A DNA stretch of 64,000 bases from Schaalia vaccimaxillae DSM 15804 (GTDB taxonomy: Bacteria > Actinomycetota > Actinomycetes > Actinomycetales > Actinomycetaceae): positions 186,001 through 250,000 of the forward strand of contig NZ_ATUX01000007.1 of NCBI RefSeq assembly GCF_000420425.1, given 5' to 3'. The translations under genes and the position numbers were made by a program. The notes under the pieces were generated by a model that was given only the letters and a program-made list of their open reading frames with translations, was not told the origin of the DNA and made no database searches. This document shows, piece by piece, positions 1 to 64,000 of the stretch. Position 1 is the stretch's first letter. Every line of letters begins with the position of its first letter.

Positions 1-974
1 AGGGCCTTGGATTCGTCGACGGAGCGAACTTGGCGAAGGTCGAGATGAGTCAGTCTGAGTCCGTCAGCGCTTTCGGCTAGTTCGTCAGCCTGGGACCGGG
101 CCCTGTAAATCTCCAACGAGGCTAGGGCCATAGGGGAGTCCACGAACACGGGAACTTGCGGAATACGCCCTCGCTTAACCATTTCGTCTAGGGCCAGTAG
201 TACGACCTCTGTCCGGTCCACGGCGAACGCAGGTACCAGAACCGATCCGCCCGCATCCACTGCGTCTCGAATCGCCTGAGCGAAAGGCTTATGTTCGGGT
301 CCCTCTGGCTCGGGATGTTCGCGGTCGCCATATGTTGATTCGATGAGGAGGATGTCTGCGCCCTCGGGCACCTCTCGTTCGCGCAACACTGGATGCACGC
401 CGCGGCCCAGATCGCCAGAAAAGAGGATCGTCCCATCGGGGGTGATCAGTCGAATTGAGCCTGAACCCAGGATGTGACCAGCGCGGCTCCATGTTGCGCT
501 GATTCCATCGCCCAGATCCAGGGTCCGGTGGAAATCGATTGACCGGAACAGGGGCAGGGTCTTTTCGACGTCGCCAATGCGGTACAGCGGTTGAGCTGTT
601 GCGTGGCGGGAAAAGCCGTGCGCGTTGGCGAAGTCGGCATCACGCTCTTGCAGGTAGGCGGAGTCTCGCAGCACGATTTCGGTCAGTGCCAGGGTTGCGT
701 CGGTGCCCCAGATGGATCCGGTGAAGCCTTTCTTCACTAGGCGTGGTAGGTATCCCGTGTGGTCCATGTGGGCGTGGGTCAGCAAGATGTCGGTGATGGA
801 CGAGGGCGGGACGGGGAAGTCTGCCCAGTTCATGAGGCGCAGTTTCTTGATTCCTTGGAACATGCCGGCGTCGATGAGGATTCGCCTATCGCCGTCCGCT
901 CGTTCCACGGTGATGAGGTGCTTTGAGCCGGTGACGGTTCCGGCTCCTCCTAGAAAAGTCAGCGTCGTGGCCAT
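1..974 (-). CDS. beta-CASP metallo-beta-lactamase-fold RNase-like protein (partial)
   Basis: The reading frame starts at the ATG whose complement is at 972-974 and runs off the window edge, so only about 324 N-terminal residues are present. The protein opens with TFLGGAGTVTGSKHL, which is typical of the family. It then has the metal-binding motif HAHMDHTGYLPRL, a second metal-ligand region (AGHILGS) and FSGDLGR, followed by a stretch resembling the beta-CASP insert (IESTYGDREH). Known members of this group (COG1236, RNA-specificity type) are zinc-dependent RNA endo- or exonucleases. It is transcribed divergently from tig. The C-terminal RNA-specificity domain would lie outside the window. The family call is firm; the substrate cannot be told from sequence. 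Confidence 0.85.
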   Translation of the reverse strand, partial: MATTLTFLGGAGTVTGSKHLITVERADGDRRILIDAGMFQGIKKLRLMNWADFPVPPSSITDILLTHAHMDHTGYLPRLVKKGFTGSIWGTDATLALTEIVLRDSAYLQERDADFANAHGFSRHATAQPLYRIGDVEKTLPLFRSIDFHRTLDLGDGISATWSRAGHILGSGSIRLITPDGTILFSGDLGRGVHPVLREREVPEGADILLIESTYGDREHPEPEGPEHKPFAQAIRDAVDAGGSVLVPAFAVDRTEVVLLALDEMVKRGRIPQVPVFVDSPMALASLEIYRARSQADELAESADGLRLTHLDLRQVRSVDESKA

Positions 975-1193
975 GACTTAAGCGTGCCCTAGATCACTTT
1001 GGTGTGAGGGAGTTTACGCGGAGAGTCTTGGCTATGGGGATGCGGATTTTTCGCAATGAGTGGAATCGCCCGCATTTGATGTCCTTGGGGTGAACGGACG
1101 GCGACAGCACTCGGCCACTGGCGTAGACTGTCGGAGTTGTCATGCGCCCAACGCGGCGCCCATATTCATGAAGACGTTTTGGAGTGCACGCAC

Positions 1194-2513
1194 GTGAAGA
1201 GCACCGTTGAGACCCTCGAACCCACCAAGGTTCGCCTGACCATTGAGGTTCCCGCCGAGGAACTGAAGTCCGAAATGGACAAGGCGTACAAGAATATTGC
1301 CGGTCAGGTTCAGATCCCCGGCTTCCGCAAGGGCCACGTCCCGCCCCGCATTATCGACCAGCGTTTTGGCCGCGCCGCCGTCATCGAACAGGTCGTCAAC
1401 GAGGTGCTCCCGAACCACTACTCCGACGCGGTTGGCGAAAATGAACTGCGCCCGATGGCTCAGCCTGAGATCGAGGTCACCGAGATCCCCGCGACCACCG
1501 GTGAGTTCTCTGGCCAACTGGTGTTCACTGCTGAGGTTCCGGTTGTCCCGGACTTCGAGGTTCCCGAGTTTGATGAGAAGACCGTCATCACCGTCGACTC
1601 TACCGAGGTGTCCGACGAGGACGTCGCCAAGGAACTTGACGAGTTGCGTGGCCGTTTCGCCACCCTCAAGACCATTACCCGTAAGGCCAAGACCGGTGAC
1701 TTCGCCACCATCGATATGGTGGCCACCATTGACGGCGAAGAGATCGACTCAGTCTCTGACGTGTCCTACGAAATCGGTTCGGGCAACATGCTCGACGGCC
1801 AGGACAAGGCCCTTCGTGGAACCAAGGCCGGCGAAGAGGTGACCTTCACTTCCAAGCTCAAGGGCGGCGAACATGAGGGCGAAGAAGCCGACGTTGTCAT
1901 CAACATCAAGTCCGTGAAGGCTCGCGAACTGCCCAAGGCTGACGACGACTTCGCTCAGATGGTGTCCGAGTTCGACACCATGGATGAACTCATGGAAGAC
2001 CTGCGCACCCAGGCTGCCTCCACCAAGACCTCCCAGCAGGCCCTGCAGGCCCGCGACAACCTGGTGACCGAATTGCTGTCCAAGGTTGAGATTCTCCTGC
2101 CCGAATCGGTCGTCGACCACGAGGTCGGACACCGTGTCGGTGAGGATGCTAAGCCGAAGGAAAAGAAGGAAGCGCGCGAAGAGGTCGAGAAGAACCTGCG
2201 CACCGAGCTTCTGTCCGAGGCAATCGCTAAGAAGCTGGATGTCCAGGTCTCTCAGCAGGAACTGATCGACTACGCGATCCAGATGTCGCAGAACTTCGGT
2301 ATCGACATCAACCAGCTCTTCTCTTCCTCTCAGCAGATGGCTAACGTCGTGGCCGACCTCGGTCGCGCTAAGGCCCTCATCGAGGCCCTGCGTCTAGTGA
2401 CCGTCAAGGACACCGACGGCAACGATGTCGACCTGTCGGCCTTCCTGGGCGATGCTCCGGCCGACGAAGCTGAGGAAACTGGCGAGGCTGAAGAAGACGC
2501 CACCGAAGAGTGA
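1194..2513 (+). CDS. tig: Trigger factor, ribosome-associated chaperone/prolyl isomerase
   Basis: Trigger factor binds at the ribosome exit tunnel and folds nascent chains. The 439-residue product has the ribosome-docking signature GFRKGHVPP (about residues 43-51), a central FKBP-like isomerase domain (about 150-240) and a helical C-terminal domain ending in an acidic tail rich in Glu. I chose the GTG at 1194 because GGAG at 1181-1184 is correctly spaced and the product then begins KSTVETLEP like its homologues. A TTG 19 codons upstream is open but has no ribosome-binding site. It lies just upstream of clpP1-clpP2-clpX, the usual actinobacterial order, and ends at a strong hairpin. Confidence 0.97.
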   Translation: MKSTVETLEPTKVRLTIEVPAEELKSEMDKAYKNIAGQVQIPGFRKGHVPPRIIDQRFGRAAVIEQVVNEVLPNHYSDAVGENELRPMAQPEIEVTEIPATTGEFSGQLVFTAEVPVVPDFEVPEFDEKTVITVDSTEVSDEDVAKELDELRGRFATLKTITRKAKTGDFATIDMVATIDGEEIDSVSDVSYEIGSGNMLDGQDKALRGTKAGEEVTFTSKLKGGEHEGEEADVVINIKSVKARELPKADDDFAQMVSEFDTMDELMEDLRTQAASTKTSQQALQARDNLVTELLSKVEILLPESVVDHEVGHRVGEDAKPKEKKEAREEVEKNLRTELLSEAIAKKLDVQVSQQELIDYAIQMSQNFGIDINQLFSSSQQMANVVADLGRAKALIEALRLVTVKDTDGNDVDLSAFLGDAPADEAEETGEAEEDATEE

Positions 2514-2548
2514 TGTCAGTAGCCCGCTGAGGTCTTTTCAAACTCAGA

Positions 2549-2590
2549 ATCGTGGGTCGGCACCCTTGAGGTGTCGACCCACGATGTTTT
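2549..2590 (+). terminator. Intrinsic terminator of tig
   Basis: A perfect 11-bp stem (2549-2559 with 2575-2585) continues through a G-U pair and four more pairs to a 5-nt loop, giving about 16 pairs in all. It is followed by GTTTT. It lies between tig and clpP1, so the two are probably separate transcription units. Confidence 0.85.
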
Positions 2591-2688
2591 ATAGACACGC
2601 CTTGTATATCTCCAGGTGCGCCCACAGCGAAAAGACCCCCTGTCGGGCGGCTTGGGGCGATGCGACCCGGTAGGTTTTGAACCAATGG

Positions 2689-2705
2689 GGTTCGGTAAGC
2701 GAACC
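2689..2705 (+). promoter_or_regulatory. Inverted repeat in the clpP1 leader (possible operator)
   Basis: A perfect 6-bp inverted repeat, GGTTCG-N5-CGAACC, lies 10 bp before the clpP1 ribosome-binding site (AGGAGG, 2715-2720). Actinobacterial clp genes are often controlled by ClgR, whose site is a similar GTTCGC/GCGAAC palindrome, but the spacing here is two bases shorter than the ClgR consensus as I know it. It could instead be a small RNA hairpin. Confidence 0.35.
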
Positions 2706-2725
2706 CGGATCATGAGGAGGAGCAC

Positions 2726-3346
2726 GTGAGCGACGTGCAGATCACCGCAGTGGCCGGTGCAGACAACCACATGGGGCTGGGAGATTCCGTCTACCAGCGC
2801 CTACTTAAAGAACGCATCATCTGGCTGGGCGGTGAAGTCCGTGACGAGAACGCTAACGCCATCTGCGCCCAGATGCTTCTACTGGCGGCCGAGGACCCCG
2901 ATAAAGACATTTACCTGTACATCAACAGCCCCGGTGGTTCCGTGACTGCTGGTATGGCCATCTACGACACCATGCAGTACATCAAGCCTGATGTTGCAAC
3001 CGTCGGTATGGGTTTGGCTGCCTCCATGGGACAGTTCCTTTTGACGGCTGGAGCTCCCGGAAAGCGTTACATCACGCCCCACACGCGCGTACTGCTCCAC
3101 CAGCCCCTGGGCGGTGCGGGTGGTTCGGCAACGGAGATCCGTATCAACGCCGACCTCATCCTCAAGATGAAGAAGGAATTGGCTGAAATCACCGCTGAAC
3201 GCACTGGTAAGTCTGTTGAACAGGTTGAAGCTGACGCTGACCGCGATCACTGGTTCAGTGCCCGTGAAGCTCTCGAATATGGTTTCGTCGACCATGTCGT
3301 GGAAACCCCCCAGGAGATCGGCCACCGCCAGGAAGGTGAAAACTGA
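2726..3346 (+). CDS. clpP1: ATP-dependent Clp protease proteolytic subunit ClpP1
   Basis: This is a serine protease subunit that forms a barrel with ClpP2 and works with ClpX or ClpC. The 206-residue protein shows the catalytic serine in [11 protein letters not shown], the histidine in LLHQPLGG, and the oxyanion/strand motif [11 protein letters not shown]. The GTG start has a perfect AGGAGG at 2715-2720. Its stop overlaps the clpP2 start by one base (TGATG), so the two subunits are translationally coupled, fitting the obligate ClpP1P2 hetero-complex known from mycobacteria. Confidence 0.97.
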
Positions 3347-3987
3347 TGAGCACCCAGCCCTATTTTGAGGCCGTCGCCCGCCAGATGCCGCAGGCCCGCT
3401 ACGTTCTGCCCAACTTCGAGGAACGAACCGCTTACGGTTTTAAGCGTCAAGATCCGTACGCCAAGCTCTTCGAGGACAGGATTGTCTTCCTCGGTGTGCA
3501 GGTCGATGATGCTTCCGCTGATGATGTCATGGCGCAGCTCCTGGTCCTGGAGTCTCAGGATCCCGATTCGCTCATCACCATGTACATCAATAGCCCTGGC
3601 GGTTCCTTCACCGCACTGACGGCTATCTACGACACCATGCAGTACATCAAGCCCCAGGTGCAGACGGTCTGCTTGGGCCAGGCGGCCTCGGCTGCTGCTG
3701 TGCTGCTTGCTGCTGGCTCTCCTGGAAAGCGCCTGGCTCTTCCCAATGCCCGCGTGTTGATCCATCAGCCGGCTATGGAAGGCATGCACGGTCAGGCTTC
3801 TGATATTCAGATTGTCGCCGATGAGATTGACCGCATGCGTGCGTGGCTTGAAGACACTTTGGCGCACCATTCGGGTACTCCCGTTGAGCAGATTCGCCGC
3901 GACATTGAGCGCGACAAGATCTTGACGGCTGCCCAGGCTAAGGAATATGGCCTGATCGACCAGGTGCTCGAGTCCCGTAAAGGCTGA
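3346..3987 (+). CDS. clpP2: ATP-dependent Clp protease proteolytic subunit ClpP2
   Basis: Second ClpP paralogue, 213 residues. The nucleophile lies in [15 protein letters not shown], the catalytic histidine in IHQPAMEG, and the INSPGGS motif is intact. Compared with ClpP1 it has an N-terminal extension (about 30 residues) before the conserved [10 protein letters not shown] strand, which may be a propeptide. It is coupled to clpP1 by a one-base overlap and followed by a hairpin that separates it from clpX. The clpP1 and clpP2 numbering follows gene order. Confidence 0.97.
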
Positions 3988-4007
3988 TACTTCGATCCTC
4001 AAGCAAA

Positions 4008-4042
4008 GTGCGGGTCCTACTCCAACGAAGTAGGACCCGCAC
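4008..4042 (+). terminator. Hairpin after clpP2
   Basis: A perfect 14-bp stem (4008-4021 with 4029-4042) with a 7-nt loop sits just after the clpP2 stop. It lacks a clear T-run, as is common for actinobacterial hairpins, so it may terminate weakly or protect the clpP1-clpP2 message. It lies about 115 bp before clpX. Confidence 0.7.
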
Positions 4043-4157
4043 CGCGTTAGGGAAGTTACTGCGTGCCGAATAGCGTTGCGCCACCACCTGGAATAGGGTT
4101 ATTCATAGTAATTGTGCCTAAAAATGGGTGCTGACCAGATGAACACGGAGGCCGGTT

Positions 4158-5414
4158 GTGGCTCGATTGACCGACGGAGCTGAACTGCTCAAATGCTCTT
4201 TCTGCGGCAAGAGCCAAAAGCAGGTCCGCAAGCTCATCGGCGGATCCGGTGTCTACATTTGCGACGAATGCATCGAACTGTGCAACGAAATCATCGAAGA
4301 AGAACTTGGTGAAAAGGTCGAGGAAACCTCGTCAACACCGCTACCCAAGCCCCGTGAAATCAACGAATTCCTCGATTCCTGGGTGATTGGGCAAGACCGA
4401 GCCAAACGCGCCCTGGCCGTCGCTGTTTACAACCACTACAAGCGTGTTCGCTCGCGCGAAGCGGGCAACGAAGAAGACATGCTGGGCACCAAGTCGAACA
4501 TCTTGCTGCTGGGACCTACGGGAACTGGCAAAACTCACTTGGCTCGCTCACTGGCACGCCTCCTGCACGTGCCTTTCGCGATCGTCGACGCAACGGCTCT
4601 GACCGAAGCCGGATACGTGGGCGAGGACGTGGAAAACATCCTTCTGCGCCTCATCCAAGAGGCCGACAATGACATTAAGAAGGCTGAGCGCGGCATCATC
4701 TACGTTGATGAGATCGACAAGATTGGCCGCAAGGGAGAAAACGCGTCCATCACACGAGACGTGTCCGGCGAGGGCGTCCAGCAGGCACTCCTAAAGATTA
4801 TTGAAGGAACCGTAGCGTCGGTGCCCCCGCAGGGAGGACGCAAGCACCCCCACCAACAATTCCTTGAGATTGACACCTCCGGCATCCTCTTCATCGCAGC
4901 AGGTGCTTTCGCTGGCATTGAAGACATTGTCAAAGCTCGCCTTGGTCAACGTTCAACAGGTTTTGGGTCTGAACTCAAGTCGGCCACAGAGATGGGTGAT
5001 CTCTACGAGTCAGTCACGGCTGAGGACCTGCATAAGTTCGGTATGATCCCCGAATTCATTGGCCGCCTACCGATCTTGACTTCCACTAAGGAACTGACTG
5101 AAGAAGACCTGGTTCGCGTCCTGACTGAACCTCAAAACTCTCTGGTTCACCAGTACCAGCATCTTTTCGAACTCGATGACATTGAGCTAGAGTTCACCCA
5201 CGACGCTCTGCTGGCTGTAGCGGCTTTGGCCAACGAACGCAAAACCGGTGCACGTGGCCTGTCGTCGATTATGGAATCGACCCTGTCGGAGTTGATGTTC
5301 GAACTGCCGAGCCGAGATGACGTGGCTCGCGTGGTCATTACCCGCGAGTATGTGGAGGGCGTGGGCCAGGCCGAACTCTACCCGGAGCGTTCCCAGGGAA
5401 TCCGCACCGCCTGA
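4158..5414 (+). CDS. clpX: ATP-dependent Clp protease ATP-binding subunit ClpX
   Basis: AAA+ unfoldase that feeds substrates to ClpP. The 418-residue product begins with a C4 zinc-binding domain (Cys13, Cys16, Cys35, Cys38), then has Walker A GPTGTGKT, Walker [11 protein letters not shown], and the C-terminal ClpB_D2-like small domain with the sensor-2 motif TGARGL. The GTG start is supported by ACGGAGG at 4145-4151. The gene probably has its own promoter because a hairpin separates it from clpP2. The chorismate mutase gene follows after 12 bp. Confidence 0.97.
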
Positions 5415-5426
5415 TCGGAGAATCAG

Positions 5427-5798
5427 ATGGATCAAAACCACGAAGCTTGGGCGGGCAGCGCTGACGCAGGAGTGACCGGTGTTCCCAGCGAATTAGCCGA
5501 GGCGCGTATGACGATCGACAATATCGACGCCGCCCTCGTACACATCCTCGCCGAACGTTTCCGCTGCACTCAACGCGTGGGACACATCAAAGCTCAGCAT
5601 GATCTGCCTCCAGCAGACCCAGCCCGAGAATCACGCCAGATTGAACGCCTGCGCGCGCTGGCAGAACAATCAGGCCTCGACCCGGACTTTGCCGAGAAGT
5701 TCCTCAACTTCATGGTCACCGAGGTCATCCGGCACCACGAGGACATTAAGGCCGAATATCACGCGGCCCAATCTGTTGATTCACACGTTGCCCTCTGA
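5427..5798 (+). CDS. Chorismate mutase (AroQ class)
   Basis: A 123-residue protein whose residues 30-115 form the three-helix AroQ fold: DNIDAALVHILAERF, then RVGHIKAQHDLPPADPARE, then the long C-terminal helix. Chorismate mutase turns chorismate into prephenate for Phe and Tyr synthesis. The spacing of Arg and Lys residues resembles the chorismate-mutase active site of the small actinobacterial family. It starts 12 bp after clpX with GGAG upstream, so it is likely co-transcribed. About 30 poorly conserved residues precede the domain, and an internal ATG at 5508 could be the true start. It converges on the acyl-CoA ligase with a 16-bp gap and no visible terminator. Confidence 0.85.
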   Translation: MDQNHEAWAGSADAGVTGVPSELAEARMTIDNIDAALVHILAERFRCTQRVGHIKAQHDLPPADPARESRQIERLRALAEQSGLDPDFAEKFLNFMVTEVIRHHEDIKAEYHAAQSVDSHVAL

Positions 5799-5814
5799 GC
5801 CGCGTGCAAGCCGC

Positions 5815-7713
5815 TCATTGAGAGGATCCCGAGCCGCCATACAAGTCATCAATGACGGTGGAGAAACGTTCTAAAGCAACATTCCTCTTGACCTTCATCG
5901 ACGGGGTGAGCAAGCCGTTGGCCTCGGTAAAATCGGTGGTCAATACCTTGATCTTGCGGATTGATTCAGCGCGAGAGACATGCTCGTTCGCATGAGCTAC
6001 GGCTTTCTCCAAAGACGCAAGAACCTCGATATTTGAAGCGGCCTCCGCCACAGACATAGCAGGTAGACCGCGTGCATGTAGCCACGTTGGCAGCATCTCG
6101 CCATCCAAAGTGATGAGCGCACCAATGAAGGGCCTCTGGTCACCCACAACTAGGGCTTGAGAAATGAGCGGATGGGACCGTAGAGAGTTCTCCAACGCTG
6201 CCGGAGACACATTCTTCCCACCAGCAGTCACAATGATCTCTTTGGCGCGGCCCGTGATCCTCACGTAGCCGTCACGATCCAACGACCCCAGATCCCCAGT
6301 TCGGAACCACCCGTCCTCGGTGAAAGACGCCGCGGTCGCTTCAGGATTATTGTTGTATCCCTGGAAGACGGATGGGCCTTTGAGGAGGATCTCGCCCTCG
6401 TCCGAAATACGCACAGACATTGGAGGAAGCGGCGGGCCAATGGTGCCAATCTTGGACAAACGCGGCGTATTGACCGAAACGGGGCCAACAGTTTCCGTCA
6501 GCCCGTAGCCTTCAAGGACCGGAATCCCTAGGCCGCGGTAGAAGTGGGCAAGGCGCATGGATAGGGGAGCACCGCCGGAAATAATGTAGTCGGCATTGCC
6601 GCCCACAAGCTTGAGGATCGTCTGATACACCAGCTTGTCGGCCAAGGCGTGCTGAGCTTTCAGAGACTGCGAAGGACCCTCAGCAGTGTCTAGCGCTTTC
6701 GAATAGTCAATGGCAACTTGCGCGGCCCACCGGAATATCTTCTTCTTGGCTCCACGGGATGCCTTCGCGTCAGCGGAGTTGTAGATCTTTTCCAACACTC
6801 GCGGCACCACCAGCAGGTAGCTGGGCCGGAAGGATGCCAGGTCTGGAAGGAGGTTCTTAATATCGGGAACGTGGCCAATGACGCCCTCGCCAGTCATCTG
6901 GAAGACCTCAAGGAAACGCGCAAACACGTGTGCTAGCGGTAGGAAGAGCAGGAGGCGAGAGTCCTTACCCATAGCGATCTCTGGCATCCAGGCGTGGGCA
7001 TTGAGACACAGGTCAGTGAAGTTTGAGTGACTGAGGATGGTGCCTTTGGGGGTGCCGGTAGTGCCAGAGGTGTAAACGATAGTGGCAATGGAATCGGTGG
7101 TGAGCGAATCCGTGCGAGCATCGAGGTCTGCTGGGCGCACACCAGCCGAGTGATCTGAGATCGTTTCCAAGCCGTCAGAATCCAATGAGAGGACCTCAAC
7201 CTGCATGCCGGTGCGTTCTGCTGCAGCGCGCACCAACTCAGCCATCGTGATGGTCTCGGTGACGACAACCTTTGCTTCAGAGTCGGTAAGCACGTGACTG
7301 ACCTGCTCCAAAGAGCTGGTTTCGTAGATGGGAACAGGGACGAGGGCGGCCTGCCAGCAGGCGAAATCCAAGAGAGTCCACTCATAGCGGGTTCGCGACA
7401 TAATCGCCACGCGATCGCCCGCGTCTAAGCCCATTCCGATAAAGCCGGATGCAAGTTTGAGAACCTCGGAGTAGAAGTCACGGGCCGACACGGGAATCCA
7501 CTGGTCAGACATGGCGCGCTTGCGCATGATCAGCGGCCGGCGTGCAGAACGCTGCACCCGCTGCTTGAGTAGGTGCGGGATCGTCGTATGCTCGTCGACG
7601 CGTACGAGGACGGGCGCATGCCATTCAAGAGCCTGAGTATCAGCGGACTTAGGTGAAGCTTCGGTAGCCTCATCCTGATGATCCTCAAGTGCCGGGTCGT
7701 TCTCGTGGCTCAT
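5815..7713 (-). CDS. Long-chain fatty acid-CoA ligase (AMP-forming, FadD15-like)
   Basis: A 632-residue ANL-superfamily adenylate-forming enzyme. The P-loop motif TIVYTSGTTGTPKG, the A5-like motif GYGLTETVGP, the motif WFRTGDLG and the C-terminal hinge/lysine region (GRAKEIIVTAGGKNVSP) are all present in order. Its length and the helical insertion after the P-loop match long-chain acyl-CoA synthetases. It activates fatty acids to CoA thioesters at the membrane for lipid synthesis or degradation. It is a single gene on the minus strand, separated from valS by the valS terminator. The exact chain-length preference cannot be read from sequence. Confidence 0.9.
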   Translation of the reverse strand: MSHENDPALEDHQDEATEASPKSADTQALEWHAPVLVRVDEHTTIPHLLKQRVQRSARRPLIMRKRAMSDQWIPVSARDFYSEVLKLASGFIGMGLDAGDRVAIMSRTRYEWTLLDFACWQAALVPVPIYETSSLEQVSHVLTDSEAKVVVTETITMAELVRAAAERTGMQVEVLSLDSDGLETISDHSAGVRPADLDARTDSLTTDSIATIVYTSGTTGTPKGTILSHSNFTDLCLNAHAWMPEIAMGKDSRLLLFLPLAHVFARFLEVFQMTGEGVIGHVPDIKNLLPDLASFRPSYLLVVPRVLEKIYNSADAKASRGAKKKIFRWAAQVAIDYSKALDTAEGPSQSLKAQHALADKLVYQTILKLVGGNADYIISGGAPLSMRLAHFYRGLGIPVLEGYGLTETVGPVSVNTPRLSKIGTIGPPLPPMSVRISDEGEILLKGPSVFQGYNNNPEATAASFTEDGWFRTGDLGSLDRDGYVRITGRAKEIIVTAGGKNVSPAALENSLRSHPLISQALVVGDQRPFIGALITLDGEMLPTWLHARGLPAMSVAEAASNIEVLASLEKAVAHANEHVSRAESIRKIKVLTTDFTEANGLLTPSMKVKRNVALERFSTVIDDLYGGSGSSQ

Positions 7714-7826
7714 GATGCGTCCCTACGTGTGAAGTGACTTGACCTGTTCACCATAGAACAAAAGGGTGGTGACGGGTTCGCGGCCGACACGAACGCTGTT
7801 CACTCCGATCGCTCATCGGAACACAT

Positions 7827-7862
7827 AGTTGGGGCGTTGACTCGCAAGCCAACGCCCCAACT
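7827..7862 (-). terminator. Intrinsic terminator downstream of valS
   Basis: A perfect 13-bp stem (7827-7839 with 7850-7862) with a 10-nt loop starts 18 bp past the valS stop. It lies upstream of the acyl-CoA ligase on the same strand, so it splits the two minus-strand genes. Confidence 0.75.
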
Positions 7863-7879
7863 CTTACGCGTGTGAAAGA

Positions 7880-10612
7880 TCAGGCCTTGCGCTTGGCGGG
7901 GGCTTCACCCAACTCGAAGCTCGTGACACGCGCGCCCTCGGCCTCGTCCATCGAATCATCCCCAACCACGATCGATAGGGCACCAGGTGCCTTCGAGGCA
8001 GCTTCAAGGTCACCCGACACAGCCTGCAACGCATCTGCGAAGGACGCCGGAGCCTCAACGGTTACCGCAAGGAACGGGGTACGCGGCGACACCTTGGCCT
8101 CCGACTTGACGCGACGCAAAGCAATGAGCGCGCTAGACGCAGCCGAGAGCACCGCACGATCCCCACCGACCTCGGACAGTGTTTCGCTGGTCGGCCAAGC
8201 AGCCAAGTGCACTGAGCCAGGGCGGTACCAAGACCACACCTCTTCGGTGACGAAAGGCAGGTAGGGGGCCAAGAGACGCACAACATTGTCAATAACAATT
8301 GCCAGTGCTGCGCGAGCCGACGCCGCCTCATCATTGGCCCACTGACCATCGCGGTTGTAGGCGCGTTCCTTCACCAACTCCAAGTAGTCATCACAGAAAG
8401 TCCAGAAGAAGGACTCCGTGACCTCAAGGGCACGCGTGTGGTCGTAGGAAGCCAAAGCCTTCGACGCCACATCGATTACTTCGCGTAGCTCAGCAATCAC
8501 TGAACGATCCAGTGGCTGCGTGACATGGGTCGGATCCAGGTCAAGATCTGCGCCCTCACCGCCCATGGTCAACGCAAACTTCGACGCATTGAGTACCTTA
8601 ATCGCCAGGCGACGACCAATCTTCATCTGAGCCTCATCAAAGGTGGCATCCAAGCCCAGGCGAGCCGAAGCAGCCCAGTAACGCACCGCGTCCGAACCGT
8701 ACTTTTCTAGCAGGCCCATGGGGGTAACAACGTTACCCTTCGACTTCGACATCTTCTTGTGGTCAGGATCCAGAATCCACCCGGAAATACCCGCGTGCTT
8801 CCACGGCAACTCACCGAATTCCAAGTCGGCGCGCACCACGGTGGAGAACAGCCACGTGCGAATAATGTCTTGACCCTGGGGACGCAGATCCATCGGGTAG
8901 GTGCGAGAGAACAGATCCTCGTCCTCGAGCCAACCGGTGGCAATCTGGGGAGACAAGGACGAGGTCGCCCACGTATCCATAATGTCCAATTCGCCAACGA
9001 ACCCGCCGGGCACACCGCGCTGCTCCGCCGTGTAGCCCTCAGGCACATCCGAAGACGGGTCAACGGGAAGAGCTGACTCGTTGGGGGTAATGATGTCGTC
9101 GTAGTTGACATCACCGTCGGCATCTACCCGATACCACAGGGGGAAAGGCACGCCGAAGAAACGCTGACGGGACACCAGCCAGTCGTTATTTAGGCCAGTC
9201 ACCCAGTTCTCGTAGCGCACACGCATAAAGTCAGGGTGGAACTCTAACTCGCGGCCACGCTCAACCAACTCAGCGTTCAGGTCTTTGCCAGATGCCGGGT
9301 TGGTCCACGGCTTACCACCGTTGCGGATGTACCACTGGCGTGACGTGACAATCTCCAAGGGCTTGTCGCCCTTTTCAAAGAAGTTGGTCTGACGTACCGT
9401 CTTGGTGGGTTCGCCGCGCAGCTCACCCGATTCACGCAGGCGCGCCACCAGAGCTTCACGAGCTGAGAAAGTCGTCTTACCGGCAATCTCCTCGTAGGCT
9501 TCAACGCCGGCAGGGTCCGTGATCCACTCGGGAGTCTCAGCCACAATGCGCCCATCCTTACGTAGGATCGCACGCAGCGGCAGGCCCAGGTCGCGCCACC
9601 AGTCAATATCGGTGGTGTCGCCGAAGGTACAGCACATGGCAATACCCGCACCCTTATCCATCTCGGCTTCCGGGTGGGCCAAGACAGGAACCTCAACGCT
9701 GTAGGCAGGCGACTTCACGGTCTTGCCAAAGAGAGGCTTGTAACGCTCATCGTCAGGATGGGCAACGAGGGCGACGCAGGCGGCCAGCAGTTCAGGGCGA
9801 GTCGTCTCAATGCACACGTCCACGCCGTTTTCCACCGGAGCGCCAGCCGCTAGAGCTTCGGCAGCTGCAGCCTCGTCGGTCAAATGGAAAGCAATACGAT
9901 GGTAGAAGCCCGGGTACTCGCGCGACTCCAACTCAGCTTGGGCAACCGCAGTCTGGAAAGTGACATCCCACAAGCCAGGAGCTTCAGCCTGATAGGCCTC
10001 GCCGCGAGCCAGGTTACGCAAGAAAGCAGCCTGAGCGACCTTGCGGGCGCGCTTACCAATGGTCTGGTAGTTCTGCTTCCAATCCACCGACAGACCCAGG
10101 TAACGCCACAGAGCCTCAAACTGGGCTTCGTCCTCGACGGTCAGACGCTCGCACAATTCCACGAAGTTCTTACGCGAGATCGGCTGCTGGTCGCGTGCCT
10201 TAATGGACTTGCCGTCCCCGCCCTCGTGCGGAGGAACAAAACCCTCAACGTAGGGCAACGTCGGGTCGACGCGGACACCAAAGTAGTTCTGGACGCGACG
10301 CTCGGTAGGCAAACCATTGTCGTCCCACCCCATGGGGTAGAAGACGGCTTTGCCAGTCATGCGCTGGTAGCGGGCCACGACGTCGGTGTGCGTGTAAGAG
10401 AACACGTGGCCCACGTGAAGGGAGCCAGAAACTGTGGGCGGAGGAGTGTCAATCGAATAGACCTGCTCGCGTGAGGCCGTGCGATCAAAAGAGTAGGCGG
10501 CCAATGCCTCCCACTGATCATTCCACTTTGCTTCGAGCCCCTCGGCACCTACGCGGTCCGGAACCTGTGGCGCAGCAACGGTTGTGGGGGTGATGTCGGG
10601 ACGCTCGCCCAT
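7880..10612 (-). CDS. valS: Valyl-tRNA synthetase
   Basis: Class I aminoacyl-tRNA synthetase charging tRNA-Val, 910 residues. Signature sequences are PPPTVSGSLHVGHVFSYTH (the HIGH motif as HVGH, near residue 65), the editing domain with ETTRPELLAACVAL, the strand DIIRTWLFST and the KMSKS motif as KMSKSKGN. The C-terminal anticodon-binding domain ends without the long coiled coil seen in E. coli ValS, and the initial DNGLPTERRVQNYFG region is typical of the actinobacterial/archaeal-like ValS form. It is the first gene of a minus-strand run, 53 bp from the start of which lies the permease gene. Confidence 0.97.
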   Translation of the reverse strand: MGERPDITPTTVAAPQVPDRVGAEGLEAKWNDQWEALAAYSFDRTASREQVYSIDTPPPTVSGSLHVGHVFSYTHTDVVARYQRMTGKAVFYPMGWDDNGLPTERRVQNYFGVRVDPTLPYVEGFVPPHEGGDGKSIKARDQQPISRKNFVELCERLTVEDEAQFEALWRYLGLSVDWKQNYQTIGKRARKVAQAAFLRNLARGEAYQAEAPGLWDVTFQTAVAQAELESREYPGFYHRIAFHLTDEAAAAEALAAGAPVENGVDVCIETTRPELLAACVALVAHPDDERYKPLFGKTVKSPAYSVEVPVLAHPEAEMDKGAGIAMCCTFGDTTDIDWWRDLGLPLRAILRKDGRIVAETPEWITDPAGVEAYEEIAGKTTFSAREALVARLRESGELRGEPTKTVRQTNFFEKGDKPLEIVTSRQWYIRNGGKPWTNPASGKDLNAELVERGRELEFHPDFMRVRYENWVTGLNNDWLVSRQRFFGVPFPLWYRVDADGDVNYDDIITPNESALPVDPSSDVPEGYTAEQRGVPGGFVGELDIMDTWATSSLSPQIATGWLEDEDLFSRTYPMDLRPQGQDIIRTWLFSTVVRADLEFGELPWKHAGISGWILDPDHKKMSKSKGNVVTPMGLLEKYGSDAVRYWAASARLGLDATFDEAQMKIGRRLAIKVLNASKFALTMGGEGADLDLDPTHVTQPLDRSVIAELREVIDVASKALASYDHTRALEVTESFFWTFCDDYLELVKERAYNRDGQWANDEAASARAALAIVIDNVVRLLAPYLPFVTEEVWSWYRPGSVHLAAWPTSETLSEVGGDRAVLSAASSALIALRRVKSEAKVSPRTPFLAVTVEAPASFADALQAVSGDLEAASKAPGALSIVVGDDSMDEAEGARVTSFELGEAPAKRKA

Positions 10613-10665
10613 ATTCTTCTATTCTCCATCCGAGTCGTGGACTAGTACCTGTCAAGCCTACGCGA

Positions 10666-12018
10666 TCACAGGACCATCGACGCAATCCAGCCGCCAAAGA
10701 GCAGCGGGATATTGAAGTGGATAAACGTCGGGATCACAGTGTCACGAATGTGGTCGTGCTGGCCGTCAACATTCAGACCCGTGGTGGGGCCCAAGGTTGA
10801 ATCCGACGCCGGCGAACCTGCGTCTCCCAGTGCTCCGGATGTGCCAATGAGGGCAACGGTTGCCAGGGGAGAGAAACCGAGAGCGGCGCACAGCGGTACG
10901 TAGATGGCCGAAATGATCGGCAGAGTGGAGAAAGATGACCCGATACCCATGGTGATGATCAAGCCAACAATGAGCATGGCGAGGGAGGCCAGCAGCTTTG
11001 AGCCGGCAAAGATCGCAGCTGTGTCTTCAACCAGAGGTTCAATGTGGCCCGAGGCTTTCAGGACCGACGCATAACCCTGGGCGGTGATCATAATGAGGCC
11101 AATGAGGGACATCATCTTCATGCCGCCGGTGAAGACGTCGTCTGCCTTGGTCCAGGGCACGACGCGCATGAAGAGCATGAGGCACAGGCCAACCAGTGAA
11201 CCAATGAGCAGGGGATCGGCTTCGGTGCCTGCGATAGACAGCCACGTTTGGATGATGAAGCAGGCGAAGATGGCGACAACGGCTGCCCACACCTTCTTCA
11301 TGTCGATCGGCTTGTCGGCGTTGGCGTTGAAGTCGCCGGACACGGTCTGGTATGTGCGTGGCTTGCGGTAGGTGACAAAAACGGCGATGAGCAGACCAAT
11401 GAACATAGATAGAGCCGGGATCGCCATTGCCGTGATGGGGGAGATTCCGTCCAAGTTCATTCCGGCTTTTTCAATGTTGCCAAAAAGAATGTCGTGCAGG
11501 TAGATGCGGCCAAAGCCGATAGGCAAGAACATGTAGGCGGTGACCACACCGAAGGTGATCGCACAGGCAATGGCGCGTCGATCCATGCGCAGCGCTGTCA
11601 TCACGCCGATGAGCGGTGGGATCAGCAGCGGAATAAAGGCGATGTGGATGGGAATGAGATTTTCCGCCAGGACACCCATGATGACAATGCCGCCCATGAT
11701 GGCAAAACGGGCGAAACGAGCGACCTTCTCTGAGGTTGATTCGTTGGCTCCCTCAACCTTGCCGATAATCCAGTTCGCTAGAAGTTGGGGCAGACCCGAG
11801 TGGGCGACCGCCATTGCGAAGGCGCCGAGGAGCGCGTAGGACAGGGCAATCTGCGCGCCACCAGCCAAACCTTCTTGGAAGGCCACCATGGTGTCTTGCA
11901 GGCCAAGGCCGGCTACGAGGCCGCCGACCAGTGAGGCAATGAATAGGGAAATCACCACGTGTACTCGTGCGACTGACAGCACGAGCATGATGAGAACGGA
12001 GAGAAGAACGGCGTTCAT
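10666..12018 (-). CDS. Na+/H+ antiporter family permease (YuiF-like)
   Basis: A 450-residue membrane protein with about 11-12 hydrophobic helices and no soluble domain. Features seen include the re-entrant-like repeat segments VLAENLIPIHIAFIPLLIPP and TSGALGDAGSPASDSTLGP, characteristic of the PF03553/PF13726 Na+/H+ antiporter group within the ion-transporter superfamily. Family members are annotated as sodium/proton antiporters, although some related proteins move amino acids, so the substrate is uncertain. It lies between valS and proC on the minus strand, 54 bp after proC, and could be co-transcribed with it. Confidence 0.8.
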   Translation of the reverse strand: MNAVLLSVLIMLVLSVARVHVVISLFIASLVGGLVAGLGLQDTMVAFQEGLAGGAQIALSYALLGAFAMAVAHSGLPQLLANWIIGKVEGANESTSEKVARFARFAIMGGIVIMGVLAENLIPIHIAFIPLLIPPLIGVMTALRMDRRAIACAITFGVVTAYMFLPIGFGRIYLHDILFGNIEKAGMNLDGISPITAMAIPALSMFIGLLIAVFVTYRKPRTYQTVSGDFNANADKPIDMKKVWAAVVAIFACFIIQTWLSIAGTEADPLLIGSLVGLCLMLFMRVVPWTKADDVFTGGMKMMSLIGLIMITAQGYASVLKASGHIEPLVEDTAAIFAGSKLLASLAMLIVGLIITMGIGSSFSTLPIISAIYVPLCAALGFSPLATVALIGTSGALGDAGSPASDSTLGPTTGLNVDGQHDHIRDTVIPTFIHFNIPLLFGGWIASMVL

Positions 12019-12072
12019 GAGGATCCTGTGTTGGGGTTTATGTTGAAAAACTGGGATGAAAAGTTCTGGAAG

Positions 12073-12882
12073 TTAGGACAGTTCAGCGTCTCGGGAGATT
12101 GCCGCGTCGACGGCATGGACGAGTGCGGAAGATAAACCGTGTTCCTGGGCGGCGAGCAAACCGGCGATGGTGGTTCCGCCCGGGGAGCACACCTGGTCGA
12201 CGAGCTGGCTGGGCACGGTGCCCTCGCAAGACTGTCTGTCGAGGACCAAAGCCGCTGAGCCAGCAAACGCTTGTGCAGCGATCTGCGTGGCCGTAGTTTT
12301 AGTCAGACCGTGCTTGACTCCTGCACGGGCTAAGTCCTCAATCATTTGGAAAACCCAGGCAGGTGAGCAGGCTGCGAGGGCCTGGAAAGCGGGGAATTGC
12401 GATTCAGGAACAACCAGGGCACGCCCAACCGTTTCCATGAGTTTGACAACGGCGGCCACGTCCTCGTCACTGGCGTTAGCCGAGCAGACAGAGCTCATTG
12501 ACTGGCCAATCTGCGCATTGACGTTGGGCATGACTCGAACCAGGCGCACGCCGAATCCGAAATCGTCGATGATTGTCGACAGCGTACGTCCAGCGGCGAT
12601 GGAGACGACCACCGCTTGGGGGCGGGAGCGCACAGTGTCAGCGATTTCAGCGATCACGAGGCTTTGGATGTGCGGCTTGACGGCCAGGACGATGAGGTCA
12701 GCTTGGGTGGCTAGATCGATATTGGAATCGATGGCGGTTGCGCCCAGTTCTGACGCTAAAGACGCACTGGCTTCGGTGTTGATATCGGTGAAGAGTAGGT
12801 CAGACCCGACTAGGCCACCATTCACTGCGCCGCGTGCGATGGCACGTGCCATCGCCCCCGTCCCGATGAATCCGATCCGCAT
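12073..12882 (-). CDS. proC: Pyrroline-5-carboxylate reductase
   Basis: The last step of proline synthesis: NAD(P)H-dependent reduction of pyrroline-5-carboxylate. The 269-residue product starts with the Rossmann motif IGFIGTGAMARAIARG, has VLAVKPHI at the cofactor-binding strand, the dinucleotide-domain end VRVMPNVNAQIGQSMS, and the C-terminal dimerisation helix with SPGGTTIAGL, the ProC signature. The length is standard. It precedes the antiporter-family permease on the same strand with 54 bp between. Confidence 0.95.
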   Translation of the reverse strand: MRIGFIGTGAMARAIARGAVNGGLVGSDLLFTDINTEASASLASELGATAIDSNIDLATQADLIVLAVKPHIQSLVIAEIADTVRSRPQAVVVSIAAGRTLSTIIDDFGFGVRLVRVMPNVNAQIGQSMSSVCSANASDEDVAAVVKLMETVGRALVVPESQFPAFQALAACSPAWVFQMIEDLARAGVKHGLTKTTATQIAAQAFAGSAALVLDRQSCEGTVPSQLVDQVCSPGGTTIAGLLAAQEHGLSSALVHAVDAAISRDAELS

Positions 12883-12995
12883 CGCTGTCTCCCGTGTCGA
12901 TAATGGGCGCTGGTGCGACGAGTGAACGTCGCCGGGCTTAATCTAGCGTGAAGCGGGCAACCGTATCTGGGATGTCCGCAGAATTCACAAGCGAA

Positions 12996-14855
12996 TTATC
13001 GCCGTCGGGTTCCAAAGATGGACCGAGTAATTTCGCGTCCTGCGGTACGCAATACCGATCCAAGGGCCGACTCAATCTGCTTGGCTCTGCGTTCGGCCGC
13101 CCGCTGCTTGGCGGCTTCCTCCTTTTGGTGTGCCTTCTCGGCTTCGCGCAACTGCCGTTCGGCTTCTTTCTGCGCAGCAGCCTGCTCTTTCGCCAGTTGT
13201 TTCTCGAGCTCAGCGGCTTCTTTCTCTTGGCGTTTCTTGGCTTCTGCTTCGGCAATGGCCCGGGCCTTTTCTGCTTCTGCTTGGGCGCGGCGTTGGGCGA
13301 GTTTTTCTTCAGCAGATTCGGGGTTTATGGCTGTCGCATACTTGGCGTTAATCGGGGAGGAGACGTTGATCTGGTTGATTGCCTCAGCTGATGCGGGTCC
13401 CATAACTGAGGCGGGCGCCCAGATCGCAGTAGGTGCCACCGGCGTCGGATTGCCCTTGGGGTTCAGGACCGTGACGACCGCTTCGCCGGTTCCTAGGTTG
13501 GTAAGGACTTCGTCGAGGGCGAGGTCAGTCTGGGGGAAGGTCTGGACCGTTGCCTTGAGTTTCTTCTGGTCGTCTGGGGTGACAGCGCGCAGGCCATGCT
13601 GGATACGTGAACCCAGTTGGGCCAAAACGTCGGAGGGAATGTCCTTGGGTGTCTGAGTGACGAAAACAATACCGACACCTTTGGAACGGATGAGTCGAAC
13701 AGTTTGGACGACTTGGCGCAAGAACTCCTTCGTTGCGTCAGCAAAAAGCAGGTGGGCCTCGTCGAAGAAGAAGACGAGTTTGGGTTTATCGGTGTCGCCG
13801 ACTTCCGGCAGTCCGGTGAACAGGTCTGCCAGCAACCACATAATGACGGCGGATACGAGTCCTGGCCGGCTGGTAATGTCCCCGACGCCTAGGAGAGAAA
13901 TAACGCCTTTTCCGTCGCTGTTGGCACGGATGAGGTCATCTGTGTCAAAACCAGGATCACCGAAGAACTGGTCGGCACCTTGAGACTCCAGCGCGGTCAG
14001 GGTCCGCAAAATGACGCCGGCGGTTGCTTTGGACACTCCGCCAATTGACGTCAGCTCGGCTGCGCCCTCGTCAGAAGTCAGGAAGGCAATAACAGAACGC
14101 AGGTCAGCCAGGTCAATGAGTTCGAGTTGATTCTGATCGGCCCAGGAGAACATAAGTTGGAGGGCCTGTTCTTGGATGGTGTTCAGATCGAGGGCGCGGG
14201 CCAGCAGGATCGGACCGAAGTCACAGATTCGTGCTCGTATGGGTGTTCCGGTGAATTGCTGCGCAAGTCCCCCTAGGTTGAGCAATTCGACGGGGAACGA
14301 GGCCGGAGCCCAGTTTTGCCCATTTGCTGCGGTACGCGCCAGGAGCTTATCCGATGAGGCACCTGCTTCGGCCAATCCCGTTAGGTCGCCTTTGACGTCG
14401 CACAGGAGCACGGAGGTGCCGGCTGCCGAAAGTCCTTCAGCTAGGAGTTGCAGGGTACGGGTCTTGCCGGTGCCGGTTGCCCCAGCAACCAAGAGGTGCC
14501 GGTTGAGCATTCCCAAGGGCAAAGAGGTTTTCACTGTGGGAACACGCGAGCCTTCATCGATGAGAGCCCCAAGGGTGAGGGAGGGAACATCGAAGGAATA
14601 AGCACTGTGGATTTCAGTAGCAAAGTCTGAAAGTCCAGTTGTCGGCGCTGCGCTTTCGCGAACCTGTTCAGTGGAGGTGATGGCAGTGTCCTGTGCGGTG
14701 CCGTCGGAGGCCTCGGTGTTGGCGGCGCTTTGTGCAGCCGCCAACTGGGCTTTGAGGGCCTCGGCTTTAGCTCGCGCTGCTTCTGCTTCGGCTGCCTTTG
14801 CGGTGGCTTCGGCTGCGGCAAGTTGAGCACGCAGCTCTTCGATCTCGTCACTCAT
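12996..14855 (-). CDS. HerA-like DUF853 ATPase with flanking coiled coils
   Basis: A 619-residue P-loop ATPase of the HerA/FtsK superfamily, DUF853 (YjgR-like) branch. An N-terminal Ala/Glu/Lys-rich coiled coil (about residues 1-45) is followed by the ATPase core with Walker A GATGTGKT (about residue 120), SVLLCDVKGDLTGLAEAG and Walker B LVFFFDEAHLLFADA. A C-terminal highly charged Ala/Glu/Lys/Arg coiled coil of about 100 residues ends in basic residues (FGTRRR). The ATG at 14855 has GGAGG just upstream; an open extension to 15107 lacks one. HerA-type proteins are hexameric DNA translocases, but DUF853 members have no firm function. It is divergent from comEA-comEC. Confidence 0.85.
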   Translation of the reverse strand: MSDEIEELRAQLAAAEATAKAAEAEAARAKAEALKAQLAAAQSAANTEASDGTAQDTAITSTEQVRESAAPTTGLSDFATEIHSAYSFDVPSLTLGALIDEGSRVPTVKTSLPLGMLNRHLLVAGATGTGKTRTLQLLAEGLSAAGTSVLLCDVKGDLTGLAEAGASSDKLLARTAANGQNWAPASFPVELLNLGGLAQQFTGTPIRARICDFGPILLARALDLNTIQEQALQLMFSWADQNQLELIDLADLRSVIAFLTSDEGAAELTSIGGVSKATAGVILRTLTALESQGADQFFGDPGFDTDDLIRANSDGKGVISLLGVGDITSRPGLVSAVIMWLLADLFTGLPEVGDTDKPKLVFFFDEAHLLFADATKEFLRQVVQTVRLIRSKGVGIVFVTQTPKDIPSDVLAQLGSRIQHGLRAVTPDDQKKLKATVQTFPQTDLALDEVLTNLGTGEAVVTVLNPKGNPTPVAPTAIWAPASVMGPASAEAINQINVSSPINAKYATAINPESAEEKLAQRRAQAEAEKARAIAEAEAKKRQEKEAAELEKQLAKEQAAAQKEAERQLREAEKAHQKEEAAKQRAAERRAKQIESALGSVLRTAGREITRSIFGTRRR

Positions 14856-14945
14856 GGCGGGTCCTCCATTAGGGCGGCATTCATGCAGGCCCGAATGCGT
14901 CTGTCTGTGTGGCATCGCGTTGGTGGATTGCATGAACCTGGTAAC

Positions 14946-15025
14946 TGTGCACAAGCGTAGTAGAAAGGCGGGCCAAATCAGATGCATCCGTATCCACAGG
15001 GGTAATACAAGGAGGCTCATCCACA
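14946..15025. promoter_or_regulatory. DnaA-box-like nonamers between the HerA-like gene and comEA
   Basis: The 223-bp divergent intergenic region holds three nonamers close to the DnaA box TTATCCACA or TTGTCCACA: GTATCCACA at 14990-14998, TCATCCACA at 15017-15025, and TTGTGCACA on the minus strand at 14946-14954. Each differs by one or two bases. Apart from the promoters that must be here, nothing else is recognised. Confidence 0.35.
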
Positions 15026-15078
15026 GGCTGAGAGGGAGATAGTGCTCGGAAGCCGAGTATCCGCATAGCGTTGAAATC

Positions 15079-15813
15079 ATGGATCCCATGGCGCGCCTCA
15101 AACTCAAGAGGCTTACGCGCGCCGTTTATGACTCTTCCGCCATTGACCCCGGCGAACCGTCATCTCGCAGCCGGTTCCTGCCCAACGCGGCGACGGTGAT
15201 CGTCCTCGTCTGCGTTGTCGGGATCATTACTGGACTCTCACTCTGGCTCGGACCAAGCCCGCAACCTGCCGCACAGTCAAACGACCATATCCGCGATGAC
15301 GAGGCCCCGGCGCAGTCGTTGAACACCAATTCGCTAGTTTCAGACGAATCGAGCCAAAGGGACGAGCAGATGCAGCGCGACGCCCAGCGCCTCCTCATCA
15401 TCCACGTCGTTGGCAAGGTTGAAGCACCTGGCGTCTATTCTCTACCCGAGGGCTCGCGGATTATCGACGCTGTGCAAGCAGCTGGCGGAGCTCACTCAGA
15501 CGCGAACCTGGCGGGCATTAACCTGGCGCAACGCATACATGATGGGGAACAAATCAACATCCCCGGCCCAGGAGAATCAGCGTCACCGAACGCTCAGACT
15601 CTCGCCGAAACACCGCAACAAACCTGTATCAACCTCAACACTGCTTCTCAGGATGAACTTCAAGAACTTGACGGAGTGGGCCCGGCGCTCTCAAGCCGAA
15701 TTGTTGACTACCGCCAACAGGTCGGCTCCATCGCGACAGTGGAACAACTCGATGCCGTATCCGGCATAGGTCCAGCGATGCTGGAGAAAATCCGAACCAA
15801 GGCCTGCTTATGA
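15079..15813 (+). CDS. comEA: ComEA family competence DNA-binding protein
   Basis: Receptor for double-stranded DNA during natural transformation. The 244-residue protein has one membrane anchor (about residues 37-57), a low-complexity linker, an SLBB domain (about 110-160, containing HVVGKVEAPGVYSLPEGSR) and a C-terminal helix-hairpin-helix pair (about 182-244, with INLNTASQDELQELDGVG and AVSGIGPAMLEKI). The domain order matches Gram-positive ComEA. It overlaps comEC by four bases (ATGA). The ATGs at 15079 and 15088 are both possible starts. Confidence 0.93.
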   Translation: MDPMARLKLKRLTRAVYDSSAIDPGEPSSRSRFLPNAATVIVLVCVVGIITGLSLWLGPSPQPAAQSNDHIRDDEAPAQSLNTNSLVSDESSQRDEQMQRDAQRLLIIHVVGKVEAPGVYSLPEGSRIIDAVQAAGGAHSDANLAGINLAQRIHDGEQINIPGPGESASPNAQTLAETPQQTCINLNTASQDELQELDGVGPALSSRIVDYRQQVGSIATVEQLDAVSGIGPAMLEKIRTKACL

Positions 15814-17588
15814 ACGCTCATCCATTTGTTTGTCGACGCAGGTTCGGATTGCCCGGAGAGTCTAAAACGCAGGCTGAACCGGAAACATGTAGCACGGCTG
15901 AAATACAGCCAGAGCCTCAGCCGCAGCCCCAATCCAACACGGACTCTACCCGCAGCAAAACGCGTAGCCCCCACATGATTGACCTGCGGCTACTTCTTCC
16001 AGCGTGCTCTGGATGGGCCTCATCCTGGATAGCGACAAGTACACAGATTGCGGACACAACGAAAATCTGGCTACTTGCCGTCGGAATCACAGCGATGATT
16101 GGCCTTACCTGGTCATGGATTCTCCGCCACCGGTTAGAGCCGCCCAAACACGCTTTAACACCAGGAGGATCCATCCGCCTCGCCCTCGTCCTGGCTTTTG
16201 CCGTTGCCACCTGCACGGGGCTAACAGGAGCCGACGCCCTCGCTCAGCATCGGCGCGATGTTGTGACGCGGGCAGTCGAAGAATTCCCAGGTGCTCCGGT
16301 CACGATGCGCATACGGCTCACTCAAGACCCGGCACCCATCCGCACGTCATTTTCACAAGGCCACTTCGGGGCGAACGCTCGAATTCTCAACGTCACCACC
16401 GTCGACGAGACCACGGGCCACTCTGGCGCCATGATCTGGGCACAAGGACAGGGATGGGCGAAATATGCCCGCGGCGATGAACTCCTCATCCGAGGCAGTG
16501 TCGACACCGGCTTCCACGCCGACCCACCCTACGTCGGTTCGATTCGCGTCCAATCCAGCCAATTACTCCACCGTCCAGACGGCTGGACCGCCTGGGTACG
16601 CCACATTCGCCATTCCCTTGTCCAAGCCTGCGCCTCCCTATCAGACCAGGGAAAAGCCCTGGTGCCAGGAATGGCAGTAGGAGATGACAGGCAGATGAAT
16701 CGCGAACTTGAGGACGCCATGCGCACAGCCTCGTTGACTCACCTCGTCGCCATATCGGGTAGCCATATCGCCATCATTTTGGCCGTGCTGGCCCACCTGC
16801 TGCCAGGCAACCGCCTCATCAAAGCACTGGCCACACTTGTTGTCCTAGCCACGATTGTTGCCCTGGTTGGGCCGCAAGCCTCCGTGCTGCGGTCGGTCAG
16901 CGTCGCGACCGTCGGGGTGGCAGGCCTTCTACTGCACCGCAGCGGCCAATCCATGGCGGCGCTGGGTGCAGTCGTCATCGCCTTCCTGCTGATAGATCCG
17001 TGGTCTGCGCGCAGTTATGGCTTTGCCTTATCCGTGGTGGCCACCGTTGCAGTGGTTGGGCCCGCGGCTGCTATTAGCCGGTGGGCAACCACCCACCTGC
17101 GCAGCGACACCGTTGGGGGAAGAATCTGCCAAAAAGCTCTCGGTGCACTTTCTATCCCAGCGTGTTGCCAACTATTTGTTTTGCCCTTACTTCTTGTCCT
17201 TGATGACAAAGCGCCCTTGTGGGGCGTGTGTGCCAATATCCTCGCCGCGCCCGCCGTTGCTCCAGCCACGATCCTGGCGCTCACGGCCGCCCTGGTTTCG
17301 CCCCTGTCGCTATCAGCGGGGCAGTTGTTGGCCTCCGCTTCATCTCTTTTTACCGGCTGGATTGCCGGTGTTGCGCAATATGTGGCCCAGTGGCCCGCAG
17401 CGACGGTGCCGATTCCTGGAGGCGCACGAGGCGTGGTTGTCGGCTTCGTTGTAGCTGCTGGCGTGTGGCTTGCGTGGAAAGAAGGAATGAGAATGCGCAA
17501 CAGGAACAGGAACAGGAACCGGTCAGAGGCGTGGATCGGAGGCGAGGGCGTGAGACCTCCCACGAACACCGATTCTCACACTTCCTGA
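15810..17588 (+). CDS. comEC: ComEC/Rec2 family competence channel protein
   Basis: Inner-membrane channel that takes up single-stranded DNA. The 592-residue protein has an N-terminal hydrophilic Pro/Gln/Glu-rich stretch, a membrane region, an extracellular DUF4131-like beta domain, and the multi-helix Competence domain with the conserved LTHLVAISGSHIAIIL. It stops after the Competence domain. There is no C-terminal metallo-beta-lactamase nuclease domain, as in many actinobacterial forms. The C-terminus carries a four-fold Asn-Arg repeat from a hexanucleotide DNA repeat (about 17499-17520), then a short hydrophilic tail. Translation is coupled to comEA. Confidence 0.93.
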   Translation: MNAHPFVCRRRFGLPGESKTQAEPETCSTAEIQPEPQPQPQSNTDSTRSKTRSPHMIDLRLLLPACSGWASSWIATSTQIADTTKIWLLAVGITAMIGLTWSWILRHRLEPPKHALTPGGSIRLALVLAFAVATCTGLTGADALAQHRRDVVTRAVEEFPGAPVTMRIRLTQDPAPIRTSFSQGHFGANARILNVTTVDETTGHSGAMIWAQGQGWAKYARGDELLIRGSVDTGFHADPPYVGSIRVQSSQLLHRPDGWTAWVRHIRHSLVQACASLSDQGKALVPGMAVGDDRQMNRELEDAMRTASLTHLVAISGSHIAIILAVLAHLLPGNRLIKALATLVVLATIVALVGPQASVLRSVSVATVGVAGLLLHRSGQSMAALGAVVIAFLLIDPWSARSYGFALSVVATVAVVGPAAAISRWATTHLRSDTVGGRICQKALGALSIPACCQLFVLPLLLVLDDKAPLWGVCANILAAPAVAPATILALTAALVSPLSLSAGQLLASASSLFTGWIAGVAQYVAQWPAATVPIPGGARGVVVGFVVAAGVWLAWKEGMRMRNRNRNRNRSEAWIGGEGVRPPTNTDSHTS

Positions 17589-17670
17589 GAACCCCAGATG
17601 CCCACGCTTCATGGAAAAATCATTGGAGACGGCACAAGGCCGCCACATGACCTGAATGAGGGGGAGAGCC

Positions 17671-18657
17671 ATGGCAGGACGTGCGCCGCGCAGTAAAGCC
17701 CCCGTTGAGATCACACTGGCTCCCGTGGTTCTCGTTAAGGGATCCGAAGGCCTCCTCGTTGATCGGGCACTGGAGCGATTGCGCTACCTGGCGCACGAGG
17801 CCGACCCCGCCCTCGAACGTACTGATCTTGCTGCAGCCTCATACCAAGCAGGACAACTCGACGTCATCACCTCGCCCTCGCTCTTTGGCGAATCACGCAT
17901 GATCATCATCAATGACCTGGAAACCATGTCGGATGCTCTTGCCGAAGACCTGGTTGCCTATGTTCAGACTCCCGCACCCGACGTGTGGCTCTTCCTTGTC
18001 CACCCGGGCGGTAATGCGCGAGGTAAAAAGGTTCTCGACACGATCGCAAAAGCCAAACACCCGATCATCCCAGCGGACCCGCTCAAGAATGACAAAGACA
18101 AACTTGATCTCATCCGTGCCGATGTGCGCAATGCCCACCGGCAGATGGATCAAGACGCCATGCAAGCCATCGTCGATGCCCTCGGCTCAGACCTGCGCTC
18201 CATGGCAGCGGCCGTTGCCCAACTCATCGCAGACGTCCCCGGCCGCATCACCGCCGACGACGTCAAGCGCTACCAGGCAGGCAGGGTTGAAGCCACCGGA
18301 TTCGACGTTGCCGACGCAGCAATCGCTGGAAACACCGCTCAAGCCTTGACTCTTTTACGCCACGCCTTCGCAACCGGCGTTGATCCCACCCCGCTGGTGA
18401 TCGCATTGGCTATGAAAGTCCGAGCCATGGCGAAGGTGTCGATCGCCGGCTCAGCCGGCCCGGGCGTCCTCAAGATGGCACCCTGGCAGATTGATCGAGC
18501 ACGCCGCGATCTGCGCGCATGGTCCGACCAATCCTTAGCCGGTGCGATTAAAGCGATCGCAGTGGCTGACGCAGAAACTAAAGGCTTGTCGAAAGATCCC
18601 GAAAGGGCCGTCGAAAAAGCGGTCATCACCATCTGCCGCCTGCGAGGGCGCAACTAA
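17671..18657 (+). CDS. holA: DNA polymerase III delta subunit
   Basis: Clamp-loader delta subunit, which opens the sliding clamp. The 328-residue protein shows the delta-type degenerate AAA+ fold: VVLVKGSEGLLVDRALERL near the N-terminus, MIIINDLETM in the Walker-B position, then the helical collar domain at the C-terminus (ERAVEKAVITICRLRG). The start at 17671 is preceded by GGGGGAG. An ATG five codons upstream is less well placed. Its position after comEC is the conserved actinobacterial arrangement. Confidence 0.95.
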   Translation: MAGRAPRSKAPVEITLAPVVLVKGSEGLLVDRALERLRYLAHEADPALERTDLAAASYQAGQLDVITSPSLFGESRMIIINDLETMSDALAEDLVAYVQTPAPDVWLFLVHPGGNARGKKVLDTIAKAKHPIIPADPLKNDKDKLDLIRADVRNAHRQMDQDAMQAIVDALGSDLRSMAAAVAQLIADVPGRITADDVKRYQAGRVEATGFDVADAAIAGNTAQALTLLRHAFATGVDPTPLVIALAMKVRAMAKVSIAGSAGPGVLKMAPWQIDRARRDLRAWSDQSLAGAIKAIAVADAETKGLSKDPERAVEKAVITICRLRGRN

Positions 18658-18713
18658 CATCCCGAATTTGAGATCCGGCCAGGATCTGCGGGCCGAAACA
18701 ACGAAAGACACAT

Positions 18714-20462
18714 ATGAAAACGGTGCGCGTTCTCGCGCGCAGCCTGCGCGAATATAAGAAAGAATCCCTGCAGACGCCGATCTTCGTCACCTTCGAAGTG
18801 ATCCTTGAATGTGTTTTGCCATTCATGATGGCCGAACTCATCGACCGGCTCACCGGCGAATCAATGGGCCCCATCCTTCAAGTGGGACTCGCCTTGCTCA
18901 TCATGGCCATGATCTCGCTAGTCTTCGGTGTCCTTGCTGGAGCGCGAGCAGCCACAGCCGCCGCGGGTTTTGCTCGCCACCTGCGCCAAGACATCTTCTT
19001 CAAGGTCCAGGACTTTTCTTTTGCTGATATCGACAAGTTCTCGACCTCGTCGCTCGTCACCCGCATGACCACCGACGTGACCAACGTGCAAAACGCCTAC
19101 CAGATGCTCATCCGCATAGCGGTCCGTGTGCCCCTCATGGTGATCTTCTCAATCGTCATGACATTGACGATCAACCCGAAGATGGCGCTGATCTTCTTAA
19201 TCATGCTGCCCTTCCTTGCTGCAGCACTCCTCGGACTAGCCAGATACGTTTTCCCGATCTTCAAAAGGATCTTCAAAAAATACGACGCTCTGAATAATTC
19301 CGTTCAGGAGAACATCTCCGCTATCCGCGTCGTCAAGTCCTTTGTTACCGAAGAACACGAGAAGTCCAAATTTGGTCGGGCATCCCAAGAAGTGCGCGCC
19401 GACTTCACATATGCAGAAAAAGTTCTCGCACTGAACAACCCGATCATGGTGTTCTTCATCTACACGGCGATGATGCTCGTCAACTACATTGGCGCGCGCA
19501 TGATCATCTCCTCGGGTGGTAGCGAACTGACCACAGGATCCCTGTCATCCCTGATGACTTACGGGGTGCAAATCCTGGCTTCCATGATGATGCTCGCCTT
19601 TATTTTCGTCATGGTCTCCATGTCGGCCGAGTCAGCCAACAGGATCGCCGAAGTGCTCCAACACGAGCCAACACTGACATCGCCGGCAGACGGAATCAGA
19701 AAGGTGCCCAACGGACAGATCCGATTCGACAACGTGTCCTTCCGGTACTCGCCTGAAGCGCAAGCTGACGCCCTCGCCAATATTGACCTGACGATTCCAA
19801 GCGGCTCAATCCTGGGAATTGTAGGAGGCACCGGCTCATCCAAAACCACACTCATCCAGTTGATCTGTCGCCTCTACGATGTCACAGAGGGGCGTGTGAG
19901 CGTAGGCGGTATTGACGTGCGTGACTACGACCTACAAACCTTGCGTGACCAGGTTGCGGTCGTCCTACAAAAGAACGTGCTCTTTGCAGGAACCATCAAA
20001 GACAACCTGCGCTGGGGCAACCCGGATGCCACGGACGAAGAACTCGTTCACGCAGCCAAACTTGCTCAGGCTCACGACTTCATCATGGGATTCCCCAACG
20101 GATACGACACTCGCATTGAGCAGGGCGGCACCAATGTTTCAGGTGGTCAAAAGCAACGCTTGTGTATTGCGAGAGCCCTACTGAAGAAGCCTAAAGTCAT
20201 TATTTTTGACGACTCAACATCCGCCGTTGATACCAAGACCGATGCTCTGATCCGCGCGGCTTTCACACGCGAAATCCCCGACACCACTCAGGTCATCATC
20301 GCTCAACGCCTCTCATCGGTGGCTCACGCAGACCACATAATCGTCCTGGACAATGGGCGGATTATTGAGCAAGGAAGCCACGACGAACTCATCACGCTAG
20401 GTGGGGAATACCAACAGATTTACGCCTCGCAAAATAAGGATGATCACGAGGAGGTGGCGTGA
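18714..20462 (+). CDS. Heterodimeric ABC exporter, subunit with the degenerate ATP site
   Basis: A 582-residue membrane-ATPase fusion of the multidrug/lipid exporter class. Six transmembrane helices occupy residues about 20-310, followed by a nucleotide-binding domain. Walker A reads GGTGSSKTT with Ser in place of the last Gly. The signature VSGGQKQ is normal. Walker B reads VIIFDDSTSAVD, where the catalytic Glu is Asp. Such a half normally pairs with a subunit carrying an intact Walker B; the next gene, starting one base after this stop, supplies it. This is the pattern known from TM287/288, BmrCD and LmrCD. Substrate unknown. It begins 56 bp after holA. Confidence 0.9.
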   Translation: MKTVRVLARSLREYKKESLQTPIFVTFEVILECVLPFMMAELIDRLTGESMGPILQVGLALLIMAMISLVFGVLAGARAATAAAGFARHLRQDIFFKVQDFSFADIDKFSTSSLVTRMTTDVTNVQNAYQMLIRIAVRVPLMVIFSIVMTLTINPKMALIFLIMLPFLAAALLGLARYVFPIFKRIFKKYDALNNSVQENISAIRVVKSFVTEEHEKSKFGRASQEVRADFTYAEKVLALNNPIMVFFIYTAMMLVNYIGARMIISSGGSELTTGSLSSLMTYGVQILASMMMLAFIFVMVSMSAESANRIAEVLQHEPTLTSPADGIRKVPNGQIRFDNVSFRYSPEAQADALANIDLTIPSGSILGIVGGTGSSKTTLIQLICRLYDVTEGRVSVGGIDVRDYDLQTLRDQVAVVLQKNVLFAGTIKDNLRWGNPDATDEELVHAAKLAQAHDFIMGFPNGYDTRIEQGGTNVSGGQKQRLCIARALLKKPKVIIFDDSTSAVDTKTDALIRAAFTREIPDTTQVIIAQRLSSVAHADHIIVLDNGRIIEQGSHDELITLGGEYQQIYASQNKDDHEEVA

Positions 20463-20463
20463 A

Positions 20464-22377
20464 ATGAGCACACAGAAATTGCACCTCGACGCGAAAGCTG
20501 ACAAGCCATTCAAACGGTTGAACTCATACATCTTCAGCCGCTACCCGGTGCGGCTCACGATCGTCGCGATTTGCATCGTGATCGCATCCATTTCGACGAC
20601 CGTGGCATCGATCTTTATGCAGCGCGTTGTCGATGAGGTCATCACCCCTGGTATGGAACAGGGATTACCTGCAGTGATGCCCGTTCTCATGCGCATTATG
20701 GTGGCGATGGGAACGGTGTACGTCCTCGGTATTGTCACCACGGCCATTTACACGCAGATTATGGCCAACGTGACCCAGGGGATCCTTAAAAACATGCGAG
20801 ACGACATGTTCGACCGCATGCAGACCCTGCCAATCAAATACTTCGACACCAACGCTCACGGCGCCATTATGTCGACGTACACCAATGACACGGACGCGAT
20901 CCGCCAGCTCATTGGCCAGTCCATCCCCACTCTCATTCAGTCCGGCCTCACCATCGTTGCCATGGTTGCGATGATGGTCTACTACAGCCTGTGGCTGACG
21001 ATCATTGTCGTCGCCTTCGCTGTCCTCATGGTTGCGGTCACCGCAAAACTTGGGGGCGCGTCTTCGACCTTCATGGTTGCTCAACAGCAGTCGTTGGCTG
21101 CCGAGGAAGGATTCATTGAAGAAATCATGGACGGCCAGAAAGTCGTCCAGGTGTTCAACCACGAGGACGCCGCCAAGCAGGACTTCCTTGAATACAACCA
21201 CCAGCTTTTTGCCGACACACAGAAAGCTAATCAATACGCCAACGTCTTGATGCCGGCACTAGGCAACATGGGCAATCTTCTCTATGTCATTGTGGCGATT
21301 GCTGGTGGCCTACTCATCCAATACGACGTGCACAATGTTGCTCTATCCGGAATGAGTGTTGTTACCGTGGGCATCATCGTGTCCTACCTGGCCATGGTGC
21401 GCCAACTATCGCAGACCATTGGGCAAGGCTCCATGCAGGTCGGCCTGATTGCTATGGGGCTGGCGGGTGCAGCCAGGGTCTTTGCTCTGATCGACGACAA
21501 ACCCGAATCTGACTCCGGCTACGTTGAGCTGGTTGATGCAGTGGAAACAGCCGACGGCCAGATTGAACCGAGTGACCATAAGACGTCCATGTGGGCCTGG
21601 CGTCACCCCCACCAGGCTGACGACTCTGTGACCTACACGCAACTTCGCGGCGAGATCGTCATGGAGAATGTGGACTTTTCCTACGACGGCGTGAAAACGG
21701 TGCTCCATGACGTGTCGCTGTGGGCTAAGCCCGGGCAAAAGATTGCCTTCGTTGGCGCTACGGGTGCCGGCAAAACGACCATCACAAACCTCATTAATCG
21801 CTTCTACGACATTGACGACGGCAAGATTCGCTACGACGGCATTAACATCACCAAGCTTGCCAAAGCGGACCTGCGGCGGTCCCTCGGAGTTGTCCTCCAG
21901 GATGTCAAACTCTTTACCGGAACTGTCATGGACAATATCCGCTATGGGCGATTGGATGCCACGGATGAGGAATGCATTGCCGCAGCAAAGTTGGCCAATG
22001 CTGATGGTTTCATCCAACGGTTGCCCAATGGCTATCAGACCGAGATTGCAGGCAATGGCTCTAATTTGTCGCAGGGGCAGGCTCAGCTTTTGTCAATTGC
22101 CAGGGCAGCTGTGGCCGACCCTCCCGTGATGATTTTGGATGAGGCGACCTCATCGATTGACACGCGCACCGAGGCATTGGTGCAAGAAGGCATGGATAAC
22201 CTCATGCGAGGGCGAACAGTGTTCGTCATTGCCCACCGGCTCTCCACGGTGCGTAATGCTGATGCGATCATGGTCCTGGACCAGGGCCGGATTATTGAAC
22301 GCGGTAACCATGACCAGCTTGTTGCAGCCAAGGGCACGTACTACCAGCTCACTACCGGTGCTTTCGAACTGGAGTAG
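20464..22377 (+). CDS. Heterodimeric ABC exporter, subunit with the catalytic ATP site
   Basis: A 637-residue half-exporter with six membrane helices (about residues 30-330) and a nucleotide-binding domain with canonical Walker A (GATGAGKTT) and Walker B with the catalytic Glu (MILDEATSSIDT), but a changed signature, LSQGQAQ in place of LSGGQ. The two partners therefore build one competent site (this Walker A/B with the other's VSGGQ) and one degenerate site. The ATG at 20464 has GAGGAGG at 20449-20455. The longer upstream reading frame is an overlap with the previous gene. Compared with the partner it has an extra loop of about 40 residues before the ATPase domain. Confidence 0.9.
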   Translation: MSTQKLHLDAKADKPFKRLNSYIFSRYPVRLTIVAICIVIASISTTVASIFMQRVVDEVITPGMEQGLPAVMPVLMRIMVAMGTVYVLGIVTTAIYTQIMANVTQGILKNMRDDMFDRMQTLPIKYFDTNAHGAIMSTYTNDTDAIRQLIGQSIPTLIQSGLTIVAMVAMMVYYSLWLTIIVVAFAVLMVAVTAKLGGASSTFMVAQQQSLAAEEGFIEEIMDGQKVVQVFNHEDAAKQDFLEYNHQLFADTQKANQYANVLMPALGNMGNLLYVIVAIAGGLLIQYDVHNVALSGMSVVTVGIIVSYLAMVRQLSQTIGQGSMQVGLIAMGLAGAARVFALIDDKPESDSGYVELVDAVETADGQIEPSDHKTSMWAWRHPHQADDSVTYTQLRGEIVMENVDFSYDGVKTVLHDVSLWAKPGQKIAFVGATGAGKTTITNLINRFYDIDDGKIRYDGINITKLAKADLRRSLGVVLQDVKLFTGTVMDNIRYGRLDATDEECIAAAKLANADGFIQRLPNGYQTEIAGNGSNLSQGQAQLLSIARAAVADPPVMILDEATSSIDTRTEALVQEGMDNLMRGRTVFVIAHRLSTVRNADAIMVLDQGRIIERGNHDQLVAAKGTYYQLTTGAFELE

Positions 22378-22388
22378 CGGTCCTTCCC

Positions 22389-22466
22389 CTCGCCGAGAGC
22401 AGACTTTATGCGCAAAAATCTCTGTTTTTGTGCCCTAAAACGACCATAAGGTCTGCTCTCGGCGAG
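22389..22466. repeat. Long imperfect palindrome with nested inverted repeat
   Basis: Two 22-base arms, 22389-22410 and 22445-22466, are complementary except for one base (a possible G-U pair). The 34-base loop contains a second small inverted repeat (GCAAAAA with TTTTTG). It starts 12 bp after the second ABC gene and lies tail-to-tail with rpsT. It is larger than needed for an ordinary terminator and could be a REP/MITE-like element acting as a terminator. There is no second copy in this window that I could find. Confidence 0.6.
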
Positions 22467-22475
22467 AAGGTATAA

Positions 22476-22513
22476 GAAGAGGGCCGCTCCCGGGTTGGGG
22501 AGCGGCCCTCTTC
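22476..22513 (-). terminator. rpsT terminator
   Basis: A perfect 15-bp stem (22476-22490 with 22499-22513) with an 8-nt loop begins 33 bp past the rpsT stop and is followed on the minus strand by a T-rich stretch. It may also stop transcription coming from the ABC genes. Confidence 0.85.
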
Positions 22514-22546
22514 GAAGCTATGGATCAGAAGATGATCCGCCAGGTG

Positions 22547-22810
22547 TCAGCCGAGCTTAGACACGCGCTTGGCAAGCTTGGACTTGCGGTTCGCGGCCTG
22601 GTTCTTGTGAATGACACCCTTGGAAACAGCCTTGTCGAGCTTGCGGGAGGCAGTGGCCAGCGCGGTCAGCGCAGCTTCCTTGTCTCCAGCCTCAACGGCT
22701 TCACGGGTGCGACGCACGAGCGTCTTGAGCTCAGACTTCACGGCCTGGTTACGGACGCGGCGCTTCTCGTTAGTGCGGATGCGCTTGATCTGGGACTTAA
22801 TGTTAGCCAC
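22547..22810 (-). CDS. rpsT: 30S ribosomal protein S20
   Basis: Small-subunit protein that binds 16S rRNA early in assembly. The 87-residue basic protein begins [17 protein letters not shown] and ends in [12 protein letters not shown], as S20 does, and is predicted to be almost all helix. It starts with GTG, preceded by AAGGAG. It is opposite in direction to its neighbours holA and lepA, a common arrangement in Actinobacteria. Confidence 0.97.
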
Positions 22811-23033
22811 AGTCGGAAAACTCCTTGTTTCGAATGCTTATGGGGTCGGTGAGGGCTGTGTCAGAACCGGGACTGGGACGTGGGGACATCCGTGAACGGT
22901 TCAGACCAGACCCCCTGCCCGACCAGGCGCGGGAGTCCGACTGCCAACAATACCAGCGTTCGTCCCTTCGTCTCCAACTCCCAGCTGGAATATTGGCGTG
23001 AACACGCTCACGCTTGCGCTAAGTTCCGCTCTT

Positions 23034-23624
23034 CTAGCGCTTCTTCTGAGACTTCAACGCAGCAACGATAGTTTCCCAGGTGCTGCGAGGCAGAGTGGCT
23101 CCCTCTCGACGCACACGCTTGGTCGGCACCCACAGGGGGCGGTCGAGCCGCACTTCAGATGGACGCCCTTTGGGATCCCACGATCCTGATCCAATGTCGA
23201 GCCAGTAACGGCCCCACCGCGCTTCCTGCTCTGCGTCGCGGTCGTGGTCCTTGCTGGTCATCTGCAGGATGTAGACGCCGTTTTCTTTGCGTCCAATAAC
23301 CACAACGGGTCGGTCTTTGCCTTGGGTGGGATCGTCCTCGTAGGGAATCCAAGTCCACACGACTTCGCCTGGATCTGCCTGCCCGTCGGCATGAGGGGAG
23401 TACGAGGCCGAAGCTAGCGCCTCTGACAAGGTGACCTCGCGGATGCTGCTTGTCGAGGACGAGGACGAAGAGGAGGGCGAGGGCAATGGCTTGCTTGTGC
23501 GTGTCTGCGAAGTCGATGGTCTGCGGGTAGAAGCACTGCGACGCTCGGTGGACAAGCTTTGGCCGATGAGTGAGCCCAATGCAGACACGAGGGCGCGGAC
23601 CAGTCTGTTCGTTCCAGAAGACAT
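23034..23624 (-). CDS. PemK/MazF-like protein without visible antitoxin
   Basis: A 196-residue protein. The C-terminal about 115 residues match the PemK/MazF fold: GEVVWTWIPYEDDPTQGKDRPVVVIGR, then VYILQMTSKDHDRD and LDRPLWVPTKRVRREGA. It is preceded by a low-complexity Ser/Pro/Thr linker with seven Ser in a row and a short hydrophobic/amphipathic N-terminal segment (RLVRALVSALGSLIGQ). Classical toxins of this family are mRNA-cleaving RNases paired with an antitoxin; no small antitoxin gene adjoins this one. I start it at the ATG complementary to 23622-23624; an extension upstream is open but unlikely. The role is unknown. Confidence 0.75.
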   Translation of the reverse strand: MSSGTNRLVRALVSALGSLIGQSLSTERRSASTRRPSTSQTRTSKPLPSPSSSSSSSTSSIREVTLSEALASASYSPHADGQADPGEVVWTWIPYEDDPTQGKDRPVVVIGRKENGVYILQMTSKDHDRDAEQEARWGRYWLDIGSGSWDPKGRPSEVRLDRPLWVPTKRVRREGATLPRSTWETIVAALKSQKKR

Positions 23625-23733
23625 GTCGGTAGTGCCCTTCCTCGTTCTGCCGATGTCGTTGTAGGTCGACCTCTTGCACCTGACCTTAGAGGTTTGAGCC
23701 GGTGGGAGCGAGGGACTGCACCTTCGGGAGATG

Positions 23734-23769
23734 TTTTCCACAAGTAACAGGAGTGGATACTTATCCACA
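23734..23769. promoter_or_regulatory. DnaA-box cluster between the PemK-like gene and the TPR gene
   Basis: Three DnaA-box-like nonamers lie within 36 bp of the divergent intergenic region: a perfect TTATCCACA at 23761-23769, TTTTCCACA at 23734-23742, and a minus-strand GTATCCACT reading from about 23760. The density is well above chance for a 36-bp segment, but DnaA binding is only inferred. Confidence 0.45.
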
Positions 23770-23861
23770 GCTTGACAGGTCGGCCTGTTGGACCAATGCG
23801 TGACGGCGGCACAGTTGAATCAATGACAGCAGAAACCGACACAATAGGGGAGGACCCGCCA

Positions 23862-24833
23862 ATGTCCGCGCCGAAAAGCTCATGCTCAACCGCTCCGGCT
23901 AATCCTGAAATTGCCATCGAACTAGCCCAGGTCATTAAAACTGCAGGGCGGGGCGACCTCAAGGAAGCGATTGAGCAGGGGACATCTCTGCTGTATCGAT
24001 ATCGAAAGGACAATCCCGCTGCCGCTATTGGGATCGCTCGAATGCTCATCGATTGGAACGGTGAGTTGGGTGACGTCCAGGAATGTCGAAAAATTGCCTC
24101 CCAATGCGTCATTGATGCCAAGGGGGTCCTTGCCCCCGATGACCCGAATCTTTTGGCTCTACGAAGCTCTGAACTGTACTGGATGTGCATGACGGGTTTT
24201 GATGACATCGCTGAGCGTCGATTCCCCAAACTTCTTGCCGATGTTGAGCGTGCGATGGGGCCGAACTCGTCTCTTAGCTGGGCGGTCAGAACGAACTCGG
24301 TGATGCCATTGAAACGCAGAGGAGACTTCGCTCGAGCGGCTGAGATTTATCGTGGTATTGCAGACGATATGGGCACGATCATGGAAGATTCCGACCCCTT
24401 GCGTTTAACGGCGATGGACAACTATGCCGAGGCCCTTTCGGGGGCTGGATGTTTCGACGAAGCTATCGCCCAGTACCGCGAAATACTAGAGATTCTGCTT
24501 CGTTGTTTCCCCGTAGGAGATAGGCAAGGCTTGCGAGTGCGCCACGAGATTGCCCAGAACATGTGGCTGGCAGGCAATCTTCAAGAGGCGGAGGACCTGT
24601 GGAAGGTGTTGGCTGAGGATGAGCGTCGATATTTAGGTGAGTGCGATGAAATGACTGCTTCGACGCGGATGCTGCTGATGGCAGTCTGCGTGGATCGAGG
24701 AGACCTTGCCCAGGCCGCTAGATGGGGACGCAGGATCCTGGAAAATCTGCCGCCCACGTGGCCCGCTGTGGATGCGGAGGCGGTCAGGTCTATGTTCGAT
24801 GAAATCGAAGAGAATATTGGTCGGGGCGCCTAA
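23862..24833 (+). CDS. Tetratricopeptide-repeat protein of unknown function
   Basis: A 323-residue soluble protein made of paired helices. TPR-like units can be seen at RGDFARAAEIYRGIADDMG, NYAEALSGAGCFDEAIAQYR, NMWLAGNLQEAEDLWKVLA and DRGDLAQAARWGRRILENL. There is no signal peptide or membrane segment. The start at 23862 has GGGGAGGA at 23847-23854 and ends a run of weaker upstream ATG/TTG codons. TPR proteins are scaffolds for protein partners, and none can be named here. It is divergent from the PemK-like gene and 123 bp upstream of lepA. Confidence 0.6.
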   Translation: MSAPKSSCSTAPANPEIAIELAQVIKTAGRGDLKEAIEQGTSLLYRYRKDNPAAAIGIARMLIDWNGELGDVQECRKIASQCVIDAKGVLAPDDPNLLALRSSELYWMCMTGFDDIAERRFPKLLADVERAMGPNSSLSWAVRTNSVMPLKRRGDFARAAEIYRGIADDMGTIMEDSDPLRLTAMDNYAEALSGAGCFDEAIAQYREILEILLRCFPVGDRQGLRVRHEIAQNMWLAGNLQEAEDLWKVLAEDERRYLGECDEMTASTRMLLMAVCVDRGDLAQAARWGRRILENLPPTWPAVDAEAVRSMFDEIEENIGRGA

Positions 24834-24956
24834 AAGGTGTGAGGAGCGAGGTCCGGGGGATTGGTTCCCGAATGTGCGCGACCCGTCAGTGCTGTAATTG
24901 GCGAAACCCCGCCGAACAATGGGACGATTGGACACGACCATTCGTTGGAGGTATTC

Positions 24957-26813
24957 GTGTCCATACCCACGTCGGCGCAAGACGCGCTGATCCGCCCCGC
25001 TCATACGGAGCAGACCCGCATCCGCAATTTCTGCATCATTGCGCACATCGACCATGGGAAATCCACCCTCGCCGACAGGATGCTCCAGCTCACCGGCGTT
25101 GTTGAGCAGCGCGAAATGCGCGACCAATACCTAGACCGCATGGATATTGAGCGCGAGCGTGGAATCACCATTAAGTCCCAGGCTGTGCGCATGCCCTGGG
25201 CTGTTGACGATCAGCCCTATGCGCTCAACATGATTGACACCCCGGGCCACGTTGACTTCACCTACGAGGTGTCCAGGTCTCTGGCCGCATGTGAAGGCGC
25301 GGTCCTCCTTATTGACGCCGCGCAGGGTATTGAGGCCCAAACATTGGCCAACCTCTACCTGGCGATGGAAAATGACCTCGTCATTATTCCCGTGCTCAAC
25401 AAGATTGACCTGCCCGGTGCTCAACCGGAAAAGTACGCTCACGAGGTCGCCCAGCTCATTGGCTGCGAAGAAGACGAAGTCCTTAAGGTGTCGGGTAAGA
25501 CCGGTGAGGGCGTGGCTGAGTTGCTCGACAGAATCGTCGAGTTAGTTCCCTCGCCCGAGGGCGAGGCCGACGCAGCCACCCGCGCCATGATCTTCGACTC
25601 CGTCTATGACACCTATCGTGGCGTGGTCACCTATGTGCGTGTCATCGACGGGCGCTTGACAACCCGCCAGCGCGTCAAAATGATGTCGACTGGTGCCACC
25701 CACGAACTGCTCGAAATTGGTGTGATCTCACCTGAGCCCACTCCCTCTGAGGGTATTGGCGCTGGAGAGGTCGGTTACCTCATCACCGGTGTGAAAGATG
25801 TTCGCCAGTCCAAGGTGGGCGACACCGTCACCTCGCAGGTACGCGGCGCCACCACTCCTCTTGCTGGATACCAGGAAGCCAAGCCAATGGTGTTCTCCGG
25901 TATTTACCCAGTTGATGGCACCGATTTCCCGGTTCTGCGTGATGCTCTAGAACGCCTCCAACTCAATGACGCCGCACTGACCTATGAGCCCGAGTCATCG
26001 GCAGCGCTGGGCTTTGGTTTCCGCTGCGGCTTCCTTGGTTTGTTGCACCTAGAGATCATTCGTGAACGCCTCGAACGCGAATTCAACCTTGACCTGATTG
26101 CCACCGCGCCGAACGTCGTCTACACGGTAGTCAAGGAAGACGGATCCGAGGTCACGGTGGATAACCCGTCTGAGTTCCCGGAAGGCAAAATCCAAGAGGT
26201 TCACGAACCCACCGTTAACGCCACAATCCTGACACCGACCGATTTCACCGGCACCATCATGGAACTGTGCCAAGAACGGCGCGGCACCATGAAGGGCATG
26301 GATTACCTGTCCGAAGAACGAGTCGAGTTGCATTACGAACTGCCGTTGGCCGAGATCGTTTTCGACTTCTTCGACCAACTCAAATCCCGCACTCGCGGAT
26401 ATGCCTCCTTGGATTACCAGGAGTCCGGCGAACAGGTGGCCGACCTCGTCAAGGTCGATATTCTTCTCAACGGCGATCGAGTCGATGCGTTCTCGGCGAT
26501 TGTTCACAAGGATCAGGCGTACTCCTACGGCGTGCGGATGACTAAACGACTCAAAGAGTTAATTCCTCGTCAGCAGTTCGAGATCCCAGTCCAGGCTGCG
26601 GTTGGGGCGCGCATCATTGCCCGTGAAACCATTAAGGCACTGCGTAAAGACATGCTGGCCAAGTGCTACGGCGGTGACATTACTCGTAAGCGCAAACTCT
26701 TGGAGAAGCAGAAAGAGGGCAAGAAGCGTATGAAGTCCATTGGGCGAGTTGACGTCCCGCAAGAGGCCTTCATTGCTGCTTTGACCTCGGACGTTCCTAC
26801 AGGCAAGAAATGA
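24957..26813 (+). CDS. lepA: Elongation factor 4 (LepA)
   Basis: Translational GTPase of the EF-G family that back-translocates or remodels stalled ribosomes. The 618-residue protein shows the G1 box [11 protein letters not shown]3 DTPGHVDF, G4 NKID, the beta-barrel domain 2, and the LepA-specific C-terminal domain with [20 protein letters not shown]. The GTG at 24957 is preceded by TGGAGG at 24946-24951 and gives the usual family length; an upstream GTG at 24861 does not. It lies downstream of rpsT and upstream of trmB and hemW, the conserved neighbourhood. Confidence 0.96.
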
Positions 26814-26822
26814 TCGGCTGTC

Positions 26823-27668
26823 ATGGTTGATCGACCTAGCGTGGCAGGATCGCGACGGACTTTGCGACCGGGTGAAGCCGGAGAAGGCCAAATCTTTATG
26901 GCGCGCACAAAGTCCTTTACTCGTCGTTCACGCGATCTGCCGCCCAACTTGCAACGTACCTGGAACCAGTGGTCTCACGTTTACCTCATTGAACCCGAAC
27001 GGGGGTTGGGCTACACGACGGTGGCTGAGGATTTTCATCTGAACCTACAAGAGGTCTTCGGTCGCAAAGCTCCTGTCACCCTCGAGATTGGCTCGGGAAC
27101 GGGAGAACAGATCGTTTCTGCGGCAGCGCGTCACCCGGAACGCGATTACCTCGCTCTGGAAGTATGGGTCCCAGGAATTGCCAAGCTCATGTCCAAAGCG
27201 GTAGCCGCGGGAGTGACGAATGTGCGCGTCCTAGAAGCCGACGCTGCCCAAGCGTTGCCTGTGATCCTCGACGAAGCCTGCCTTGATGAGGTGTGGACAT
27301 TCTTCCCGGACCCATGGCGCAAGGCGCGTCACCGCAAGCGGCGCCTCGTATCGGATGCGTTTGCACGTGAGATCTCCAGGCTCCTGGTCGACGGGGGAGT
27401 GTGGCGACTTGCAACGGATTGGGATGACTACGCTTGGCAGATGCGTGATGTCATTGAGGGCTGCGACCTTCTAGCGAATCCGTACGAGGGTGAACGCCCA
27501 GACCCGGCTGATCCCCAGCCAGAGCGCGGAGGTTTTGCCCCCCGCTTTGACGGCCGCATTGTCACGCACTTTGAAACCCGTGGGATTGATGCCGGACGCG
27601 TAGCTCACGACATTGTCGGCGTGCGTTTGCCGCGAGGCGACGGCGAAACTTCGTGTACTGATGCCTGA
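26823..27668 (+). CDS. trmB: tRNA (guanine-N7-)-methyltransferase TrmB
   Basis: SAM-dependent enzyme that makes m7G at position 46 of tRNAs. Visible motifs are VTLEIGSGTGEQIV (SAM motif I), YLALEVWVPGI, and the TrmB signature WTFFPDPWRKARHRKRRL, followed by GGVWRLATDWDDYAW. The start used here is the ATG 9 bp after lepA. An ATG at 26898 with GGAGAAGG upstream is a shorter alternative (256 residues), and the first 25 residues are not conserved in the family. It overlaps the next gene by 8 bp. Confidence 0.93.
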   Translation: MVDRPSVAGSRRTLRPGEAGEGQIFMARTKSFTRRSRDLPPNLQRTWNQWSHVYLIEPERGLGYTTVAEDFHLNLQEVFGRKAPVTLEIGSGTGEQIVSAAARHPERDYLALEVWVPGIAKLMSKAVAAGVTNVRVLEADAAQALPVILDEACLDEVWTFFPDPWRKARHRKRRLVSDAFAREISRLLVDGGVWRLATDWDDYAWQMRDVIEGCDLLANPYEGERPDPADPQPERGGFAPRFDGRIVTHFETRGIDAGRVAHDIVGVRLPRGDGETSCTDA

Positions 27669-28917
27669 CGGGCAAGGGCAACGCAGAGCGTCAGGCCAGT
27701 GGGACGCTTGGCGAACCCTGGTTGCAGCGACAATTTTGCTGTGCTTGTGCCTATTGGTCCGCGCGCCCCTCAATATCGTCCCGCCTCTGCTGACCAGAAT
27801 CGGCGACGACCTGGCAATGGACGAGGTCGCGCTAGGCGCTTTGACTGCCGTTCCTGTCCTCTGCTTTGGCTTTTTGACGCCGCTCGGGTCGGCGTGGGTG
27901 AAACGCCTCGGACCTAATACTTCGGCTCTGGTCTTTTTGGTTCTGCTGGTTGTCGGGGCGATCATCAGGTCAAGCTCGTCAGTTTGGATGCTCTTTGCAG
28001 GCACCATCATCATGGGTTTAGGCACAGCCATCGCCAATGTTGTGATCCCGATGATTATTGGACGCGACTTTGCCACGAGGGCAGCGCTCATGACTGGGCT
28101 ATACACGGTTGCGTCCAATATTGGTGTGACAGTGGTGACGGGGGTTGCTGTCCCAACCGCTCAGGCAATTGGCTGGAAAGGAGCCACGCTGGCATGGTCA
28201 CTGGCGCCAACACTCCTGATGACCGCTGCGTGGATCAAGGTGTTCCCACCGCGGCGGCCACCGAAGAGTGACGTAACGCAGTCAAACGACAAAGCGTTGT
28301 CGACCTCAGCACCTGCCGTCAAACGTCAGCCTGTGTGGAAAATGCGGACGGCTTTGGCTCTGGCAGCGGCCTTTGGCGGTCACACTTTCGTCTACTATTC
28401 CTTCGCCTCATGGCTGCCCACGATGCTGGCAGACCTGCGTTCAATGACTGAAACGGACGCGGGCCTTGCTGCCACCGTTTTCCACGTCACGGGCATTATT
28501 GGATCGCTGCTTCCGCCGTTCATGCGGCGCAGCTTCGGATGTTCGACTGCGACGGTGCTCCTTGCGGTATCTGCCCTGTGGTTGGCGATGCCGATTGGTC
28601 TTCTCCTGGCGCCGACCTTGTGGCCATTGTGCTCCCTGTGCTGTGGGATGGGACATGGAGCGCTCTTTACTGCTCTTTTCACTTTGGTGATCGAACATTC
28701 CCAGACCATCGACATTAATCGGCGCGTAGTGGCGTTCGTTCAGTCCGTCGGTTATCTCATCGCAGCCGTCGGACCGATCTTTGTGGGGTGGCTGTATTCG
28801 CGAAGCGGCACTTGGATGGCTCCTCTCCTGACGCTCATTGTGTCCCTCCTCGTGATGACCGTGTCCTCGCAAATCGCAGCCCGAGGCCGTATTGATCTAA
28901 CCGAGGAGGGAGCATGA
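27661..28917 (+). CDS. MFS permease, CynX/NimT-like
   Basis: A 418-residue major facilitator with 12 predicted helices and the family pattern LVRAPLNIVPPLLTRIGDDL, followed by FLTPLGSAWVKRLG and GLGTAIANVVIPMIIGRDF, which recall the cyanate/nitroimidazole group (CynX/NimT) of anion and drug importers. The start at 27661 overlaps the trmB stop by 8 bp; the longer upstream reading frame would run far into trmB. It overlaps hemW by four bases, so trmB, this gene and hemW form one operon. Substrate unknown. Confidence 0.8.
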   Translation: MPDGQGQRRASGQWDAWRTLVAATILLCLCLLVRAPLNIVPPLLTRIGDDLAMDEVALGALTAVPVLCFGFLTPLGSAWVKRLGPNTSALVFLVLLVVGAIIRSSSSVWMLFAGTIIMGLGTAIANVVIPMIIGRDFATRAALMTGLYTVASNIGVTVVTGVAVPTAQAIGWKGATLAWSLAPTLLMTAAWIKVFPPRRPPKSDVTQSNDKALSTSAPAVKRQPVWKMRTALALAAAFGGHTFVYYSFASWLPTMLADLRSMTETDAGLAATVFHVTGIIGSLLPPFMRRSFGCSTATVLLAVSALWLAMPIGLLLAPTLWPLCSLCCGMGHGALFTALFTLVIEHSQTIDINRRVVAFVQSVGYLIAAVGPIFVGWLYSRSGTWMAPLLTLIVSLLVMTVSSQIAARGRIDLTEEGA

Positions 28918-30167
28918 GCCCATCCCAACCCGACGGAATTGCCTGGCCAGCTGACGGATCTGTCGACCCTGTCCTCGTTGAAAGCGAATCTGACCGTCCA
29001 CTGAGCCTGTACGTCCACGTTCCCTTTTGCCGCGTGAGATGCGGCTACTGCGACTTCAACACCTACACCACGGGTTTTGGTCCGGGAGCTGAGCCTGGAG
29101 CCTACGCGTCCTCGGTGCTAACCGAAGCAAATTTGGCGACGTCTATCTTGGAGCGAGCAGGGATGCCAGCACGTCCTGCTTCGACCGTGTTCTTCGGCGG
29201 AGGCACACCCACTATGCTTGACGCCGGCGAGTTAGGCGCCATCCTTGCTGGATTGCGCGATAGTTTCGGTATTGCCGAGGGCGCCGAGATCACTACCGAA
29301 GCAAATCCGGACACGGTCGACCATCGGACCCTTCAGGCCCTTGCGGACGCCGGATTTACCAGGATTTCCTTTGGAATGCAGTCGGCTGTACCGCACGTTT
29401 TGCGCACCCTTGATCGGACCCATGATCCGCGTAAGGTTCCCGAAGTTGTTGATGCTGCTCGGGCTGTGGGACTAGACGTTTCGGTGGATCTCATCTACGG
29501 AACTCCAGGTGAAACTCTGTCAGATTGGCGCCGGTCTTTGGAATCGGCTCTGGAGATGAATCCCGACCACATCAGCGCCTACGCCCTCGTCATTGAGGAA
29601 GGGACCAAGATGTGGGGGCAGGTGAGTCGAGGTGAATTGCCGACACCGGAGCCAGATGACGAGGCTGCCAAGTATGAGATCGCCGATGACGTCTTGGCAG
29701 AGGCCGGCTACCGCTGGTACGAAATCTCGAACTTTGCACGCGTCGACGAGGACGAAGCTGATATTCCGGCCGCTCAGTTACGCCACGCGTCGCGCCATAA
29801 TCTGGCCTACTGGCACGACTGGGATTGGTGGGGTTTGGGCCCTGGTGCCCACTCCCACATTGGGCGTTACCGCTGGTGGAATGCCAAACATCCATTGGCA
29901 TACGCAGGCCGGGTGTCTGGCGGTGCAAGCCCAGCGTCTGCAGGCGAAGTTTTAGACGCGGATACGCGCAGCCTCGAAACGGTTCTGCTCAATATTCGCA
30001 CCGCTGAGGGGGTTGCTATCGGGGATGCGGTTTGTCCCGACACAGTCGATGAACTCGTTGCCGACGGTTTAATCGAAGAGGCATCATTGCGCCGTGGCAG
30101 GGTGATTCTGACGTTGCGAGGGCGTCTACTTGCTGATCGGGTGACCGGCAAGCTAATGGGATTTTGA
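28914..30167 (+). CDS. hemW: Radical SAM heme chaperone HemW
   Basis: A 417-residue radical-SAM protein long annotated as oxygen-independent coproporphyrinogen oxidase but now regarded as a heme chaperone. It has the cluster motif HVPFCRVRCGYCDF (Cys-x3-Cys-x2-Cys), FFGGGTPTML, the substrate-side FGMQSAVPHVL and the HemW-type RHNLAYWHDWDWWGLGPGAHS. Its N-terminus overlaps the MFS gene by the ATGA junction. Location next to lepA and hrcA is conserved in Actinobacteria. The cofactor handled here is inferred from family only. Confidence 0.93.
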   Translation: MSPSQPDGIAWPADGSVDPVLVESESDRPLSLYVHVPFCRVRCGYCDFNTYTTGFGPGAEPGAYASSVLTEANLATSILERAGMPARPASTVFFGGGTPTMLDAGELGAILAGLRDSFGIAEGAEITTEANPDTVDHRTLQALADAGFTRISFGMQSAVPHVLRTLDRTHDPRKVPEVVDAARAVGLDVSVDLIYGTPGETLSDWRRSLESALEMNPDHISAYALVIEEGTKMWGQVSRGELPTPEPDDEAAKYEIADDVLAEAGYRWYEISNFARVDEDEADIPAAQLRHASRHNLAYWHDWDWWGLGPGAHSHIGRYRWWNAKHPLAYAGRVSGGASPASAGEVLDADTRSLETVLLNIRTAEGVAIGDAVCPDTVDELVADGLIEEASLRRGRVILTLRGRLLADRVTGKLMGF

Positions 30168-30172
30168 ACGAG

Positions 30173-30211
30173 GCCGCGCTCCCGTCATCAATTGAATGAC
30201 AGGAGCACGGC
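30173..30211. terminator. Convergent hairpin between hemW and the carbonic anhydrase gene
   Basis: A 16-bp stem (30173-30188 with 30196-30211) with two mismatches and a 7-nt loop lies between the convergent hemW and carbonic anhydrase genes and could end transcription from both sides. Confidence 0.6.
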
Positions 30212-30229
30212 TGCGATCTGTGCTGGGGA

Positions 30230-30721
30230 TTAGTTGGTGACAGGAGTTAACTCGTAGGTTTCCACGTCGAGGATGTAGCCCGAGACCCGATCTTTATGGA
30301 TGAGCTCTGGGGCGTTGCGGATTTTTTTAACTCCGTCACGCACGTCCTGGGCAAGATCGGTGAACGTGTGGGCCGTCCACGTGGGAGTGTGGCCCGTCTC
30401 GCTCACGATTTCTTGTTCCAATACTTCATCGGTGAAGGTGAGCATGCCGCAGTCGCTGTGGTGGATGACCAGAATTTCTTCGGTTCCGAGCTTTCTTTGG
30501 CTCACTGCCAAGGAGCGTAAGACGTCGTCACTGATGACCCCGCCGGCGTTGCGAATGACATGGGCTTCACCCGGGTGTAGGCCTAGGGCGTAGTACACGT
30601 CAATTCGGGCATCCATGCAGGTCACAATGGCAATTTTCATTGACGGAGGCATAACTCGAGGGTGGCTGAGCGAGGCGGCGGATTGGATGTTACGTTCTCT
30701 TAAAATTTGTGTGCTAGACAT
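30230..30721 (-). CDS. Beta-type carbonic anhydrase
   Basis: A 163-residue cytoplasmic zinc enzyme interconverting CO2 and bicarbonate. Zn ligands are in IVTCMDARID (Cys with adjacent Asp-Arg dyad) and HHSDCGM (His and Cys); IRNAGGVISDDVLRSL is the third signature. The length and motif order fit the small actinobacterial/Firmicute beta class. I favour the ATG complementary to 30719-30721 (with GGAG six bases upstream) over longer in-frame starts. It is divergent from the OPT transporter with an 83-bp spacer, so promoters are back to back. Confidence 0.92.
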   Translation of the reverse strand: MSSTQILRERNIQSAASLSHPRVMPPSMKIAIVTCMDARIDVYYALGLHPGEAHVIRNAGGVISDDVLRSLAVSQRKLGTEEILVIHHSDCGMLTFTDEVLEQEIVSETGHTPTWTAHTFTDLAQDVRDGVKKIRNAPELIHKDRVSGYILDVETYELTPVTN

Positions 30722-30804
30722 CATTTTCTCCATTGTCTGGGATCGATCGTTTTTCTGGGGTGGTAGCTTTTTCTTGCACATCCCATGACAGAGAGAATTT
30801 TTTC

Positions 30805-32781
30805 ATGTCTACTGAAAAAGTATCCGCTCAAAGGACAGTCACTGAGATGACGTTACGCGGCGTCATCATCGGTGGCCTCATCACCGTCGTCTTCACTGCG
30901 GCGAATGTCTATCTGGGACTCAAGGCCGGCCTGACCTTCGCGACTTCGATTCCCGCAGCGGTCATCTCAATGGCCATCCTGCGTAACTTCAAGGGTCACA
31001 CGATCCAAGAAAACAACATCGTCCAGACAATCGCTTCGGCGGCAGGAACTCTGTCAGCCATTATCTTTGTTCTGCCCGGCCTCGTCATGGTCGGGTACTG
31101 GAAAGACGGATTCCCTTACTGGCAGTCGGTCTTCGTCATCGCCCTGGGCGGCATTCTGGGCGTCATGTACTCCATCCCCCTGCGTCGCGCCCTCGTCACC
31201 CACTCCACCCTGCCCTACCCCGAAGGCGTCGCAGCCGCCGAGGTGCTCAAGGTCGGAGACTCGGCTGAAGGCCAAGAAGAATCCCACCGTGGTCTGGTGG
31301 CAATCCTGTGGGGCTCGCTGTGCTCAGCAGGATTTGCCTTGCTCGGCTCGATGAAAGTGGTCGCCACCCAGGTTTCAGGCGTCTTCAAAGTCGGAGCGGG
31401 CGGCTCCCTCTTTGCTGGATCCCTCTCCCTGGCTCTGATTGGCATCGGCCACCTGGTTGGAATCGGCGTCGGCGTCGCTATGATCATTGGCCTGCTCATT
31501 TCCTACGGTGTACTGTTGCCGATCCTGAGCTCGAATGCAGAAGGTATCAATGACCCGGCAAAGTTCGCTGATGTCGTCTCTTCGACCTTCTCTCAAGAGG
31601 TTCGACTCATCGGCGCAGGCGCTATCGCGGTGGCAGCTGTATGGACGCTGCTCAAACTCATCGGCCCCATCATTGGAGGCATCCGCGATTCCTTGGCTTC
31701 GACCTCCAAGCGCGCCGCAGGTGAAACCGTTCCGCTAACCGAACAGGACCTGTCAGGAAAGGTCGTCATTGGCATCACCCTGGCGTCGATGCTGCCCATC
31801 GGATTGCTGCTATGGCTTTTCCTTAAAGACACTCCCTTGGCTCACGGCTGGGTGGGGCTCGTCATTATCTCGATCCTCTTCATCCTATTGACCGGCCTGG
31901 CAGTGGCATCGGTCTGCGGTTACATGGCAGGCCTCATTGGCGCCTCAAACTCTCCGATTTCAGGCGTAGGCATTATTGTTGCCATCTCCGCGGCCCTAGT
32001 GGTCAAGGTGGTTCACGGAGCTATCACCGGCGACCAGCTCACCACCATGGTTGCTTACACATTGTTCACGGCGGCCATTGTCTTCGGCATTGCCACTATT
32101 TCCAATGACAACCTCCAGGACCTCAAGACCGGCCAACTCGTGGGCGCGACACCGTGGCGCCAGCAGGTGGCGCTCGTCATCGGCGTGGTCTTTGGTTCCG
32201 TCATTATTCCGCCGGTCCTTGACCTCATGCACACGGCTTTCGGTTTTGTCGGTGCTCCCGGCGCAGGAGAAAAAGCCCTAGCAGCACCGCAGGCCTCGCT
32301 GATTTCCGACCTCATCAAGGGAGTGTTCGGTGGTGACCTCAACTGGAAGCTCATCGGTATTGGCGCGATCATTGGCATTGTCGTGGTGATCATCAACGAG
32401 ATCCTCACTCACACCACCAAGAACCTGTCTCTGCCGGGACTGGCGGTCGGCATGGGTATGTATCTGCCGATGTCGGTGACCATCATGGTTCCGATCGGTG
32501 CGCTGCTGGGCATGATCCACGACAAGTGGGCTTCCAAGCAGGCTGACCCAGAGAAAGCTAAGCGGATGGGCACGCTGATTGCTACAGGTTTGATCGTCGG
32601 CGAATCCCTGTGGGGAGTCATCTATGCGGGCATCGTGGGCTTCTCCGGTTCCGACGAACCTCTTGCTGTGGTCCCTGATTCCTTTGCAACTGCCGCGCAG
32701 TGGATCGGCGTCCTGCTCTTCGCAGCGATCGTGGGCTTCTTGTACTCGAAGATGCGCAAGGACGGTGCTTCGAAGAAGTAA
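30805..32781 (+). CDS. OPT family oligopeptide transporter
   Basis: A 658-residue membrane protein with about 15-16 hydrophobic helices, the OPT/YSL family pattern. The N-terminal MTLRGVIIGGLITVVFTAANVYLGLK segment is a typical first-helix signature and SGVGIIVAISAALVVK lies in the middle. OPT proteins are proton-coupled importers of tetra- or pentapeptides, glutathione or metal chelates; the substrate is not readable here. The ATG at 30805 is preceded by GAGAGAA. A strong hairpin follows. Confidence 0.88.
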   Translation: MSTEKVSAQRTVTEMTLRGVIIGGLITVVFTAANVYLGLKAGLTFATSIPAAVISMAILRNFKGHTIQENNIVQTIASAAGTLSAIIFVLPGLVMVGYWKDGFPYWQSVFVIALGGILGVMYSIPLRRALVTHSTLPYPEGVAAAEVLKVGDSAEGQEESHRGLVAILWGSLCSAGFALLGSMKVVATQVSGVFKVGAGGSLFAGSLSLALIGIGHLVGIGVGVAMIIGLLISYGVLLPILSSNAEGINDPAKFADVVSSTFSQEVRLIGAGAIAVAAVWTLLKLIGPIIGGIRDSLASTSKRAAGETVPLTEQDLSGKVVIGITLASMLPIGLLLWLFLKDTPLAHGWVGLVIISILFILLTGLAVASVCGYMAGLIGASNSPISGVGIIVAISAALVVKVVHGAITGDQLTTMVAYTLFTAAIVFGIATISNDNLQDLKTGQLVGATPWRQQVALVIGVVFGSVIIPPVLDLMHTAFGFVGAPGAGEKALAAPQASLISDLIKGVFGGDLNWKLIGIGAIIGIVVVIINEILTHTTKNLSLPGLAVGMGMYLPMSVTIMVPIGALLGMIHDKWASKQADPEKAKRMGTLIATGLIVGESLWGVIYAGIVGFSGSDEPLAVVPDSFATAAQWIGVLLFAAIVGFLYSKMRKDGASKK

Positions 32782-32795
32782 CCTCATCACGCAAG

Positions 32796-32838
32796 GCCGT
32801 CGGCCCGGTCCTCTTTTTACGAGGGCCGGGCCGACGGC
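32796..32838 (+). terminator. Terminator of the OPT transporter gene
   Basis: An 18-bp stem (32796-32813 with 32821-32838; one G-U pair) with a T-rich 7-nt loop begins 14 bp after the OPT stop. It is one of the strongest hairpins in the window. Confidence 0.85.
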
Positions 32839-32877
32839 GTTTCGCCGGTGATGGCATGCGTCAAAGCGCCATAGAGT

Positions 32878-33813
32878 GTGCGGGTGACTGTAAGCCCTTC
32901 TTTCGATCCCTATGGGACCAATATCTTCGAGTCTGATCCGCACCGCGACGGTCCCAATGCGAGGCGGCCTCGTTCCACCCAGGTCCATATCCAGATCGGA
33001 ATGGTTCTAGAAGACGTGGGGACGGGGTGGGTGGGCGCTGTGACCCGCGTAGAAAAGTCGGGTGGTGTGTACCTGGTCGAGTTGGAGGATCGACGAGGCC
33101 GAGTCCGCTCTTTCCCCCTTGGTGGCGGCTTTTGGCTGGAAGGACGGCCCATTGAGGCGCTTCCTCCGAAACCTGGCGCAGATGACCCCACCTTGGCACG
33201 AGGGCGAACGTCCTCGACTATGACGACTCCTGGAGGGCGCGTGGTGACGAACTCCGGCTCCATTGCCGCCCCCGAACGTGGTGCTCGCGTTGCCCGAGCC
33301 TCCCGCATCTGGGTCGAGGGGCGTCACGACGCAGAGCTCATTCAGCATGTGTGGGGTGACGATCTGGCAGGAGAAGGAGTTGTTGTCCAACTGCTCGAGG
33401 GTGTAGACAACCTTGAAGAAATCCTTCAGATCTACGGCCCATCAACCACGCGGCGCGCGGGAATCCTCGTCGACCACATGGTGTCGGGTTCGAAAGAGTA
33501 CCGGATTGCCGAGGCAGTGATGCGCCGCTGGGGTGACTCTGTCTTGGTGTTAGGCCACCCGTACGTGGATGTGTGGCAGGCAGTGAAGCCTGAGCGTGTC
33601 GGCCTTCATAGGTGGCCGAATATCCCACGCGGCACTGATATTAAGGTTGGCACACTTCAGGCGTTGGGCTGGCCTCACGCTAACCAGACAGATATTGCAA
33701 TGGGATGGAAACGAATTCTGTCCACTGTGCGTAACTACCGTGACCTCGAGCCAGCCCTCCTGGGGCGAGTGGAGGAACTCATTGACTTTGTGACCGCTGT
33801 GGGAACCGAGTGA
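32878..33813 (+). CDS. DUF3097 family protein
   Basis: A 311-residue member of a family found almost only in Actinobacteria. The first 110 residues have a proline/arginine-rich beta-type character with VLEDVGTGWVGAVTRVEKSGG; the second half has RIWVEGRHDAELIQHVWGDDL and ILVDHMVSGSKE, a TOPRIM-like acidic pattern, then GHPYVDVWQAVKP. The function is unknown. Starts GTG 32878 or GTG 32884 are both possible, neither with a clear ribosome-binding site. Its conserved place between hemW and hrcA suggests a core housekeeping role, possibly with RNA or DNA, which is an inference. Confidence 0.75.
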   Translation: MRVTVSPSFDPYGTNIFESDPHRDGPNARRPRSTQVHIQIGMVLEDVGTGWVGAVTRVEKSGGVYLVELEDRRGRVRSFPLGGGFWLEGRPIEALPPKPGADDPTLARGRTSSTMTTPGGRVVTNSGSIAAPERGARVARASRIWVEGRHDAELIQHVWGDDLAGEGVVVQLLEGVDNLEEILQIYGPSTTRRAGILVDHMVSGSKEYRIAEAVMRRWGDSVLVLGHPYVDVWQAVKPERVGLHRWPNIPRGTDIKVGTLQALGWPHANQTDIAMGWKRILSTVRNYRDLEPALLGRVEELIDFVTAVGTE

Positions 33814-33893
33814 CTTGGCAGCAGGGGAGTTGGTGGAGGCCATGGCTGATCTGAATCACCCTAAGCGAACAGGAAGTCGTCGAGGCCTCGGAG

Positions 33894-33925
33894 TAAGATT
33901 GGCACTCAGGAACACCGAGTGCCAA
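33894..33925 (+). promoter_or_regulatory. CIRCE operator of hrcA-dnaJ with candidate -10
   Basis: A perfect CIRCE-type inverted repeat, TTGGCACTC-N9-GAGTGCCAA, spans 33899-33925; the classical sequence is TTAGCACTC-N9-GAGTGCTAA, so each arm has one change. TAAGAT at 33894-33899 is a possible -10 element that overlaps the operator, so HrcA binding would block transcription. It lies 39 bp ahead of hrcA, implying autoregulated heat-shock control. Confidence 0.9.
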
Positions 33926-33964
33926 CGCCACGCAAGCTGCTGAATGAGGGAAGGGAGAGTGGAC

Positions 33965-34987
33965 ATGAGTGAAGAGCGCAGGCTTGACGTGCTGCGAGCA
34001 ATCGTCACCGAATACGTCCACACCCGCGAACCCGTGGGCTCCAAAGTCATCGCCCAAACTCATGACCTCGGAGTCTCGTCGGCGACAATACGCAACGACA
34101 TGGCCGTCCTCGAAGAAGCTGGATTGATCTACCAACCCCATACCAGTGCCGGACGCGTCCCCACGGACAAGGGCTACCGCGTATTTGTTGACCGCCTGGC
34201 CGCCTTCAAACCCATGAGTGCTCCGGAACGCCAGGCCGTGGAGAAGTTCCTGTCTCAAAGCACCGACATTGACGAGGTCGTGGCTGGCACGGTGCGACTT
34301 CTAGCCCAGGTAACTCGCCAAGTCGCCGTTGTCGAATATCCGACTCTAGAAAACCAGACCCTCCGCAGGGCTGAACTGGTAGATCTTGGGCTCGGACGCC
34401 TCCTCGTTATTGTCATTACGGACGCTGGTCGCGTTCAAGAACGCACTCTGGAGCCGGGCTGCGAATTGGATGAAGTAACCATCTCAGACATGCGGGCTCG
34501 CTTCAATGAAGCAGCCGAATCAAAGAACTCTCGCGCGATGGTAGAGCCTCTCGAAGCGGTTGTTGAAGCCACTCCTGCGAACGTGCGCCCAGCCGCAGAA
34601 ATGATCCGCAGTGCCATCATTGACCTCATGACACCAGCGGCTGAATCGCGCATCATGATGGCCGGAATTTCGAACCTTGCGCGAGGCGCCGTCGATTTTC
34701 GCGATATTGCTCCTGTCCTGGATGCTCTTGAAGAACAAGTGGTCCTCATGAGGCTTTTCGCCGAACTCGACACCGACCAGGACCTGCATGTCTCAATTGG
34801 CACCGAGAACACCCACGATGGGCTTTCCGAAGCCTCAATTATTACCGGCACCTACCGCGTTTCTGACGCTCAGGAGGGGCCCGCCGCGCATCTTGGAATC
34901 ATTGGCCCGACCCGAATGGACTACTCGCGGACAATGTCGTCGGTGCGAGCCATCTCCTCCTATCTATCCAGATATTTGACCCGCTGA
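33965..34987 (+). CDS. hrcA: Heat-inducible transcription repressor HrcA
   Basis: Repressor of chaperone genes that binds the CIRCE operator just upstream. The 340-residue protein opens with a winged-helix domain (residues about 1-75, with EPVGSKVIAQTHDLGVSSATIRNDM and TSAGRVPTDKGYRVFVD), followed by the GAF-like and dimerisation region with IIGPTRMDYSRTMSSV near the C-terminus. ATG 33965 has AGGGAGA at 33952-33958. The next genes dnaJ and rsmE follow in the same direction, which forms the classic hrcA-dnaJ operon. Confidence 0.97.
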   Translation: MSEERRLDVLRAIVTEYVHTREPVGSKVIAQTHDLGVSSATIRNDMAVLEEAGLIYQPHTSAGRVPTDKGYRVFVDRLAAFKPMSAPERQAVEKFLSQSTDIDEVVAGTVRLLAQVTRQVAVVEYPTLENQTLRRAELVDLGLGRLLVIVITDAGRVQERTLEPGCELDEVTISDMRARFNEAAESKNSRAMVEPLEAVVEATPANVRPAAEMIRSAIIDLMTPAAESRIMMAGISNLARGAVDFRDIAPVLDALEEQVVLMRLFAELDTDQDLHVSIGTENTHDGLSEASIITGTYRVSDAQEGPAAHLGIIGPTRMDYSRTMSSVRAISSYLSRYLTR

Positions 34988-35050
34988 GGCAGATCACTAA
35001 GCCACCATGAGACCATCACACTGTTTCAACCCGATGAGGAAGCCGACCGA

Positions 35051-36184
35051 GTGAACGATTACTACGAGATCCTGGGCGTGGCCCGGGATGCTAGCCAAGA
35101 AGAGATCAAAAAGGCCTACCGTAAGAAGGCTCGGCTGCTTCATCCCGACTACGCTGGCCCCGATTCAGAAGAGGCTTTCAAAGAGCTTTCAGTGGCATAC
35201 GAAACCCTGTCAGATCCGGAGAAACGCCAGATGTATGACATTGGTGGCCCGGAAGCTCTGCGAGGAGGAGCCGGCGCAGGCTCACCATTTGGTGCAGGCG
35301 GCTTCGGGGATATTTTCGATGCCATGTTTGGCGGTGGCTTCTCCACAGGATTCTCGGGTGGAGGCGCAGGCCAGGCCTCGCGGGTCAAGCGAGGTAAAGA
35401 CCAACGAGTCGCTGTCGACATCACCCTTGAGGAGGCAACCTTCGGAGCGAAGAAAGACGTCAAGTACACGACCTATGCCACGTGTGAGACCTGTGGCGGC
35501 GATATGTGCCAGCCGGGTACCCAACCCGTCACCTGTTCGACATGTTCGGGTTCGGGTTTCATCACTCGTGTCCAGTCCACGCTCTTTGGACGCATGCAGA
35601 CGCAGTCCCCGTGCGCAGCATGTCAGGGCTTTGGCACGACCATCCCGAATCCCTGTTCGGAGTGTGCGGGTAAAGGTCGAGTGCGTACCAGTCGCACCAT
35701 TACAGTTGATATTCCAGCCGGTGCGGATGAAGGTACCCAGATCCGAGCAACCGGTCAGGCTGAGGTTGGTGAAGGGGGCGGCCCCAACGGCGACCTCTAC
35801 CTGCTGATCCGCGAAAAGAAACACCCGATTTTTGATCGGCGAGGCGATGATCTGCATACGTGGATCACGATCCCAATGACCACGGCCGCGTTGGGCACTG
35901 AATTCGAGCTCGATACTCTCGACGGCAAGAAGACTTTGACGATTAAAGCTGGTACTCAGCCCCACGACGATATTGTTCTGGACGACCTGGGCGTGGGGCG
36001 CCTCCAACGCCAAGGTAGGGGAGACTTGCACGTCCATATTGACGTGGAGATTCCTAAGAAGCTCGACGCAAAATCGCGTGAACTTCTCGAGGAGTTGGCG
36101 GCGCTTCGCCAAGAGGTCCGTTTTGAACCGCATCGCCAGGACAAGGGGTTCTTTGATCGACTCCGTGACACCTTTGGTGGCTAA
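35051..36184 (+). CDS. dnaJ: Chaperone protein DnaJ
   Basis: Hsp40 co-chaperone that stimulates DnaK, 377 residues. The J domain (residues 1-70) has the HPD motif as LHPDYAG; a Gly/Phe-rich region follows (about 77-105, [10 protein letters not shown]); the zinc-finger region shows [25 protein letters not shown] and CSECAGKG; then the C-terminal peptide-binding domain. The first CxxCxGxG repeat departs from consensus (Asp in place of the last Gly). This is the DnaJ2-type copy that pairs with hrcA; dnaK and grpE are not in the window. GTG start with AGGAAG upstream. Confidence 0.95.
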
Positions 36185-36981
36185 TGACTCGCCCCGTTTT
36201 CTTCAGTGATGACCTGAGCCCCTCCTCAGCCCAGGTCCAGATTGGTGACCGTGTTGAGTTGGGCGGCCAGGAGGGGCGCCACGCCGCAACCGTCCGTCGG
36301 ATCGAGGCGGGCGAGAGCATCGACATCGTTGATGGGCGGGGGCTACGCCTACGCTGCCTCGTCGAAGCATCATCGAAACAGGGGCTCATCCTTACGGTCG
36401 TAGAACGCATGGAGGAGGCCGGCGTTACTCCACGCATCGTCCTCGTTCAAGCTCTGGCTAAGGGCGGTAGAGACGAACAGGCTGTTGAGACGTGCACGGA
36501 GCTTGGTGTTGACGAAGTGGTGCCCTGGCAGTCGAATCGTGCGATCGTCAGATGGACAGGTCCCAAAGCCGCCAAAGGGCATGCCAAATGGGAATCGGTT
36601 GTGCGTGCAGCAGCCAAACAGTCGCGCAGGAGCACAGTACCTGAGGTACATGAGGTGGTGGATTCAAAGAAACTGGTCGCCCTCGTTCAGGCAATCGTCA
36701 ACGAGGGCGGCGCAGCCTTTGTCTGCCACGAAGAAGCGACTATGCCTCTGACCGAACGCATTCTTAACCACGGACCGGATCATGAACGCACAGCCTCTTG
36801 TGCGGTGGGAAATGCGTGCGTGGTTGTCGTTGGGCCCGAGGGAGGTATTGATCCTGATGAAACTGCCGCACTAGAGGCAGCGGGTGCACACCTGGTCGGT
36901 TTGGGACGCAACGTGCTGCGTTCCTCCACTGCTGGTGCAGTGGCTGTCACTCTTGTCAGTGCGGCAGCCAGCCGCCTATAA
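36184..36981 (+). CDS. rsmE: 16S rRNA (uracil(1498)-N(3))-methyltransferase
   Basis: SPOUT-class enzyme that methylates U1498 of 16S rRNA with SAM. The 265-residue protein has the N-terminal PUA-like domain (GGQEGRHAATVRRIEAGE) and the trefoil-knot domain with VLVQALAKGGRDEQAVETCTELGV, WQSNRAIVRW, VVVGPEGGIDPDE and LGRNVLRSSTAG. It begins one base into the dnaJ stop (TAATG), so it is translationally coupled. The dnaJ-rsmE pairing is conserved in many bacteria. Confidence 0.95.
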   Translation: MTRPVFFSDDLSPSSAQVQIGDRVELGGQEGRHAATVRRIEAGESIDIVDGRGLRLRCLVEASSKQGLILTVVERMEEAGVTPRIVLVQALAKGGRDEQAVETCTELGVDEVVPWQSNRAIVRWTGPKAAKGHAKWESVVRAAAKQSRRSTVPEVHEVVDSKKLVALVQAIVNEGGAAFVCHEEATMPLTERILNHGPDHERTASCAVGNACVVVVGPEGGIDPDETAALEAAGAHLVGLGRNVLRSSTAGAVAVTLVSAAASRL

Positions 36982-37001
36982 CCAATCGTTTTGATGCTGT
37001 T

Positions 37002-37027
37002 GGCCTGCGGCCATGAGACCGCAGGTC
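37002..37027. terminator. Convergent hairpin between rsmE and the aldose epimerase gene
   Basis: An inverted repeat (CCTGCGG at 37004-37010 with CCGCAGG at 37019-37025, extendable by a G-U and a G-C pair) lies between two convergent genes. The loop is 8 nt and there is no T-run. Confidence 0.45.
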
Positions 37028-37054
37028 ACCTATAGATATCTCTGGGATGTCTGG

Positions 37055-37972
37055 TTATGCCTGGGGGATCTGACCGCTGATCGTAAAGGTCATGGTGTGT
37101 TCTTCTTCGGGAGCCAACACAATGACATCCTCGCCTGTGTTGAAAGCGTTGGGCGGGCAGGTCATAGGCTCGACAGCTACGCCGGTACGGCCAATGTTGT
37201 CGGCGGTGAAGAGCTGAACCCAACGGCAGTTAGAAGTCAGAGAAGAGGAAATTCCAGTGGACGGGTCACGCAGGGTGACAGTCCACTCGCCCTCTGGAAG
37301 ATCGGTGAACGCGTTGTCGATCTGCGTGGACCCCACAACCCGAGTTTCGGTGAAATCAAAGCCATGATCTGCGCTGGGTTCCAAGCCCGCAGGGTTGAGC
37401 TTTTCATCGGTCAAGAGGACGGTTGCCACGGGAGCAGTGAGCTCGTAGCTGTCTGTGGGTGCCAGGTCTACCGTTAGGTATGGGTGCAGGGAGACCCCAT
37501 AGGGAGCAGGACCACTTCCCACATTCTTAGCGGTGAGAGTGACGCTGAGCCCACGCTTAGCGTCCAACGCGTATGTCACCCATACGTCCAGGGGCCACGG
37601 GTATCCCGGCTGAGGAGCAATCGTGGTGCCCAGCGTGGCTGAGTCCAGATCTGAGTGAATGATTGACCAGTCCTGCCACACGACGAGGCCGTGGAGGGCT
37701 GCTCCGGTGGATGGTTCGTTGATGGGGAGCTGGTATTCGACGCCTTCCCACGTGTAGCTGGAGTGGGCGATACGGTTTGGCCACGGCATGAGTGTTTTGC
37801 CGAGGTAGCCCTGAGGAATCTCATCGGCGCGATGGCCAATGATGAGATCGTGACCATCCAAGGTCAGCGACGCCAATCCTGCGCCGACTGTGACAATTCG
37901 AGCTTGATAATCTCCCGAATATAAAACAATTTCGGTGCCCGAAGCAGTGCGTGCAGTCACGATGGTCCTCAC
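37055..37972 (-). CDS. Aldose 1-epimerase family protein
   Basis: A 305-residue all-beta mutarotase-like protein. Family residues are visible: TLMPWPNRIAHSSYTWEG near the N-terminus, ALHGLV, SLHPYLTVD (the catalytic His) and the C-terminal GVAVEPMTCPPNAFN (the catalytic Glu). It probably interconverts alpha and beta anomers of an aldose, but this subfamily may act on other hexoses or sugar phosphates. The start can be the GTG complementary to 37970-37972 or the one at 37958-37960, and the second has better spacing from GTGAGGA. Confidence 0.88.
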   Translation of the reverse strand: MRTIVTARTASGTEIVLYSGDYQARIVTVGAGLASLTLDGHDLIIGHRADEIPQGYLGKTLMPWPNRIAHSSYTWEGVEYQLPINEPSTGAALHGLVVWQDWSIIHSDLDSATLGTTIAPQPGYPWPLDVWVTYALDAKRGLSVTLTAKNVGSGPAPYGVSLHPYLTVDLAPTDSYELTAPVATVLLTDEKLNPAGLEPSADHGFDFTETRVVGSTQIDNAFTDLPEGEWTVTLRDPSTGISSSLTSNCRWVQLFTADNIGRTGVAVEPMTCPPNAFNTGEDVIVLAPEEEHTMTFTISGQIPQA

Positions 37973-38117
37973 TTTCGCAAAATTGGAGCGGCGTTGCTCC
38001 GATCAGATTCTACGGCACCAGCGTTGAGGTCAGCGATGACGACGAGTAGCCTGTGCGAGTGCATCGGGCACACAGCCAGATGCTTCGTTGATGATCCGAT
38101 GAAAGGAAGAGCGGGAA

Positions 38118-39464
38118 ATGGTGAAAAGCCGATCCGCTGGCGTAATCGATCAGGCCCTGATTGAGCGGATGCGTGAGACTGCTACGGACACTGCTGCCCA
38201 TATTGCGCGCAATGCGGTGACCACCAGCGGAATTGATTCGGTGAGCTTAGATCGGGCGAAAGTTATCGCCAATCCTCCAGTTGTCTCTCATCGGATTGAT
38301 GACTGGAAAGTCACCTGGCAGAAGAAATCGGGACGCTGCTGGCTTTTTTCGTCTCTGAATCTTCTGCGTTCGTCAGCCCGAAAGAAGATGGGGTTAAAGA
38401 ACTTCGAGTTCTCTGAAAACTACGTTCTGTTCTGGGACAAATTCGAACGCGCTAACTGGTTCCTCACCGACATCATTGATACGGCACACGAACCTCTGGA
38501 CGGGCGCCTTCTCCAATTCTTGCTCGCGGACGTTCTGGGAGACGGCGGCCAGTGGGACATGGCAGTCTCGCTTTACCTCAAACACGGGCTGGTGCCGATC
38601 CAGGCCATGCCAGAAACAGAGGCCTCATCCAATACGCACCGGATGAATACTCAACTCCAAGTACTTCTGCGCCGCTCGGCCCTTGAGTTGCGTGACATGG
38701 TGGCAGGTGGTGCGCCTGCAGAGGACGTCGAAAGCGCCAAAGAACAGGTGCTCGAGGGCGTGTGGAGGATCCTGACCATAAGCTTGGGCGTTCCACCTAC
38801 TGAGTTTGAGTGGGAATGGCAAGATGACGAAGGCGAATTCCATCGTGATCCTGTGATGACTCCGCAAGAGTTCTACGAACGCTATGTCGACATCGACCTC
38901 ACGCAATACGTCTGCCTTGTCGACGATCCGCGCACCTGCCATGCCAAGGGCGAAGCGATGACCGTCGACCACCTGGGTAACGTGGTGGGAGGACGCGAGA
39001 TTCGCTATATCAACGCTGAAATGGCAACGATTAAAGAGATTGCGGCGCAGACCATTGCTGCAGGCCAGCCAGTGTGGTTCGGGGCTGATTGTTCTCAACA
39101 GGCTGACCGTGACCAAGGACTGTACGTCGAGGGCGTGCACGACTACTGCGGGTTGTTTGGATTGGACTTGTCGACGACGAAGGAACAGCGAGTCCTCACA
39201 GGCGAATCCGCGATGAATCACGCCATGCTTTTTACTGGTGTCGACCTGGACACTGACGGGCGCAGCCGGCGCTGGCGGGTTGAAAATTCCTGGGGTGATC
39301 AGCCCGGTGACTCAGGTTTCTTCACCATGGATGACGACTGGTTCACCGAGTATGTCTTCGAGGTTGTTGTTCACATTGATGCTCTTCCTGACGACCTGCG
39401 ACCGGCTCTGAGCGCCGATATGCGTCACCTGCCGGCATGGGATCCGATGGGCACACTTGCCTAA
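38118..39464 (+). CDS. pepC: Aminopeptidase C (bleomycin hydrolase family, C1B)
   Basis: Cytoplasmic cysteine aminopeptidase of 448 residues; family members form hexamers that trim short peptides. The catalytic Cys is in KKSGRCWLFSSLN, followed by HRIDDWKVTWQ just upstream; the His in ESAMNHAMLFTGV and the Asn in VENSWGDQPG complete the triad. The length is typical. RBS AGGAAG lies just upstream of the ATG. It ends at a strong hairpin. Beside it lie a purine deaminase and an amidotransferase, so a peptide or nucleoside salvage role is possible. Confidence 0.95.
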   Translation: MVKSRSAGVIDQALIERMRETATDTAAHIARNAVTTSGIDSVSLDRAKVIANPPVVSHRIDDWKVTWQKKSGRCWLFSSLNLLRSSARKKMGLKNFEFSENYVLFWDKFERANWFLTDIIDTAHEPLDGRLLQFLLADVLGDGGQWDMAVSLYLKHGLVPIQAMPETEASSNTHRMNTQLQVLLRRSALELRDMVAGGAPAEDVESAKEQVLEGVWRILTISLGVPPTEFEWEWQDDEGEFHRDPVMTPQEFYERYVDIDLTQYVCLVDDPRTCHAKGEAMTVDHLGNVVGGREIRYINAEMATIKEIAAQTIAAGQPVWFGADCSQQADRDQGLYVEGVHDYCGLFGLDLSTTKEQRVLTGESAMNHAMLFTGVDLDTDGRSRRWRVENSWGDQPGDSGFFTMDDDWFTEYVFEVVVHIDALPDDLRPALSADMRHLPAWDPMGTLA

Positions 39465-39489
39465 GATCAGTCGATCTCGTTCACAGTGC

Positions 39490-39522
39490 TTGCGTCCCCT
39501 CCACAGCTTGGAGGGGACGCAA
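39490..39522 (+). terminator. pepC terminator
   Basis: A perfect 14-bp stem (39490-39503 with 39509-39522) and 5-nt loop follow the pepC stop by 25 bp. It opens a 314-bp gap (39465-39778) that holds this hairpin, an aldo/keto reductase remnant and the leader of the purine deaminase gene. Confidence 0.8.
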
Positions 39523-39540
39523 ACATGAGACGATGCGTTG

Positions 39541-39699
39541 ATGAATAACTCTGGCGTCGTTGACCCCGCCCTCGTCCCCTTCAAGACCCTGGCTAACGAC
39601 ATGACTTTGCCGATGATTGGAATGGCTACGAGGCTGACCAGGGTCGCGAAGAGTAGTCATCTGCAATATCCACGCCACCGTGGTGACCTGCAGGGATAG
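39541..39699 (+). pseudogene. N-terminal remnant of an aldo/keto reductase
   Basis: A 52-codon reading frame whose first 30 residues, in particular FKTLANDMTLPMIGMAT, match the first beta-strand region of aldo/keto reductases (typical form FKTLANGDKMPMIGMGTF). After GMAT, where the family would continue with GTF and the catalytic barrel, the frame diverges into unrelated residues and stops. No barrel sequence can be found downstream. I see no ribosome-binding site matching it well. It is probably the relic of a deleted gene, but a chance similarity over 17 residues cannot be excluded. Confidence 0.5.
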
Positions 39700-39778
39700 A
39701 CCTCCTGCACGCTGGCAATATGGGAAGATCGAGGAGTCCGCGCATGATCTTTCATGCACATGACTATATGGAGGAATC

Positions 39779-40795
39779 GTGACCACAACCGTCACCCGTG
39801 AATTCGCCTGCGGCATCCCCAAAGCCGAACTTCACTTGCACCTGGAAGGCACCCTCGAACCAGATCTCAAGCTCGCACTTGCGAATAAGCACGGGATCGA
39901 CATTGGACAAAAGACCATTGAGGAAGTCCAAGCTTCATACCAGTTCAACGACCTGTCCTCATTCCTGGCCGTGTACTATCCGGCGATGAATGTTTTGCAA
40001 GACGAGGACGACTTCCATGACCTGGCCGCCGCTTACTTTGAGCGCGCCCGGCAAAACGGTGTGGTTCGCGCCGAATGCTTCTTTGATCCGCAGGCTCACA
40101 CCAGCCGTGGCGTCGCCATTGAAACCGTGATCAACGGCTATTACCGCGCCGTTGACGAAGCACGCGCGATCGGCCTTTCAGCAGACCTCATCCTGTGCTT
40201 CCTGCGCGATATGTCAGCCGAGTCCGCTCTCGAAACCCTAAAAGCTGCACTGCCCTACAAGGATAAGTTCATTGGTGTGGGGCTCGATTCGGACGAACGC
40301 GACAATCCGCCTGAGAAGTTCGCTGATGCTTTCGCTTTGGCCAAAGAACACGGGCTACGCGTCACCATGCACTGCGATATCGACCAGGTGGGATCCATTG
40401 ACAATATCCGCCGCGCGCTTACCGAACTGGGTACTGAGCGTCTCGACCATGGTACGAACATTGTTGAAGATGACAGCCTCGTTGAACTTGTCATCGACAA
40501 GGGGATTGGCCTGACCTGCTGTCCCATGTCCAATGGTTTTGTCACCGAGGACATGAAGGGCACGGAGATCATTGATCTCATGCGTCGCGGAGCCAAAGTC
40601 ACGCTCAACTCTGACGATCCGGCTTACTTTGGGGGCTATGTTGCAGATAACTACCTGTCAATGGCCGAGCACTACGGGTTGGGGCAAGAAGAACTCGCCA
40701 CCCTTGCGCGCAACTCTCTGGAAGTGTCCTGGGTGGACGAGGATGAACGGGCCCGTCTGCTTGGACTACTCGATGACTTCCTCGCCGCTCAGTAA
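39779..40795 (+). CDS. Adenosine/adenine deaminase family protein
   Basis: A 338-residue metal-dependent amidohydrolase of the adenosine deaminase superfamily. Metal ligands are in ELHLHLEGT (residues about 17-25), His198 and the Asp pair of SDDPAYFGGY (about 276-285), which favours the adenine-deaminase-like branch. The position that carries the catalytic Glu in classic enzymes (HAGE) reads HCDIDQ, so the acid/base residue differs. The substrate could be adenine, adenosine or an N6-substituted purine. GTG start with GGAGG at 39770-39774. Possibly co-transcribed with downstream genes, though a hairpin follows. Confidence 0.8.
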   Translation: MTTTVTREFACGIPKAELHLHLEGTLEPDLKLALANKHGIDIGQKTIEEVQASYQFNDLSSFLAVYYPAMNVLQDEDDFHDLAAAYFERARQNGVVRAECFFDPQAHTSRGVAIETVINGYYRAVDEARAIGLSADLILCFLRDMSAESALETLKAALPYKDKFIGVGLDSDERDNPPEKFADAFALAKEHGLRVTMHCDIDQVGSIDNIRRALTELGTERLDHGTNIVEDDSLVELVIDKGIGLTCCPMSNGFVTEDMKGTEIIDLMRRGAKVTLNSDDPAYFGGYVADNYLSMAEHYGLGQEELATLARNSLEVSWVDEDERARLLGLLDDFLAAQ

Positions 40796-40820
40796 GCGCA
40801 CCAGCGCAAGCTGATCTGCT

Positions 40821-40872
40821 CGCCCTCGTCCCGGAGTCGAATTCACATTCGACTGAACAGTGGACGAGGGCG
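40821..40872 (+). terminator. Nested hairpin after the deaminase gene
   Basis: An outer 11-bp stem (40821-40831 with 40862-40872) encloses an inner 8-bp stem (40835-40842 with 40847-40854, loop TCAC). It follows the deaminase stop by 25 bp and precedes the amidotransferase by 34 bp. No T-run, so it may be a structured leader or weak terminator. Confidence 0.45.
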
Positions 40873-40906
40873 CAGTCATCTCAACTGAAGTGGCCAATAT
40901 ATTCCC

Positions 40907-41689
40907 ATGACCAGTGAAAAGCCGACGTTGTTGATCTCCAACGTCCTGCCAGACCGCCCGTGGGACGACGCATACAACGTCCTGGTCATGTGCCTGTGGG
41001 ACCGCATTATTGAAGCAGCTGGAACGTACTGGAACATCATTCGCCACTACGCCCAACTCGACGGTGCAGAAGGATCCGTGCTCAAAGCACAGCAAGCTGA
41101 TGCCATCGTCATTATGGGTGGGGAAGATATTCACCCCTGCGTCTACTCGGGAGAGCAGGGCTACGAAGGCGAAGGGCGACACTGGTATCGCGCTGATCTG
41201 GGACAGATTGAGCTGGTTCGCCATGCGATTTCAACGGGAACTCCACTTGTGGGAATCTGCCGCGGGATGCAACTGATCAATGTGGCGCTGGGCGGAAGCC
41301 TCGTTCAACACATCGAAAATGGTCTTGATCAGCATCTCAACCCCGAGGTTGTTGCGCAGCAACGCTTTGCGCGTCACGGTGTGCAAGTTGAAGAGGGCTC
41401 TGCCTTGGAAAAAGCTCTTGGATCGGTGCTGGACGCACACCGTCGCGTTGAGGTGTCCTCAGCCCACCACCAGTGCATCGACCAGGTTGCCGATGAACTC
41501 AAAGTGTCAGCGCGCGCCGAAGACTCCACGATCGAGGCCATCGAACATCAATACGCGCCCGTTCTTGGAGTTCAATGGCATCCCGAAGATCCTGCCGCTG
41601 ATCTCGAAGGGCTCCAGAACCTCTTGGAATATTTAGCTCAAGCTTGCGTTCCTCGCCTCCAGCGCAAGGCAACTACCCTCGTCGCATGA
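40907..41689 (+). CDS. Class I glutamine amidotransferase, peptidase C26 (PuuD-like)
   Basis: A 260-residue gamma-glutamyl hydrolase-type amidotransferase. The nucleophile elbow is VGICRGMQ (Cys about residue 115) and the His-Glu pair lies in VQWHPEDP, the C26 signature; IMGGEDIHPCVYS is the characteristic N-terminal segment. Members hydrolyse gamma-glutamyl-GABA or related amides. This one is next to a peptidase and a deaminase, so a role in salvage or detoxification is possible. Its end overlaps def by four bases (ATGA). Confidence 0.85.
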   Translation: MTSEKPTLLISNVLPDRPWDDAYNVLVMCLWDRIIEAAGTYWNIIRHYAQLDGAEGSVLKAQQADAIVIMGGEDIHPCVYSGEQGYEGEGRHWYRADLGQIELVRHAISTGTPLVGICRGMQLINVALGGSLVQHIENGLDQHLNPEVVAQQRFARHGVQVEEGSALEKALGSVLDAHRRVEVSSAHHQCIDQVADELKVSARAEDSTIEAIEHQYAPVLGVQWHPEDPAADLEGLQNLLEYLAQACVPRLQRKATTLVA

Positions 41690-42306
41690 GCATTTTGCCA
41701 ATTGTCATCACGGGAGATCCTGTGCTCCACCAACGGGCGCAGGAGATCGACGTGATTGATAGTTCAGTGGCGGATCTTGCGCACGACATGATTGACACAA
41801 TGGTGGTTGCCCCCGGTGTCGGTTTGGCTGCGCCCCAAGTGGGTGTGGGCCAAAGACTCTTCGTTTGGCGCTTTTCGGGCCAATCTGCCTTTGATGATCT
41901 CTACGGTTCCACTTTGGGGCTTCGCACACCTTGTGCACCCAGTTCCGGTGTCGTCGTCAACCCACAATTGGAATACAAGTGGGATGCGAACGCCGGTCTG
42001 CCCGCTCAATTGGATGAGGATCGTGAGTGCGAAGGGTGCCTGTCAATTCCCGGATACCAATATCCACTGCGACGAGCAGGCAATGTCGTATTGACTGGAC
42101 TGTCGTTGAGGGGACAGCGAATCGAGATTGAGGCTTGGGGCTGGCTTGCCCGAATCTTCCAGCACGAGTACGACCACCTTGCAGGCACGCTCTACGTGGA
42201 CCGTCTTGATCAACCGTGGAAGTCAGCCAGTCGCCAGGCGATCGAAAGTGAAGGCTGGGGCAGACCCGGCTTTCAGTGGACCTCGAAACCTAGGCTCTTG
42301 AAGTAG
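41686..42306 (+). CDS. def: Peptide deformylase
   Basis: Metal-dependent enzyme that removes N-formyl from nascent proteins. The 206-residue protein has the three family motifs: GVGLAAPQVG (about residues 43-52), ECEGCLSIPG (with the metal Cys) and QHEYDHLAG (HExxH). It carries an insertion between motifs 1 and 2 as some actinobacterial deformylases do. The ATG at 41686 overlaps the previous stop; an upstream in-frame ATG at 41644 lies inside the amidotransferase gene. Its last 34 bases overlap the 3' end of pflA on the opposite strand. Confidence 0.94.
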   Translation: MSILPIVITGDPVLHQRAQEIDVIDSSVADLAHDMIDTMVVAPGVGLAAPQVGVGQRLFVWRFSGQSAFDDLYGSTLGLRTPCAPSSGVVVNPQLEYKWDANAGLPAQLDEDRECEGCLSIPGYQYPLRRAGNVVLTGLSLRGQRIEIEAWGWLARIFQHEYDHLAGTLYVDRLDQPWKSASRQAIESEGWGRPGFQWTSKPRLLK

Positions 42307-43211
42307 TCGCGGACCTCTTGCGTATTTTGTGGCGTCGGGGGGGTTGTCGAATCAAGCTCGTACGTCAGACCCAGGTTCTTCCATTTGTCTCGCCCCATCT
42401 GGTGGAAGGGGAGTACTTCCACGCGATCAATGACATTCTTCCACCTGCCGATAATGTCACCGATGGCTCGGATGTTTTCGGGATCGTCGGTCAGTCCTGG
42501 CACGAGGACGAACCTGATCCATACGCGCGTCTTATTTCGAGCCGATAGGCGATCGCCGAAGTCGATGGTGGGCTGGAGGGCGCCGGTGGTGACCCGCTTA
42601 TAGAGCTCGGGGATTCCGGCTTTGACGTCGAGGAGACACAGGTCGAGGTGATCGAGGATGTCGTCGTCACAATTGACGCCCAGGAAACCGGAGGTGTCCA
42701 GACAGGTGTGCACGCCCATCTCTTTGGCGCCGTGGAAGATTCGACGGACGAATTCCGGTTGCATCATTGCTTCGCCCCCGGAAATTGTCACCCCTCCGCC
42801 GGTGGTGCGGAAGATGCGGCGGTAGCGACGAATACGGCCCAGGATTTCGTCGATAGACACCGGAGCCCCGTCCTTCATGAGGAAGGTGTCGGGGTTGTGG
42901 CAGTACAGGCAGCGCAAGCCGCAGCCGTTGAGAAACACTGTCAGGCGGGTTCCTGGTCCGTCAACGGCCGTCACCAACTCCCAGGAGTGAACTGACCCCA
43001 AAGTGCCGTCGTGCATGCGTTGGAGACGTTCGTGGCGTTCAATATCGGTGAGCTCAACGAGGCCGGCGGTGCCCAATCCCATTGCGCGCGCCGTGGGGGC
43101 TTGGAAGTCTTGATCCTGCAGGGACTTGGAGCTGTCGTTGGTACGCGGTCCGCGCGAGACAATGCTTGAACCGTCACCGACGGGGATGATGGGCGGAATC
43201 TGCGTTGTCAT
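42273..43211 (-). CDS. pflA: Pyruvate formate-lyase activating enzyme
   Basis: Radical-SAM enzyme that installs the glycyl radical on pyruvate formate-lyase. The 312-residue product has the 4Fe-4S motif FLNGCGLRCLYCHNPDTF (Cys-x3-Cys-x2-Cys), TTGGGVTISGGEAMMQP, and the downstream LYDVKAG-like LLDVKAGIPELY. The N-terminal about 65 residues before the core are longer than in E. coli PflA. It is third of three minus-strand genes: pflB, the small glycyl-radical protein and pflA, with a strong hairpin before it. It converges on def with a 34-base overlap. Confidence 0.95.
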   Translation of the reverse strand: MTTQIPPIIPVGDGSSIVSRGPRTNDSSKSLQDQDFQAPTARAMGLGTAGLVELTDIERHERLQRMHDGTLGSVHSWELVTAVDGPGTRLTVFLNGCGLRCLYCHNPDTFLMKDGAPVSIDEILGRIRRYRRIFRTTGGGVTISGGEAMMQPEFVRRIFHGAKEMGVHTCLDTSGFLGVNCDDDILDHLDLCLLDVKAGIPELYKRVTTGALQPTIDFGDRLSARNKTRVWIRFVLVPGLTDDPENIRAIGDIIGRWKNVIDRVEVLPFHQMGRDKWKNLGLTYELDSTTPPTPQNTQEVRDYFKSLGFEVH

Positions 43212-43240
43212 AGTGCCTCAATTGAAATGGTGGGCCAATA

Positions 43241-43273
43241 CTGTGGGGCGCAGACCTGGTCTGCGCCCCACAG
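43241..43273 (-). terminator. Hairpin between the glycyl-radical small protein gene and pflA
   Basis: A perfect 14-bp stem (43241-43254 with 43260-43273) with a 5-nt loop sits in the 113-bp gap on the minus-strand message. No T-run follows. It could lower or separate pflA expression, or protect the upstream RNA. Confidence 0.65.
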
Positions 43274-43324
43274 GAGTTTGAGGAGAAGCCACGCCGAACG
43301 TCAGCTCGAACGTAGTGATCGCTC

Positions 43325-43576
43325 TCAGGCGGACTGGTGGAAGGTGCGCGAAAGGACGTCGAGCTGCTGTTCGCGAGTGAGCTTGACGAAGTTGACGGCG
43401 TAGCCGGAGACACGCACCGTCAGGTTCGGGTACTTCTCGGGGTTCTCGATGGCGTCCTCGAGGGTAGCGCGGTCGAGCACATTGATGTTGGCGTGGTACA
43501 GGCCGTCGGTGACCTCGTTCTGGGCGCGGGCTGCGCGCATGTCGGCCAGACGTTCTTCGTAAGTCTTGGTTGCCAT
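43325..43576 (-). CDS. Stand-alone glycyl-radical domain of pyruvate formate-lyase (GrcA-like)
   Basis: An 83-residue protein. From residue 25 it aligns with the last about 60 residues of pyruvate formate-lyase: [20 protein letters not shown], then RVSGYAVNF with the radical glycine at residue 58 and the standard C-terminal end [13 protein letters not shown]. Residues 1-24 are an added helical leader, so this is an independent gene. The ATG is preceded by AAGGAGAATCATC, a strong site. The upstream pflB stops just before this domain, so this protein must supply the radical. E. coli GrcA (YfiD) is a similar stand-alone domain used to repair damaged enzyme. Confidence 0.93.
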
Positions 43577-43612
43577 GATGATTCTCCTTGGTGGGGTGTG
43601 GCGGTTAGGGGT

Positions 43613-43641
43613 GCTCTGGGAGGCTTGTGGCCTCCCAGAGC
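43613..43641 (-). terminator. Hairpin between pflB and the glycyl-radical small gene
   Basis: A perfect 12-bp stem (43613-43624 with 43630-43641) with a 5-nt loop lies in the 72-bp gap just after pflB on the minus strand. It may attenuate transcription, so that the large and small subunits differ in level, or stabilise the pflB message. Confidence 0.65.
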
Positions 43642-43648
43642 TGATTGG

Positions 43649-45775
43649 TCACTTCTGAGCGGTCATTTCGACAGCGCACTCATCGTCGGGCACGAAGCCC
43701 GCATCGAGGATGCCGACGAGGTTTTCAATCTGCTCTTCTTTGGTGCGTCCCAGACCAGACGGAGTGATCGTGTTGGTCAGGGAGATACCGTCGAGAGCAT
43801 CGTTGTAGTCGAGCTTGCCTACAGAGAGCATCGAGGCGACCATGCCATGGGTGTCGATGCCGTTTTCCGGGTTGGCGCCGGGGGCGAAGGGGGTGCCTGC
43901 GCGGTGACCCGACGGGAAGTTACCGGTGGCCTTGCCGTAGACGACATTCGAGGTGATGGTCAGCACCGACTGGGTCGGGATGGCGTCGCGGTACATGGGG
44001 ATCGCACGAATCTTGTCCATCACCGTGTGAACGATGGTTGCGGCAATATCGTCGGCGCGATCGTCGTCATTGCCGTAGGTCGGGAAGTCACCCTCGGTCT
44101 TGTAATCAACGATCAGTCCGGTTTCGTCGCGAATCGGAGTAACCTTCGCGTACTTGATCGCAGCCAAAGAATCGGCGACGATCGACAGGCCAGCGATACC
44201 GCAGCCCATGGTGCGGATGATCTCGGAGTCGTGCAACGCCATTTCGATGGACTCGTAGGCGTAGCGGTCATGGCAGTAGTGGATGATGTTGAGGGCCTCA
44301 ACGTAGGTGCCCACAACCCAATCCAGCATTTCCTCGTACTTGCTCCAGACCTCATCGAAGTCGAGCGGGCCGTCGCCTTCGATGCCGGGCAGCCCTTCGA
44401 CGACCTGCTTTCCGGACATTTCGTCGCGGCCACCGTTAAGAGCGTAAAGCAGGGCCTTAGCGGCGTTAACACGGGCACCGAAGAATTGCATCTGCTTACC
44501 GACCTTCATCGGGGAGACGCAGCAGGCAATGGCGGCATCGTCGCCCCAGTGGTCGCGGATCTGGCCGTCAGACTCGTACTGGATGGACGAGGTCTCAATC
44601 GAGATTGCTGCGCAGAAGTCCTTGTAACCCTTGGGCAGGTTCTCATCCCAGAAGATCGTGATATTCGGTTCGGGAGCGGGACCCAGGTTACGCAGGGTCT
44701 GCAGGAGTCGGAAAGAGGTCTTCGTAACCAGGGTGCGTCCGTCGTCGCCAAAGCCTGCGTCTGACCAGGTGGCCCAGTAGGGGTCGCCAGAGAAGATCTG
44801 GTCGTAGTCGATGGTGCGCAGGAAGCGGGTGATGCGCAGCTTAATGACGAGGGCGTCGATGATTTCCTGGGCGCCGGACTCATCCAGCGTGCCGTTGGCA
44901 AGATCGCGTTCGAAGTAGATATCGAAGAAACCGGAGAGGCGGCCAATGGACATGGCGGCGCCGTCCTGGGACTTGACCGAAGCCAGGTAGCCAAAGTAGG
45001 TCCACTGGACGGCTTCTTGGGCGGTGGTGGCCGGACCGGAGATGTCGTAGCCATAATCGGCGGCCATCTTCTTGAGCTTCTTGAGAGCCTTGATCTGCTC
45101 GGAATGTTCCTCGCGGTAGCGTGCCCAGTGCTCAGAGAAGCCCTGGTCGGCGTACTTGTCTTTGGCTTCGAGCTTGTCCTCAATGAGACGATCCACGCCG
45201 TACAGGGCAACGCGACGGTAGTCACCGATGATGCGGCCTCGACCGTAAGCGTCGGGCAGGCCAGTGATGATGTGAGAGGAACGTGCCGCGCGAATACGGG
45301 GCGTGTAGATATCGAAGACTGCGTCGTTGTGAGTCTTGCGGTACTGCGTGAAGATCTTCTTGACCTCGGGGTCGTGTTCCTTGCCGGCCTCGTGGATGGC
45401 GGTTTCGACCATGCGCCAGCCGCCGTTGGGCATCATGGCGCGCTTGAGAGGGGTGTCGGTTTGCAGACCAACGATGACATCATCGTCTTTGGAAATGAAG
45501 CCCGGCTTGAATGCGTCGATGTCAGCGGGGGTGTGGGTGTCAACGTCAAGGATGCGAACCTTGCGCTCCTCAGCTAGGTATTCCTTTTCAAGGGTGTCCC
45601 ACACGCGCAAAGTCTTGTCGGTGGGGCCAGCTAGGAATGAAGCGTCGCCCTCGAATGGCGTGTAGTTGCGCTGGATGAAGTCGCGGACGTCGATCTCCTG
45701 GTTCCAGGTGCCCTTTTCGAATCCGTCCCAGGCGTCCTTGGTGAGGGCGTCAGAAGCGGGCTGCTCGTTCGTCAT
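43649..45775 (-). CDS. pflB: Pyruvate formate-lyase catalytic subunit without its glycyl-radical domain
   Basis: Formate C-acetyltransferase: pyruvate plus CoA to acetyl-CoA plus formate, the anaerobic route of pyruvate cleavage. 708 residues; the thiyl pair Cys418-Cys419 in AIACCVSP sits at exactly the E. coli numbering, and SGHRAGTPFAPGANPENG is the expected C-proximal motif. The product ends about 60 residues short of a full enzyme (near NLVGILD) and lacks the radical-bearing RVSGY segment, which lies in the next gene. I set the start at 45775 with AGAGGAAAG upstream. A possible operator lies at 45884-45893. Confidence 0.95.
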   Translation of the reverse strand: MTNEQPASDALTKDAWDGFEKGTWNQEIDVRDFIQRNYTPFEGDASFLAGPTDKTLRVWDTLEKEYLAEERKVRILDVDTHTPADIDAFKPGFISKDDDVIVGLQTDTPLKRAMMPNGGWRMVETAIHEAGKEHDPEVKKIFTQYRKTHNDAVFDIYTPRIRAARSSHIITGLPDAYGRGRIIGDYRRVALYGVDRLIEDKLEAKDKYADQGFSEHWARYREEHSEQIKALKKLKKMAADYGYDISGPATTAQEAVQWTYFGYLASVKSQDGAAMSIGRLSGFFDIYFERDLANGTLDESGAQEIIDALVIKLRITRFLRTIDYDQIFSGDPYWATWSDAGFGDDGRTLVTKTSFRLLQTLRNLGPAPEPNITIFWDENLPKGYKDFCAAISIETSSIQYESDGQIRDHWGDDAAIACCVSPMKVGKQMQFFGARVNAAKALLYALNGGRDEMSGKQVVEGLPGIEGDGPLDFDEVWSKYEEMLDWVVGTYVEALNIIHYCHDRYAYESIEMALHDSEIIRTMGCGIAGLSIVADSLAAIKYAKVTPIRDETGLIVDYKTEGDFPTYGNDDDRADDIAATIVHTVMDKIRAIPMYRDAIPTQSVLTITSNVVYGKATGNFPSGHRAGTPFAPGANPENGIDTHGMVASMLSVGKLDYNDALDGISLTNTITPSGLGRTKEEQIENLVGILDAGFVPDDECAVEMTAQK

Positions 45776-45883
45776 CTTTCCTCTTCTCGGGTCAAGCCGG
45801 CCTCCCGGTCTGGGGGACCAGTGTCGAAGCCTTTCGACTTCGTCGTCGTGCCGTGTAGGCATCTGCGATCTATTCTTCGACGG

Positions 45884-45893
45884 TTGTTAACAA
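45884..45893. promoter_or_regulatory. Palindrome in the pflB upstream region
   Basis: The perfect 10-bp palindrome TTGTTAACAA lies about 110 bp upstream of the pflB start, in the 355-bp divergent gap 45776-46130. It resembles half-sites of redox-responsive regulators such as Rex but lacks their longer spacing, so its identity is uncertain. The rest of the gap holds a weak hairpin (45825-45838) and the hom promoter. Confidence 0.3.
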
Positions 45894-45965
45894 TTTTCTA
45901 CAGGGGACCAAAGAACTATGTATGTTGTCGGTCTCAGGTTGCGAAAAAACGCCTCTCTGCCAACC

Positions 45966-45994
45966 TTGTGTAGGACTAAGGGCCTACGTTTACT
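45966..45994 (+). promoter_or_regulatory. Candidate hom-thrB promoter
   Basis: TTGTGT (45966-45971) and TTTACT (45989-45994) are spaced by 17 bp, matching a sigma-70-type pair with modest similarity to consensus. The predicted leader is about 130 nt. I see no threonine-rich leader peptide or other clear attenuator. Confidence 0.4.
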
Positions 45995-46130
45995 TTTTGC
46001 GTTGTGGTGCTGCATGAGCGCCGAAATGGACTGATCTCCGAGTTGAGACTGCAAGCGCTTAGACTGCTCGTCAACGGCAAGCGCGGGGAACATCCGATGC
46101 GCGCACCGTGATGATTGAAAGAGGAGAGCC

Positions 46131-47441
46131 ATGACGCAGTCCCTGCCACAACTCAGCGTCGGTGTACTGGGTGCCGGAACCGTGGGAGCTCAGGTTATTC
46201 ACATGCTCGCCGAGAAAGCTGAGGACTTCTCCGCCCGATCTGGTGCGGCAATGAGTGTTGATGCGGTCCTCGTGCGAAACCTTGACGCGCCTCGCGACAC
46301 TCCCATCGACTCTGCCCTTCTGACCACCGACCCCGCCCAAGCAATTGACGGCCGAGATATCGTCGTTGAACTGATCGGCGGTATTGAACCCGCGCGCACC
46401 TACGTTCTGCGCGCCCTCAACCAAGGCATCAGTGTTGTCACGGGCAATAAGGCTCTATTGGCTGCCCACGGCCCCGAACTTTATGCGGCTGCCGACGCTT
46501 CTGGAGCGGACCTCTACTACGAAGCTGCCGTGGCTGGTGCAGTCCCAGTCGTCTACGGCCTTCGTGAGTCTCTTGCAGGCGATCGCATTACCAAGGTCAT
46601 GGGTATCGTCAATGGCACGACCAATTTCATCCTCGATTCCATGGCCAGCCGCGGCCTGAGCTACAAGGACGCCCTCGCACAAGCTCAGGAACTTGGGTTC
46701 GCTGAAGCCGACCCAACCGCCGACGTAGAAGGACTAGATGCAGCGGCAAAGTGCTCAATTTTGGCCTCCCTTGCATTCCATTCCCGCGTTGGAATCGACG
46801 ATGTCGAGGTCGAAGGCATCACCTCAATCGCCGCTGATGACATGTCTGAGGCCGCTTTCTTTAACCGCACCATCAAACTGCTGGCAATCGCTGAGCGACG
46901 CATCGGCGAGGATGGGCGAGAAGGAATCGGTATGCGAGTCCATCCCGCCCTCGTCCCTAATGACCATCCGCTGGCCAGTGTCGATGGCGCATTCAATGCC
47001 ATTCTTGTCGAGGGCGAGGCTGCCGGACGTCTGATGTTCTACGGACAGGGCGCAGGTGGTGCACCAACGGCTTCAGCAGTTCTGTCCGACCTCGTGGCAG
47101 CAGCGCATCATCGCGCATACGGAGGACACGCTCCCCGCGAATCTGTCTACGCACACCTGCCAATCCTTGATCCAGGTATTGCTCGGACTCGCTACCAGAT
47201 TCGACTCCAAGTCGAAGACAGGCTCGGGGTTTTATCTGACGTCGCCGGCATCTTCGCTCGCCACGGAGTGTCCATTCAATCCGTACATCAACGCGATGAC
47301 CGTGAACCCGGGGCATGCGTGATTGTTGCAACTACACACCTGGCTCGGGAGGCTGACCTGCAAGCTGTAACACGGGCTCTGGGTGTGTCCGAAGCTGTTC
47401 GGGAAGTCACGTCAGCTATCCGAGTCGAAGGGGAGGAATGA
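46131..47441 (+). CDS. hom: Homoserine dehydrogenase
   Basis: NAD(P)H-dependent conversion of aspartate semialdehyde to homoserine, for threonine and methionine. The 436-residue product has the Rossmann motif VGVLGAGTVGAQVI, VVELIGGIEPARTY, VTGNKALLAAHG, the catalytic region ADPTADVEGLDAAAK, and a C-terminal ACT domain (about residues 355-425, beginning RLQVEDRLGVLSDVAGIF) for feedback by threonine. It overlaps thrB by four bases (ATGA). Threonine feedback control is inferred from the ACT domain. Confidence 0.96.
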   Translation: MTQSLPQLSVGVLGAGTVGAQVIHMLAEKAEDFSARSGAAMSVDAVLVRNLDAPRDTPIDSALLTTDPAQAIDGRDIVVELIGGIEPARTYVLRALNQGISVVTGNKALLAAHGPELYAAADASGADLYYEAAVAGAVPVVYGLRESLAGDRITKVMGIVNGTTNFILDSMASRGLSYKDALAQAQELGFAEADPTADVEGLDAAAKCSILASLAFHSRVGIDDVEVEGITSIAADDMSEAAFFNRTIKLLAIAERRIGEDGREGIGMRVHPALVPNDHPLASVDGAFNAILVEGEAAGRLMFYGQGAGGAPTASAVLSDLVAAAHHRAYGGHAPRESVYAHLPILDPGIARTRYQIRLQVEDRLGVLSDVAGIFARHGVSIQSVHQRDDREPGACVIVATTHLAREADLQAVTRALGVSEAVREVTSAIRVEGEE

Positions 47442-48382
47442 GCGTGCGGCTACGTGACGACTTTGTTGCCGTCAAAGTGCCGGCGACCACCGCCAACCTC
47501 GGGCCAGGCTTTGACTCCATGGGGATGGCCTTGGATCTGTGGGATGAAGTGTCGATCCACGCCACCGCCGGGGCAACCTCGGTAGTTGTCGAGGGCGAGG
47601 GCGCCGGAACTGTCGGCGAGGGGGAGGACAATCTTGTCGTCAAGTGCGTCAGGCTCGCTCTTGATCGCGTCGGAGCGCCTCAAATTGGGATCCGCATGCA
47701 CTGCACCAACAGGATCCCTCATTCGCGAGGACTCGGGTCATCAGCGTCAGCAATCGTCGCAGGTCTCGCCCTTGCCAGGGCCCTCATTGGTGAGGAGGAT
47801 GTTCTGACTCCTGCCGATATTCTGGCTATCGGTTCTGAACTTGAAGGCCACCCCGATAACGTGGCGCCGGCCGTGCTCGGTGGAGCCACTATTGCCTGGA
47901 TGGAAGGGGAGCGGGCGGGTGCGGTTCGCGTCATGCCTCCCGCGCAGATTAGCCCGGTTGCGTTCATTCCAGATTTTGAGCTATCGACCTCGCAGGCACG
48001 TGAAGCCCTCGAAGAACGTGTCAGTCATGAGGATGCCCGCTTCAACCTGGGCCGTTCAGCTCTTCTTGCAGCACTCTTATCGGGAGCGTCCCAGGGGACA
48101 GGGGAATACAGCTTTCACGACATGCTCATGGATGCCACGCAAGATCGCCTCCATCAGGAACAGCGTCGAGGCGCGATGGAACCCTCCCTTGCACTAGTCG
48201 ATTGGTTGCGCAGCGCGGACCTCGCGGCGGTGGTGTCTGGAGCGGGTCCCACGGTGCTGTCCTTGGAATCCGTTGGGGCAGACATTCGGCACGAAGCGCA
48301 GGCAGCAGGATGGAAGGTCATGGAGCTTGCGGTGGCTGAGCGGGCGGTGACCATTACCCGAGGACGTCTGGCAGGGAAGTAA
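47438..48382 (+). CDS. thrB: Homoserine kinase
   Basis: GHMP-kinase that phosphorylates homoserine, the penultimate threonine step. The 314-residue protein begins with VKVPATTANLGPGFDSMGMAL and has the glycine-rich ATP motif PHSRGLGSSASAIVAG, both characteristic of ThrB. It is translated in step with hom through the ATGA overlap. A 237-bp gap separates it from rho, and thrC is not in the window. Confidence 0.95.
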   Translation: MSVRLRDDFVAVKVPATTANLGPGFDSMGMALDLWDEVSIHATAGATSVVVEGEGAGTVGEGEDNLVVKCVRLALDRVGAPQIGIRMHCTNRIPHSRGLGSSASAIVAGLALARALIGEEDVLTPADILAIGSELEGHPDNVAPAVLGGATIAWMEGERAGAVRVMPPAQISPVAFIPDFELSTSQAREALEERVSHEDARFNLGRSALLAALLSGASQGTGEYSFHDMLMDATQDRLHQEQRRGAMEPSLALVDWLRSADLAAVVSGAGPTVLSLESVGADIRHEAQAAGWKVMELAVAERAVTITRGRLAGK

Positions 48383-48472
48383 AGTCGGGCGATTCGGGTA
48401 GGCGCGGATGTGTGATATTTGTCCGACGGTGGGCAGTAGCGACCCGGATCGCCACCAGCAAAGGCTAAACAT

Positions 48473-48481
48473 TGGTACTAT
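48473..48481 (+). promoter_or_regulatory. Candidate rho promoter (extended -10)
   Basis: TG-N-TACTAT (48473-48481) is a strong extended -10. No -35 with a good match is visible at 17 bp. The leader to the GTG at 48620 would be about 130 nt. Confidence 0.4.
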
Positions 48482-48619
48482 CTGTCTATCGGTCCTTGTG
48501 ACCCGCCGCTTGTCGGCATCTGTCAACGCCGCGCGATTTCTTTCCGCCGCGTCATCCCCCGTCAAAAACAACAGGGGAATTGAACCGCCCGCGTAGGGCT
48601 TTTCCAGTAAGGAACATTC

Positions 48620-50335
48620 GTGAGCAACGAACAGGCTGCAGACGCGCCCACCAAATCGCTGTCCGCCATGAAGCTCGCCGAATTGCAGGCGCTCGCTTCT
48701 TCCCGTGGACTCAAAGGCATTTCCAAAATGCGCAAGTCCCAGCTCGTCGAGGCACTCAGTGGTGCTGCGTCGGCTCCAAGTGCCCCGGCACAGGCCCCTG
48801 CCGATCAGGCCCCTGCCGATCAGGCCCCCTCCCAGGTCACCCGCGACAAGGACGTAAAAGAAGAAACAGCTTCGTCAACGCCGCGAAAGACCCGTAGGCG
48901 CCGCGTCGCCACAACTGAAGCTATTGACCCGGCGCAGGTCCAACTCGACTTGCCGACGCCGCAGTCCGACAAGGCCAATGAGACAGCGTCAGACGTCTCG
49001 CCAAAGCAAACCCCGGACTCGCTTGACTCCATCGAGCTGCCCGAGGGCGACGATGCTGACGGACGCGGACGCAATCGGCGCGATCGCAACCGGCGTAGTC
49101 GCCGCGATCGCAACACCAATAGGCGAGAGCGCAATGGCAACCGTGCAGACGGTCAGAACCAGGCAACTCGCACCGATCGTGACGATCAAGTTCGCGAAGA
49201 CGAACAGCTTGCTCCCATTGCCGGCATCCTTGATGTCCAAGACAATCACGCTTTCGTGCGTACCTCGGGTTATCTACCTGGACCTAAAGACGTTTATGTG
49301 ACTCTGGGCAATGTGCGCCGCTGGGGCTTGCGCGCCGGAGACGCCGTCGCCGGTGCTGTGCGTCAGCCCCGTGAGGGAGAGCGGCAGCGTCAGAAGTACA
49401 ACGCCTTGGTCCGTGTTGACTCGGTCAATGGAATGACGATTGAAGAGGCGCAGGCCCGCCGCGAGTTCGGCAAGCTGACCCCCTTGTACCCCAATGAACA
49501 GCTTCGCCTTGAAACCTCGGCTAAAGCCTTCACCCCTCGCGTCATTGACTTGGTGGCCCCCATTGGCAAGGGCCAGCGAGGCCTCATCGTTTCTCCGCCT
49601 AAGGCTGGTAAGACAATGGTCATCCAGCAGATCGCCAAGGCTATCGAGGTCAATAACCCCGAAGTTCACCTCATGGTTGTCCTTGTTGACGAACGCCCAG
49701 AAGAGGTCACCGACATGCGGTCGATCGTCAAGGGAGAGGTCATTGCCTCAACCTTTGACCGCCCGGCTTCCGATCACACGATCGTTGCCGAACTGGCAAT
49801 CGAACGGGCGAAGCGTCTGGTCGAACTTGGCCAGGATGTCGTCGTTCTGCTCGACTCTTTGACCCGTCTGTCGCGCGCCTACAACTTGGCGGCACCTGCC
49901 TCGGGACGCATTCTGTCCGGTGGTGTTGATGCCTCAGCCCTTTACCCGCCCAAGAAATTCTTCGGGGGCGCACGAAACCTCAAAGAGGGTGGCTCGCTGA
50001 CCATCATCGCTTCGGCGCTGGTTGAAACCGGCTCGAAGATGGACGAAGTGATCTTCGAAGAATTCAAGGGCACCGGCAACATGGAATTGCGTCTGTCCCG
50101 CCAGCTCGCAGATCGCCGTATTTTCCCGGCCATCGACGTCAATGCCTCGGGTACTCGCCGCGAAGAAATGCTCTTCAAGCCCGAAGAACTTCGCATCATG
50201 TGGAAGTTGCGCCGTGTTCTGGGCACCCTCGATCAGCAGTCCAGCCTCGAATTGGTCCTCGACAAGCTCAAAGAAACTCAATCCAACGCAGAGTTCCTCA
50301 TGCTTGTCCAAAAGACCACACCGTCGGCTGACTGA
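48620..50335 (+). CDS. rho: Transcription termination factor Rho
   Basis: Hexameric RNA helicase that ends transcription. The 571-residue protein has an N-terminal SAP-like Rho_N helix domain (residues about 8-52), a long acidic then Arg/Asn/Asp-rich insertion (about 55-195) typical of actinobacterial Rho, the cold-shock RNA-binding domain with [18 protein letters not shown], and the ATPase core with Walker [10 protein letters not shown] and the Q-loop/R-loop region. A 15-bp tandem repeat, in frame, gives two APADQ copies. GTG 48620 has AAGGA at 48609-48613. Confidence 0.97.
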
Positions 50336-50354
50336 TATATCGTGCATATGTGTG

Positions 50355-50390
50355 ACGCCCCGCTTTCATCAGGAAGCGGGGCGTTTCCTT
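50355..50390 (+). terminator. rho terminator
   Basis: An 11-bp stem (50355-50365 with 50374-50384) with a short loop is followed by a T-rich run (TTTCCTT). It starts about 20 bp after the rho stop. Confidence 0.85.
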
Positions 50391-50601
50391 CACAACTGTC
50401 GGCGACCTCACGCAACCTGGATCCGGCTTGAAGTACCACTTAGGGTGCCGAAAGTGGCACAATGTCACGGTCGGCTTCCGGTTCACCTCTCCGCCGCCGC
50501 GCCCGTGCCATGAGCACGGCAGACGGAAGAGCAACCCGCCACCAGATGTGGCGGACTCGCGGTTTGGACCCGGGGCACTCAACGAATCCAGGAGTAATTC
50601 C
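50391..50601 (+). promoter_or_regulatory. rpmE leader region with several small hairpins
   Basis: The 211-bp leader of rpmE holds small inverted repeats (for example CGTGC with GCACG near 50505, and CGCCAC-CAGAT-GTGGCG at about 50540). Leaders of L31 genes are sometimes regulated by zinc or by ribosomal protein binding. No Zur box or known riboswitch fold is recognised here. Confidence 0.3.
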
Positions 50602-50823
50602 ATGAAGAAGGACATCCACCCCGAATACGTGGATACCGTCGTGTCTTGCACGTGCGGCAACACCTTCAACACCCGTTCCACCCTCACCTCCGGTGAGATG
50701 CGCGTGGACGTGTGCTCGGCTTGCCACCCGTTCTACACGGGCAAGCAGAAGATCCTCGACACCGGTGGTCGCGTCGCCCGCTTCGAGGCCCGCTACGGCA
50801 AGCGTGATCGTTCCTCCAAGTGA
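50602..50823 (+). CDS. rpmE: 50S ribosomal protein L31 (zinc-binding form)
   Basis: A 73-residue ribosomal protein of the large subunit. It begins KKDIHPEYV and has the zinc-binding Cys residues in [10 protein letters not shown] and [13 protein letters not shown]. The intact Cys set makes this the C+ type; some Actinobacteria also have a Cys-less paralogue used under zinc limitation, not seen here. ATG 50602 is preceded by CCAGGAG. Strong hairpin downstream. Confidence 0.96.
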
Positions 50824-50852
50824 GTCGAGTCATCGCACAGCAGTAGTGCTTT

Positions 50853-50894
50853 CGCCGCGGCGCCGGAGATCTTCGGGTCACCGGCGCCGCGGTG
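50853..50894 (+). terminator. Hairpin between rpmE and prfA
   Basis: A 12-bp GC-rich perfect stem (50855-50866 with 50881-50892) with two further weak pairs and a 14-nt loop is followed by TTGTCATT. It may terminate the rpmE message or act within the prfA leader. Confidence 0.65.
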
Positions 50895-50930
50895 TTGTCA
50901 TTAGCGCAATTCTCGTCCAGGAGCCACAAC

Positions 50931-52043
50931 ATGAGCAACGAAGCCGCGTCAGCCGATGAACTCTCGGCCCTCGAACCTCTCCTCGCTGAATACGCGCAGG
51001 TCGAAGAGGACATGGCCTCTGCCCAAACCCTCGCAGACCCCAATCGGATGCGACGTGTCGGGCGCCGATACGCAGAGTTAGGACGTATCAAAGCAGCGGC
51101 GGATCGCCTCGTCGCAGCCCGTAACGATCTCCAAGCTGCGCGTGAGCTCGCCTCAGAAGATCCCTCATTTAGCGAAGAAATTCCTGCCCTGGAGGAAGAA
51201 GCGGAGTCAGCCCACGCTAGCCTCTTGAAGATCTTGGCTCCGCGCGACCCCGAGGACGCCCTCGACGTCATCGTCGAAATCAAAGCCGGCGAAGGCGGCG
51301 AAGAATCCGCTCTCTTCGCCTCGGACTTGGCGCGAATGTATGCCCGCTACGGCGAAACCAAAGGCTGGTCGGTCACCGAATTGTCAGCCACACACACCGA
51401 ACTCGGCGGATACAAAGACATCACATTGGCCGTGCGTGCGCACGGAACCCCAGCCCCCGAAGAAGGAGTGTGGGCTCACCTTAAATACGAGGGCGGCGTG
51501 CACAGGGTCCAACGCGTGCCCGTCACCGAATCGCAAGGACGCATCCATACCAGTGCGGCTGGTGTTTTTGTGATGCCCCAGATCGAGGACGAGGGGGAGA
51601 TCGTCATCGATCCCAATGATTTAAGAATCGACGTGTATCGCTCGTCGGGGCCCGGAGGACAATCCGTCAATACAACCGATTCAGCTGTGCGGATTACTCA
51701 CATGCCCTCAGGCATTGTTGTCTCAATGCAAAACGAAAAGTCACAGCTGCAAAACAAAGAAGCGGCGCTTCGCGTCCTCGCTTCCCGTCTGGCAGCGGAA
51801 GCTCGAGCCAAACGCGAGGCCGAGGCATCAGCCCAACGACTCTCTCAAGTCAGAACAGTGGACCGGTCTGAAAGAATCCGCACCTACAACTTTCCTGAGA
51901 ATCGAATCACCGACCACCGAACCGGATTCAAAGCGCACAACCTCGACCAGGTGCTCTCTGGAGCCTTGGACCCGGTCATTGCGTCACTCCAAGAAGCTGA
52001 CGAGGCTGAGAGACTGGCCGCGGCAGCGGAGAACCGACAGTGA
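50931..52043 (+). CDS. prfA: Peptide chain release factor 1
   Basis: Recognises UAA/UAG stop codons. The 370-residue protein has an N-terminal alpha-helical domain, the decoding region and the catalytic loop [17 protein letters not shown] (GGQ motif, whose Gln is methylated by the next gene's product), and the C-terminal domain with [16 protein letters not shown] 50931 has AGGAG at 50919-50923. It overlaps prmC by GTGA. Confidence 0.97.
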
Positions 52044-52909
52044 TCAGACCTACCTCGAGTAGGCGAGTCGGTGAACTGCTTGCCTGGGCTAGACGGGAAC
52101 TTGCAGCTCTTGAGGCCTGTAATCCGAGCGTTGAAAGCACAGAGTTGCTGGAGTGGGCAGCTGGCGTTGCGAACCGCTGGCAACTTGGCGACACTGTGGA
52201 TGAAGAATCAACCCGACGATTCGTCGAGGCGGTGGCCCAGAGAACTCAAAACCGGCCCCTTCAACTTATTACTGGTCGGATGTACTTTCGTTGCCTGACA
52301 CTGCATGCCAGGCCAGGCGTCTTTATTTGTCGCCCTGAAACGGAAATTGTTGCAGGCCTTGCCATTGAGGCCAGTAAACCCGGCGATATCGTGGTTGACC
52401 TGTGCACGGGGTCAGGTGCGATCGCGTTAGCTATTGCAACAGAGTGCCCCGCAACACTGGTTCACGCAGTCGAGCTCTCGCCCCTGGCTTGTGAGCTTGC
52501 TGCCCAGAATATCGACGCAATTGCAGCTGGTGCAGTGATGCTACACAATGCGGATGCAACGTCAGACGCCACCTTGACACAGCTGGATGGAAGCGTCGAC
52601 ATCGTGGTCTCTAATCCTCCATACGTGCCGGCGGCAGAAGCTCCCACTCAACCCGAAGCACTTCTCGATCCAGACCTTGCGTTATATGGGGGTGGCGCTG
52701 ATGGAATGGAGATTCCAGAAAAGATTATTCGACGCGCCGCCGGCCTGTTAAAAGAATCCGGCACGCTCATTGTTGAACACTCTGCAAGTCAATCAGCACT
52801 TATGCGTCAATGTGCGAGCTCGTACGGATTCAGCGACGTGACAACGGTTGTTGATCTAACGGGTAAGGACCGAGTCCTGGTTGCCAGGCGTGGAACAATA
52901 GACGAGTGA
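52040..52909 (+). CDS. prmC: Release factor glutamine methyltransferase
   Basis: N5-glutamine methylase of release factors (HemK family), 289 residues. It has the SAM motif [16 protein letters not shown] and the signature [10 protein letters not shown], with a helical N-terminal domain about 90 residues long. It starts within the prfA stop codon, so the target and its modifier are coupled. The 3' end overlaps the next gene. Confidence 0.96.
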
Positions 52910-53556
52910 ATATGCCTGTCATTGACGCCCGCTACGGCTGGCAACCTGCAGATCTAGACCGCGTGATCGAGGTTCTTAGAGCCGGAGAACTTGCTGTGAT
53001 CCCCACTGACACCGTCTACGGGATTGCCGCTAACGCCGATGACCCGGATGCCGTGTCGAAGCTTCTCGCCGCCAAGGGACGCGGAAAACAGATGCCACCT
53101 CCCGTCCTCGTCAGTGGTGGCGACGCTATCGATGACTTGTGCGTCAACGTACCTGCAACGGCTCGCAGACTGGCCCAATCACACTGGCCCGGCGGACTCA
53201 CACTTATTCTTCAGGCGCGTAGTGACCTGGGGTGGGATCTTGGGCAGACACATGGAACGCTGGCTCTTCGCATGCCCGATCATCGCTGCACTCTCGAGCT
53301 TCTCGATCAGACAGGCCCGCTAGCTGTGACTAGCGCAAATCTGACGGGCCAAGAACCAGCGACATCTCTTACTGAGGCGATCCAAGCTTTTGGACACAAG
53401 GTCGGGGCCTATGTGGATGCTGGTCCAACCCCTGGGACAACGCCATCAACAATCATCGACCTCGCCCACGGCCAACCCAGAGCCATCCGTCTCGGGACCT
53501 TATCCTTGGAGGAGCTATCGTCCAGCGCGGGTGAAGTCATCCTCCCCGCCGACTGA
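52906..53556 (+). CDS. L-threonylcarbamoyladenylate synthase (YrdC/TsaC family)
   Basis: Makes threonylcarbamoyl-AMP for t6A in tRNA, from threonine, bicarbonate and ATP. The 216-residue protein has the YrdC fold motifs VIPTDTVYGIAANADD, LLAAKGRGKQMPPPVLV, THGTLALRMPDH and TSANLTGQEPAT. It overlaps prmC by four bases. GTG 52906 or ATG 52912 may be the start. Confidence 0.95.
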   Translation: MNMPVIDARYGWQPADLDRVIEVLRAGELAVIPTDTVYGIAANADDPDAVSKLLAAKGRGKQMPPPVLVSGGDAIDDLCVNVPATARRLAQSHWPGGLTLILQARSDLGWDLGQTHGTLALRMPDHRCTLELLDQTGPLAVTSANLTGQEPATSLTEAIQAFGHKVGAYVDAGPTPGTTPSTIIDLAHGQPRAIRLGTLSLEELSSSAGEVILPAD

Positions 53557-53575
53557 AAGAACTTGGCACCCCGGT

Positions 53576-54760
53576 ATGAAGGTCTATCTGCTTCTGCTGC
53601 TGATCGCGATGGGAGTCACCCTTGTTTTGACTCCGATTGTGCGTTGGGCGTGCCTCAAATGGGGAATCGTCCCTGAATTGCGCAGCAGAGATTTGCAAAA
53701 GGCGCCTATCCCACGCTTGGGAGGAATCGCGATGACTGGAGGCCTGCTGGTCACCATGCTTGTCGCTTACAGGATCCCCTACATGGCTCCTCTTTTCGAG
53801 ACATCTGTGCCGTGGGCTGTCATGGGCGGGGCGGCCGCGATGTGCGTTCTGGGAGTCGTCGACGACGTCTTCGAACTCGATTGGATCGCCAAACTTGCCG
53901 GTCAAATTCTTATTACTGGGGCCATGGCCTTCAACGGCGTTCAGTTAGTGTCTTTCCCAATTTTTGGCATCACCATCGGTTCTTCTCGCCTGTCTCTGAT
54001 CGTCACTGTTTTCTTGGTCGTTGGGATTGTCAACGCCGTGAACTTCATCGATGGGCTCGACGGTTTAGCTGCCGGAATGGTTGGGATCGGTGCCGGTGCT
54101 TTCTTCATCTATTCCTACGTTTTGACCCGAATTATGGGAGCCGCGTCATACGCGACCACGGCCTCACTGATTGTTATCGCGTTGTGTGGCGTGTGCCTGG
54201 GATTCCTATGGTTCAACTTCCACCCATCCTCGATCATGATGGGTGGGGGAGCAGAAACCCTTGGACTCGTATTGGCAGCAGCAGGAATTATTGTCACGGG
54301 GCAAATGGATGCTTCATTGTTGGGCAACCAGCAGATCCTTGTCGGCCTCCTGCCTCTTATTCTGCCGTTGTCAGTTATTTTCATGCCCGTCCTCGACCTG
54401 ATCGTCACCTCTATCCATCGGATGCGTCGCGGACACAGTCCATTTAAGGCAGATCGATCTCACTTCCACGATCGGCTGTTGATGCGTGGGCACACGCACC
54501 GAGGCGTTGTCGCAATTTTGTGGATGTGGACGGCTATTGTCTGCGTTCCAGCGGTGGGCTTACTGATCTTTGACTGGCAGCGTGTCGCAGCGTTTGCTTT
54601 GCCAGCAATTGTTGTGGCCGTCATTATCACCTTGACTGAGTTCCCCGACGCGCGACATCTGGCGCGCCCCGTTACAAAGGGACAAGGGGAAGCAGTGCAA
54701 GTCGAAGTTGCAGAGATTTCGGACGACACGCCCCAGGCCACCAAGGAGGTCACGCAGTGA
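53576..54760 (+). CDS. Undecaprenyl-phosphate GlcNAc-1-phosphate transferase (WecA/TagO family)
   Basis: A 394-residue membrane enzyme with about 10-11 helices that starts cell-surface glycan synthesis by moving a sugar phosphate onto undecaprenyl phosphate. Catalytic Asp-rich motifs are VLGVVDDVFELD and NFIDGLDGLAAG; the loop HFHDRLLMRGHTHRG contains the His-rich motif of the family. The start at 53576 gives a natural membrane N-terminus (KVYLLLLLIAMG) but lacks a clear ribosome-binding site. Actinobacteria use it for arabinogalactan, teichoic-acid-like or other surface polymers; which one is unknown. Confidence 0.93.
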   Translation: MKVYLLLLLIAMGVTLVLTPIVRWACLKWGIVPELRSRDLQKAPIPRLGGIAMTGGLLVTMLVAYRIPYMAPLFETSVPWAVMGGAAAMCVLGVVDDVFELDWIAKLAGQILITGAMAFNGVQLVSFPIFGITIGSSRLSLIVTVFLVVGIVNAVNFIDGLDGLAAGMVGIGAGAFFIYSYVLTRIMGAASYATTASLIVIALCGVCLGFLWFNFHPSSIMMGGGAETLGLVLAAAGIIVTGQMDASLLGNQQILVGLLPLILPLSVIFMPVLDLIVTSIHRMRRGHSPFKADRSHFHDRLLMRGHTHRGVVAILWMWTAIVCVPAVGLLIFDWQRVAAFALPAIVVAVIITLTEFPDARHLARPVTKGQGEAVQVEVAEISDDTPQATKEVTQ

Positions 54761-55176
54761 GCCCATCCCCCCTCGAAAGTGCCGTACGATCCCTTGCCAA
54801 GATTCTGACGGTGGCAGCCCTTGTCGCTTTTGTTGGTGTCTTCGCGGCCACCGTTGCATTTGAACGCCCGCTGTGGGAAGGCCTAGTGGGACTTGCTTTA
54901 GCCCTTGCCGTTTTCGCAGCTCAGTGGTTGTTCTTGCATTTGGCTGCGCGTGATCGTGGCGGCAGCGTCGTGTGGGTCATGGTCTCTTATCTAGCAAAAA
55001 TCGTCTTAGTTTTTGCTGGATTGTACGTGCCTCGTTTGATGGGGATGGACGTGCGTTTTCCGGCAGTGGTGGTTGTGATCGCGGTCCTCATAGCTGCAGC
55101 TAGTGAGGTGGTCGTCATGACACGCATGCGTCAGTTCAACGTCGACGCACCTCCTTCGCACGAGGCCGAACACTGA
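54757..55176 (+). CDS. atpI: ATP synthase I-like protein
   Basis: A 139-residue protein with about four hydrophobic helices, located directly before atpB, as AtpI is. Low sequence conservation is normal for this subunit, which helps assemble the c-ring. The start overlaps the wecA stop by GTGA, which links it to the preceding gene. The operon promoter identified downstream suggests that atpI and atpB may be transcribed separately. Confidence 0.7.
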   Translation: MSPSPLESAVRSLAKILTVAALVAFVGVFAATVAFERPLWEGLVGLALALAVFAAQWLFLHLAARDRGGSVVWVMVSYLAKIVLVFAGLYVPRLMGMDVRFPAVVVVIAVLIAAASEVVVMTRMRQFNVDAPPSHEAEH

Positions 55177-55246
55177 ACCAATTTTGAGCCGATATGCACA
55201 TTTCGTCGTTTGCCCCCTCGACGAGATGAGCGAATGACAAAACCCC

Positions 55247-55255
55247 TGCTACTAT
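55247..55255 (+). promoter_or_regulatory. Candidate atp operon promoter (extended -10)
   Basis: TG-N-TACTAT at 55247-55255 is a good extended -10, the same form as that upstream of rho. There is no clear -35. It lies between atpI and atpB and would give a leader of about 60-100 nt. Confidence 0.4.
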
Positions 55256-55358
55256 TTCGGAATTGCCGGGACTTTCTCGGTTTTCGACATTCCGATGGCA
55301 CAGTGTTCAGGAGGACGTTCTGTCCACGCAATCCACGGCGTCGCAGGCGACGTCTACC

Positions 55359-56464
<1,106 letters not shown>

Positions 56465-56474
56465 GGCACCCCCG

Positions 56475-57041
56475 ATGCACCAGATTTTCGTTGCGGCACA
56501 AGCGGAGGCCGGCGGACTAGCCGTCGTCGTCCCGCCGCTGTATGAGATCTTCTGGTCGGCGGTCGTCTTGCTCGTCGTCTTGCTGGTCGTCGGCAAGTTC
56601 GCCCTACCCCGTCTATACGGGACGATGGACGAGCGTCAAGCCAAGATCGCTGAAGGACTGGGAGCCGCTGAAAAGGCCAAGGAGGATCAGGCTGCTGCCG
56701 CTCGTGAGCGCGACGCCGTTATCCGCCAGGCCAACGCGGACGCTCACGAGATCCGCGAGAAGGCAACTGCCGAAGCTCAGGGAATCGTTGCCGCTGCTCG
56801 TAGTGAAGCGCAGGCTGAGGCCGCCAGGATCATGGACAACGCTCAGCGTCAGATCCTTGCTGAAAAGCAAGCTGCTGAGATTACGCTTCGTTCGGATGTC
56901 GGTCTACTTGCCACCGAACTTGCTGCCAAGATCGTTGGCGAACAGCTCACGGACACCGAGCTCACCAGCCGAGTTGTGGACCGCTTCCTCGATCAGCTTG
57001 AAGCTGACAACGCCAAGGTTGGCGAGGTTCCGTCGCTATGA
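56475..57041 (+). CDS. atpF: ATP synthase subunit b
   Basis: A 188-residue stator protein: one N-terminal membrane helix (about residues 20-40, FWSAVVLLVVLLVVGKF) followed by a long Ala/Glu/Lys-rich helix that dimerises along the F1 side. It is 10 bp after atpE and overlaps atpH by four bases. Confidence 0.95.
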   Translation: MHQIFVAAQAEAGGLAVVVPPLYEIFWSAVVLLVVLLVVGKFALPRLYGTMDERQAKIAEGLGAAEKAKEDQAAAARERDAVIRQANADAHEIREKATAEAQGIVAAARSEAQAEAARIMDNAQRQILAEKQAAEITLRSDVGLLATELAAKIVGEQLTDTELTSRVVDRFLDQLEADNAKVGEVPSL

Positions 57042-57856
57042 CTCAGATCAAAAGGATCGAATCCGTCGCCTATGCCCACGAGTTGGACTCAGCGCTGGCT
57101 ACCCCCGGCGTAGACGCCATGAAAGTGGCCGAAGATTTCTTCGGACTGGCAGATATTGTGCGAGCCGATTCGCGGCTGCTGCGTGCGATGACCGATCCGG
57201 CTCGGTCTCATAGCGACAAAGAGAACCTTGTTCGTCAAGCCTTTGGTGGTCATGTTCAAGATTCCACCATGAAGGTGGTCACCGAGGTGACAACCGGGCA
57301 CTGGTCGAACCCCGACGATGTCTTCGATACCTTCGAGGTCCTGGGCATCTTGTCGGTCCTGACTGATGCCCTTCGTCAAGGACAGTTAGAACAGGTTGAA
57401 GAAGAGCTATTTGCGGTCCGTCAAGTTCTGGCAGATGAACGACAGCTTCGAATCAAACTTTCTGACTCAGATCTGGCCGGTCCCCACGAACGCGGAGACC
57501 TCGCATCCTCGATCTTCGCTGATCGGGTATCCGTTTGGACGATGCGACTGGTACGGCGAGCTGTGGGACGCTCGAAGCACGGACGCCTTCTGATTAACCT
57601 TAGGCGTTTTGCGGAATGGTCTGCCACCATGCAAAACCGACTCTTGGTGACTGTTGAATCCGCTGTACCCCTGTCGCATAGTCAAATTGAGCGCCTGCAT
57701 TCACTTCTGCAACGTCGCTTCGATAACGACATCTCATTGGCTTTCTCTATCAAACCCGACGTCATCGGAGGATTCCGCCTGCGGGCCGGAACCACTGCGA
57801 TTGACGCTTCCTTGGCGACTCGTATTGACGATATGCGGCGCCAACTCGTCGGCTGA
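57038..57856 (+). CDS. atpH: ATP synthase subunit delta
   Basis: A 272-residue stator subunit that links b to the top of F1. This is the long actinobacterial form. The OSCP-like N-terminal helical domain and the C-terminal domain with SIKPDVIGGFRLRAG are present. It overlaps atpF by four bases and precedes atpA by 45 bp. Confidence 0.94.
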   Translation: MTQIKRIESVAYAHELDSALATPGVDAMKVAEDFFGLADIVRADSRLLRAMTDPARSHSDKENLVRQAFGGHVQDSTMKVVTEVTTGHWSNPDDVFDTFEVLGILSVLTDALRQGQLEQVEEELFAVRQVLADERQLRIKLSDSDLAGPHERGDLASSIFADRVSVWTMRLVRRAVGRSKHGRLLINLRRFAEWSATMQNRLLVTVESAVPLSHSQIERLHSLLQRRFDNDISLAFSIKPDVIGGFRLRAGTTAIDASLATRIDDMRRQLVG

Positions 57857-57901
57857 ACCGACCACATACCACTGTACGAAACGCACACAGAAGGAATGCT
57901 C

Positions 57902-59542
57902 ATGGCTGACCTTTCCATCAGTCCCGATCAGATCCGCGGAGCGCTGGATTCTTTCATGGACTCCTACCGCCCCTCGGAGGTGGCCACTGAAGAGGTGGGC
58001 CACGTGACTGAAACCGCCGATGGCATCGCCCACATTGAAGGCCTTCCCGGCACCATGGCTAATGAGCTCCTTCGCTTTGCGGACGGAACACTCGGCCTCG
58101 CGATGAACCTTGACCAGCGTGAGATTGGCGCGGTTATCCTCGGTGACTTCGGTGGCATTGAGGAAGGTCAGACGGTTCATCGCACCGGAGAGGTCCTCTC
58201 CGTTCCCGTCGGAGACGGATACTTGGGCCGTACGGTTGATCCTCTGGGGCGTCCGATTGACGGACTTGGCGATATCACCGATGTTGACGGACGTCGTGCC
58301 CTGGAATTGCAGGCCCCAGGCGTCATGATGCGTAAGTCCGTGCATGAGCCGCTCGAAACGGGTCTGAAAGCTATTGACTCGATGATTCCGGTGGGACGCG
58401 GCCAGCGCCAGCTCATTATTGGCGACCGCAAGACCGGCAAGACCGCCATTGCGCTGGATACGATTCTTAACCAGCGCGAGAACTGGAAGAGCGGCGATCC
58501 CAATAAGCAGGTGCGTTGCGTCTACGTTGCCATCGGCCAGAAGGGGTCAACCATCGCTTCGGTGCGTTCGACCCTTGAGGATGCCGGCGCAATGGAATAC
58601 ACGACCATTGTGGCCTCCCCGGCTTCCGATCCTGCCGGCTACAAGTACATGGCCCCCTACACTGGCTCGGCCATCGGTCAGCATTGGATGTACCAGGGTA
58701 AGCACGTCCTCATCGTTTTTGATGACTTGTCGAAGCAGGCCGAAGCCTACCGTGCAGTTTCCCTTCTCTTGCGTCGCCCGCCGGGCCGCGAGGCATACCC
58801 CGGTGACGTCTTCTACTTGCACTCGCGTCTTCTGGAGCGTTGCGCGAAGCTCTCAGATGAACTTGGCGGCGGTTCAATGACTGGCTTGCCGATCATTGAA
58901 ACCAAGGCCAATGACGTGTCGGCGTACATTCCGACAAACGTCATCTCCATCACCGACGGTCAGATTTTCTTGCAGTCCGACCTATTCAACTCGAACCAGC
59001 GCCCCGCTGTGGACGTCGGCATTTCGGTGTCGCGTGTCGGTGGTGATGCGCAGATCAAGGCGATGAAGAAGGTTGCCGGTACGCTTAAGCTCACCCTGGC
59101 CCAGTACCGTTCAATGGCAGCTTTCGCGATGTTTGCCTCCGACCTGGATGCGGCGACTCGCCAGCAGCTCACGCGTGGTGAACGTCTGATGGAATTACTC
59201 AAGCAGCCTCAGGCGACGCCCTACCCGGTCGAGGAACAGGTTGCCTCGATTTGGACGGGCACCCACGGATTCCTTGATGACATCGAAGTCAATGATGTCC
59301 TGACATTCGAGTCGGCGCTCCTGGACCACCTACGTGCCAATTCGACCGTTCTCGCAACGATTGCTCAGACCGGTCAATTGTCGGAGGAAACCGAAGAGCA
59401 GTTGCGTTCTGACGTCAAGGCCTTCCACGATCAGTGGATCGTTGCCGGTCGCGGCGTAGAACCCCTGCGTGAGGACGAGGTCGCAGCCGAACACACTCGC
59501 GAAGAGATCACGCGTACCCGTCCCGCCGGTGGGAAGGCCTGA
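57902..59542 (+). CDS. atpA: ATP synthase subunit alpha
   Basis: Noncatalytic nucleotide-binding F1 subunit, 546 residues. Walker A is [35 protein letters not shown] and the [10 protein letters not shown]-like segment [14 protein letters not shown] are family landmarks. It has an acidic C-terminal extension. AAGGA at 57891-57895 supports the ATG at 57902 rather than the ATG at 57896. Confidence 0.97.
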
Positions 59543-59545
59543 TCG

Positions 59546-61946
<2,401 letters not shown>

Positions 61947-61947
<1 letters not shown>

Positions 61948-62210
61948 TGAGCGATCGGCTTTTACAGGTCGAGGTCGTCTCACATGAGGGGCGACTCTGG
62001 CATGGGAGAGGTTCACAGGTTCAGATTCCTGCGTCCGATGGTCAGCTCGGCATTTTGCCGGGTCGTCAACCCTTGCTGACAACATTGGGGGAAGGCAAGG
62101 TCATTGTGATCACGGCGTCTGGCCCGGTTTCTTTCGAGGTCGAGGGCGGGTTTGCCTCCATTGATTCCGATTTCGTGACCGTCGTCGCAGATCACGCTAC
62201 AGTTCTCTAG
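61947..62210 (+). CDS. atpC: ATP synthase subunit epsilon (short form)
   Basis: An 87-residue protein that matches only the N-terminal beta-sandwich domain of epsilon (LLQVEVVSHEGRLWHG, GQLGILPGRQPLLTTLGEG). The C-terminal helical hairpin, which in E. coli (about 139 residues) inhibits ATP hydrolysis, is absent. The ATG at 61947 has AAGGA at 61936-61940; the ORF could also begin at the GTG at 61944. A GC-rich terminator follows. Confidence 0.93.
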
Positions 62211-62216
62211 TAAGGC

Positions 62217-62241
62217 GCCCCGCCCGGGACCCGGGCGGGGC
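62217..62241 (+). terminator. atp operon terminator
   Basis: An 11-bp GC-rich perfect stem (62217-62227 with 62231-62241) with a 3-nt loop starts 7 bp after the atpC stop. It marks the end of the ATP synthase operon, although DUF2550 follows in the same direction. Confidence 0.8.
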
Positions 62242-62272
62242 TCAAACTTCACAGCGGCTGGAGGTCAAGGGC

Positions 62273-62680
62273 ATGGGAGGCGTCCTGAGTTTCATGGTGT
62301 GGGCCCTCGTCGCCCTCGTCATTATCGGCGTGCTGGGCTGGGCGTATATTAATCTGCGAGCCCGTAAACTCACCGATCAGGTGGGTTCTTTCCGCTGCTG
62401 GTCACGTCCCGATACTCTCTCAGGCTGGACTTCTGGCATAGGCATGTACGGCCTAGACACCCTGAGTTGGTACCGACTCGTCGACCTTTCTTATAAGCCC
62501 GTTTACACGTTGCCGCGCAGAGGCTTGGAGATCTCAACGCCCATCCAACATTCCTCTGACGGAACGGTTGTTGAAATCCGTATCAAATACCAAGAACGTC
62601 GCTATGAGTTGGCTGTCGCTCGAGAAACCTACTCTGGTTTGGTGTCATGGATTGAGTCGGGTCCGCCGCACGTCGTCTAA
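62273..62680 (+). CDS. DUF2550 family membrane protein
   Basis: A 135-residue protein with one N-terminal membrane helix (about residues 8-26) and a small cytoplasmic beta-rich domain with the pattern GSFRCWSRP and YRLVDLSYKPVYTLPRRGLEI. DUF2550 genes usually sit after atpC in Actinobacteria. The function is unknown. Confidence 0.85.
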   Translation: MGGVLSFMVWALVALVIIGVLGWAYINLRARKLTDQVGSFRCWSRPDTLSGWTSGIGMYGLDTLSWYRLVDLSYKPVYTLPRRGLEISTPIQHSSDGTVVEIRIKYQERRYELAVARETYSGLVSWIESGPPHVV

Positions 62681-62704
62681 CACGATCCTGATAGGCTCCC
62701 ATCC

Positions 62705-63403
62705 GTGCGAGTCATCATTGCCACCTGTACCGTCGATTATTCCGGCCGTCTTTCAGCTCACCTGGATCCTGCCAAACGCGTCATTATGATGAAGGCGGAT
62801 GGCTCCGTTCTCATTCACTCTGACGGCGGCTCCTATAAACCTCTCAATTGGATGAACGCTCCGTGCACCGTCACAGTTGAAGAACCAGCGGAGAGCGAAG
62901 AGTTCGACGGCGTCACTCAAGTGTGGACTGTCCAAGCTGACAAGACCGATGATCGTTTGGTCATTCGTATTCACGAGGTCGCATCCGATGTGACCGAGGA
63001 TCTGGGGGTGGATCCAGGGCTGGTCAAAGATGGTGTTGAAACCCATCTCCAAGAGCTGCTAGCTGAGCAGGTCCCTCAGGTCCTAGGCGACGGATGGGAA
63101 CTTGTCCGGCGCGAATATCCAACCCCCGTGGGCCCCGTAGACCTTATGGTCCGTTCACCGCAAGGCCTGCCGGTAGCTATCGAAGTCAAACGTCGTGGTG
63201 GTATTGATGGCGTAGAGCAGCTCACGCGCTACCTGTCGCTTCTTGGTCGTGACCCGCTCCTCGAGGGCATTACAGGTATTTTTGCTGCTCAAGAAATCTC
63301 TAAACAGGCTCGCACCCTAGCCGAAGATCGCGGAATCGTCTGCCGCGTCCTCGACTACGATGCCATGCGAGGCTTTGACGATCCTGAGTCGCGACTCTTC
63401 TGA
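62705..63403 (+). CDS. nucS: Endonuclease NucS (mismatch repair)
   Basis: The mismatch-specific nuclease that replaces MutSL in Actinobacteria. The 232-residue product has the N-terminal DNA-binding/dimerisation domain with [15 protein letters not shown] and the nuclease core with [19 protein letters not shown] (the EVK active site), RYLSLLGRD and a C-terminal tail ending ESRLF that may bind the sliding clamp. It starts 24 bp after the DUF2550 stop and ends 3 bp before the next gene. Confidence 0.95.
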
Positions 63404-63406
63404 GAT

Positions 63407-64000
63407 ATGGCTACGCCCAACACCCTGCCTCGGGATATCTCGCTGCTCAGAATTGCCGCTCAGGGACTGATCCTGGCGACTCGTGCCGACAGCGCGCTCC
63501 AGGCCGTTGACAGCCTCTTAGCTATTCAAGGACAACAACCCAGCGCCATTGCCCACGCGATCCTGGCGAGGAGTCCGGGGCGCAAGTCTGATGTAGTGGC
63601 GGCTTTTAACAGATATGAATTGGTTAGATCGTGGCCAATGCGCGGCACCATTCATGTCACTTCTGCGGCCGATCACCACTGGTTACGCACATCGTTGCGG
63701 CATCGCTACTCATCGTGGATTGACGCAACTCGGCGAGCGGGGACAACCGACGACCTCGTTCAACGTGGCGCAGACATTGCCTTGGAACTGATCACCTCCC
63801 GTGGCCCCATCAGTCGCAGTGAGCTCGTCAATGCGTGGGATGCCAACGGTCTCTTCTCCTGCGCGCCGCAGTGGATTCAGGCGGGTGAACGTCCCAAAGG
63901 TGGTCAACGCGACCAGGGTGTGAACCCACGCCACCTCATCATGCGATTGCACCTCGACGGTGTTTTAGCGCAGGGGCCAGTGCGTGCAGGAGAGCACCTT
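63407..64000 (+). CDS. Winged-helix DNA-binding protein (HTH_42, partial)
   Basis: The frame from the ATG at 63407 stays open to the window end (198 codons). The residues SLLAIQGQQPSAIAHAILAR and RSWPMRGTIHVTSAADHHWL are typical of the HTH_42 (PF06224) family of winged-helix proteins that includes DNA interstrand-crosslink glycosylases. The C-terminal half is outside the window, so the exact role cannot be assigned. Confidence 0.7.
   Translation, partial: MATPNTLPRDISLLRIAAQGLILATRADSALQAVDSLLAIQGQQPSAIAHAILARSPGRKSDVVAAFNRYELVRSWPMRGTIHVTSAADHHWLRTSLRHRYSSWIDATRRAGTTDDLVQRGADIALELITSRGPISRSELVNAWDANGLFSCAPQWIQAGERPKGGQRDQGVNPRHLIMRLHLDGVLAQGPVRAGEHL

Follow-up and report, generated by a model that had tools for sequence, protein, structure and literature searches.

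The window analysed here, a 64,000-nucleotide stretch of the Schaalia vaccimaxillae DSM 15804 genome (contig NZ_ATUX01000007.1, positions 186,001 to 250,000), raises the question of whether a pyruvate formate-lyase (PFL) whose glycyl-radical domain lies in a separate gene is a damaged enzyme, a PFL accompanied by a spare part, or an enzyme built from two obligate subunits. PFL is a central enzyme of fermentation. Three genes follow one another on the minus strand in the order pflB, grcA2 and pflA. Specifically, pflB (43,649–45,775) encodes a PFL catalytic core subunit of 708 amino acids without the glycyl-radical loop, grcA2 (43,325–43,576), whose ATG lies 72 bp from the pflB stop, encodes a glycyl-radical subunit of 83 amino acids, and pflA (42,273–43,211) encodes a radical-SAM activating enzyme of 312 amino acids, which matches TIGR02493 with 298.9 bits, above the cut-off of 231.75. 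Read from the sequence, and again on the minus strand, the codons of Cys418 and Cys419 map to 44,519–44,524, that of Gly58, the predicted radical site, to 43,403–43,405, and the grcA2 Shine–Dalgarno sequence AAGGAG to 43,584–43,589, with an anti-Shine–Dalgarno duplex of -8.3 kcal/mol versus -5.8 kcal/mol for pflB. Residues 1–24 of GrcA2 (43,505–43,576, minus strand) form a leader made of a conserved motif followed by a variable linker.

The profile and alignment data show how an ordinary PFL is distributed over the two chains. The large chain matches positions 1–681 of the 744 of TIGR01255 with 991.4 bits, so that taken alone it falls just below the cut-off of 994.2, and it covers positions 3–647 of 647 of PF02901 and 1–66 of 106 of PF01228; its alignment with E. 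coli PFL spans residues 9–693. TIGR01255 positions 682–744, corresponding to the glycyl-radical loop, fall in the separate gene and not in the PflB polypeptide: GrcA2 matches positions 681–743 of this model and 63–106 of 106 of PF01228, and aligns with E. coli PFL residues 699–758. Cys418 and Cys419, which we take to be the thiyl-radical pair by their role in E. coli PFL, are invariant columns in both PflB alignments (A1 and A5), and Gly58 is invariant across the 45 rows of the GrcA2 alignment (A2). An earlier note, made from the letters of this DNA, had described a pflB that keeps the cysteine pair and ends before the RVSGY loop, followed 72 bp downstream by a separate 83-residue gene with Gly58, and both the gene coordinates and the alignments agree with that description. 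The closest named relatives of the small protein come from two Schaalia species (87 and 86 percent). As regards structures, PDB chains 38la and 38lb matched PFL to about residue 687 only, with no radical domain matched, and were not used as evidence on split PFLs.

To ask whether a complete PFL exists elsewhere, we searched the whole source genome (13 contigs totalling 2.34 Mb, with a stated completeness of 100 percent). PF02901 was matched once and PF01228 in two pieces, in every case at the pflB–grcA2 locus, and no second PFL core or glycyl-radical domain was matched in this whole-genome profile search. The full-length pflB elsewhere, which the earlier note had named as evidence against its reading, was thus looked for across the genome and not found, and the proposal that the small gene is the only source of the radical, originally limited to the locus, can be extended to the only PFL glycyl-radical domain found genome-wide.

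The same arrangement was then followed in other genomes. GrcA2 is a member of the NCBIfam family NF008341, 'autonomous glycyl radical cofactor GrcA2' (163.6 bits versus a cut-off of 145, positions 1–80 of 80, hence above the curated cut-off), and a protein over this cut-off occurs in 156 of 213 family genomes, which also show a PFL core match. Full-length PFLs, defined as a TIGR01255 row covering position 1 or 2 to 742–744 with no stop, were present in 32 of the 213 genomes among the matches listed, and none of these 32 was one of the 156 GrcA2 genomes. Where a GrcA2 genome had two TIGR01255 matches, these were taken, among the matches listed, as core and radical domain. Nineteen genomes were searched again, namely all those GrcA2 genomes in which TIGR01255 matched more than twice (15) and four others; their extra matches, remote glycyl-radical enzymes or fragments, scored at most 175 bits. 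One more genome (G124) is apparently the 157th split one of the family, its small gene being only partly recovered. In a class-wide sample of 394 genomes, three were over the GrcA2 cut-off (the source genome, G293 and G588) and 42 gave weaker matches; 41 of the 43 weaker match rows lie in open frames of at least 755 residues, as expected of full-length PFLs.

Among 80 named loci, the split form was found in Schaalia, Actinomyces, Trueperella, Corynebacterium and Rothia, and in addition in Propionibacterium acidifaciens, Dermabacter, Brachybacterium and a Cellulomonadaceae MAG. A set of 17 genomes comprised two with an intact PFL (Sanguibacter and Cellulomonas citrea) and 15 with a split, fused or fragmentary one (the fragment being that of C. 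phocae), and no second full-length PFL was detected in these 15; since the Actinomyces naeslundii genome among them (G617) shares its coordinates with one of the family set (G020), at most 14 of the 15 are additional. Altogether, 160 of 163 loci held both parts, 82 of them intact and 78 split, including three copies of the source locus. What had been noticed as a local oddity is therefore a lineage-wide arrangement. Because it recurs in many genomes, across the family, a sequencing error or decay is ruled out as its cause; likewise, the earlier view that the split is not a simple frameshift stands, on account of both this recurrence and the start and ribosome-binding site that the small gene has of its own.

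Two split loci have unusual spacers. In the Cellulomonadaceae MAG (L089), the two genes share a few bases, and a different contig carries a further radical-domain piece. In L061, 378 bp separate the two genes, most split loci having far fewer; within this spacer lie an N and, on the minus strand, a stretch matching the pflB end (model positions 594–682), perhaps marking an assembly fault.

These data bear directly on the reading suggested by the family name, which would make GrcA2 a classical spare part of the E. coli kind that rescues oxygen-cleaved PFL and is normally dispensable. An arrangement of that kind does exist in the same phylum, since Rarobacter faecitabidus (L123, small ORF ending at 4180) combines a full-length PflB, in a 759-residue frame, with a GrcA encoded elsewhere that has a different leader; it provides a useful control for the split lineages. 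However, the PflB encoded next to GrcA2 lacks a radical glycine that could suffer damage, GrcA2 over its cut-off is never accompanied by a full-length PFL among the matches listed and in the genomes searched again, and GrcA2 scores 87.9 bits against the E. coli-type model TIGR04365, well short of its cut-off of 170. We consider the spare-part reading very unlikely. The split being common in relatives of Actinomyces and in several other actinobacteria, GrcA2, despite its spare-part label, is probably essential as a subunit.

Our preferred interpretation, which we regard as highly probable, is an obligate two-subunit PFL composed of a PflB core and a GrcA2 radical subunit. PflB would provide the barrel, the substrate sites and the cysteine pair, while the strand and RVSGY loop of GrcA2 would insert at the place of the ordinary PFL C-terminus; PflA would install the radical on Gly58 of GrcA2, from which it would pass to Cys419 of PflB. 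The likeliest origin is that an ordinary pflB underwent fission between ILDAG[FM] and the 11 residues that follow (letters not shown), after which the small piece would have gained a start and a new leader, and the large piece a short variable tail.

Split large chains end in LVGILDAGF or a close variant, followed by a short variable tail, while the nearest intact relatives run uninterrupted through this point (for example ILDAGM-TEGLFHANINV in Sanguibacter). The 76 small genes examined have 81 to 84 codons, and 75 of them start with ATG and 75 show a Shine–Dalgarno core by a loose four-letter test that carries no chance control.

In the source locus, pflB and grcA2 share one frame, and the pflB TGA, the sole stop between them, is followed by a perfect 12-bp hairpin (43,613–43,641, minus strand; z -5.7, lineage-specific and with no T run), features that the earlier note had missed. 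Read-through of the TGA, giving also one full-length polypeptide, could account for this combination, and one Corynebacterium (L071) does have an open fused frame. Against it, grcA2 lies in frame 0, 1 or 2 relative to pflB in 31, 26 and 18 of the 75 remaining split loci, a count that includes near-identical ones, a single-stop frame like that of the source locus is found in 13 of these 75, and the small gene nearly always has its own ATG and Shine–Dalgarno sequence. Stems of at least 11 bp occur in only 5 of 52 loci, which also led us to reject the hairpin as a conserved element. As the frame is not conserved, we reject read-through, whose probability we judge to be close to nil.

A second perfect hairpin, of 15 bp, lies between grcA2 and pflA (43,241–43,273, minus strand; z -5.7), so that grcA2 is flanked by two perfect GC-rich stems, which could have a role in transcript stability or subunit ratio. 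Scans for promoters and terminators returned one promoter versus 1.1 expected and five terminators versus 3.2 expected.

Whether a PFL can work with its radical on a second chain is addressed by experiments on E. coli. Andorfer et al. 2021 (PMC8683613) cut E. coli PFL at residue 695 (tPFL, residues 1–695), almost at the natural break point; this tPFL showed undetectable binding to YfiD and acquired 32-fold less radical than oxygen-cleaved PFL; once activated, however, tPFL with YfiD was as active as the wild type (kcat 121 +/- 25 per s). In addition, PMC12338860 reports that an E. coli PflB-G734A strain made intermediate amounts of formate with GrcA and none without it. These results demonstrate, in principle, that the enzyme can work while another chain carries the radical. 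On the other hand, the undetectable binding and scarce radical of tPFL indicate that a bare split is a poor enzyme unless compensated. Catalysis in trans being workable in principle, a natural split must solve assembly and activation, and the leader of GrcA2 is the obvious candidate.

The leader carries the motif T-[YF]-[DE]-E-R-L-A-[SD]-M-K-A-x-R between the start and the radical domain, and is absent from the nearest intact PFLs, in keeping with its description as new in the earlier note. In 61 distinct small proteins, in which the radical loop is invariant, the first R of the motif is present in all 61 and the M and the last R in 60 each; their spacing by four residues suggests that they may lie along one face of a helix. 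At the invariant R, four different synonymous codons are used across 52 loci, and the conservation therefore reflects selection on the protein. The leader is less conserved than the radical domain, with a mean pairwise identity of 0.72 over 13 positions versus 0.88 over 53 positions.

On the PflB side, three neighbouring residues appear to be specific to split enzymes: A579, T580 and H583 occur in 52, 53 and 52 of 53 split rows, respectively, versus one, none and one of six near intact rows. Over five thresholds, which were our own choice, 3 to 16 positions were split-specific, and the chance of three falling by random placement in a six-residue window ranged from 0.00015 to 0.064; the clustering is only suggestive. 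The split and its recurrence, the lack of a second PFL in the source genome and the conservation of the leader despite freely varying synonymous codons are shown directly; we infer a physical PflB–GrcA2 complex, catalysis in trans and a role for the leader, which most likely aids assembly or activation. Specifically, the conserved leader, perhaps with A579, T580 and H583 of PflB, would offset the binding lost by the separation of the two chains.

A different division of labour can also be envisaged, in which the pair assembles with no special help and the leader presents GrcA2 to the activase PflA, having no part in docking to PflB. PMC8683613 supports it in that the N-terminus of E. coli YfiD mattered for radical installation and not for catalysis, but the same source indicates that this region mattered also for binding to cleaved PFL. 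Moreover, the split-specific PflB residues fall in one stretch, and inspection by eye of PflA revealed no extension special to split loci. An activase role alone is possible, though we think it doubtful. It can be added that, in the same report, leaderless YfiD was activated on tPFL 5.4-fold better than full YfiD, so that the E. coli leader was of no help on that truncated enzyme.

As a further alternative, the split PFL might be a relic, dead or diverted, that makes no formate. The poor activation of the bare split in E. coli (PMC8683613), the loss of most of pflB in C. phocae and the statement in PMC4177395 of no PFL evidence in Varibaculum cambriense are compatible with this possibility. 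Opposed to it are the conservation of both proteins across many genera, the invariance of the radical loop noted above, and the secretion of formate by A. naeslundii, the sequenced genome of which (L084, G617) shows a split PFL only. According to PMC6493303, A. naeslundii released 0.56–2.53 µg of formate per million cells in 20 h versus 0.09–0.47 µg for Streptococcus sobrinus in the same media; the authors described formate levels as low, and regarded the secretion as confirmation of the PFL pathway. If the assayed strain matches the sequenced one, this points to a working split enzyme in A. naeslundii and, only indirectly, to the predicted PFL reaction (pyruvate + CoA to acetyl-CoA + formate). 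A relic is, in our opinion, very unlikely indeed.

Split PFLs are found in hosts that include facultative genera, and this fits with a replaceable radical subunit. In such an extension of the two-subunit model, GrcA2 would act as a consumable cartridge: it would dock through its leader helix, be cut by oxygen at Gly58, be released and give way to a fresh copy that is docked and activated in turn, so that one large core would outlast many such rounds. On this view, facultative actinobacteria would have adapted to alternating oxygen through the split, and repair would be routine, no longer a matter of emergency. Replacing an oxygen-damaged radical subunit in this way, a step that the earlier note had also raised with caution, is an attractive idea, but we put it forward tentatively and would sooner bet against it. 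If GrcA2 were consumed, a stronger grcA2 ribosome-binding site would be expected, and this is not general: over-supply by this route was not supported, the grcA2 site being the stronger in 23 of 34 comparisons (Wilcoxon p 0.13; 33 loci, L078 being entered twice, with pflB given its best start).

Compared with known systems, the pair shares with E. coli PflB (TIGR01255; PDB 1H16) a homologous barrel, the cysteine pair and the glycyl-radical domain, but here this domain is a separate product with an added leader and the large chain ends shortly past the equivalent of residue 693. GrcA2 resembles GrcA/YfiD (TIGR04365; PDB 6OWR) in being small, in carrying the same radical domain and in being produced separately from PflB. 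E. coli GrcA, however, repairs a complete PflB and has a longer leader, with residues 1–60 disordered (PMC8683613), whereas the partner of GrcA2 is never complete and its leader is short and conserved. An NCBIfam family name already exists for the small protein, one that implies a spare part, yet the genomes holding it are without a full-length PFL among the matches listed. The closest parallel in design is the artificial tPFL–YfiD pair of the same study, with nearly the same break, the radical on the second chain and working catalysis; that pair is engineered, binds undetectably and is poorly activated, while the natural pair comes with a leader of its own and with residues specific to the split form. 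Our literature search turned up no publication on a naturally split PFL, most subscription papers being outside its reach. A radical enzyme of another class, with another cofactor, is likewise made of two chains, as the class II ribonucleotide reductase of Pseudomonas aeruginosa is reportedly split in two.

If the two-subunit model is true, these loci would encode a natural glycyl-radical enzyme with its radical domain as a separate obligate subunit. They would offer a handle on how an activase reaches a glycine buried in the assembled enzyme, with an 83-residue substrate that can be offered free or docked. Evolution would have made workable a cut that leaves engineered E. coli PFL poorly activated, and the residues to test are named above. 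The annotation would also be corrected, GrcA2 being probably essential for formate fermentation in the 156 family genomes, and a separable radical part may help to build oxygen-tolerant PFL systems.

Regarding the origin of the split, a quick tree was built from 79 PflB cores (52 split and 27 intact). It left out the two further copies of the source locus (L002 and L003), loci with a partial or broken pflB (L068, L069 and L119), L076, which was short after trimming, and near-duplicates; two remote enzymes with 25–27 percent identity (L018 and L021) and L123, which had no pflB, had been dropped beforehand. The tree showed two deep clades (SH-aLRT 100). The first holds 20 full-length PFLs, including those intact ones of the family that were retained for the tree, and the second the 52 split rows, the fused L071 and some intact PFLs, namely those of Sanguibacter, Cellulomonas citrea, an Oscillospiraceae record, a Propionibacteriaceae MAG, Ancillula and Bifidobacterium. 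The free tree needs three changes between split and intact, but constraining the 53 split or fused rows into one clade gave a tree 46 log-likelihood units better (AU p 0.969), which the free search had missed, the tested group having been named after the tree was seen. A single origin is therefore compatible with the data, though not proven. Fresh splitting within the genera holding both kinds (g11 and g14) is not favoured, because their intact PFLs sit in the other deep clade; by their placement, the two kinds in these genera seem to be different PFLs, as opposed to older and newly split versions of one PFL. The split PFL has probably been transferred to Corynebacterium, Rothia and others.

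We also considered whether GrcA2 descends from a spare-part GrcA of the Rarobacter type, an origin that is not favoured. The similarity of its leader to the Rarobacter GrcA leader averaged 16.1 versus 15.8 for shuffled sequences, the best of 61 being 32 versus a shuffle maximum of 28. The GrcA2 radical domain shared on average 47.8 of 53 residues with the end of Rarobacter PflB, 43.3 with Rarobacter GrcA and 43.1 to 45.5 with other intact PFLs, a comparison in which 53 residues decide little.

Finally, three single loci stand out. In Corynebacterium sp. Marseille-P4321 (L071:1690–4092), PflB, linker, leader and radical domain lie in one 827-residue frame in which the leader and the Shine–Dalgarno sequence are retained, and its tree neighbours C. 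riegelii and C. wankanglinii are split; this is an apparent natural re-fusion, either real or a sequencing error. In C. phocae (L068, 3639–4249), only approximately the last 100 pflB codons are left, preceding grcA2 and pflA; the locus has no N run, and decay, deletion or misassembly are candidate causes. The record of Oscillospiraceae bacterium HV4-5-C5C (L092) contains a full-length PFL that is 80 percent identical to the source PflB and falls inside the clade of the latter, for which transfer, contamination or a mislabelled record are alternative explanations.
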